A stretch of 34,208 nt of DNA from a virus. Both the position numbers and the translations under genes were made by a program. The DNA lies in the IMG/VR virus record IMGVR_UViG_3300025141_000385, positions 1 to 34,208 of that record; one strand, written 5' to 3'. The notes below the pieces were generated by a model. It was not told where the DNA came from, did no database searches, and saw only the letters and a program-made list of their open reading frames with translations. Positions 1 through 34,208 of the stretch are shown here, piece by piece; the first letter of the stretch is position 1, and each line of letters opens with the position of its first letter.

Positions 1-280
1 CTGTATTAGCACTTGAGTCTAGACCCGTTATATCCATAACGATAGTTGTAGTAATCAAGTCTCCTGCAACTGTAACATTAGCTTTATAGAGAGTGCCTGT
101 ACCAGTAGTAATACCAGTACCAGCGGTTATATTCTGCATTCTGAAAGCAGTTTCATCTGTGCTTCCAAACAAAAATGTCTCGGCATCTGCCAAGTAATTC
201 CAGTCGTATCCTAACGCTAGTCGGGCTAACCCTCTAGTATCACCCGTTACATCAGATAATTTAAAAGTATGTTTAGTCAT
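1..280 (-). CDS. Partial gene after the capsid region, unknown function (5' part only)
   Basis: An open frame starts at ATG 280 and runs off the left edge of the window, giving 93 residues. It begins MTKHTFKLSDVTGDTRGLAR and continues with a Gly/Thr-rich, probably beta-stranded stretch (around residues 52-92). A GGAG lies about 10 bases before the ATG, and the start overlaps the preceding gene by 8 bases, as is usual in this genome. I do not recognise the family. It lies downstream of scaffold and capsid genes, so a virion component is plausible, but that is inferred from position only. Confidence 0.7.
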   Translation of the reverse strand, partial: MTKHTFKLSDVTGDTRGLARLALGYDWNYLADAETFLFGSTDETAFRMQNITAGTGITTGTGTLYKANVTVAGDLITTTIVMDITGLDSSANT

Positions 281-509
281 TCTTTATTTTCTCCATGTTC
301 ACATTTATATCTGTGAAAGACATGCCGTTCACATCATCTTGAATATTACGATTTGTACGCCACATGGCTTGCTTTATAGATTTCTTAAAAGCTTTTGTTG
401 CTGAAGTATCGGGTAATGAAGCTTCAATTAGATTCATCACTTCTCCGACCATCCTTTTTGTCTGGATGTCCAGACTCTGCAACACACCATTTTCATATAC
501 AACTCTCAT
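273..509 (-). CDS. Small conserved head-region protein, paralogue of the gene at 3027-3239
   Basis: A 78-residue protein of unknown function. Its middle (about residues 19-33) reads RMVGEVMNLIEASLPD and is followed by a Lys-rich helix and an RN pair. The same pattern, RMVGxxxxLxEASxP, occurs in the 70-residue product of 3027-3239, so the two are paralogues within one head module. The protein is probably all-helical. The start has only a weak ribosome binding site (GGTGA). It follows the capsid gene after a hairpin, so it may be expressed less than capsid. A small head accessory role is possible but cannot be shown from sequence. Confidence 0.75.
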   Translation of the reverse strand: MRVVYENGVLQSLDIQTKRMVGEVMNLIEASLPDTSATKAFKKSIKQAMWRTNRNIQDDVNGMSFTDINVNMEKIKND

Positions 510-551
510 TATTCACCATTACATTACATCACATTCATTTAATTTAATAAT

Positions 552-580
552 GGGTGGGTAGATATAAAACCTACCCACTC
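552..580 (-). terminator. Hairpin after the capsid gene, possible terminator or 3' stabiliser
   Basis: GTGGGTAG and CTACCCAC form a perfect 8-bp stem around a 9-base loop, extendable by a G-T and a G-C pair. It lies 17 bases beyond the capsid stop codon. No clean T-tract follows on the minus strand, only AT-rich sequence, so it may be a weak terminator or protect the mRNA 3' end. Confidence 0.55.
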
Positions 581-596
581 CAATTATTTATTTGAC

Positions 597-1970
597 TTAT
601 GAGTTTAAGTCGACAATCGCACCCTGTACGTCAAACCTGTAAGCTCTGAACTCTGCCATTGTGTAAAGCAGACCTCTGACTACAAGTGCGTCAGCTGCGA
701 AGTAATCTCTGTTCTCAATATACTGAGTAGGTTGAGCAACAGCGATTTCAAGGTAGTCTGTATCCAAAACATAGACATTAGAGCCTAGTTTCGCACCTGC
801 AGTAGTTTCTGACTTAGTAGTGTCAGCATCTGGCAGTATTGGAATACCTTGGTAAGTAGCAAGAACTAGACCAGTTCGAGTTCCGGGGAAGGTCTTTTCA
901 GAACCTACACCAACTTGGTACTCTTCCTGTCCCATGTATCTTTGCTGTGAGTTTAGTAATCTTTCCAATTTGAAGTATTGGTCGTGACCCATAAGGATTA
1001 ACTTAGGTTCTCCACCATTAGTTCTTATTGATTGAATACAGTCATCAAGTAAGTTTAGAGATAAGTCTCTTCCAACTCCACTATTACCTTTTACAGTAGC
1101 AGCAGCTCCAAAAGTTCCTGATGTTCTGTTTGCTGTAGTTAAGTCGTAAGCTCCTGCGAATCTCTTAACACCAGCGTTACCAACTGTTGCATCGTTATTA
1201 ACTGAAACGATATCATCAATTGATGTTAAACCTGCTCTAGTTTGAACAGATAGGTTGTCTTCAACAGCACCAGCTGATAATGCAGCTGGAATTCCTGATA
1301 ATGTACCTAATGTGATATCATTACTAGAAATAGCTGTAACTGCTGGAGTGTTTGAAGTAGCTGCACCATCATCTACCAACATCACAGTGTCACCAATTCT
1401 TAGATTAGTTCCATCTGTCACGTTAGCATCACCAGTTCCTGAACCAGCTGCGATATTACCAAGTGTATTAGGTAATAACAATTCTTGGTTCATTTCTTTG
1501 ATATGATCAAGTTGTGCGTTTTCGTTTTCCAACGCCAAAACATCACCAACACCACCTTCTAATTGGGCAGTGTACATAGCTTTCACAGAAGCACCGAATG
1601 AAGTTGAGACAATCTTAGGCAAGCTAGAGATTGTTTCTAGGTTAGAAACATCGATGTCTGGTAGACTACCAGTCTCTGTAATAGGTCGAGACCTTTGTGT
1701 ACCTCTATCTGTTCTTACCCTCCAACCAACGGTGTTACCGAAAACAGTTCTTGGGATTGCGTTGAAAAATCGAGTTTGGTTGTTTAATGACTGCCAAACT
1801 TTTCTACCAAAAGTAGAAGTAAACACGTTATCCGCTGATGTGGTCGTATAGATCGCATCTGCATTTCCTGTGTTAGCAGCATTAAACGCCTTTGTAAGGT
1901 ACTCAGGACCGAATACGGACTGGTTTAGTCCCCTATTCGATTGAGCAATATATTCACTTAATGAAGGCAT
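597..1970 (-). CDS. Major capsid protein (HK97-like fold expected)
   Basis: A 457-residue protein directly after the probable scaffold, the normal place for the phage major capsid protein. The N-terminal part (residues 1-60) is helical and Asn-rich. Residues 65-150 contain an RTDRGTQRSRPITETGSLPD segment and the long helix expected of the HK97 fold. Residues about 180-245 look like an inserted beta-domain (LRIGDTVMLVDD, then VTAISSNDITLG). The C-terminal half has ILMGHDQYFKLERLL and ends in a beta-rich stretch, as in other phage capsid proteins. GGGAG precedes the ATG. It is close to the size of a two-domain capsid protein. The identification rests on position, size and overall pattern rather than on a single diagnostic motif. 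Confidence 0.85.
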   Translation of the reverse strand: MPSLSEYIAQSNRGLNQSVFGPEYLTKAFNAANTGNADAIYTTTSADNVFTSTFGRKVWQSLNNQTRFFNAIPRTVFGNTVGWRVRTDRGTQRSRPITETGSLPDIDVSNLETISSLPKIVSTSFGASVKAMYTAQLEGGVGDVLALENENAQLDHIKEMNQELLLPNTLGNIAAGSGTGDANVTDGTNLRIGDTVMLVDDGAATSNTPAVTAISSNDITLGTLSGIPAALSAGAVEDNLSVQTRAGLTSIDDIVSVNNDATVGNAGVKRFAGAYDLTTANRTSGTFGAAATVKGNSGVGRDLSLNLLDDCIQSIRTNGGEPKLILMGHDQYFKLERLLNSQQRYMGQEEYQVGVGSEKTFPGTRTGLVLATYQGIPILPDADTTKSETTAGAKLGSNVYVLDTDYLEIAVAQPTQYIENRDYFAADALVVRGLLYTMAEFRAYRFDVQGAIVDLNS

Positions 1971-2007
1971 ATTTTTGTCTCCCGATTATTCGTGGTTTAT
2001 AAAAAGT

Positions 2008-2856
2008 TTAAAGGTTCGCTATTTCGTCAGGCAAGCCTTCAAGTTGTCCTCGTCTTTTGAACTCTTGCATTTTGCGTAGTTCTTTGTAAGACAAGTTTGT
2101 TAATTGATCGACTACATCGTTTACAGTCTGAGCTTTCTTAATTGGAGTTTCATCAGCTCCAAATACGTTAGTCAACTGTGGTCTCTGTAATCCATTCTCT
2201 TCCTTGAATCCCATTTTTCGTAGTCTTGTCTCGGATTCTTCTTTTACAGCCTTAGATATATCTAAAGATGCAATTTGTTTCTGTAATGAAACTAATTGTT
2301 TCTGTAATTTCTGTACATCATCATCATCTTCGTCTTCTTCTTCCTCACCATTCATTGCTTTTTCTTCTTCTTCGTCTTTAGGGAATCTGTCTTCTTCATC
2401 CCCATTTTCGTCATAATTTGCTTTATTGAGTTTCCCCATGTAAGCTTTTTCCTCATCTTCTTCTTCGTCATCATTATCTTCTGCTTGTATAGAAGCCTGT
2501 TGGTCTTCTATTTTAGTTGAAGGGGTTATAGACTCAGAAGAATCATCTGATTCACCTATATAATTAGGTGTAGCAGTTGCTCCTTTGGTTGGATCTCCAC
2601 CGCCTACGGTTTTCACCTTTTCGCCGTCTACATCCATACCTTGATCTGAGAGTTCTATTAGTACTGACTTAGCAATATTCTTTACCAAGCTAGCGTGCCT
2701 AAAAGCTTCATTTTCTTGTTGAGCTTTTGCTATAGCATACTCATCGTCTGCGTCCATCCTTCCATCCATTTTCTGAAGCACTTCTGCAAGAGCCGCCAAA
2801 CCTAATGACGTACCTTCCATGTGCTTTTCAATCCTGTTTAGAATTTCATCAGCCAT
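2008..2856 (-). CDS. Probable capsid scaffolding protein
   Basis: A 282-residue, strongly acidic protein directly upstream of the capsid gene. The N-terminal 75 residues are helical (MADEILNRIEKHMEG onward). Residues about 115-185 are runs of Asp and Glu, with a DEEEDEEK-type composition. Residues about 180-215 form a coiled coil (VQKLQKQLVSLQKQIASLD). The basic C-terminal end (about 240-282) could bind the capsid. This acidic, helical architecture and the gene order are typical of scaffolding or prohead core proteins. No protease signature is visible here or next door, so the scaffold may leave the prohead uncleaved. The ribosome binding site is AAGGAGG, 6 bases before the ATG. Confidence 0.7.
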   Translation of the reverse strand: MADEILNRIEKHMEGTSLGLAALAEVLQKMDGRMDADDEYAIAKAQQENEAFRHASLVKNIAKSVLIELSDQGMDVDGEKVKTVGGGDPTKGATATPNYIGESDDSSESITPSTKIEDQQASIQAEDNDDEEEDEEKAYMGKLNKANYDENGDEEDRFPKDEEEEKAMNGEEEEDEDDDDVQKLQKQLVSLQKQIASLDISKAVKEESETRLRKMGFKEENGLQRPQLTNVFGADETPIKKAQTVNDVVDQLTNLSYKELRKMQEFKRRGQLEGLPDEIANL

Positions 2857-2861
2857 TTATA

Positions 2862-2943
2862 GCCTCCTTGTTTAAGGTTTAATTTATAAAAAATTACTTA
2901 TGTTTAACCTTAAATAAGGTTGGTCTAAGCCACCTCCGACCTT
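2862..2943 (-). promoter_or_regulatory. Structured 5' leader of the scaffold-capsid unit
   Basis: Read on the minus strand, four short arms alternate in sense: AAGGT (2943-2939), AACCTT (2921-2916), AAGGTT (2911-2906) and AACCTT (2879-2874). The ribosome binding site AAGGAGG (2869-2863) follows. Arms two and three make a perfect 6-bp hairpin with a 4-base loop. Arm three can instead pair with arm four, and the CCTT of arm four can pair with the AAGG of the ribosome binding site. Mutually exclusive structures are therefore possible; function is inferred. Confidence 0.35.
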
Positions 2944-2985
2944 TTTACAATTAAGTATAAAACATTATAATTTTATAGTCACTTT

Positions 2986-2996
2986 TATTATACTAA
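2986..2996 (-). promoter_or_regulatory. Promoter-like element TTAGTATAATA before the scaffold-capsid unit
   Basis: An exact copy of the repeated 11-mer, containing a consensus -10 box (TATAAT). It lies between the stop of 3027-3239 and the scaffold start, about 130 bases before the ATG. A second TATAAT lies nearby at 2964-2969. No good -35 box is evident. Confidence 0.55.
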
Positions 2997-3026
2997 TTTA
3001 AGTATAAATATAAAAAAATATAGGTA

Positions 3027-3239
3027 CTATTCAACGAAATCAGTATCAATTTCCCCGTTTTCTAACCTTAACATCTCATTTCTAAAGTCATATAAGGGAA
3101 CTTGTAGTAATTTTTTGAGTTTTTCGCATTGTTTTCCCTCTGGTATAGATGCTTCAACTAAATCTAATATTTTTCCCACCATTCTAGAATGTCTTGCGAT
3201 GATCCATTCTTGAGATTGTGATACTTCTAAATCTGACAT
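3027..3239 (-). CDS. Small conserved head-region protein, paralogue of the gene at 273-509
   Basis: A 70-residue protein carrying the same core as the 273-509 product: RMVGKILDLVEASIPE at about residues 20-35, then a Lys-rich stretch and an RN pair. It is predicted to be helical with an acidic C-terminus. GGAG precedes the ATG. It sits between the HK97-gp10-like gene and the scaffold. Two diverged copies bracketing scaffold and capsid suggest an ancient duplication. The function is unknown. Confidence 0.75.
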   Translation of the reverse strand: MSDLEVSQSQEWIIARHSRMVGKILDLVEASIPEGKQCEKLKKLLQVPLYDFRNEMLRLENGEIDTDFVE

Positions 3240-3254
3240 TTTGCTCTCCTCTGT

Positions 3255-3659
3255 CTATATATTAACGTAGTACCCTTGACTACCTATATTTGCGTTAGTT
3301 ATTAAAAGATTATATTGTCCACTAAATACATCTTCTATTGCTTGCTTTATAAAAAATCTTCCCTCAACAGGATATCCTTGTACTGCATGTACAGTTCCTG
3401 TTCTTGGATTTCTCCTATTATAACTGTTAACATACCCACCTTCTTCAACTAATTGGACATAAGGGGCAGAATCATTAATATTATACGAGATTGTATAATC
3501 TCCTTCTGTTGGATTAGCACTTGTAATAGATCCTGAATTTCTTAAATTACCAGTAACCACTGGGCAATTTTCTTGAGACTTAGTAAATATCTCTTGAACT
3601 GTCGCTTGGATAGCAGTTATCACAGCTTGTCTATATCGTTGTAGTACAATAGGATGCAT
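3255..3659 (-). CDS. HK97 gp10-like head-tail joining / tail completion protein
   Basis: A 134-residue protein. Residues 26-45 contain TKSQENCPVVTGNLRNSGSI, and further on come APYVQLVEEGG (about 69-79) and GRFFIKQAIEDVF (about 100-112). This order (P-V-x-T-G-N-L-R, then Y-x-x-x-V-E-x-G-G, then a late F-I-x-x-A helix) is the usual signature of the HK97 gp10 family, which acts at the head-tail joint. In this genome it lies in the head module rather than beside the other neck genes at 31.7-33.3 kb. The ATG has no Shine-Dalgarno sequence: a TATAAT box ends 5 bases before it, so the mRNA may be leaderless. Confidence 0.75.
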   Translation of the reverse strand: MHPIVLQRYRQAVITAIQATVQEIFTKSQENCPVVTGNLRNSGSITSANPTEGDYTISYNINDSAPYVQLVEEGGYVNSYNRRNPRTGTVHAVQGYPVEGRFFIKQAIEDVFSGQYNLLITNANIGSQGYYVNI

Positions 3660-3663
3660 ACTC

Positions 3664-3674
3664 TATTATACTAA
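3664..3674 (-). promoter_or_regulatory. Promoter-like element TTAGTATAATA directly before the gp10-like gene
   Basis: An exact copy of the repeated 11-mer. Only AGAGT separates TATAAT from the ATG at 3659, so a normally spaced transcription start would fall at or next to the A of the start codon. A weak -35-like TTAACT lies 17 bases upstream. Confidence 0.55.
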
Positions 3675-3685
3675 ATTGAACTTAA

Positions 3686-5044
3686 TTAGTTAAAAGTTTT
3701 TGACCAAACGTCAGGTAATATATCGTTAAATTGTTTATTAGAATTATCATATCTATTTAAATAGATAATTTCTTTTCCGATTTCCCCATATTTTGGATGG
3801 TAATATAGCACTAGTTGTCTTGGTTTATTGATAGCTTGGACTCGTTGCATAGCAAATTCATCTCCACCTTTCATACAACCACAGATGTGAACTGCTCCTG
3901 TTCCAATATCTATTTCATCTATTCTATGAAAATGACCTATCAATGCAGATTCAAATCGTTCAGGTACTCCGTCAAGAATATTATCCTGTAGCTGTATAAC
4001 TTCATCTTTCAATCCCTTTTGGAATGCCATAACATTTCGCATGTTACTAACACCTCTATTGATTGCAGTACCACTTCCAGCTCCATTGATGAAATCTCCA
4101 TGTGCTAGCAATATATCTCTGTTACATACATTAACTGTAGTCATAAATGATTTAGGAATATGGAATTCTATATTTTTCTGTTCAGCACAGAATACAGATA
4201 TCCATTGATATAACATGTAATCCCAATCCATATATTTGTTTTTCATAGGAGGTTTTCTAGTCATACGACCATGGTTACCTACTACACAAGGTACACGTAC
4301 TTTATCAAAATGTGGGGCAATTAACATTAATGCTTGAGCAATAAGATTAGCTCCTCGTATCATTTGTCCCATACAATGATCATTATTGGTTCTAGCAAGC
4401 TCTTCATGGATATCTCCACTAATCATATCTCCTAACATAGGAATTACAAGCTCTCCAACTTCTGCGGAATTACGTCTAAGTTCTGCTAAAGTAATTAATT
4501 GATTTGCCCAACCAAATAATCTTCTATTAAATATATCTATGTTATAAGCATTCAAACCCATCATCTGATCAGCTTCTACGTTATCTCCAACGTGAGTATC
4601 AGTAAGTGGGGCAATCATAGACTGAACACTATTACCTTTTATCTTTCCAGAGGGTTTTCGATGTTTATATTTTTTAACTTCTTTATAAGAGGGAGTGAAT
4701 TTTTTAATTGAATCTATAAGTAAATCTTCTTTAGCTTCTTTTTTGATAGAAGCTTCTGCAACTTTCTTCCAATATCTAGCTTCACCTTTGTAAGTTTCAA
4801 CTTTTTTTGCTAGTTTTGCATGAACTTCAGGAGAAAAATCTGCTTCCATTTCTTCCATGTCACATGATTGTTCTTCATCTATAAGGTCTACTTCTCTATC
4901 ATACCATTTCTGTAATGTGGTTCTGTGTACTTCTATACCCCATCTATCTTTTACCCATCGTGAAAGGGAACTCCATGTTGCTCCTGCCATTTTTCTTTTT
5001 ACTATCTCTTCTTTTGCTTCTTCTGGTATGACGAATGTTGTCAT
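3686..5044 (-). CDS. Metallophosphoesterase (calcineurin-like) with N-terminal helix-turn-helix
   Basis: A 452-residue two-part protein. Residues about 14-48 resemble a helix-turn-helix (ATWSSLSRWVKDRWGIEVHR, then TTLQKWY). A charged helical linker runs to about 135. The C-terminal part has the calcineurin-like metal-binding order: DTH (D149, H151), GDMISGD (D206), GNHGR (N257, H258), HGD (H315) and a later GHFH. The family hydrolyses phosphoesters using two metal ions; substrates range from nucleotides to DNA ends, and this one's is unknown. AGGAGAG precedes the ATG. It lies inside the head module, between portal and capsid genes, so late expression is likely. The HTH suggests DNA contact, perhaps during packaging. 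Confidence 0.85.
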   Translation of the reverse strand: MTTFVIPEEAKEEIVKRKMAGATWSSLSRWVKDRWGIEVHRTTLQKWYDREVDLIDEEQSCDMEEMEADFSPEVHAKLAKKVETYKGEARYWKKVAEASIKKEAKEDLLIDSIKKFTPSYKEVKKYKHRKPSGKIKGNSVQSMIAPLTDTHVGDNVEADQMMGLNAYNIDIFNRRLFGWANQLITLAELRRNSAEVGELVIPMLGDMISGDIHEELARTNNDHCMGQMIRGANLIAQALMLIAPHFDKVRVPCVVGNHGRMTRKPPMKNKYMDWDYMLYQWISVFCAEQKNIEFHIPKSFMTTVNVCNRDILLAHGDFINGAGSGTAINRGVSNMRNVMAFQKGLKDEVIQLQDNILDGVPERFESALIGHFHRIDEIDIGTGAVHICGCMKGGDEFAMQRVQAINKPRQLVLYYHPKYGEIGKEIIYLNRYDNSNKQFNDILPDVWSKTFN

Positions 5045-5064
5045 TATACTCTCCTGTGCTAATA

Positions 5065-6240
5065 TTAATCTTTAGGAATCCTCCTATTAGGTGGGTTCCT
5101 ATGCCCGTTTGGGTCTGGTCTGGGGCTTCTTTTAGTCCCATACTGTTTTTCTACTATTGGAGGGTTTTCCCTCCTACCTTCTATAGATTTTTTATAATGA
5201 TTTAAAAAAGGCATATTAATTAGTTTATCATCTTTTTTGGTTTTTGACCAGTCTGTTTCCATTTTTTCCATTGATTCATTAAAATTAATACCCCATTTAG
5301 AAGGATTTTCTTTAAAATCTTTTATTGCAAGATGATGTAATACGTCTAATTGTTTATCGTGATTTTGTTCAAAGTCATGAATAATTTTCTCTATCTCATC
5401 AATATTCTCTATTTCATCACGCCATGAGTCTTCGTCTTCTTCTTGAGTTTCATCATCTAATTCTTTACGCACATCATTAATTAAATCTACTACATAATCA
5501 CTTAATTGTGCAGTTTTTTTAAGACCGAAAGCTCTATCTTCTGCATTTTTTTCTCTAGCTTCCATCCATGATTCCATATCTCTTTCTTCTAAAGATGTTT
5601 TTACATTATGATCAGGAGTTAATCCTCCTGTTCTGCCCTTATCATATTTAGGGGTAGGATCTGATTTAGTAAGATCAAATAAATGTAGTGTCTTTTCTTC
5701 AGTATCTTTTAACCACTTATCTAATTTATCTGGACCACTAGCTTTCTTTTTATTTTTCTTATTTTCTTCTACTTCATTCTTTTTACTTTTATTCTTTTTA
5801 GTATTAGTACCACTATAAGTGTTAGTAAATATACCCGGATCAGATGCTACTGCTACAATATCACTAGCTCCTGACTCAGCTCCTCCAAAATCTTTATATA
5901 ACTTTTCTACTTTAGAATCTTTATCGTCTGCAGCTAACAAATGACCTAATCTAGCTTTTAAATGTGCTAGAGCTGATTTACTTTTTTTAGAATCCACAGC
6001 TTTATCAGCTTCTTTTTTATGATGATCAGCTGCTCTACGATGATAAGTAGCTCCTGTTTTTTTAGGATGATGTATGGCTTTTACACCATTGTCATAATAA
6101 TAAACTGTCGCACCATCAGGTCTTACTTCTCTATGATTATAGGAATGATCTTCGTATTCACCGGGTTCGTTTGGAGATTTAGGGGAAGCAGTTTTAGGTA
6201 CATTTTTATACGAGGCATCTTTAGGATTAAATTTAGGCAT
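5065..6240 (-). CDS. Highly charged hypothetical protein after the portal
   Basis: A 391-residue protein with an extreme content of Lys, Asp, Glu, Asn and His. It contains a His-rich segment at about 56-75 (HHPKKTGATYHRRAADHHKK), a Lys/Asn-rich segment at about 145-170, an acidic helical region at about 255-300, and an Arg/Pro-rich tail ending RRIPKD. The start overlaps the portal stop by one base (TAATG), implying translational coupling. I do not recognise a family. Position between portal and capsid genes suggests a head protein, an internal (ejected) protein or a fused minor head protein, but no catalytic motif is visible. Confidence 0.6.
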   Translation of the reverse strand: MPKFNPKDASYKNVPKTASPKSPNEPGEYEDHSYNHREVRPDGATVYYYDNGVKAIHHPKKTGATYHRRAADHHKKEADKAVDSKKSKSALAHLKARLGHLLAADDKDSKVEKLYKDFGGAESGASDIVAVASDPGIFTNTYSGTNTKKNKSKKNEVEENKKNKKKASGPDKLDKWLKDTEEKTLHLFDLTKSDPTPKYDKGRTGGLTPDHNVKTSLEERDMESWMEAREKNAEDRAFGLKKTAQLSDYVVDLINDVRKELDDETQEEDEDSWRDEIENIDEIEKIIHDFEQNHDKQLDVLHHLAIKDFKENPSKWGINFNESMEKMETDWSKTKKDDKLINMPFLNHYKKSIEGRRENPPIVEKQYGTKRSPRPDPNGHRNPPNRRIPKD

Positions 6241-8201
6241 TAGTCATCCTCATCTTCTGATACGTCTACTGCTTTACGCTTTGATGTACCATCTCCTGTT
6301 TCTGCTGTGTAAGCATCACTAAGTGGTTTCTTCCCTCCTACATCAGAAAATACTGGATTACCGAAGTATGCCTTTTCAATTTTATCTACACCCGTTCCTG
6401 TAAGATTACCTACATATTCTTCTCCATTATTAGCAAACCATATCTGCTGACCATTTGCAGATACTTCTTTAATAATAGGATAGTCATAACCTTGAGTAGA
6501 TAAACTATCTATCCATGTAGATGTTGGAGTTGATTTTTTTAAATTTGGATTTTTAATATTTTTAGATTCTATATTTTCTAATCCTCTGGGAGTATCTGGT
6601 ACTGCATTTTCAATAGGTACTTCTTGAGCACCTCCTTCACGCTTTGGGGCTTCTTCACCCTCTTCTGGGGCTTCTCCTTCTTGTGGTGGTTGACCACCCC
6701 CTTCTTGAGCTGCTTGTTGTTCCATCATTGTTTCTTGCATAGCAGCTTGTTGTTCTGCTTGTTCTAATGCAAGTGCTTGTTGTTCTCCTTGTAATTTAGC
6801 AGTAGGAACAGGTTCACCTGTTACTATAAAGTCAAGTTGATCAATTCCTAATTTATTACCTTTAAGTGTTACATCAAATCCCATACTTAACATTTGTTGA
6901 GCAATAGCAGCTTTTTGTTGTGATTGAGCAATTCTAGTCGCTTCTGCTTTTTCTTCAGGATTAGGTAATACTAATTTCCAATCTGTTACACCAAAATTAT
7001 CTAAAACAGCTGGAAATATTTTTTCCATTATTTGGCGTTGATCTCTTTCAACAACTCTACCCATTACAGTTAATTGGGCTGTTTGTTGTGTTAAACCACC
7101 AAATGAATCTGGGGCTCCTTGCCACATTGGGGCAACACCCCATATAGCAGAAACTCTTTCTCTAATTTCAGCTCTTACAGGTAAGTAATCCATTTCTTGT
7201 AATGTATGGAATAATCTTACCATGTCAACTCTACCTCTATTAGTTCTAGAAGATACAGCTATCATTGGTATATAGTTTGGATCTGACCTTGTTTTAGCTG
7301 CAAGAGCTTCTCTTTCTCTCTTTAAACTTTCAGGATCATCTGTAGTTACCATAACCATAGATGCAGGCATTTTTCTTTCAAAGAAATACCTATATAAGTT
7401 TCTATCCATACCGATTAAAGTAAGAGCTTTTTCAAATATTGTTAAAATAGGTGACCAACCATAAGTCTCAGTTGGATTGAATTTAGATAAATGTACAATT
7501 TCACTATCTAAAAAGTAATGTACTTCTGTTCTGTATAAATATCTATACATAGCAGGTTGTAATTGTTGTTCACACTTTTTTTCTGGGCATTCTTCTGGAG
7601 ATTCTTTTATCTGTTCTCTATGTAAAGGACAAAAGAAATGTGAGTTTTTAGGTAATCCTGTTTCATCTAAATCAAATTCTATAAGAGCAGGATTTATTCT
7701 TCTAATTTCAGTTACTCTAGAACGTAATTTACTATCTCCTGCATCATAATATTCTTTTGCAAAGTATAAAAATGCATCATCTACAGTATTTAAATCCCAA
7801 TGAAATTGTCGTAATACTTCTTCTAAACCTTGATCAAAAACATTACAGTCATCCATAAACTCTTTGACTCTATCTAATTGAGATTCATCAGGATTTTCTA
7901 CAACAGGTTCAAATTGGATACCTCTTCTAAATACTTCACCTGTTATATGTAAAATTGGAGCTCTTAATTCTTCAGCAGTATACGCTACAGTTTGTAAATC
8001 TTGAATTAATTGTTTTCTATATGCGAGTTGGTTTCTTACATAAGTGTTTACTATGTAATCGACACCAAATGTAGGTCCACTACCAGTATCTCCTGCAGCT
8101 TTATTCAACATTAAATCATTGAATATATCTATCTGAGAGCCTAATTGACCCATTGTTTTAGCCATTTCAGGAACTTCTGGAAGATAATCTCCTAATTTCA
8201 T
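6240..8201 (-). CDS. Portal protein with a zinc-binding-like insertion
   Basis: A 653-residue protein forming the head vertex through which DNA passes. Evidence: large size, position after terminase and before capsid, and a portal-type middle: EIVHLSKFNPTETYGWSPI (residues about 236-254), a long helix (FEKALTLIGMDRNLYRYFFE), RERVSAIWGVAPMWQG, and the clip/crown helix with FGGLTQQTAQLTVMGRVV. Residues 191-210 hold C-x2-H-x10-C-x4-C, a probable zinc-binding loop. Residues about 470-545 are a Gln/Glu/Gly-rich linker, followed by a C-terminal extension of about 100 residues that ordinary portals lack. The ATG lies next to the stop of 8207-8617. Confidence 0.85.
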   Translation of the reverse strand: MKLGDYLPEVPEMAKTMGQLGSQIDIFNDLMLNKAAGDTGSGPTFGVDYIVNTYVRNQLAYRKQLIQDLQTVAYTAEELRAPILHITGEVFRRGIQFEPVVENPDESQLDRVKEFMDDCNVFDQGLEEVLRQFHWDLNTVDDAFLYFAKEYYDAGDSKLRSRVTEIRRINPALIEFDLDETGLPKNSHFFCPLHREQIKESPEECPEKKCEQQLQPAMYRYLYRTEVHYFLDSEIVHLSKFNPTETYGWSPILTIFEKALTLIGMDRNLYRYFFERKMPASMVMVTTDDPESLKREREALAAKTRSDPNYIPMIAVSSRTNRGRVDMVRLFHTLQEMDYLPVRAEIRERVSAIWGVAPMWQGAPDSFGGLTQQTAQLTVMGRVVERDQRQIMEKIFPAVLDNFGVTDWKLVLPNPEEKAEATRIAQSQQKAAIAQQMLSMGFDVTLKGNKLGIDQLDFIVTGEPVPTAKLQGEQQALALEQAEQQAAMQETMMEQQAAQEGGGQPPQEGEAPEEGEEAPKREGGAQEVPIENAVPDTPRGLENIESKNIKNPNLKKSTPTSTWIDSLSTQGYDYPIIKEVSANGQQIWFANNGEEYVGNLTGTGVDKIEKAYFGNPVFSDVGGKKPLSDAYTAETGDGTSKRKAVDVSEDEDD

Positions 8202-8206
8202 ATATG

Positions 8207-8617
8207 CTATTCCTTGGTTACTTCAACACTATCTATAGCCACTATTTTAGCTATCGTGTTTATTGCATGTTGTTTTAATCCTGCTTTATCTTCATGTATT
8301 GTTGCAGGGGTATTTTCATTTTGTATTCGTAATCTATCGTTTTCTTCTTTTAATTCTACTACTTGATCAGCCAAAGCTTCATTCTCCATCATAGCCGCAT
8401 TTTGTAATACTCCTAATCTAGTTGCTTCTCTAACTAAAGCTAGAAATCCCCCTTCTGATATAATAGTAACTGCCTCACTTGAGTCATCTACTTCATCTTC
8501 CGGGTTTAGTTTAGTCAAATCTTTGTGCCAAGTATCAAGAATCCTCCAAGTTCCAGCAGTGTCCTTTTGGGCAACATACTGTTCTTGTCTATCTCTTAAC
8601 ATATTTCCTATAGGCAT
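8207..8617 (-). CDS. Coiled-coil hypothetical protein before the portal
   Basis: A 136-residue protein. Residues 1-60 include a DTWHKDLTKLNPEDEVDDSS stretch. Residues about 75-103 form a short coiled coil (MENEALADQVVELKEENDRL). The remainder is helical. It is the first gene after the promoter-like element at 8635-8645, with AGGAG before the ATG, so it opens the head operon. I do not recognise it. A small head or packaging accessory protein is the most likely role, from position alone. Confidence 0.6.
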   Translation of the reverse strand: MPIGNMLRDRQEQYVAQKDTAGTWRILDTWHKDLTKLNPEDEVDDSSEAVTIISEGGFLALVREATRLGVLQNAAMMENEALADQVVELKEENDRLRIQNENTPATIHEDKAGLKQHAINTIAKIVAIDSVEVTKE

Positions 8618-8634
8618 ATCTTTTCTCCTACTAT

Positions 8635-8645
8635 TATTATACTAT
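8635..8645 (-). promoter_or_regulatory. Promoter-like element ATAGTATAATA before the head operon
   Basis: A one-base variant of the repeated 11-mer, in the 47-base gap between nrdJ and the gene at 8207-8617. TATAAT is followed by AATAGTAGGAG and the ATG, so transcription could begin just before the ribosome binding site. It would drive the portal-to-capsid genes. Confidence 0.55.
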
Positions 8646-8664
8646 TTTTTTATAAAACTGAGAA

Positions 8665-10542
8665 CTATGCTATATAACAAGCACTCCAACCACAAGATTT
8701 ACATGTTCTACATCCTGATTCCATTGCAATTCTAGGTGAATCACAACATTCAGCAAAGAAATATTCATCACTAATTGGTGTTTCTATTTCATCAAAAAAA
8801 TTAAGTTGTTCATTATTTTCAGTTTTATGTGCTGTAACTAACACTTCTTTATCCCTACTACCAGCTCTATATACAGTTATACCCTTACATCCAGACTTCC
8901 ATGCATCAATATAAGCTGTATGCACATCTTCTATTGTAGCATCATTTGCAAAATTTATCGTCTTAGAAATACCTGAATCACAATATTCCTGAAAAGCTGC
9001 TTGCATTCCAACATGAGATTCAGGAGATATTTCAGGAGAAGTTTTATAAAGTTCTTTTATATCTTCTGGAATTTCACCTCTATCTTTTAATAAACCACCA
9101 TTTGATAAATGTTCCATTAAATCTTCTGAATAAAAATTTAATTCTTTAGCATCTTGTTCAAAATATTTATTTACATAAAAAAGAGTTTCCCCTTCTAATA
9201 TATTCATTTTTCTATATGCCAACGAAAATAAGGGTTCAATACCACTAGATGTATCTGCAAACATAGATATAGTTCCCGTTGGAGCAACAGTTAGTCTACA
9301 TGCATTCCTATATTTTGCATCCTCAGAATAGTCACTTTCATGCCATGCAGGAAAAACACCTCTTTCTTCAGCTAATTCTTTAGAAGTTTCATCCGCATGA
9401 GTTCTAATAAATTTCATTACATCATTTCCAATTATTCTACCTTCTTTAGAATCATAGGGAACTCTAAGTTGTGTAAGCATATCAGCAAATCCCATGACAC
9501 CTAAACCAATTTTTCTAGTTGATTTAGTCATTTTTTCTATATCAGAAGTTGCATAATAATTAGCATCAATTACGTTGTCTAAAAATCTTGTAGCTAATTT
9601 AATTGTGGTTTTAAGGTCTTCCCATTTAATATAAGGTTTTATTTGTTTAACATCTACAAAATTAGCTAAATTAATTGACCCTAAATTACATGATTCATTC
9701 GCTAACAATGGTTGTTCACCACATGGATTGGTCGCAATCATCTCTCCATATTGTGATTTAACATGATTATCTTTATTTATATTATCTAAAAATATTATTC
9801 CCGGTTCACCATTCCTCCATGCCCCATAAATTATTTTAGAAAATACTTCTCTAGCATTTAAATAACCAACGATTTTATTAGTATGTGGATTAATCAAGGG
9901 ATATTCACTATCAGATTCTACTGCTTTCATAAAATTAGAACTTACACCAACTGATATATTAAAGTTATGTATATCTCCTTCTACTTTTTTACAATTAATA
10001 AACTCAAGAATGTCTGGATGATCAATAGACATAACTGCCATATTGGCTCCATCTCTTTTTCCGCCTTGAGTAATCATAGAAGAGACTCTTGATAAAGTTT
10101 GTAATACTTGAATTGGACCACAAGCTATACCATGTGTAGTTTTAATGTGGTCTCCTCTTGGTCGTAATTTAGATAATGCAAATCCTGTGCCCCCTCCAAA
10201 TTTTTGAACCATAGCAATATCATGTGCAGTCTTCATTATATCTTCCATACTATCTTCTAAAGGTAGCACAAAACATGCAGACAAAGTTCCTTGTTCAGTT
10301 CCAGCGTTCATTAACGTAGGAGAATTAGGAACAAAATCAAGATTAGATAACATATCATAAAATTCTTTTTGTGTTAAATCCGTATCAGCATTAGATTTTC
10401 CATACTGTATTTCAGATAAAGCGATGGCTTCTGCAACTCTTTGAAATAAACCCCTTACAGTTTCTTCTGGTTCTCCTGACTCGTCCTTTAAATAATATCT
10501 TTTTGATGCTACTGTTTCTGCTTGTTGTGATAATGTGACCAA
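8665..10542 (-). CDS. nrdJ: Adenosylcobalamin-dependent (class II) ribonucleotide reductase
   Basis: A 625-residue enzyme that reduces ribonucleotides to deoxyribonucleotides for DNA synthesis, using vitamin B12. Motifs in order: PNSPTLMNAG (72-81), SACFVLP with redox Cys90, FGGGTGF (115-121), NPCGEQPLL (272-280) with radical Cys274 and Glu276, SCNLGSINL with redox Cys285, APTGTISMFADTSSGIEP, and GCKGITVYR. The C-terminal end is Cys-rich (GCRTCKSCGWSAC), as in NrdJ, and regenerates the active-site disulfide. It needs no R2 subunit, and none is present. The start is TTG, supported by AGGAGG 6 bases upstream. It lies between terminase and head genes rather than with replication genes, which suggests it was inserted there. 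Confidence 0.95.
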   Translation of the reverse strand: MVTLSQQAETVASKRYYLKDESGEPEETVRGLFQRVAEAIALSEIQYGKSNADTDLTQKEFYDMLSNLDFVPNSPTLMNAGTEQGTLSACFVLPLEDSMEDIMKTAHDIAMVQKFGGGTGFALSKLRPRGDHIKTTHGIACGPIQVLQTLSRVSSMITQGGKRDGANMAVMSIDHPDILEFINCKKVEGDIHNFNISVGVSSNFMKAVESDSEYPLINPHTNKIVGYLNAREVFSKIIYGAWRNGEPGIIFLDNINKDNHVKSQYGEMIATNPCGEQPLLANESCNLGSINLANFVDVKQIKPYIKWEDLKTTIKLATRFLDNVIDANYYATSDIEKMTKSTRKIGLGVMGFADMLTQLRVPYDSKEGRIIGNDVMKFIRTHADETSKELAEERGVFPAWHESDYSEDAKYRNACRLTVAPTGTISMFADTSSGIEPLFSLAYRKMNILEGETLFYVNKYFEQDAKELNFYSEDLMEHLSNGGLLKDRGEIPEDIKELYKTSPEISPESHVGMQAAFQEYCDSGISKTINFANDATIEDVHTAYIDAWKSGCKGITVYRAGSRDKEVLVTAHKTENNEQLNFFDEIETPISDEYFFAECCDSPRIAMESGCRTCKSCGWSACYIA

Positions 10543-10554
10543 AATAAACCTCCT

Positions 10555-12198
10555 CTATGATCTTCGATAATTGCAGTATAAACATAAACCTCTAGCGGGC
10601 ACCCATAATGAGGGACCACAAACATCTTCCGTGCACGAAGGATTGGGTGCTTGTAAATCTATGCTGTTATCATTATACACTTTTTTATCAAAATCAAGTA
10701 GCTTTTCTGGTTTATTTTTATCTAAATTTTGATATTTTAATGAAGGTTCTACATCTGATACGAAATCTTGTAAATCACCTATAGTTTGCATGTTATAAAT
10801 ACCTGTTTCATATGCAGCTTGTAATGCCATAGCAATAGAAAAGAAAGCATCCCCATGACCCATAGGGGTCTCAGGAGCTTTTAATTCATTATTTACAGAA
10901 AGAATTTGTTGTCTTTGTCTATGATCTCTTATTAAAAATAAATTACCTGAATGAATGTATTCTTCAAATATATGTGCCATATTATTTTTAGACCTTAAAC
11001 TAAATGCTAAAGGATACCAAGCTCTAGCTAATCCTCTATCCTCTAACTCACCTCTTGTATTATCTATGTAACCTTTTGTAAGTCCGAAATTTTCAGCAGC
11101 TTCATTTAAATATACTATTTGATCTGAATAATCCCAACCATCTAACCATGATTGATGAATCTGTTCTATACGTTCACCTTTTCTTTTGAATACTACTAAA
11201 TGAGATGGGTGTCTTTTTTTACCTACGTCAAACCCTGCAAAGATATCTTCATCATCTTCAAAATTATGTTTTAAAGTTGTAGGTAAAGATCTTAAATTAT
11301 CATCCTCACACTTCTCAATATCTTCAGTACCGAAATATGCTTCTGTATTAAAATGAGGTTGTAACAAAAACTCTGATGCAAATGATTTAGGTTTAGCTTT
11401 TTGTTGTTCTAGTAACCATTGTTCACTATATAATTCTGGCATCAATACTCTTCTACCCGGTTCGGGATCAAGAGCAGGAAGTTTTCTAGATACGAATCTT
11501 TCATCTCTCTCTAGTACTGTCAGTAAATCTCCGGGCATCATAGGTGTTCCCACAACTACTACTGGTACATCTCGATTAGGTATGAATAGAGACTCTGTAA
11601 GAAAATGGTCTTCAATTTTAGCCATTTGTCCTATTGCTAAAGGACTTTCAGGGTCTTTCAATATGTCATCAGCAATTAATGCCCCATTAACGTGCATACC
11701 TCTTTTGAAAGAAAATAATCCCCCATGTAATATCTCTGCACTACCACCGTTTCCTGTGTCATATCTAAAAGTAAAATCAGCTTTAGGAGCTCTATTAGTC
11801 ATCATTTCCTTTAATATAGGATTACGATTAACTTCTTTATTAATTTCAGATATATGATACTTAGCCATAGTATCACTATAAGACAAATATAAAATATTAG
11901 CATTACCTTGTACTTTTAAACTTCTCCAAATACTAAAGGCGTGCCCTAATATTGTAGATTTGAAATGTGCCCTAGGTAATATAGCGAGATAATTTAATTT
12001 ATTTTCAATACATTCTTCAACTTCTTCACATAATTTTCCTACATGCCAAGCTTTAAAATACTCAGGGTGTTCAAACCCTTCTGACCAGATATCTCTAACA
12101 AATTCCCAGAAACTTCCTATAGCAAATTTATTACTCTTTTCTAATTTCTCTGCGAGTAATTCAAATGCCTTTTCATATGTAGTTAATTCATCACGCAT
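10555..12198 (-). CDS. terL: Terminase large subunit with a Cys-rich C-terminal tail
   Basis: A 547-residue DNA-packaging motor and nuclease. The ATPase half has a Walker A-like PRAHFKST (75-82), LYLSYSDTMA (103-112), an FKRG segment and Walker B ALIADD (173-178). The RNase H-like nuclease half has acidic residues at FDVG (D324), YIDN (D379) and HGDAFFS (D450). After residue 515 there is an added tail with C522-x4-C527 and C539-x2-C542, a possible zinc ribbon. The ATG overlaps the TerS stop by 8 bases, so the two subunits are probably translationally coupled. Confidence 0.92.
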   Translation of the reverse strand: MRDELTTYEKAFELLAEKLEKSNKFAIGSFWEFVRDIWSEGFEHPEYFKAWHVGKLCEEVEECIENKLNYLAILPRAHFKSTILGHAFSIWRSLKVQGNANILYLSYSDTMAKYHISEINKEVNRNPILKEMMTNRAPKADFTFRYDTGNGGSAEILHGGLFSFKRGMHVNGALIADDILKDPESPLAIGQMAKIEDHFLTESLFIPNRDVPVVVVGTPMMPGDLLTVLERDERFVSRKLPALDPEPGRRVLMPELYSEQWLLEQQKAKPKSFASEFLLQPHFNTEAYFGTEDIEKCEDDNLRSLPTTLKHNFEDDEDIFAGFDVGKKRHPSHLVVFKRKGERIEQIHQSWLDGWDYSDQIVYLNEAAENFGLTKGYIDNTRGELEDRGLARAWYPLAFSLRSKNNMAHIFEEYIHSGNLFLIRDHRQRQQILSVNNELKAPETPMGHGDAFFSIAMALQAAYETGIYNMQTIGDLQDFVSDVEPSLKYQNLDKNKPEKLLDFDKKVYNDNSIDLQAPNPSCTEDVCGPSLWVPARGLCLYCNYRRS

Positions 12199-12694
12199 TT
12201 TCTTTTGATGCCATTAAAACTTTTAATTTAGTAGCAATTTTTTTAATTAATTTTTCATCATCAATTTCATCCACCAAAATATTAACAACATCTTGTATAA
12301 ATTGAATGTTAATTAAACCTTCTGCTACTTGTCTTTCTCCTTGTATTCCTATATCCAAAGCTTTAACTGCATCAAAAGCTCTTTCAAAATCTAATAATTG
12401 TAATTCTGATCCAGCTTTATTTCTAATACTTTTATAAAGTGATTGATGTTCATCTTGCATTTTTGCAAGTTTTGAAGATTCACTTTCTTGAACTTTTTCA
12501 ATTGCTTTAGTTTGCACTTCTGCTCTTTTAATTTTCCAATCATCTTGTCTAACCCATGCATAAATAGTCTGCTCATTAACTACAGTTCTATGTTCGGCAG
12601 AAATTTGTTGAGCTATTTCTCTAGCAGAATAATCATCAGAAAGATATAATTTAAATGCTCGTTCTTTTATAACTTTTGGAAATTTCTTAGGCAT
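12191..12694 (-). CDS. terS: Terminase small subunit (HTH DNA-binding)
   Basis: A 167-residue protein immediately before TerL. Residues about 8-55 form a helix-turn-helix-like region (YSAREIAQQISAEHRTVVNE, then QTIYAWVRQDDWKIKRAE), the pattern seen in small terminase subunits that recognise the packaging site. The middle is a helical oligomerisation region (about 65-150). The C-terminus is Lys-rich. Its start overlaps the stop of the preceding gene as TAATG. The call rests on the HTH, the size and the adjacency to TerL. Confidence 0.8.
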   Translation of the reverse strand: MPKKFPKVIKERAFKLYLSDDYSAREIAQQISAEHRTVVNEQTIYAWVRQDDWKIKRAEVQTKAIEKVQESESSKLAKMQDEHQSLYKSIRNKAGSELQLLDFERAFDAVKALDIGIQGERQVAEGLINIQFIQDVVNILVDEIDDEKLIKKIATKLKVLMASKENA

Positions 12695-13182
12695 TACGTG
12701 TACATAGCATTAGACCATCCTGTATCAGCGTTTCCTGATTCAATGCTTCCTCCGAATGGACTACCATCTGATTGTAATAATTTACTAAAGTCCATATTAT
12801 GTTTATTTTTATTATCTGCAGCATTAAAACATTGTGGTACTTTATGTTTTACTCCACCAGATGTTTTTATTTCTTTAAATTTAATGCCTATTTCCGATTT
12901 TGTGCATACACCTTGAATCATAGCATCTTTAGTTCCTAGAGGTTTATAGTTAGGATTTTCTAATAAAGTAGCTATAGTTCGTTTCGCTCCTTTAGGTTGT
13001 ACGTTATGTAAACATTTATAATAATTACACCAAACAACTTTACCATACTTCTCTTTAAATTCTTCGGCTGTCATACCTTCAGGTAATTTATCTTCTATTT
13101 TAATATCTTTAGCTTTTGGTTTGTCATAAAAAGCAAAAGTTGGTTTATCATTTGCTTTTTTATATCCTTTAGGAATTCCCAT
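12694..13182 (-). CDS. Hypothetical protein with conserved-looking cysteines
   Basis: A 162-residue protein of unknown function between the resolvase and TerS. It is Lys-rich at the N-terminus. It contains WCNYYKCLHN (C-x4-C) at about residues 51-60, then single cysteines in GVCTKSE and PQCFNAAD, which could together bind one zinc ion. The C-terminal 35 residues are Gly/Ser-rich. AGGAG precedes the ATG, and the start overlaps the resolvase gene by 14 bases. Position suggests a packaging or DNA-processing accessory role, but this is not supported by any recognised motif. Confidence 0.65.
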   Translation of the reverse strand: MGIPKGYKKANDKPTFAFYDKPKAKDIKIEDKLPEGMTAEEFKEKYGKVVWCNYYKCLHNVQPKGAKRTIATLLENPNYKPLGTKDAMIQGVCTKSEIGIKFKEIKTSGGVKHKVPQCFNAADNKNKHNMDFSKLLQSDGSPFGGSIESGNADTGWSNAMYT

Positions 13183-13648
13183 TATTATTCTCCTTTACTC
13201 CATACAGTGCGATACAAGCTGCATCTGCATAATCTTGTTCGGGGAATTTATCTCCCCACTTTTCTTGTGCATAACTCATTATATCATCTTTTGTAGATTT
13301 TCCATTACCAATTATATTTTTTTTCCAAGTTCCATTATCTACTATAGTAGTTGGAATTTCACTCATACACATTATTGTCCATACTGCTCCAACTACTTCC
13401 GATAAAGTACGCACTACATTTCTATTTTGTGCAAAAATAGGTTCTTCTATTACAGCGTAATCTACGGTTTCAAAATCAATTTCATCTATTACAATTCGTG
13501 CAAATTCATGAATTAAAGGAGGGAATCGTTTTTTAAAAGAATCTTTAGTATTACAAGTGGCTTTATATGATTCTATTAAGTCCCCATTTTCATCCAATAT
13601 AACACAATGAATTGCTTTACTAGATGTATCTAGTCCTAAATATTTCAT
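13169..13648 (-). CDS. RuvC-like Holliday junction resolvase
   Basis: A 159-residue protein with an RNase H-like core that would cut branched DNA during recombination and before packaging. The acidic residues sit in the usual places: MKYLGLDTSS (D7), YAVIEEPIF (E68/E69) and DYADAACIAL (D139, D142). The length matches bacterial RuvC and phage resolvases. It lies just before the terminase genes, consistent with clearing junctions ahead of packaging. The ATG has almost no ribosome binding site. TATAAT ends 5 bases before it, the same geometry as at 3659, although here that hexamer overlaps the stop codon of the upstream gene. Confidence 0.88.
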   Translation of the reverse strand: MKYLGLDTSSKAIHCVILDENGDLIESYKATCNTKDSFKKRFPPLIHEFARIVIDEIDFETVDYAVIEEPIFAQNRNVVRTLSEVVGAVWTIMCMSEIPTTIVDNGTWKKNIIGNGKSTKDDIMSYAQEKWGDKFPEQDYADAACIALYGVKENNNGNS

Positions 13649-13654
13649 TCTTTA

Positions 13655-13822
13655 TTATAAAGGGATGTTTTCTTTAAATATTTGACGAGCTGTTAATTTA
13701 TCAAATATTTTATTCTCTAATTTTTCTCTATTCATAAGTGCTAATGTTAAACCAGCTCCCACTGCTAAAGAACCAGCAACTGGTAAGCTTTTAAGCACTG
13801 ATTTTATTATCACTTTTCTCAT
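13655..13822 (-). CDS. Small single-span membrane protein, unknown
   Basis: A 55-residue ORF starting MRKVIIKSVLKSLPVAGSLA. It has a basic N-terminus, a hydrophobic segment at about residues 13-30 (LPVAGSLAVGAGLTLALM), then a charged cytoplasmic-type tail ending ENIPL. GGAG lies upstream at about 14 bases, a slightly long spacing. It ends 6 bases before the resolvase start. With the next small membrane protein it forms a pair that could work in lysis (holin/antiholin-like) or membrane remodelling; this is a guess based on size and topology. Confidence 0.55.
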   Translation of the reverse strand: MRKVIIKSVLKSLPVAGSLAVGAGLTLALMNREKLENKIFDKLTARQIFKENIPL

Positions 13823-13896
13823 AACTTCTCTGTCTCCATTTACTTATATATTGCATTATTTTTTCTTTTATCATAATATACTTCCTATAATAATCT

Positions 13897-14049
13897 TTAT
13901 TCGTTTTCTAATACTTTCATGCCTAATGCTATTATACCCCCCGTACATCCTGTAGCTATTTCAATATGTCCGTAGTATACACCTAAGGCACTCATAACAC
14001 CGAGTACTACAATGGCAAGAAATATCTGAGGTCTCAATTTTCCTAACAT
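13897..14049 (-). CDS. Small two-span membrane protein, possible holin
   Basis: A 50-residue ORF starting MLGKLRPQIFLAIVVLGVMS. Two hydrophobic segments (about 9-26 and 31-44) are separated by a short HIEIATG turn, and the C-terminus is charged (KVLENE). It has one of the clearest start regions in the window: a TTAGTATAATA element, then AGGAGG and ATG. Size and topology fit small phage holins, which make membrane holes for lysis. No endolysin gene is recognisable nearby, so the lysis assignment is uncertain. Confidence 0.65.
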   Translation of the reverse strand: MLGKLRPQIFLAIVVLGVMSALGVYYGHIEIATGCTGGIIALGMKVLENE

Positions 14050-14067
14050 AAAAAATTCCTCCTAATA

Positions 14068-14078
14068 TATTATACTAA
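14068..14078 (-). promoter_or_regulatory. Promoter-like element TTAGTATAATA before the small membrane proteins
   Basis: An exact copy of the repeated 11-mer in the 32-base gap before the gene at 13897-14049. TATAAT is followed by ATATTAGGAGG and then the ATG. It could also drive the resolvase, terminase and nrdJ genes downstream. Confidence 0.6.
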
Positions 14079-14081
14079 AGT

Positions 14082-14567
14082 TTACTCAATTCCTTTAGTC
14101 CTAAGGGCTACAATTCTAGAAATAGTAACCCAACATTGAGTATATAGTTTCAATCTACCTTCTTCATACTTCTTTGCGGCTTCCATTTCAGTCTTACGTT
14201 TAAATAATTCTATCAAATTTTTATTAGAAGACATAATTAATCCTCTAGCTTCATCTCTAGTTGGTTTCTTACCTGATATTTCTTGCATAAGTTTTGCAAA
14301 TGCTGCGTTATATTCTTCATCAAACTGAGCTTGCATTGCTCCTAGTTTCATTTCATGACTCGCTACTACTTGTTCTAGTATAGCTTTAGTCCCACCATAT
14401 CTAGATAAGTATTCTTCTAATTCTTTATTAGTCGCCCCTATAACATCAGCAAAATCTAGACTATCTGCTGCATTTTGGTGAAATTCAACCCAAGGAACAT
14501 TAGGTATAGAATCTCTTTCTTTCTTTGCAAACTCTATTGCATTTTCATAACCCCATCTTTTTTCCAT
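14082..14567 (-). CDS. Helical protein after the recombination nucleases, possibly UvsY-like
   Basis: A 161-residue, mostly helical, charged protein. Residues about 25-60 contain PWVEFHQNAADSLDFADVIG. Residues about 65-100 and 110-160 are long amphipathic helices, the last ending WVTISRIVALRTKG. AGGAGG precedes the ATG. It is the last gene of the block RecA - nuclease - nuclease. In T4-like phages the recombination mediator UvsY is a small helical protein of similar size with a late helix of comparable character. That makes a mediator role possible, but similarity at sequence level is weak and I would treat the protein as unknown. Confidence 0.5.
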   Translation of the reverse strand: MEKRWGYENAIEFAKKERDSIPNVPWVEFHQNAADSLDFADVIGATNKELEEYLSRYGGTKAILEQVVASHEMKLGAMQAQFDEEYNAAFAKLMQEISGKKPTRDEARGLIMSSNKNLIELFKRKTEMEAAKKYEEGRLKLYTQCWVTISRIVALRTKGIE

Positions 14568-14569
14568 TA

Positions 14570-15247
14570 TTACCTCCTGTTTTTACATTTACAATACCAC
14601 ATACCTGTACATTGGTCAGGTTCTGTAGTCATCTCCATTATTTTTTCACATCTATTAAGAACATCTTCCCACACTTTTTTATCTCTGTCAACTTTAAATG
14701 CTTTTAAATTTTGGTCATTTTTATTTTCATATAAAACTACTCCATAATTACGATCAGTTATATTAAGATAAATCTGTAATTGAATTAAATGTTCATGTTT
14801 TGGAGTTTCTTTCAGTTCTTTAAAATCTTCATTTTTAATAGTTTTTAATTCTAATAAAGCTTCTTCATGTTTTTCGTGTGTAATAATAAAATCAATTCTA
14901 CCTGAAATTGGAGGATCATCATATTTTACAGTAACTTCATCATCAATATAAAGATTAGCTTTTTCTAAATATTTTTTCATGCGACCTTCAAAAGTTCCAC
15001 CATGATCAAATATTCTTTGTACTCTAGGTTGTATAATATCCCAATCTAATAATCCATTATATGCAAGATAAAGATACTTATCGCAAGGATTACCAAATAC
15101 AGAAGGATAAAATTTACCTTTAGTTGGAGGACTGTTTTTCCTACCTAATACATTATCAATAGATTTTAACAACCATCTATCTTGATTTTTAGTTCTTTTA
15201 CCACCCTTACTAGGGTTCTTTTTATTTATAGCTTTAATTCCTGCCAT
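14570..15247 (-). CDS. Cas4/RecB-like PD-(D/E)XK exonuclease with probable Fe-S cluster
   Basis: A 225-residue nuclease. Catalytic pattern: FDHGGTFEGR with H82, ISGRIDFI with D119, LLELKTIK with E133 and K135, and QLQIYL with Q156/Q158. Cys55 (GNPCDKY) near the start and C213, C219, C221 (QCTGMWYCKC) at the end match the split four-cysteine arrangement of Cas4 and AddB, which bind a 4Fe-4S cluster. There is no CRISPR array in the window, so a role in DNA end resection for recombination fits better, next to RecA. AAGGAAAG precedes the ATG. The start overlaps the upstream nuclease by 22 bases. Confidence 0.82.
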   Translation of the reverse strand: MAGIKAINKKNPSKGGKRTKNQDRWLLKSIDNVLGRKNSPPTKGKFYPSVFGNPCDKYLYLAYNGLLDWDIIQPRVQRIFDHGGTFEGRMKKYLEKANLYIDDEVTVKYDDPPISGRIDFIITHEKHEEALLELKTIKNEDFKELKETPKHEHLIQLQIYLNITDRNYGVVLYENKNDQNLKAFKVDRDKKVWEDVLNRCEKIMEMTTEPDQCTGMWYCKCKNRR

Positions 15248-15510
15248 AATCTTTCCTTTATATCTTTATATGTTTTTTCTGTGATATGCCATATTTCATA
15301 TCCCGCTTCTTTTAAATACTCATCTCTAACTGCATCTCTTTTAGCAAAGTGTCCAAATGGACCATCTGCTTCTATTATAACATTTATTTCTGTTACTATG
15401 AAGTCAGGTAAGTATTTACCTACAGGTGTTTGCCTAGCATATCTAAGCCCTGTTTCATCAAGTACTTTAGCTATCAGATTTTCCTGTAATGTATGACTTT
15501 TCCGTGTCAT
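15226..15510 (-). CDS. Small Vsr/DUF559-like endonuclease
   Basis: A 94-residue protein with the Vsr-like fold signature: early helix with E10 and E19 (LQENLIAKVLDETGL), LPDFIV (D36), VIIEADG (E47, D49), H54, then RDAVRDEYLKEAGYEIWHIT. This is the order seen in DUF559 and very-short-patch-repair relatives of PD-(D/E)XK nucleases, which nick or cut DNA. It lies between RecA and the Cas4-like nuclease and overlaps both (44 bases with recA). A recombination or repair role is inferred from context. It is complete and close to the minimum size for the fold. Confidence 0.8.
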   Translation of the reverse strand: MTRKSHTLQENLIAKVLDETGLRYARQTPVGKYLPDFIVTEINVIIEADGPFGHFAKRDAVRDEYLKEAGYEIWHITEKTYKDIKERLWQELKL

Positions 15511-16468
15511 TCACTAACTCCTTATATACATCAGGATTCTCTTTAAACCAATCTACTACTTTAGCTATACCTTGAAATTTTCCATCTTTATAGTAATACC
15601 ACGCACCACTCTGTTTAATTAAGTTTTCTTCTAATGCCATACGAATATATGTTTCTACTATATCTATACCACCCTTATGTTTAAATGGTACGATAGCTTC
15701 TTCAAATTTCTCTCCACCAAACTTATCTTTTAGTAGTCTAACATTAATTTCAAAACCTATCCTATCACTCATCTTTGCAGGTTTATTCGCACCTTGTTTT
15801 AATATCCAAGAACCTCTAGTAAAATGCATACAACAATGAGTGAAATATTTTTGACCTTCTCCACCCGGCATTGTATCCATAAGTTGTACATTACCCATAG
15901 TTCCTCTAGTCTGATTTACTGCTACTAAAGCTCCACCGTGTTTTAATTCAGGTATAAGTCTCATTAACATTTGATTCCATGTTCTAGATTGCCAACCTAT
16001 AGGACTATACCCAATACCCTGTTCATTTGTAAAAATGTCAGAGGGAACTAAACCAGCAACACTGTCTATAACTACTATATCTGCTCCTGTTTGTAATGAA
16101 TTTCTAATTGCTTTGAAAGCTTCTTCAGAAGTATCGGGGTTATATAATATCATCTCACTAGTATTTAATCCACAGTTCTCCATCCACTTACTATCCCAAG
16201 ATTTTTCTAAGTCAACCCATACAGGTACACCACCATTTTGTTGAACTGATTTACATAACTGTGCTGCTATATAAGATTTACCTGATGAAAATCCACCGAA
16301 TAAAAGAGTAAATCTTTTTCTAGGTATACCCCCATTAGTAATTTTATCTAGTTGAGGTATGTTAAAAGGTATTTTACCATACTCAAAACTAACGTCATCT
16401 CCTCTTGTAGCTTTAACTTTTTTATCGTTTAATAAACTTTCAAAAATTTCTTTTGATGTTGATTTCAT
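15467..16468 (-). CDS. recA: RecA/UvsX-type recombinase
   Basis: A 333-residue strand-exchange ATPase. Walker A is GGFSSGKS (58-65), the catalytic-type acid is in WVDLEKS (E88), Walker B is IVVIDSVAGLVP (131-142), and NQTRG (185-189) follows. PGGEGQKYFTH matches the later RecA nucleotide-contact region. The C-terminal region is short and lacks the long acidic tail of E. coli RecA. It starts at ATGA overlapping the MazG-like stop, so translation is probably coupled; the ribosome binding site is weak. It heads a block with two nucleases and, farther on, a resolvase, which together form a recombination pathway. Confidence 0.93.
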   Translation of the reverse strand: MKSTSKEIFESLLNDKKVKATRGDDVSFEYGKIPFNIPQLDKITNGGIPRKRFTLLFGGFSSGKSYIAAQLCKSVQQNGGVPVWVDLEKSWDSKWMENCGLNTSEMILYNPDTSEEAFKAIRNSLQTGADIVVIDSVAGLVPSDIFTNEQGIGYSPIGWQSRTWNQMLMRLIPELKHGGALVAVNQTRGTMGNVQLMDTMPGGEGQKYFTHCCMHFTRGSWILKQGANKPAKMSDRIGFEINVRLLKDKFGGEKFEEAIVPFKHKGGIDIVETYIRMALEENLIKQSGAWYYYKDGKFQGIAKVVDWFKENPDVYKELVNDTEKSYITGKSDS

Positions 16469-16746
16469 ATTAAATCTGAATCTTCCTCTATATCCCTACC
16501 AATGTTTCTTCTTTGTATTGCTTCAGCCCAAGCCATGCATACTGCTCCACATTGAATAAGCTCATTGTATAAATTATGTGCATTTTTTTCGTATACTTCT
16601 CTTGCCACCTCTCCCACTTCTTCTGTTAATATTACAGTCCAATAATCATCAGAATGTTTAGTTTGATCTCCAAATTCTTTTTCTTGTAATTCTCTTTCTG
16701 CTAAAAACTGTTCAGTAACTATAGCTCTAATATATTCAGTTTCCAT
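16465..16746 (-). CDS. MazG-like nucleotide pyrophosphohydrolase
   Basis: A 93-residue all-alpha protein. LTEEVGEVAREVYEKN (residues about 40-55) gives the E-E-x-x-E metal-binding helix of the MazG/dUTPase-like superfamily, and NLYNELIQCGAVCMAWAEAI forms the second helix, where a D or N normally follows the E. The family hydrolyses nucleoside triphosphates, possibly including host alarmones or damaged nucleotides. In many phages a MazG-like gene sits among replication genes, as here, just before recA. The exact substrate cannot be told. The protein is shorter than full MazG, being a single domain. Confidence 0.78.
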   Translation of the reverse strand: METEYIRAIVTEQFLAERELQEKEFGDQTKHSDDYWTVILTEEVGEVAREVYEKNAHNLYNELIQCGAVCMAWAEAIQRRNIGRDIEEDSDLI

Positions 16747-16972
16747 CCTTTTTCTTACCCTTCTTTAGTAGAATATTTCTAATCTCATTATTAACTTTAT
16801 CATGAACTACTTGGTAAGCTTTATCTATGGTTAACCCAGCTTCCTCTAATTGCTTATCCATTGCTAATTCAGTATCAAGATCATGAATTTCCATATCCAT
16901 TCTTGCATATTGATTTCTATCTAGTGGACCTACTCTAAATGTAAATCCTAATTTAAGTCCTACTTTTGCCAT
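16736..16972 (-). CDS. Hypothetical protein
   Basis: A 78-residue protein, not recognised. It starts MAKVGLKLGFTFRVG, continues with an acidic helix (RMDMEIHDLDTELAMDKQLE) and ends in a Lys-rich tail (LLKKGKKKDG). GGAG precedes the ATG. It overlaps the MazG-like gene by 11 bases and the upstream gene by 20. It is certainly part of the replication operon. No motif suggests an enzyme; a small DNA- or protein-binding role is possible. Confidence 0.6.
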   Translation of the reverse strand: MAKVGLKLGFTFRVGPLDRNQYARMDMEIHDLDTELAMDKQLEEAGLTIDKAYQVVHDKVNNEIRNILLKKGKKKDGN

Positions 16973-17360
16973 TTTTGGTCTCCTTTATCATATGTTTTAT
17001 TGGTATTTCATATTGTTTATAATTATTTTTATTTTCTCCACGGTGTGGATATGACTTCTTTTTATTATCCGTATGTTTTAAAAATTCTTTATATGGTATT
17101 GAAAGGTTAAAATCTTCGTTTGTATACACATCTATCAGAACTAGCATGTCTAAACTATTACCATAGTTAGCTACCGTTGCTTCTAAGTTTCTTATTAAAT
17201 CTGTATCAAAAGTTGACGCTTCACCTTCTTCAAGCACATGAACCCATCTTAAAATATGCCTATCGTAGGAATTGAACTTTCTAATAAGTATATTTTCATC
17301 TGGAGAATATCTTCCTACAGTCTTACCAGAATTATCCCGCATTGGTCTACTCAGTTTCAT
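16953..17360 (-). CDS. Hypothetical protein
   Basis: A 135-residue protein, not recognised. Residues about 28-45 (FNSYDRHILRWVHVLEEGEA) and 65-90 look helical. The C-terminal 45 residues are rich in Lys, Asn and His. AGGAG precedes the ATG. It overlaps the DUF3310 gene by 14 bases and the next gene by 20, so it is co-translated with the nucleotide-metabolism genes around it. No catalytic motif is visible. Confidence 0.6.
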   Translation of the reverse strand: MKLSRPMRDNSGKTVGRYSPDENILIRKFNSYDRHILRWVHVLEEGEASTFDTDLIRNLEATVANYGNSLDMLVLIDVYTNEDFNLSIPYKEFLKHTDNKKKSYPHRGENKNNYKQYEIPIKHMIKETKNGKSRT

Positions 17361-17694
17361 TTATTAACTCCTTAGCTATTAGCATATCTATGTATTGTTT
17401 AGCTTTCTTTAAATCCTCAACACCACCTTTATCTTTCCATCTACATATATATTTTATTACATTTCCTTCTGCAAATAATAACTTATTTGCATGTATAAAA
17501 TCCCAAGGTTCTATCTCTAAATGATAATGTGTTGGATCAGTAGAATTTCCTATAGCATCATTCGATATATCAGGATATCCTTTCATGTCTCTATATTCCT
17601 TCCATGTTAAATCTGGATAATTTTTCTTCTTATCTTCATATTCTCCTGATGTAAAATTATATTGAAGTTTAGGGTTTTTCCATCCTGCAGGCAT
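17347..17694 (-). CDS. DUF3310 protein (T7 gp1.7-like nucleotide kinase family)
   Basis: A 115-residue protein. The C-terminal 60 residues carry the DUF3310 pattern: HYHLEIEPWDFIHAN (about 56-70), EGNVIKYICRWKDKGG and DLKKAKQYIDMLI. In T7 a member of this family (gp1.7) acts as a nucleotide kinase. Residues 1-50 are an N-terminal extension (DKKKNYPDLTWKEYRDMKGY) absent from the shortest members. GGAGGAAG precedes the ATG. With the MazG-like protein and NrdJ it would act on nucleotide supply; activity here is inferred from the family only. Confidence 0.82.
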   Translation of the reverse strand: MPAGWKNPKLQYNFTSGEYEDKKKNYPDLTWKEYRDMKGYPDISNDAIGNSTDPTHYHLEIEPWDFIHANKLLFAEGNVIKYICRWKDKGGVEDLKKAKQYIDMLIAKELINETE

Positions 17695-17695
17695 A

Positions 17696-18064
17696 CTATT
17701 CTTCCTCCATAGGTGTTAATAATTCTTTCATTTGAACAAATATTGGAGTTCTATCTCCTACCCATGCCCCCTCAGTATTGTACTCAAAATACTCCATAGC
17801 TTCTTGATAACACTCATCTCCCACTTCTTGCACTGTACTTAATCTTTCTTCAGCAGTCATTTTATCAAAATCATACTCTTTTTTCTTGGTATCATAAAAA
17901 TCTCTTGCAATAATTTCTATTGCTTTTTCTCTATCATATACAGCATAAGGTCCATTAAATTGTTGATAACCTAATCCTATAAATGCCTCTTTTAAACCAT
18001 CATAGTATATAGTTTCATCATCATTTTCTTCACACCAAAATATATTTTTATCTTTTTTATCCAC
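17696..18064 (-). CDS. Acidic hypothetical protein
   Basis: A 122-residue, strongly acidic protein, not recognised. Tyr, Asp and Glu are abundant (DETIYYDGLKEAFIG, then an EEE terminus). The start is GTG, embedded in the end of the bS21 gene (8-base overlap), with AGGGA upstream. The composition would suit a DNA mimic or a small inhibitor of a host protein, but this is speculation without a fold prediction. It stands between bS21 and the nucleotide-metabolism genes. Confidence 0.6.
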   Translation of the reverse strand: MDKKDKNIFWCEENDDETIYYDGLKEAFIGLGYQQFNGPYAVYDREKAIEIIARDFYDTKKKEYDFDKMTAEERLSTVQEVGDECYQEAMEYFEYNTEGAWVGDRTPIFVQMKELLTPMEEE

Positions 18065-18239
18065 TATTTTCCCTACTTTTTCTTAACTTATTTGTTTTCT
18101 TTTCTTTTCTTTTTACACTTTTAGGAATAAACTCTTGATTTTCCCTGTATATATTAAGAGTATCGTCTTTTTGTAATTGTTTTTTAAAACGTCTTAACAA
18201 ATTTTCAAAAGATTCATTTTTCCTAGCTTTTATTTCCAT
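18057..18239 (-). CDS. rpsU: Ribosomal protein bS21 homologue
   Basis: A 60-residue basic protein. Residues 2-25 read as bS21: IKARKNESFENLLRRFKKQL, aligning with the N-terminal part of E. coli bS21 (the R-x-N-E-x-F and L-R-R-F-K motifs). An EF-x-x-K-S-x-x-R-K segment (about 36-46) and a basic tail follow. Bacterial bS21 sits on the 30S platform next to the anti-Shine-Dalgarno region and helps start translation; phage copies are known and may direct ribosomes to phage mRNA. It is only a little shorter than the bacterial protein. It lies 1 base after the DNA polymerase stop. Confidence 0.88.
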   Translation of the reverse strand: MEIKARKNESFENLLRRFKKQLQKDDTLNIYRENQEFIPKSVKRKEKKTNKLRKSRENSG

Positions 18240-18240
18240 A

Positions 18241-20310
18241 TTAATCCCACTCTATATAATCTTCTAATTTAAATATAGTAATTTTTTTCTCTTCAAAATC
18301 TTTTTTAATTGCCCACGAAGGGTAACATACTTCCATATCAACCTCTAAAGGAATATTTAAACTGTTTTCTTTCATAAGTTCTTTTATTTTAGGAGCAACT
18401 TCATCTACTTCGTCTTTATGTACTTCACAAATAATCTCATCATGTACTTGTAGAAGTAAATTACTCTTCTTATCCTTTAGGTATTTTGCCACAGCAACCA
18501 TACGTTCACTCATTATATCTGCACTAGTACCTTGAATAAGATAATTTACACCTTTATAACCAAATTCATTAGGTACTCTATATATTCTACCATATTTATT
18601 CCTAACCATTCCTTCTGTTTTAATAGTTCTAACTACGGAATTAAAGAATCTTCTAGAGCCTTTCATATTTTGTAAATATGTATTCTTATAATCAGCAGCT
18701 AAAATAGGAGTAGTATTTAATTGCAACGCTAATTTATCTTTACCAATACCATATATAACTCCAAAAGTAATTGATTTAGCTAATTGTCTATAAAATTTAA
18801 ATTGAGTATCATCTTCAGTAATGTTAAAAGCTATCTTTGCTGCCTCTCCATGAAAGTCTACATTATCTTGTTTCATGAGTTCATTCATTTCTTCATTGTT
18901 TACATAGTGCATAAATACTCTAACTTCCATTTGAGAGTAGTCATATGCCACCATTTTATAATCATCTCTAGGTATAAAAAGATTTCTTATGGCTATTTGT
19001 CTAGTATCTTCAATATCAAATTTATCTCCACCTAAGAAACTCCAAGTATTTAATACTTCATCAGTTAATTCTGTATTAGCGTTACCACCCTTACTTGAAA
19101 CTATAGCCGCTACTCTACCCTTTACTTCTTCTTTATCAGATTCAGATAAATCTCTATCTTCAACATATACAATATCTCTAGGTATATTCTGTAAGTTAGG
19201 TGAACTAGAAGACAATCTTCCTGTAACAGTGCCCCAATTATTAAAACTTGTATGAAGCACAGGTAATTCTAAATAAGGTTCTATGTAAGTAGAGCGTATT
19301 TTTTCTAGAGCTCTATATTGTCTTACCAATCCTGCTAAAGGGGAGTTAAGTCTTACTAAGGCTTCTTCATTCCACGCTTCTGCACCCTTTGCAGTTCTTA
19401 AAGGAGAATGAATACCCATATTATTAAAGGTTTCTCCTAATTGTTTAGTACTACTTATATTAAATTCATGTCCTACTAAGTCATATATACGATTTTTTAA
19501 TACTTCTATTCTAGCAACGGTTTTTTCATATGCCCTATTAGCATATTTATTATCTATTACTACCCCTCTTTTCTCCATCATATATAAAGTTTTAGTTAAA
19601 TCACACTGAAACTCAAATAATTCTAATTGCTTACTTATTTCTAATTTTCGTAATCTATCAGTGTAAACTTTATGAGTCCAATATACATCTTTTATACAAT
19701 ATGGACCAAGTACAGATGGTGGAGCTAAAGAAAAATCTTTAAACCATTTGTTTTTCTTCAAAACTTTTTTAGTCTCTAAATCATAAAGTCCAGCTTCTTC
19801 TCCGTAACTCCTTATTATAGTATCAGTTAAACTTAATCTATTTACTATAGTAGATTCAGTCATTCTAACCATCACTAATACATCAACAAGTTTCATCTTG
19901 TCTATATTAACACCTTCATTTTGCAAAAATTTAGAATCAAATTTAACATTGTACCCTATAATAGTATCGCATTTATCATTTATAAAAGATACTAATTGAT
20001 TTAATTCAGTTTGAGTTAAATTAGGTTCTTCTGATTGATGTCTAAATGGAAAATAATATGCTTCTGCATCAGAATAATTCAATGGAACTAATCCGATTCC
20101 ACATATTTGATTCATATTATAAGGATTAAATCCGTTAGTTTCTACATCTATAATCCATTCAGATGTATCAGGTAAAGAATTTAATGTATCTGTAAATGTG
20201 TCTGAGGTTACAATCATAGGTAAATTATGCAAACTCCCCGGAAGGACATTTAAATCCGGAGAGTCTGCTGTTATGGAGGTTGATGCTCTAGAATAAAGAG
20301 TCGTCATCAT
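18241..20310 (-). CDS. polA: DNA polymerase family A with 3'-5' exonuclease domain
   Basis: About 689 residues from ATG 20310; a TTG three codons earlier (20319) and an ATG at 20217 are alternatives. Exonuclease motifs: DVETNG (D55, E57), GYNVKFDSKF (D125), and PYCIKD (Y204, D208). Polymerase motifs: GRLSSSSPNLQNIPR, motif A YDYSQMEVRV (D457), motif B RQLAKSITFGVIYG (K512, F516, Y520), motif C QVHDEI (H623, D624, E625). F516 matches E. coli Pol I F762, a residue linked to virulent rather than temperate phages. There are 62 residues between NIPR and IRNLF where bacterial Pol I has only a few: an unusual insertion. No 5'-nuclease domain is present. The start overlaps the SSB-like gene. Confidence 0.93.
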   Translation of the reverse strand: MMTTLYSRASTSITADSPDLNVLPGSLHNLPMIVTSDTFTDTLNSLPDTSEWIIDVETNGFNPYNMNQICGIGLVPLNYSDAEAYYFPFRHQSEEPNLTQTELNQLVSFINDKCDTIIGYNVKFDSKFLQNEGVNIDKMKLVDVLVMVRMTESTIVNRLSLTDTIIRSYGEEAGLYDLETKKVLKKNKWFKDFSLAPPSVLGPYCIKDVYWTHKVYTDRLRKLEISKQLELFEFQCDLTKTLYMMEKRGVVIDNKYANRAYEKTVARIEVLKNRIYDLVGHEFNISSTKQLGETFNNMGIHSPLRTAKGAEAWNEEALVRLNSPLAGLVRQYRALEKIRSTYIEPYLELPVLHTSFNNWGTVTGRLSSSSPNLQNIPRDIVYVEDRDLSESDKEEVKGRVAAIVSSKGGNANTELTDEVLNTWSFLGGDKFDIEDTRQIAIRNLFIPRDDYKMVAYDYSQMEVRVFMHYVNNEEMNELMKQDNVDFHGEAAKIAFNITEDDTQFKFYRQLAKSITFGVIYGIGKDKLALQLNTTPILAADYKNTYLQNMKGSRRFFNSVVRTIKTEGMVRNKYGRIYRVPNEFGYKGVNYLIQGTSADIMSERMVAVAKYLKDKKSNLLLQVHDEIICEVHKDEVDEVAPKIKELMKENSLNIPLEVDMEVCYPSWAIKKDFEEKKITIFKLEDYIEWD

Positions 20311-21019
20311 CGTTATCAATAGCTACAGCATCAGATGGTACTGCATCTGTTTCTGTTTCTAAAGTACCATATCTTTGACCTACATACTCTTTTATTGGAG
20401 TAAGATTTTTTACTTCTGCTTGTTTATCTTCAGGTAAATCTAAATCACCTGATGTAGAAGTAATTGTATAAGTAGTGTCTAGGCTTGTACCTCTTCTTCT
20501 CACTCTTATAACATTCTTATCCAACGAACCATCATCTTCGTATATATCTACGAATTGATTCCAATTACTATTTTGTGCTCCAAAAGATAGAGTTAATACT
20601 TTAAAATCATTAACTGTTTCTTTATAAAGCTTTGAACCAGACGGACTAGTTATTTGTTCCCAAGAGTCTACTCTTTGTTCTGTATGCAATATTTCAGTTA
20701 CATACCCCCAAAGTGCGAACTTGTGTTTTGGAGCTTTCCTTCGACCATCCTCATGCACCATAGCTTCACTTGGAACAGAATCAACTGGTTCTCCATTTTC
20801 AACTAGTACACTTGTCCAACCTCTATCAGCTCCCTGTTGAAATTCATATACATAAAATTCTTCCATATGTATATCACCTTCTTCTCCTGTAGCCATAGAT
20901 TTCATAAAAACTTGATCTCCATCTTTTAACCAAACTTCCTTACCATTAGCTGCGGCAGCTTGAGCAGACCTAGTTTCTCTACTTGTTATATTATTTTGTA
21001 TCATACTGATTCCTGACAT
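20288..21019 (-). CDS. Probable single-stranded DNA-binding protein
   Basis: A 243-residue protein ending in a highly acidic tail with a terminal aromatic residue (AIDNDDDDSLF). That tail is the hallmark of phage and bacterial SSBs, which use it to recruit replication partners. The body (residues about 25-190) is beta-rich and basic-aromatic (EEFYVYEFQQGADRGWTSVL; VIRVRRRGTSLDTTYTITS), compatible with an OB-fold. It sits between primase and DNA polymerase, the expected place for an SSB of the T7 gp2.5 or T4 gp32 type. GGAGGATAT precedes the ATG. No sequence family can be named with certainty. Confidence 0.65.
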   Translation of the reverse strand: MSGISMIQNNITSRETRSAQAAAANGKEVWLKDGDQVFMKSMATGEEGDIHMEEFYVYEFQQGADRGWTSVLVENGEPVDSVPSEAMVHEDGRRKAPKHKFALWGYVTEILHTEQRVDSWEQITSPSGSKLYKETVNDFKVLTLSFGAQNSNWNQFVDIYEDDGSLDKNVIRVRRRGTSLDTTYTITSTSGDLDLPEDKQAEVKNLTPIKEYVGQRYGTLETETDAVPSDAVAIDNDDDDSLF

Positions 21020-21029
21020 ATATCCTCCG

Positions 21030-21947
21030 TTACCAATATTTTTTATTATTAATTATATTATTAATTATATCATAAGATTTGATATCTTGCACATCTTTAT
21101 ATTCTTTAGGTATATTAATATAAGAAACTTTGATTTTATTACCTAATAATTTCATAGCTCTTTGTTTACCTATTTGCCCCGCTTCATCATTATCTAAACA
21201 TAGTATAATCTCTTTAGTAGGCAATGTCAATAATAAATCACGTTGTCTATTAGACATACTCATTCCAAGTAATGAAACAGATGGAAATCCTAATTGATCT
21301 AACCACATAGTATCCAAAGTACCTTCTGTTATACACACTGCATCACAAGGTTGTATGTATGATTGACCAAATAATACGTAAGACTTTTTAAGTCCTTTTG
21401 AATATAAATATTTAGGTATCATTTTTTCTTGTCTAGTAATCCAACCTACAGTTCTAGAATCTTTATCTTGAATTGGAATTACTAAACCATTAGAAGGAGT
21501 TATACTACAATTCCATTTACGCATAGTAGTTTTATTAAAACCCCTGTCAAATATCCATCTAGGTACACTACCAGATTTATATGGTATAGATACTTCAGGT
21601 AATGATAAATCTTCGATAGTGAATGATGGTATATTAAATATATTACTTTTAATTGTATTTTTATAATCAGTAATATATAAATTGACTTGTTGAAAATCCC
21701 ACTCCATATATTGTTGTATGAAATTTTTTAAACTTCCCTGCCCACATCCAGCAAAACAAATCCATACACCTTTGTCTGTATTTATTGAACAAGATTCTGT
21801 TGTATCATTATGAAAAGGACATAATATAGATATTTCTTCATTACCTACAGGCACATCTATGCCTAAATTAAGTAGTGCTTGTGTCCAATCTATTGAATTA
21901 ATCATATTATTTAAACTTCGGGAGATATACCCTGTAGAGATACCCAT
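21030..21947 (-). CDS. DNA primase (zinc-binding plus TOPRIM)
   Basis: 305 residues from ATG 21947, chosen because GGAGG lies just upstream; an open frame continues to 21986 without a good site. The N-terminal zinc-binding domain has CPFH (C43, H46) and CFAGC (C64, C68). The catalytic TOPRIM domain has CITEGTLDTMWL (E208) and LCLDNDEAG (D252, D254). It makes RNA primers for replication. The arrangement matches the primase half of T7 gp4, but the helicase is a separate gene here (22112-23350). A zinc-ribbon gene overlaps its start by 41 bases. Confidence 0.9.
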   Translation of the reverse strand: MGISTGYISRSLNNMINSIDWTQALLNLGIDVPVGNEEISILCPFHNDTTESCSINTDKGVWICFAGCGQGSLKNFIQQYMEWDFQQVNLYITDYKNTIKSNIFNIPSFTIEDLSLPEVSIPYKSGSVPRWIFDRGFNKTTMRKWNCSITPSNGLVIPIQDKDSRTVGWITRQEKMIPKYLYSKGLKKSYVLFGQSYIQPCDAVCITEGTLDTMWLDQLGFPSVSLLGMSMSNRQRDLLLTLPTKEIILCLDNDEAGQIGKQRAMKLLGNKIKVSYINIPKEYKDVQDIKSYDIINNIINNKKYW

Positions 21948-22128
21948 TTTCCTCCTTCCAAAATCCATCTGGAAAAGTTGTGCCACACTGAAAACAATAA
22001 GGATCGTTACGCACTAATCCTAATACTTCTTTTTTTAATAATGAATACATATCAATTATAGTTTTACCTACTCTTAATTTACCACCCTCAGAACATTTAC
22101 CACATTTAGTATTAATTAAGCGTGTCAT
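21907..22128 (-). CDS. Small zinc-ribbon protein
   Basis: A 73-residue protein with two CxxC knuckles, C9-x2-C12 (TKCGKCSEGG) and C45-x2-C48 (YCFQCGTTF), which should bind one zinc ion. GAGGAG precedes the ATG. It lies between helicase and primase genes and overlaps both (17 and 41 bases), so it is translated with them. A role as replication accessory, for example linking helicase and primase, is a guess; many phage genomes carry such small zinc ribbons of unknown function. Confidence 0.7.
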   Translation of the reverse strand: MTRLINTKCGKCSEGGKLRVGKTIIDMYSLLKKEVLGLVRNDPYCFQCGTTFPDGFWKEENGYLYRVYLPKFK

Positions 22129-23350
22129 GATTCTCCTCTATTCTACCTTTATCTACATCCCAAATAAATTCAGTAGTTGAAGCTCCTAAATCTCCATCTC
22201 TATATTTTTGAAACATTATTTCTCTTAGTTGTGGCTCATCTTCAATCATACACATTGATATAGCTACATCTGAAGCTCTAATTAAAGCATCTCCAAAGGC
22301 TACTTGTCCTGCAGTTGGTTGATTATACATATTTGAGGCATCTCTTGTTGCTTGAGTAGAAGCTATAACTGTTGTATTTGTAGATAATGCCATAGTTTTT
22401 AACCCATAAAATAAAGAATGAGATTGTTCCCAAGCTGCTTTATTCCTATCAGCAGTAGAAACTAAATATACTCCATCAATAATAAGTACATCCGGACTAT
22501 ACTTCCGTACTAAATTCGTGATACTAGGTAAAGAGATACTATCTTCTCCACTAATATGATCGCATACTAGTAAATTTTTAAAATTAACTTCCGTTAGAAA
22601 TTTTTTATACTCATTTTCATCTATAGCTCTACCATTTCGTAAAGCACTATGAGATAATTTATATCCTAATGATTGCCCAAGTAATACATCCATTCTCAAA
22701 GCAATAGCTGAAGAAGTCATTTCAGTAGATACAAGTAAAGTTTTATAACCACTTCTTATCGCATCTGAGGCAAGTTTACAACATAACCATGTTTTTCCTA
22801 CTGTCGGTCTAGCATAAGCAGTAATTAAATCTCCAGCTTGCCATCCAACACCTGCTGCATTAATCATATGGAAAGGAGTCCGTATACCTATTAAACCATC
22901 CCCCATTTTTCTAATAGAACTTCTTCTTTGCCACTCTTCGTATCTATCTAAGCCACCATTATCATATTGATTAACATCTTCATCATGTAATATCTCTACA
23001 TCATTTAGATCATCCATAATCATTCCTAATGCTTTTTTAGGATTATCATCTAACATTAATTGATTTGAATCAAAAGCATTAACAATATTCCTAAACATAA
23101 CTTGTTTACCAAATTCATTTAATGCATAATTAAAATTAACGGATTGGGCTTCAGATTTAAGAGTGTCAAATTTCTCTAATAAAATTTCTGGTGTGGGGAA
23201 GTCTGAATATTCATCAATATATTGTTGAATAAATTTGTAGGTTTCTCCATGCTCTGCAAAATCTTTTGGGGAATAAGTAAAATTCTTGAAATTCCCCGAA
23301 TCACACAAACTGAAAATAACTCCAGACTCGATAAAATTAAAATTTTCCAA
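22112..23350 (-). CDS. dnaB: DnaB-type replicative helicase
   Basis: A 412-residue RecA-fold helicase. Walker A is ARPTVGKT (180-187), followed by LLVSTEMTSSAIALRMD (205-221), Walker B VLIIDGVYL (288-296, D292), the H3-type glutamine in IASTQATRD (329-337) and the C-terminal arginine-finger region FQKYRDGDLG (R384). Residues 1-120 are helical but short compared with the bacterial DnaB N-terminal domain. The start is TTG, shortly after the sigma-factor stop, with only a weak AGAAG upstream, so coupling is likely. With the primase it unwinds and primes the fork. Confidence 0.9.
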   Translation of the reverse strand: MENFNFIESGVIFSLCDSGNFKNFTYSPKDFAEHGETYKFIQQYIDEYSDFPTPEILLEKFDTLKSEAQSVNFNYALNEFGKQVMFRNIVNAFDSNQLMLDDNPKKALGMIMDDLNDVEILHDEDVNQYDNGGLDRYEEWQRRSSIRKMGDGLIGIRTPFHMINAAGVGWQAGDLITAYARPTVGKTWLCCKLASDAIRSGYKTLLVSTEMTSSAIALRMDVLLGQSLGYKLSHSALRNGRAIDENEYKKFLTEVNFKNLLVCDHISGEDSISLPSITNLVRKYSPDVLIIDGVYLVSTADRNKAAWEQSHSLFYGLKTMALSTNTTVIASTQATRDASNMYNQPTAGQVAFGDALIRASDVAISMCMIEDEPQLREIMFQKYRDGDLGASTTEFIWDVDKGRIEENHDTLN

Positions 23351-23352
23351 TA

Positions 23353-23898
23353 CTACTTCTCTTCGTTTAACTTATTTCTAAGTGATTTTTTTACTTTGTA
23401 TATTGAGTAGTTTACCACACTTTCTTCTCCATTGACTATCTTTTTATCAGAAATCTTTTTTAATTTCTCTTCAATGTCTTTCATAGTGTGGTTTTGTAGT
23501 TTATTTGTAAGGAATTGTTTTTCTCCCTGATCTAAGTCTAACGAATCTATCCAATCAATAAAATCTACTTCATCTAAATTGTTATCTAATTGTTTTACAA
23601 AGTCACTTAATTTATAAGAATTGTCATCACCTGAATCAGATTGCATGTCTAAACTATAACTTTGTAGTTTTTTACTTGCTTGAACCCATAAAGTTTTAAG
23701 CCTATTTGCCATAGCAGTATGTAAATAAGTATGAAAAATGGCATTTCTATTAGGGTTATATAATTTAGCAGCTTTTATAACAATTAAACGTAATTCTTGG
23801 GATAAGTCATCTCTATCATAACCCTGTATATAAATGTTCGATACCATCCTGTTTATCTTCGGTTCCCATTTTAAAATTAAATCGTTGTCTATTTTCAC
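23353..23898 (-). CDS. Sigma-70-like RNA polymerase sigma factor
   Basis: 181 residues from GTG 23898, which follows AGAGGAAAG; an ATG at 23946 gives a longer version. Residues about 12-71 resemble sigma region 2: INRMVSNIYIQGYDRDDLSQ, then ELRLIVIKAAKLYNP, FHTYLHTAMANRLKTLW, the pattern that binds the -10 element and core polymerase. Residues about 118-179 look like a short region 4 (LDLDQGEKQFLTNKL, then VVNYSIYKVKKSLRNKL). There is no region 1. It would direct host RNA polymerase to phage promoters, as T4 gp55 does. It opens the replication module together with an overlapping HTH/zinc protein. Confidence 0.78.
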   Translation of the reverse strand: MKIDNDLILKWEPKINRMVSNIYIQGYDRDDLSQELRLIVIKAAKLYNPNRNAIFHTYLHTAMANRLKTLWVQASKKLQSYSLDMQSDSGDDNSYKLSDFVKQLDNNLDEVDFIDWIDSLDLDQGEKQFLTNKLQNHTMKDIEEKLKKISDKKIVNGEESVVNYSIYKVKKSLRNKLNEEK

Positions 23899-24268
23899 TA
23901 TCGTCTTTCCTCTTATCCTGATAACATTGCTGTGAACAGTATACATTTTTTAATTTTAATTTGTATCCATGTTTTATACGTTTTCTAGTTCTATAAAAAG
24001 GAACTGAACACCAAGAACATTCAAGTCTTTTAAATTTCCACTTGAAGGAGCAGTTTCCTTTATGGATTCCACCACGATCAGTAGTTATTTCTGTGCATAC
24101 TTTACAGTATACCACACGTTTAGGTTTAGGCGGGTTAGTTTGCAGATTATTTTTCAATAAAACTTCTCTAGCATATTGCCTAGTTATGCCAACTTGTTTG
24201 GCAATTTCAGCTGTTGACATAAAGGGATTTCTTTCCCGTAGTCTAACAACTTTATTCTTTGGCTTCAT
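23816..24268 (-). CDS. HTH plus multi-zinc-finger DNA-binding protein
   Basis: A 150-residue protein. Residues about 18-40 are a helix-turn-helix (STAEIAKQVGITRQYAREVL). Cysteines follow at C55-x2-C58, C73, C84-x2-C87 and C111-x3-C115, enough for one or two zinc sites. The last 28 residues overlap the sigma-factor gene by 83 bases in another frame. Its start lies inside the end of the hub gene (17-base overlap), with no clear ribosome binding site. The HTH and the tight link to the sigma gene suggest a transcription regulator. An HNH-like nuclease is an alternative, but no HNH motif is visible. Confidence 0.7.
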   Translation of the reverse strand: MKPKNKVVRLRERNPFMSTAEIAKQVGITRQYAREVLLKNNLQTNPPKPKRVVYCKVCTEITTDRGGIHKGNCSFKWKFKRLECSWCSVPFYRTRKRIKHGYKLKLKNVYCSQQCYQDKRKDDSENRQRFNFKMGTEDKQDGIEHLYTGL

Positions 24269-27200
24269 TTTCTAACTGTTCTACTTTCGCAGATAGTTCT
24301 TGAATTGCCTTAATCAATGGAGCTACAAATTCTTCATATCTTGCCCCATAACTATCTCCAAGTTTAGTAATCGCAGCAAATTCACTTAAATCATTTATAC
24401 CATATTTTTTTAAAACCTCGACAACTTCTTGAGCAACAATACCTCTATGAACTGACCCCGTTTTTTTAGGATTCTGCCACTCAAAAGATACGGGTCTTAA
24501 GTCATTTATAAAATCTAAACCTAAATTGTTATCTTTAATATTTATTTTTTCTCTTGCATCTGATGTTGAAATTGTTGTTGTTCCTGCAATTAATTGCTTC
24601 CATCTAAAGGCAGTGGTTCCAGAACCTCCTGCTGCGGTACCTAAGTTATATGTATCGTCTTCAGTTGGTTGCCAATGATGTGCTACATCTCCTGATAACA
24701 TTTTTCCACCTATTATCATTGGAGGAATAGGATCAGTGTCTTGATCATTTCCATCATAATCTGCACTATCATCTTGTTTTCTAGACATTCCTAACTGTAT
24801 AGCCGGAAATATTTTAACTAAAGCCCCTTCTGTAGAATTAGTAGCGTGAGCATTTGATTTTGATGCCCAACATGTTGCAATTTTTAATCTTCTACTTGAA
24901 TAAGGTCTAGTATGTAATGTAGCAGCTCTAGATCTACCTTCACTTTCATTTCTTTGTTCAAAATGCAATGAGGTATTAAATTGAAAAGCAGTTTTACTGG
25001 CACCGGGTTCAAAAAATAATACGTATTGCATATCAGATAATCCATCATTATCAGTATCAACAGTAGACATTGCTAATGAAGATGTATCTCCAGCAACTAT
25101 ACCATATTGGCGACCTCCGTAATACAAAATACCTTTAGTCCAACGTATTGCATAACCCGTTCTTTCATCATGAGCTGAAGTAATTCCCGGCATAATTGAT
25201 CCTGTAAACAGAGGAGCAACCGCTACTCCCTGTTGAGTAAAAATTTCACTGAATTGTTTATAATCATCATCTGTATAATCATCTAAATTATTTCCTAATG
25301 GTCTAGGAGAAGCGATTACTTCTTGAGTAGCTGCTTGACTTAATCCTAAAGTCTCAAAATCTGTATATGATCTTTCACCTGATTCATAATATACTAAAGA
25401 AGTTACTACACACGTACCTCCTGTAGTAATAGCTATATTATGGAATCCTGATTCAACATTAATTACATGTCCTGCTCTTACAGGCACATGTAATCTAAAA
25501 TAATCATCAGCAGATATTGTTCCTGAATTTAATTTAAAAGTCAGATCAACTCCAGTATTAGTATTAGATACTCTTGCTAAGTATCCATGAGTATCAACTG
25601 TTCCATTAGCTCCAGTTAATTTAGCTATACTATGCCCAGCTCGTAAACCTAACGATGAATATGTTGAAACTGAATGTCCTATATTTCCATGTTCTTGTAG
25701 CCCACCTCCTCTACTAGCATCAGTAAATTCAGTTATTGTATATGACGCATCAGTTGTAGTTCCTATTGTGTCTGCACCTAATGCTTGTTGATCAAAACAG
25801 GTGGTTGGATATTTACCATCTACTTGAAATCTACCTCTTATTTTAGAAGCTTGAGCTTGATTAAATTTAGCTGCTACAGCTTGTCTAATATCATTAAAAT
25901 TATCAATAAATCCGACATCCATATTAACCATAATTTTTTCATTTGCAGCTGCTTGAGGGCGATAAGAATTTGGAGCTGCTGGATCAGTTACTGCTGTTAA
26001 TTGAATATAATCAGTATTTGCATATTTATTTAAATATAATTTTTCCTCCGCTGCTACATCAGAGTTAGCTCTTCGTGTACTTGTACCTGATAATAATGCA
26101 AATCCCTCCGTATCGGATTCATCACCAGCTTCTGTTGCTCCACTTTGATTACTTATAAATTGTAAATATCCTATTATATTATCAGATGCATCTACTACTC
26201 TACTTTCCCACTCAGTAACTGACCCAGTAACTCTTAATAAAGGGTCATCAACTCCAAACATATCTGGAGAGCGGGCTGTACTTCCTGCATCAACAGAATT
26301 GACAGTATGTTTTGGAGCTACAAATTCTTTACCTCCCACTGCACCTGAAGTATATGCTGAATCTAATCTATTATTAGTATTTTTAATTTTATCATAATGA
26401 AATATTTCAAACTCAATTTCTTGTAAATCTCCTGAATGAGGACTTCTATAACGTACATTTATTGTATTTATTCTGTCTACATCTATAGCATCAAAAGAAG
26501 CTCCGGGTTTCATTAATCTAGTATCACTATTTTGAGTAACTCCACCAGATTTATCATAATCAATATTCATAGTAGAAGTATTAGGTGAAGTATGTGCAGA
26601 CGGAGCTGGCATATAACTAGATTTAAAATAATTAAATACTGGAACAGATTTATGTCCTGTAGAAAAACTCGTATTATTTGGATCTAAATAATAATTATAT
26701 CCAAATTTAGTAGCACTTACATGACTATCTGACATCGCTAATCGAGTTAGACCTCGTAATACACTAGTATTACTTGTACCTAAATTAACGCTAGTATTAA
26801 TATTATTACTTTCTTTAGTAGCTGCGGAAGTTTCAAATCTTGCTGAACTACCTGATACAGTTTCTGCAGTTGTAATATTCTCACCTACTCCTAATGTACT
26901 TGCTGATCCACCTTTTTGAAATCTTTGAATATAAGCTTTAATTACATCTGAAACTAGATATGCACTACCTACTGATTGATTTAATCCTCCATCAGCTATA
27001 GATACAACACCCCCTGATGAATTATTTATTTTTACATCAGCATCAGCCCCACCTATTTTACTTCTACCAAACTCATATAAATTATCATAAGCTACAACAT
27101 CTAAAGTATTTCCTTCGTCTAATGCATGTTGTCTAGTAATACGATTTATATTACCTCTAAATAATACAGAAAAATTTTCTCCTTCAACTACTTTTAAAGG

Positions 27201-27719
27201 AGTTCTTTCTTTTATTAACCCCTCTAAAGTTCCTTTTCCAAATCTATTTGTTTGAGGAGGATGACTTAAAGTTAATTCAAGCATGGCTGGTTCATATATT
27301 GATTCAGTAATAGTTAAATGTTGAATTAAAGGTGACCCAGTAGCTAAATCTTTTAATTCAGACCACGCATAAATAGCAGCCTCTGTTAAATGTGCTGCTG
27401 CAGCACCCCCTATACTACCTATTTTAGCATGAGTATGCTCACCTCTTGTTACAGTTATTCCAGTATCTGTTCTATTATCACAATCTGTAACTTTCATAAT
27501 TTCTGAATCTATAAGAACTTCCATTCCTTCTTCTATTCTATGTCCAATAGAATTAGCTTCACCATTAAATCTAGTGTTTCTAACTGTTATACCTGTTCTA
27601 GAATTAGATATACCAGTGTTAGGTCCAGCACCCCCATCATCTGACGTGTCATTAAGTTCACCCACTTGTACCCAAGCGTATACTTTTGAAGCTTTTTGTT
27701 CAAAGGTGGTAAGGGTCAT
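24252..27719 (-). CDS. Tail hub/spike protein with C-terminal peptidase S74 chaperone
   Basis: A 1155-residue protein, the largest here. The N-terminal third (after about residue 60) contains a VLIDSEIMKVTDCDNRTDTG domain and then a stretch resembling baseplate-hub proteins (LTLSHPPQTNRFGKGTLEGL, then LKVVEGENFSVLFRGNINRI). The middle is long, Thr/Ser/Gly-rich and probably beta-structured. Residues about 1050-1155 form an S74 intramolecular chaperone: SDAREK with cleavage Ser1053 and Lys1058, RPVSFEWQNP, HRGIVAQEV and a terminal coiled coil. S74 domains help trimers fold and then cut themselves off. AGGAG precedes the ATG. The protein probably combines hub and host-recognition functions. Confidence 0.82.
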   Translation of the reverse strand: MTLTTFEQKASKVYAWVQVGELNDTSDDGGAGPNTGISNSRTGITVRNTRFNGEANSIGHRIEEGMEVLIDSEIMKVTDCDNRTDTGITVTRGEHTHAKIGSIGGAAAAHLTEAAIYAWSELKDLATGSPLIQHLTITESIYEPAMLELTLSHPPQTNRFGKGTLEGLIKERTPLKVVEGENFSVLFRGNINRITRQHALDEGNTLDVVAYDNLYEFGRSKIGGADADVKINNSSGGVVSIADGGLNQSVGSAYLVSDVIKAYIQRFQKGGSASTLGVGENITTAETVSGSSARFETSAATKESNNINTSVNLGTSNTSVLRGLTRLAMSDSHVSATKFGYNYYLDPNNTSFSTGHKSVPVFNYFKSSYMPAPSAHTSPNTSTMNIDYDKSGGVTQNSDTRLMKPGASFDAIDVDRINTINVRYRSPHSGDLQEIEFEIFHYDKIKNTNNRLDSAYTSGAVGGKEFVAPKHTVNSVDAGSTARSPDMFGVDDPLLRVTGSVTEWESRVVDASDNIIGYLQFISNQSGATEAGDESDTEGFALLSGTSTRRANSDVAAEEKLYLNKYANTDYIQLTAVTDPAAPNSYRPQAAANEKIMVNMDVGFIDNFNDIRQAVAAKFNQAQASKIRGRFQVDGKYPTTCFDQQALGADTIGTTTDASYTITEFTDASRGGGLQEHGNIGHSVSTYSSLGLRAGHSIAKLTGANGTVDTHGYLARVSNTNTGVDLTFKLNSGTISADDYFRLHVPVRAGHVINVESGFHNIAITTGGTCVVTSLVYYESGERSYTDFETLGLSQAATQEVIASPRPLGNNLDDYTDDDYKQFSEIFTQQGVAVAPLFTGSIMPGITSAHDERTGYAIRWTKGILYYGGRQYGIVAGDTSSLAMSTVDTDNDGLSDMQYVLFFEPGASKTAFQFNTSLHFEQRNESEGRSRAATLHTRPYSSRRLKIATCWASKSNAHATNSTEGALVKIFPAIQLGMSRKQDDSADYDGNDQDTDPIPPMIIGGKMLSGDVAHHWQPTEDDTYNLGTAAGGSGTTAFRWKQLIAGTTTISTSDAREKINIKDNNLGLDFINDLRPVSFEWQNPKKTGSVHRGIVAQEVVEVLKKYGINDLSEFAAITKLGDSYGARYEEFVAPLIKAIQELSAKVEQLENEAKE

Positions 27720-27722
27720 TTT

Positions 27723-28178
27723 TTAACTCCTTTTCTTGGTTAATAATACCAAAGTAAAACTAAATCTATCTTCAGTAGCCGGAGCTAAATCAAATCTTGC
27801 TTGTGAAATAGCTGCATCATAAGTTGCTACAGCACTAGATGAGCCATCAGAAAGCATTATCTGTATTGTTTGACTACTAGAATCATAAAATTTGGTGGTT
27901 ACAAAATCTTCTAATAAAGCTTTACTAGGAACTGTGTAAGTTGTGCTACTTCCTTTATTTGGACCAGATACATTTTCCCCACTTCCGGGAGCTGTTGTAT
28001 CTACAAGTCCACTAATAGTTATAGTTGGTCTTAAATGTCCAAAATCTAAAACAATAGGATCACTACCATTTGGAAGAGGTGTTTGAATAGGTGTTTTTAC
28101 ATAGTTAATAGAAAAAGAATCTGCTTTTAATGCATATCTTATTGATCCACCGTCATATAAACATACTTGTAATGCCAT
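27723..28178 (-). CDS. Probable distal tail / baseplate protein
   Basis: A 151-residue beta-rich protein between the tape-measure-like gene and the hub. Segments such as IVLDFGHLRPTITISGLVDT (about 42-61) and EDRFSFTLVLLTKKRS (C-terminal) have the alternating pattern of tail-tube or distal-tail beta-sandwiches. GGGGA precedes the ATG. In siphophages the gene at this place is normally a distal tail protein connecting tube and hub. No sequence family is recognised with certainty, so the role comes from position and composition. Confidence 0.55.
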   Translation of the reverse strand: MALQVCLYDGGSIRYALKADSFSINYVKTPIQTPLPNGSDPIVLDFGHLRPTITISGLVDTTAPGSGENVSGPNKGSSTTYTVPSKALLEDFVTTKFYDSSSQTIQIMLSDGSSSAVATYDAAISQARFDLAPATEDRFSFTLVLLTKKRS

Positions 28179-28181
28179 TAT

Positions 28182-29258
28182 TTATCCCCTACTGAAAGAA
28201 CTTTTATTTAATCTATCATAATCTTGCACTGGCATATTACTTGATGCTATAAATGATTGAGTACTAGATACTGGATATGTAGTATTTGTAGTTTGATCAT
28301 AAGCTTGTGCTAAATCTGCAGCTCTTGATGGAGCAGATGGACCTCCTCCTCCTGAAAATAAACCTCCAGCAGCTCTGATTCCCCCACTTTGTCCAAATAT
28401 CATTGGTGATATAAATTTTTGATATCCTATTCCTGCTAATGCTCCAGTTATTAAAGAACCTAGTGGACCTCCTATAGATCCAAGTGCAGCTCCAAGAGCA
28501 GTAAAAACAGCAGTTATAGCTAAATCTGCTAACGCTTTTACTCCAGCTTCAAATCCAGACGTTTGAAAAATACCTGCTATATTAATACCTGATATAACTA
28601 GAGAAAACCATGATACTCCTCTAATGAATTTATTTATTGTATTTAAAGTACCTCCCATTAATCCTGTTACAGTATTAGCTATAACTGACTTAGCTCCTGT
28701 TTGTAAAGCCATAAATATTCCACTACCTAAAACTGCTGCTCCTAAACCAGTAACTATATCAGAAAGTCTTAATCTTCCATCAGCTGATACACCATCTTTA
28801 TCAAATAAACTCAAAACAGGTTTAAATCCTTGAGCAACTGCTCCATAAACATTTGCAATACCACTACCTATACCTCTAATAATTTCAAATATTCTAGGTA
28901 CAAAACCTTGAATAAATTTAGTATAGGCTGGAAATCCTGTTGCTAACCATTCTAATCCTGCAGCGAATATAGGCATAAAATGAGAAAGTGTAATATCAAT
29001 AAAGCCACCTAATAAAGAAAATACTGCTCCAATAGTTCCTGTAAATATTTGAGAGTTTTTAAGTAATGCAGCTATACTTAATTGAATACCTACTAATTGA
29101 GATAAGGATCTTTGTCTAGTCTGTTGTTCTACTCGTCTTTGATCTTGATCTGATCTAGAACCCATCATCATTCCTTGAGCCCCACCAGTTCCTTGTAAAG
29201 CTGCGGTTGTATTGGCATCCGCCATCAAATTAAATCGTATTTCATATTGTTCTGCCAT
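28182..29258 (-). CDS. Short tape-measure-like protein
   Basis: A 358-residue protein with Gly- and Ala-rich hydrophobic segments (residues about 65-90, 95-115, 170-190, 205-225, 240-275), and Gly/Ser-rich ends. It follows the frameshifting tail chaperone pair, which in siphophages always precedes the tape measure. Tape-measure length scales with tail length, about 1.5 angstrom per residue, so 358 residues implies a tail near 50 nm, short for a siphovirus. The N-terminus has a basic, Gln-rich region (DQDQRRVEQQTRQRSLSQLV). It could instead be an injected membrane protein, but the position favours tape measure. Confidence 0.65.
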   Translation of the reverse strand: MAEQYEIRFNLMADANTTAALQGTGGAQGMMMGSRSDQDQRRVEQQTRQRSLSQLVGIQLSIAALLKNSQIFTGTIGAVFSLLGGFIDITLSHFMPIFAAGLEWLATGFPAYTKFIQGFVPRIFEIIRGIGSGIANVYGAVAQGFKPVLSLFDKDGVSADGRLRLSDIVTGLGAAVLGSGIFMALQTGAKSVIANTVTGLMGGTLNTINKFIRGVSWFSLVISGINIAGIFQTSGFEAGVKALADLAITAVFTALGAALGSIGGPLGSLITGALAGIGYQKFISPMIFGQSGGIRAAGGLFSGGGGPSAPSRAADLAQAYDQTTNTTYPVSSTQSFIASSNMPVQDYDRLNKSSFSRG

Positions 29259-29260
29259 AG

Positions 29261-29485
29261 TTAAAACCTATTAGGAAATTGTGGATGAGAAGCAGCTGCT
29301 TGTTGATGTTTAGCATTTCTTTCCATCTGTTCATTTTTTAATTCTTGAAAAGACGCATTAGTTGCTAACAACATTACTATTTCAGTCGTATTTAAATTTT
29401 GTATTTCTGTATAAGTCAAGCCTATCTCCAATAGTGTCAACGTAGTTGTAAAATGGGCAAACAAGATCGACTCCTTTGTTGACAC
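29261..29485 (-). CDS. Tail assembly chaperone, downstream (T-like) frame
   Basis: A 74-residue helical segment that starts, if read alone, at GTG 29485 with GAGGAG upstream. It lies in the -1 frame relative to the preceding gene, and this frame stays open back through the A-run at 29515-29521. A -1 shift there would join residue 119 of the first protein to 10 linker codons (RIDRFLRGVS) and these 74 residues, giving about 203 residues. This is the G/GT arrangement of lambda-type tail assembly chaperones. The segment is helical (TTTLTLLEIGLTYTEIQNLN) with a Gln/His-rich end. It precedes the tape measure, which the fused chaperone would bind. Confidence 0.75.
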   Translation of the reverse strand: MSTKESILFAHFTTTLTLLEIGLTYTEIQNLNTTEIVMLLATNASFQELKNEQMERNAKHQQAAASHPQFPNRF

Positions 29486-29508
29486 ACTAACTCCTCGTAA
29501 GAATCGAT

Positions 29509-29871
29509 CTATCCTTTTTTTATTACATCAACCTCTTGAAAACTCGCATCAAACGCTGAGGGAACTAATTTTTCTAAAGCAGCTCCTAAATCAGTGTTTA
29601 TCGATTTTAAAAAAGCGTCTGTAGTTTTTCCCCAAGGAGCTTCAACAATAATTGTTTTTAATACTTCCTTGATATAACTACCACTATCAAAAGAAGAATT
29701 TCCTTGTGTATCAAATTTCATACAATTAGCAATTAATTCATTTTTTACTTGCCATGATATGGGTTTGATCACTACATCAAACTCATCATCATTTACTTTA
29801 ACTGTATAAGTTTGATTTCCTTCTTTTATTTTATACTTTTCTACATCAAATTGCTTCACTTCACTTGTCAT
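29509..29871 (-). CDS. Tail assembly chaperone, upstream (G-like) protein
   Basis: A 120-residue protein. The N-terminal half is beta-like (YTVKVNDDEFDVVIKPISWQ) and the rest helical. Its last codons, ATA AAA AAA GGA TAG, create a slippery heptamer. AAGGAGG precedes the ATG. It follows the tail tube gene and precedes the tape measure, the fixed place of gpG-type chaperones. Most ribosomes would stop at TAG and make this short form; a minority would slip and make the fused form. Confidence 0.75.
   Translation of the reverse strand: MTSEVKQFDVEKYKIKEGNQTYTVKVNDDEFDVVIKPISWQVKNELIANCMKFDTQGNSSFDSGSYIKEVLKTIIVEAPWGKTTDAFLKSINTDLGAALEKLVPSAFDASFQEVDVIKKG
29515..29521 (-). other. Slippery site for -1 ribosomal frameshift (A AAA AAA)
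   Basis: On the minus strand the zero frame reads ATA AAA AAA GGA TAG, giving the heptamer A AAA AAA, followed 3 bases later by the stop. In the -1 frame translation continues AGG ATA GAT CGA TTC TTA CGA GGA GTT AGT GTG and on to 29261 without a stop. The gene pair and position match known tail-chaperone frameshifts. A downstream GAGGAG could act internally. Confidence 0.75.
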
Positions 29872-29882
29872 GTATATCCTCC

Positions 29883-31667
29883 TTATGTATATACAAATTC
29901 TGTATCTTGTACTAAAATTTTTAAATTTCTAAAACTAAATTCAGCACCTATTTGCAGTATAGGTTCCCCACCAATTGGATGTGGAGCAGTTGTTAAGAAT
30001 GCACCATTTCCATTTTCACTATTAGAATCTGGTAATCCTACATCAGCACCAGTTGTTTCGTCCCCTGAAGCGTAATCTGCTGGTATTAATATTTGAATAC
30101 TATCATTAGTACCTCTAGTGAAAGTAAGTTCAATATTAAATCCTTCCATCCCACTTCCATAGTTACCTTCTAAAAGTAACTGTTTAAAAAATTCTGTCGC
30201 AGTATTTCTACCTACTGCACTTGCAGAAGCAGCTGAATCTGGTAAAGCCAAAGTACAACTTAAACCATAAGTTCTTCTACCTTCTCTAATTTCAGAAGGT
30301 CCTCTGTGTCTACCATATCTAGGTGATATGTAATATCTAGCTTCTTCACCATTTGCAATACTAAGGTTGAAATTTCTAACTCTAGCAAATTCTTGTCCCA
30401 TAAATTTAATTGAACCTTGAGAGAAATAATATGGCTCAGTAGTTGGAAAAGATATATCCCCACTAGCAATATCAGCCATAGCTGTATATCTAGGCATACC
30501 TGCTGACATTGAATCACCACTAAAAAGTGTAGTTAATGCAGCTTCAGACCCCGGATTTACGTTAGGTTGTGAAATTTCCTGTTGATTATGAACCATATCT
30601 TGGAATGTAACTGTATCCCAACTACACATTAACATACCACCCTCATCACCAGATATTGTTGTTGATCCTACAAATCCTCCAACAAATCTTCTATCAAAAT
30701 CATTAGCAGGAGTTTCTCCACTATCTCTCATATGTAAGTGCCAACTCATTGTATCTAACAATACTTGCTCTGTAATATGATGTTTTACTGTTGCACCAGA
30801 ACTTACTTCTCTAGCGGCTGAAGCAGTAGCGTGATCAAATCTAAAAGGTTTTTCTAGTCTTGCAACATTTGTACTAGGAAATGCTGCTATCTTTTGTATC
30901 TCTTGACTTGTATCACTAACTGATGTAGTTACTTGTGGAGTAGCCATATTAGAAAAACATATATAATCACCCGCACTATATCCATGTCCTGCATCTAATG
31001 TTACATAAATATCTCCTTTACTAACAGCACCATTTATATCTGTTGATGCACTTTCCACTGCAGATGGTACATCAAATACACTACCAATGGACCATCTAAA
31101 AGGTTTACCATTTAAAGGTATAAATCCCGGTAAAGATCCCGAAAATGATTGAGCTCCAACATACATTTTAGTCCAATCTCTTTTTGCACTAGTCCCTAAG
31201 AAATATCTAGGTTCATAAGAAGGTGTCATATCAGGCACTGTAACTGATTCATATACTCCCGGTACTTCAGTTATAATTTTATATTGTTGAGTAGTAACCT
31301 CAGCAGTTACTTCACATATAGTAGTAGCATCCGCATGATTAAACGCTAAAGGTCTATCAAAATATAAAGTATTATCATTAGCTGTTAAATCAGTACCATG
31401 TACAATTCTTCTTATTTCATATGGAGCAACTGTAGAACTACTCGCATCACTTGTTGAAGTGCCCGGACCTATTCTAACCATATCTCCAACTACAAATGGA
31501 CCATTAGTTATGCCATTATACTCAACTTGTTGAGTTCCTGCAGTCACTGCACCTTTTATGTCGCAATGAGTTGAACTTATAGTTCCATTATTAAGCTCAG
31601 GATCTCCTCCCGGAGCTGCCTCCATTGCATATGTTAATTGCGATTGATCGCTACGAAATACTGCCAT
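29883..31667 (-). CDS. Major tail tube protein with a duplicated internal domain
   Basis: A 594-residue beta-rich protein between the tail terminator and the tail chaperones, the normal place of the tail tube gene. It is much longer than usual tube proteins. Two related segments explain part of this: residues about 36-120 and 210-288 share the order D-I-x-G-A-V, G-D (VVGDMVRIG; SAGDYICFS), E-I-x-x-I, then LxFDRPLAFNHA / LEKPFRFDHA, and an EV end. The C-terminal third (about 380-594) contains the likely conserved tube region, with FARVRNFNLSIANGEEARYY and FFKQLLLEGNYG. AGGAGG precedes the ATG, downstream of a promoter-like element. Confidence 0.72.
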   Translation of the reverse strand: MAVFRSDQSQLTYAMEAAPGGDPELNNGTISSTHCDIKGAVTAGTQQVEYNGITNGPFVVGDMVRIGPGTSTSDASSSTVAPYEIRRIVHGTDLTANDNTLYFDRPLAFNHADATTICEVTAEVTTQQYKIITEVPGVYESVTVPDMTPSYEPRYFLGTSAKRDWTKMYVGAQSFSGSLPGFIPLNGKPFRWSIGSVFDVPSAVESASTDINGAVSKGDIYVTLDAGHGYSAGDYICFSNMATPQVTTSVSDTSQEIQKIAAFPSTNVARLEKPFRFDHATASAAREVSSGATVKHHITEQVLLDTMSWHLHMRDSGETPANDFDRRFVGGFVGSTTISGDEGGMLMCSWDTVTFQDMVHNQQEISQPNVNPGSEAALTTLFSGDSMSAGMPRYTAMADIASGDISFPTTEPYYFSQGSIKFMGQEFARVRNFNLSIANGEEARYYISPRYGRHRGPSEIREGRRTYGLSCTLALPDSAASASAVGRNTATEFFKQLLLEGNYGSGMEGFNIELTFTRGTNDSIQILIPADYASGDETTGADVGLPDSNSENGNGAFLTTAPHPIGGEPILQIGAEFSFRNLKILVQDTEFVYT

Positions 31668-31684
31668 TATATTTCCTCCTACAT

Positions 31685-31695
31685 TATTATACTAA
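31685..31695 (-). promoter_or_regulatory. Promoter-like element TTAGTATAATA before the tail tube gene
   Basis: An exact copy of the repeated 11-mer in the 34-base gap between two tail genes. TATAAT is followed by AATGTAGGAGG and the ATG. A weak -35-like TTTAGA lies 17 bases upstream. A strong extra promoter here would suit an abundant tube protein. Confidence 0.6.
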
Positions 31696-31701
31696 AAAAC
31701 C

Positions 31702-32151
31702 TTACGTTTCTAAAGTAACTGCATTGTTAACTAATTGTACAGATATTGTCCCTGCCCATACATTAGCCTGTGCATTTGTTAGTTCATTAAAGTCCATAAA
31801 TTGTATACGTTGAAAATTAGTCAAACTATGTATTCTAGCATGACACACTCTTCGTATTTCTCTCATTACATCGTAAAGACGTTGCCTACTAGAGTTAGTG
31901 TATAATTCTAACGTAATATTATAAAGTCTATTACCAAACTTTCTATTTCCTATTGGAATTTCTTGTAAAGCTGGTCCAGATGGTCTAGCTATAATTTGAT
32001 CATTTACATTCAAATTATATCTCATAGGTTCACTAGTTCCAGTAACTTCTATAAAGCCGGGTTTTTTAGAAGTTCCACTAACATTACTATATGTCCATTG
32101 ACCTTCTAAATCGGTTATAAATTCATTGACAGGCATTGGCTCAGTAGGCAT
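31702..32151 (-). CDS. Probable tail terminator / neck protein
   Basis: A 149-residue protein between the head-tail connector and the tail tube. It contains RKFGNRLYNITLELYTNSSR (about 69-88), a helix (LYDVMREIRRVCHARIHS) and a final beta strand (WAGTISVQLVNNAVTL). This alpha/beta order and the position fit tail terminator proteins, which cap the tube and join it to the head. The ATG overlaps the connector stop as TAATG, with GGAGA upstream. No family is certain. Confidence 0.6.
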   Translation of the reverse strand: MPTEPMPVNEFITDLEGQWTYSNVSGTSKKPGFIEVTGTSEPMRYNLNVNDQIIARPSGPALQEIPIGNRKFGNRLYNITLELYTNSSRQRLYDVMREIRRVCHARIHSLTNFQRIQFMDFNELTNAQANVWAGTISVQLVNNAVTLET

Positions 32152-33287
32152 TAAAAAATCTCCACACCTTTCAGTGATTCTATTCCTTCTACAATTTCAG
32201 TGGTAAACAATTGAATTTTCTGTTGTAAAGGTACTCTATCCATACCACTTACAGTAAGATTACCAAAATCAGAATTTTTAAGTATTTCTATTGCAGCCAT
32301 TTTTTTAGTTAATTCTGTAACAAAACCACCTTCACGTACATCTGTTGCTAAATTTCTACCGTATAAATATTTTATTCTTACAGGCATTATAAATTCACCG
32401 CCACCAAATCTAAATGTTGGTGTATTGAATCCTCTAAATCTTGCGGGTAAAAAGAAATATCTAGAAAAGTGTATCATTCCAGTATCTCTTGTTAGAAAAT
32501 AATCTTTGTCCCTACCTTGAGATCTAGAATCAAATTCACTACCATCCCACACAGCTAAATCTAAAATTTTATATACATCACGTCTATCAGGTTTAAATCC
32601 GAAAATATTAAAATCATGTTTTTCATCAGCCACATAATTCATTCTCCAAGATTTACGAGTCTGATAATCTAATTGAGATTGAGCTCCTGCTATATAAGCT
32701 TCTACTGTAATTTTTGTTGGAATAGTTGCAGTTGTAAAATCTGTTGTGTTTGTGACATTTGCAAGTTGTAATAATTCAAATACTTCTTGTGTAGTGCAAT
32801 ATGCTTCTACAGGTCTTTTTCTAATATTTTTAACAGTTGCAGCGGTAGTTATACCATTCGGGGCACTTATTCTTATCCAATATGCAGACTGCCCTTCATC
32901 AACAGTTGTTTTAGCCCAATCGCTTATCACCCTCATTGGGAATATTTCTACGCCATCTCCTGCAAATCCATAAGCTTCTCCAGTATATGTACCATCATCA
33001 GCTTGATCCATATTAAATTCTTGAGTATCAGGAATAAATTCTGCAAAACTAGACCCGTTATAATACTCATATTTTAAAGGTGCTGTAAAACTACCGACTG
33101 TATCTATGTCAAATATTGCCATATCAAACTTGTCGTCATCTCCTAAATATAAAAAATCATCAGTACCTTCTAGCACTGAAAATGATGTACCAGTAATAGA
33201 CCTTGCTTCTAAATCTCTATTAGTGAAAACACCTCCACCTGTATCAATTCTAATATAATCAAATTGTTCATTCGCCGTTGTTGGCAT
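32151..33287 (-). CDS. Head-tail connector (adaptor) protein with N-terminal beta domain
   Basis: A 378-residue protein. The C-terminal part (from about residue 168) resembles head-tail connectors of the HK97 gp6/SPP1 gp15 type: TTQEVFELLQLANVTNTTDF, then VEAYIAGAQSQLDYQTRKSW, later strands, and a final helix (ELTKKMAAIEILKNSD). Residues 1-165 form an extra beta-rich domain (YLGDDDKFDMAIFDIDTVGS; FPMRVISDWAKTTVDEGQSA; YWIRISAPNGI) that could decorate the neck. GGAGG precedes the ATG. The position before the tail terminator supports the role. Confidence 0.7.
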   Translation of the reverse strand: MPTTANEQFDYIRIDTGGGVFTNRDLEARSITGTSFSVLEGTDDFLYLGDDDKFDMAIFDIDTVGSFTAPLKYEYYNGSSFAEFIPDTQEFNMDQADDGTYTGEAYGFAGDGVEIFPMRVISDWAKTTVDEGQSAYWIRISAPNGITTAATVKNIRKRPVEAYCTTQEVFELLQLANVTNTTDFTTATIPTKITVEAYIAGAQSQLDYQTRKSWRMNYVADEKHDFNIFGFKPDRRDVYKILDLAVWDGSEFDSRSQGRDKDYFLTRDTGMIHFSRYFFLPARFRGFNTPTFRFGGGEFIMPVRIKYLYGRNLATDVREGGFVTELTKKMAAIEILKNSDFGNLTVSGMDRVPLQQKIQLFTTEIVEGIESLKGVEIF

Positions 33288-33290
33288 TTT

Positions 33291-33518
33291 TTAAGCCTCC
33301 GATTTTTCCTCCGGGGTTTCATCTTTAGGCTTTTCTTCTTCTACTTCAGGTTTTTCCATATTAAGCTTGCCTCTTAAATAAGCAGCTACTCCATTTAACT
33401 GTTGTAATCTTGCTACTAATGAAGCTCTTTGATTATTTACAGCAGTTAATTGGGTTGATATATTAGAAATTTCAGCTTCTAATATATCTAAATCCTGTTT
33501 AAACTCTTCTTGTGTCAT
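33291..33518 (-). CDS. Small coiled-coil protein
   Basis: A 75-residue protein. Residues about 3-52 form a continuous coiled coil (FKQDLDILEAEISNISTQLT, then VARLQQLNGVAAYLRGKL), and the last 22 residues are Glu/Lys/Pro-rich and disordered. AGGAG precedes the ATG, and the start overlaps the preceding gene by 4 bases. The function is unknown. Small coiled-coil proteins often accompany phage neck genes. It is clearly part of the same operon as the connector. Confidence 0.6.
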   Translation of the reverse strand: MTQEEFKQDLDILEAEISNISTQLTAVNNQRASLVARLQQLNGVAAYLRGKLNMEKPEVEEEKPKDETPEEKSEA

Positions 33519-33937
33519 GAATTTCTCCTAGCACTTATGCCTCTTTTTATAGAGACTCTTCTTTTTCTTTTTTTCGGTGGTGGTCCCCATATAGGTCGTG
33601 GACCTTTTAGAAATGGTAGACAGTTGGATACATATAATATATGTCCTTCATCTTTTTTAGCTTGCCATACTTCTTTGCATTCTTCCGAAGCATCTCTGTA
33701 TGCATGTACCATTCCATTTATTCCACTCACCCATATAATATCATCACCAGTTAAAACATTAGTATTTAATATAAAAGGTTTTTGCCTTCGTAATAAACTT
33801 CTAATTTTCTTTTCAACTGTTTTAGTTCTTAAATAATGAGTTTTATAAGTCAAGACTGGGTAATCCACATAATCTTCTTCTTTCCACCAAACTTCTTCAT
33901 CCCAATAATGTCTATGTATTTTAGTATCTATAGGCAT
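33515..33937 (-). CDS. Basic hypothetical protein
   Basis: A 140-residue protein rich in Trp, Tyr and Lys/Arg. The N-terminal part has HRHYWDEEVWWKEEDYVDYP; the C-terminal part has KGPRPIWGPPPKKRKRRVS and ends in basic residues, suggesting nucleic-acid contact. AGGAGG precedes the ATG. It is the first gene after two promoter-like elements, so it opens the neck-tail operon. I do not recognise a family. Confidence 0.6.
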   Translation of the reverse strand: MPIDTKIHRHYWDEEVWWKEEDYVDYPVLTYKTHYLRTKTVEKKIRSLLRRQKPFILNTNVLTGDDIIWVSGINGMVHAYRDASEECKEVWQAKKDEGHILYVSNCLPFLKGPRPIWGPPPKKRKRRVSIKRGISARRNS

Positions 33938-33953
33938 TTATACCTCCTGAAAC

Positions 33954-33962
33954 TATTATACA
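33954..33962 (-). promoter_or_regulatory. Promoter-like element (TGTATAATA variant) before the neck-tail operon
   Basis: GGTGTATAATAG is a variant of the repeated element with a full TATAAT. It is followed by TTTCAGGAGG and the ATG at 33937, the same spacing as the other copies. Confidence 0.45.
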
Positions 33963-33992
33963 CCAATAAAACATTTTTTCAACTCTTACTTA

Positions 33993-34003
33993 TATTATAC
34001 TAA
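33993..34003 (-). promoter_or_regulatory. Promoter-like element TTAGTATAATA after the edge gene
   Basis: An exact copy of the repeated 11-mer. Its TAG is also the stop codon of the gene at the right edge. It lies 32-42 bases upstream of the second TATAAT element, making a tandem pair before the neck-tail operon. Confidence 0.55.
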
Positions 34004-34208
34004 TTTTTAACGTTTTTTGGAACATTATTTTTACTCTTCTCTAAATATTTTTTTTCATATATCCTATCAGCAGTTTTTAATGGACCAAGCACATTAAGCT
34101 GTTCTCCTACTGCCGTTTCTTCTTTTATAAATTTTTTACGTTGCAAAAGTTGTTCTCTTAAAGAATGTGGCTGATGCGTGTCAACATTTTTAGTATCAAA
34201 AGAGCCAT
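34000..34208 (-). CDS. Partial gene at the right edge, unknown function (3' end only)
   Basis: A reading frame enters from the right edge and ends at TAG 34000-34002, giving 68 complete codons from 34206. The sequence is helical and charged: REQLLQRKKFIKEETAVGEQ, then LNVLGPLKTADRIYEKKY, ending VPKNVKN. The other two minus frames have early stops. I do not recognise it; the missing N-terminal part would be needed. Confidence 0.6.
   Translation of the reverse strand, partial: GSFDTKNVDTHQPHSLREQLLQRKKFIKEETAVGEQLNVLGPLKTADRIYEKKYLEKSKNNVPKNVKN

Follow-up and report, generated by a model that had tools for sequence, protein, structure and literature searches.

A repeated -10-like element and a phage-encoded sigma factor point to a dedicated late transcription system in uncultured marine phages

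In this study, we describe a nine-base element, AGTATAATA, that is repeated in the gaps before structural and lysis genes of an uncultured marine phage which also encodes a sigma factor. The DNA analysed, referred to below as the window, comprises one complete IMG/VR record (34,208 bases). It is likely, in our judgement, that the two belong to a dedicated late transcription system in which host core RNA polymerase carries the phage sigma and reads AGTATAATA as its -10 element. The late-promoter reading is favoured because the element is restricted to one strand and to gaps, is invariant among orthologs, is nearly absent from replication genes and shares genomes with host-type promoters. A dedicated late system had already been suggested in a first-pass annotation of the window. 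The comparative data favour that suggestion, but two details brought in with it, a reduced sigma region 4 and a copy of the element at 33954, did not stand. The result is a well supported late-promoter map, obtained from sequence only, for marine phages without a close deposited isolate, and it yields sharp predictions of start sites and leaderless mRNAs.

Results

The window and its relatives

Essentially all genes of the window lie on the minus strand, which is thus the coding strand, and about 1,169 bases (3.4%) are noncoding. Searching viral contigs with the sigma protein gave 151 relatives (80 kept, 100-37% identity), and a diverged member used as query gave 117 matches (80 kept). Among isolates the sigma has no close match, just two remote partial ones; the isolate collection searched holds no close match to the phage group, and searches of GTDB genomes with sigma and terminase found no relatives. 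Every contig with the helicase marker carries sigma as well. The comparison set contains no sigma-free relative that could serve as a negative control. The term "host-type" denotes here a promoter of the TTGACA/TATAAT pattern. The features discussed are the following.

33993..34001, minus strand: AGTATAATA, putative late promoter element that heads the structural operon
33977..33982, minus strand: TTGAAA, -35 of a probable host-type promoter
33955..33960, minus strand: TATAAT, -10 paired with the TTGAAA at 33977 across a 16-bp spacer; the 33954 variant of the first-pass annotation
31685..31693, minus strand: AGTATAATA before the gene for a putative tail protein (29883-31667); 10/10 orthologous upstream regions
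14068..14076, minus strand: AGTATAATA upstream of a gene for a 50-aa single-TM (holin-like) protein and the terminase block; 18/18 recognisable orthologs
8635..8643, minus strand: AGTATAATA upstream of gene 8207-8617; 7/7 orthologs
3664..3672, minus strand: AGTATAATA 4 nt before the ATG of an HK97-gp10-like gene without Shine-Dalgarno sequence (SD); same spacing in relatives
2986..2994, minus strand: AGTATAATA with a long leader before the putative scaffold (2008-2856) and major capsid (597-1970) genes; 11/12 orthologs
23353..23898, minus strand: sigma factor of about 181 aa, GTG start at 23898 (Pfam, alignment, AlphaFold)
23816..24268, minus strand: helix-turn-helix (HTH) and Cys-rich (zinc-finger-like) protein overlapping the sigma start (open reading frame; weak HTH matches)

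A strand-specific element in the gaps of the window

The 11-mer TTAGTATAATA occurs exactly five times, at 2986, 3664, 14068, 31685 and 33993, each time on the minus strand and inside the 3.4% of noncoding bases, which confirms the copies listed earlier. Scanning for opposite-strand or coding-sequence copies, which would have spoken against the element, returned no exact TTAGTATAATA on the plus strand of the window. Markov models expect 0.07-0.08 copies on the coding strand, in agreement with the earlier rough estimate of well below one. When two mismatches are allowed, 44 matches stand against 52 expected in the window; the two-mismatch form is not enriched, and the signal is therefore confined to the near-exact form. 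The shorter AGTATAATA is present in six copies versus 0.7-0.95 expected (Markov) and in none on the opposite strand, and we take these nine bases to be the functional, conserved core. This makes the copy at 8635, one base off TTAGTATAATA, a full member of the set. It was one of two "close variants" noted before; the other, GGTGTATAATA at 33954, is without AG, reads TTGAAA-16-TATAAT and is probably a host-type promoter.

Conservation of the element in relatives

The strand bias extends to the relatives, with 98 coding-strand versus 9 opposite-strand copies of AGTATAATA in 23 contigs, 36 versus 1 in 80 more distant loci, and 15 copies, on the coding strand only, in an 81.5-kb relative. Once SD-like sequences are set aside, GTATAATA ranks first among the strand-specific gap 8-mers of the 80 distant loci. 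On the coding strand of the window's clade (clade 1), gap TATAATA is preceded by AG in 29 of 36 cases, and AG is the commonest preceding dinucleotide in each of the other lineages; on these grounds we count AG as part of the element.

Upstream regions were also gathered with the downstream gene's start as anchor, which avoids selecting for the motif. Exact AGTATAATA was found in front of 18/18 recognisable holin-like orthologs (four further regex matches look unrelated and were left out of the 18), 10/10 tail, 7/7 gene-8207 and 11/12 scaffold orthologs. In these alignments the columns flanking the element are variable on both sides, except at gene 8207 with its fixed downstream flank.

Promoter-like geometry and predicted leaderless starts

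The SD begins mostly 4-8 nt downstream of AGTATAATA, or much farther away (up to >100 nt). A shared spacing to AGGAG, as claimed earlier, applies to 14068 and 31685 (4 nt) and nearly so to 8635 (5 nt), but not to 2986, 3664 and 33993. Start codons without SD follow a stricter rule: they stand exactly 4 nt after AGTATAATA in 11 of 13 distinct cases, whereas controls are spread. These 4-nt cases comprise three unrelated genes and, from several lineages, the gp10-like gene. The A of AUG then lies 6 nt past the -10 hexamer, as expected of a leaderless transcript, and the exact spacing supports a promoter function and predicts start sites; for the HK97-gp10-like gene (element and gene start within 3660-3672, minus strand) a leaderless mRNA is predicted.

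The same geometry bears on the idea that the element acts on RNA, by ribosome binding, processing or stability, and not as a promoter. Its often fixed position 4-8 nt before the SD would suit such a role. The distance ranges to over 100 nt, however, the genes without SD begin at exactly 4 nt, TATAATA is a textbook -10 sequence, and host-type promoters elsewhere hold the same relation to genes. We consider an RNA role highly improbable.

The leader at 2857-2985 (minus strand), which joins the 2986 element to the scaffold gene, contains a conserved GGTCGGAGGTGGCTTAGACCAACCT that is also found in the distant relatives L276 and L333. Its fold z-score is -2.27, and an Rfam search gave no match for it.

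Host-type promoters in the same genomes

Gaps of G049, G050 and G032 contain perfect TTGACA-16..18-TATAAT promoters, which in the first two lie within a block of small genes. The window's clade has TTGACA-18-TATCAT/TATACT in G042-G044, past the capsid genes. Separate host-type promoters of a kind expected to act early thus share genomes with AGTATAATA but mostly stand elsewhere. In the window itself the sole example is the tandem one at 33955-33982, which has counterparts in G028 (TTGACA-17-TAAAAT) and, weaker, in other relatives (TTGCAA-17-TAAGAT). This promoter may be the one that first transcribes the structural/sigma operon; a search just upstream of sigma in the window gave no convincing early host-type promoter. 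As a possible second promoter class TGnTATAAT was considered and rejected, its matches in five contigs falling inside coding sequence.

Is there a -35 element?

At non-redundant AGTATAATA sites TTGACA, with at most one mismatch, is not enriched (0/8 and 1/25), and a de novo -35 search by EM over 23 such sites reached a log-likelihood of 15.5 versus 14.3 +/- 2.8 in shuffles, a difference that is not significant. In the window's clade 8/8 non-redundant sites have T at -35 and 7/8 have it at -34, a pattern that the sister clade lacks; the fixed-position test for these T's is post hoc and significant in the window's clade only. Over all sites, with orthologous ones counted repeatedly, weak -35 matches (at most two mismatches) number 67/140 versus about 21 in shuffles, and a few sites have a good TTGACA, e.g. 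G034 7129 and G049 52226, so that certain copies may be host promoters. The earlier statement that no copy shows a good -35 box is thus correct for TTGACA but overlooks the T's of the window's clade. Given the lack of TTGACA enrichment, the clade-limited T's and the non-significant EM result, any -35 contribution would be weak and lineage-specific.

These data are also the ground on which the main alternative has to be weighed, namely that the elements are ordinary host sigma70 promoters, perhaps used with an activator of phage origin (the HTH/zinc protein, for example), and that the phage sigma works at promoters of another kind. In its favour, TATAAT matches the host -10 perfectly, sites of the window's clade have TT at -35/-34, and the excess of weak -35 matches over shuffles, all sites taken together, points the same way. 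Against this, TTGACA is not enriched at non-redundant sites, yet genuine TTGACA promoters exist in the same genomes, and we found no further class of repeated promoter that the sigma might read. Furthermore, the sigma70 extended -10 is TGn, and the AG conserved at -14/-13 is not a sigma70 trait. We regard the host sigma70 explanation as unlikely.

Use of the element by both holoenzymes, weakly by host sigma70 early and strongly by the phage sigma late, would make sense of the perfect host -10 within it, of the hybrid sites with TTGACA and of the tandem late and host-type layout at 33955-34001 with its counterparts in relatives. But most sites are without a sigma70 -35, so that host use would be weak, and we give dual use only a slight chance.

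The sigma factor and its neighbour

The start of the sigma gene is placed at 23898, since the frames of relatives open or begin at the equivalent codon; there is a further in-frame ATG at 23946. Pfam Sigma70_r2 (PF04542) recognises region 2, at residues about 5-79, with 32.3-32.5 bits against a cutoff of 24, and region 4 occupies residues about 110-180. In the AlphaFold model (pLDDT 75, relative placement of the domains uncertain) region 2 forms three helices, and a beta-hairpin (151-162) separates the two helices of the region-4 HTH. The assignment of region 4 comes from the alignment, with a conserved TM..I...L...YK(V/I)...R.K block, and from the predicted helices 139-147/166-180, Pfam region 4 giving no match. 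A "reduced region 4" as described before is contradicted by this conserved, predicted helix-turn-helix. The hairpin insert is present in the window's clade and absent from more distant members.

Within region 2.3/2.4 the block FHTYLHTAM.N is invariant in the alignment and slightly varied in more distant members; FHTYLHT...N is (near-)invariant even though the sigmas are only about 40% identical, in step with the invariant element. Compared for covariation, sigma region 2 and the element are both nearly invariant over the range found.

By PHROG the protein matches the general sigma family phrog_351. It does not group with the T4 gp55 family: the gp55 complex 7d7c has a Foldseek E of 0.45, and the element differs. 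PDB sequence searches weakly retrieve SigH- and ECF-type chains (3mzy, 6jbq; best E 0.005).

The HTH and Cys-rich protein at 23816-24268, encoded directly upstream of sigma, is a candidate co-regulator. A similar protein precedes sigma in G034; in G050 an hsp20-like and a membrane protein stand there instead.

Association with late genes and a proposed scheme

AGTATAATA sites stand before head, connector, tail, lysis-like and packaging genes. Over 114 kb of the module from sigma to DNA polymerase (PolA) there is one AGTATAATA, while the other 504 kb have 86, a count that pools related contigs and is not an independent-sample figure; for the site-free gap near sigma, permutation within single genomes gives a borderline P of 0.03-0.16. 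We thus find a repeated, non-host element restricted to late genes.

In the scheme that we propose, host sigma70-type promoters (TTGACA-16..18-TATAAT) would fire first and sigma would be produced together with the replication genes. It would then take the place of the host sigma in a fraction of the polymerase and activate, from AGTATAATA, the operons for head, tail, packaging and lysis. Recognition would proceed mainly via the extended -10, with AG at -14/-13 and TATAATA at -12 to -6, and any -35 contact by region 4 would be weak, T-rich and limited to the clade of the window. Transcription is predicted to begin about 6 nt past TATAAT, just before the SD or, for some genes, at the AUG. The late timing and the early promoter that makes sigma are, like these start sites, what we infer from the layout of the genomes.

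Discussion

Several phages are known to redirect host polymerase by a sigma of their own. T4 late promoters consist of an 8-bp TATA box, TATAAATA, without -35 conservation and are read by the gp55 sigma, while gp33 binds the polymerase flap and does not read DNA sequence (PMC2988020). The system described here resembles it in its phage sigma, its -10-only element without conserved -35, its late structural genes and the AT-rich stretch after the element. It differs in the element itself (AGTATAATA versus TATAAATA) and in the predicted region 4 of its sigma, T4 late promoters being without an upstream element. A non-systematic search of our phages revealed neither a gp33-like protein nor a sliding clamp.

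phiEco32 gp36, which is without region 4 homology, recognises tAATGTAtA alone at middle and late promoters (PMC8948821). The parallels are a small phage sigma, a single 9-base element, host sigma70 early promoters and start sites 6-8 bp downstream, the latter predicted in our case; element sequence and presence of region 4 set the two apart. The gp47 sigma of phage 7-11 has region 4 and uses a bipartite late promoter, GTAAtg-(16)-aCTA (PMC8948821). Here the likeness lies in a sigma with region 4, late structural operons and host sigma70 early promoters, and the difference in the upstream element, which is clear in 7-11 and weak or absent in our phages. The SigH/ECF-type bacterial sigmas (3mzy, 6jbq) share the region 2 plus region 4 architecture but are very remote, and the phage protein differs by a sigma70-like TATAAT -10 and the beta-hairpin in region 4. 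Judged by these comparisons, the system is of the same kind as those of T4, phiEco32 and 7-11, has an element of its own and is intermediate in architecture. It would add another -10-dominated phage sigma system to T4 gp55 and phiEco32 gp36.

A bolder reading, which we put forward as doubtful, is that a sigma with hairpin-altered region 4 gave up the -35 and uses the extended -10 AGTATAATA alone, with the element so placed that the adaptor gene and some other late genes yield leaderless mRNAs. If true, the late switch would act on transcription and on the mode of translation alike.

As to gene content, the ribonucleotide reductase large-subunit gene (8665-10542, minus strand) sits between the terminase and portal blocks. 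The closest isolate proteins of the major capsid protein (597-1970, minus strand) are those of haloarchaeal tailed viruses and a Methanofastidiosa virus, at about 26% identity.
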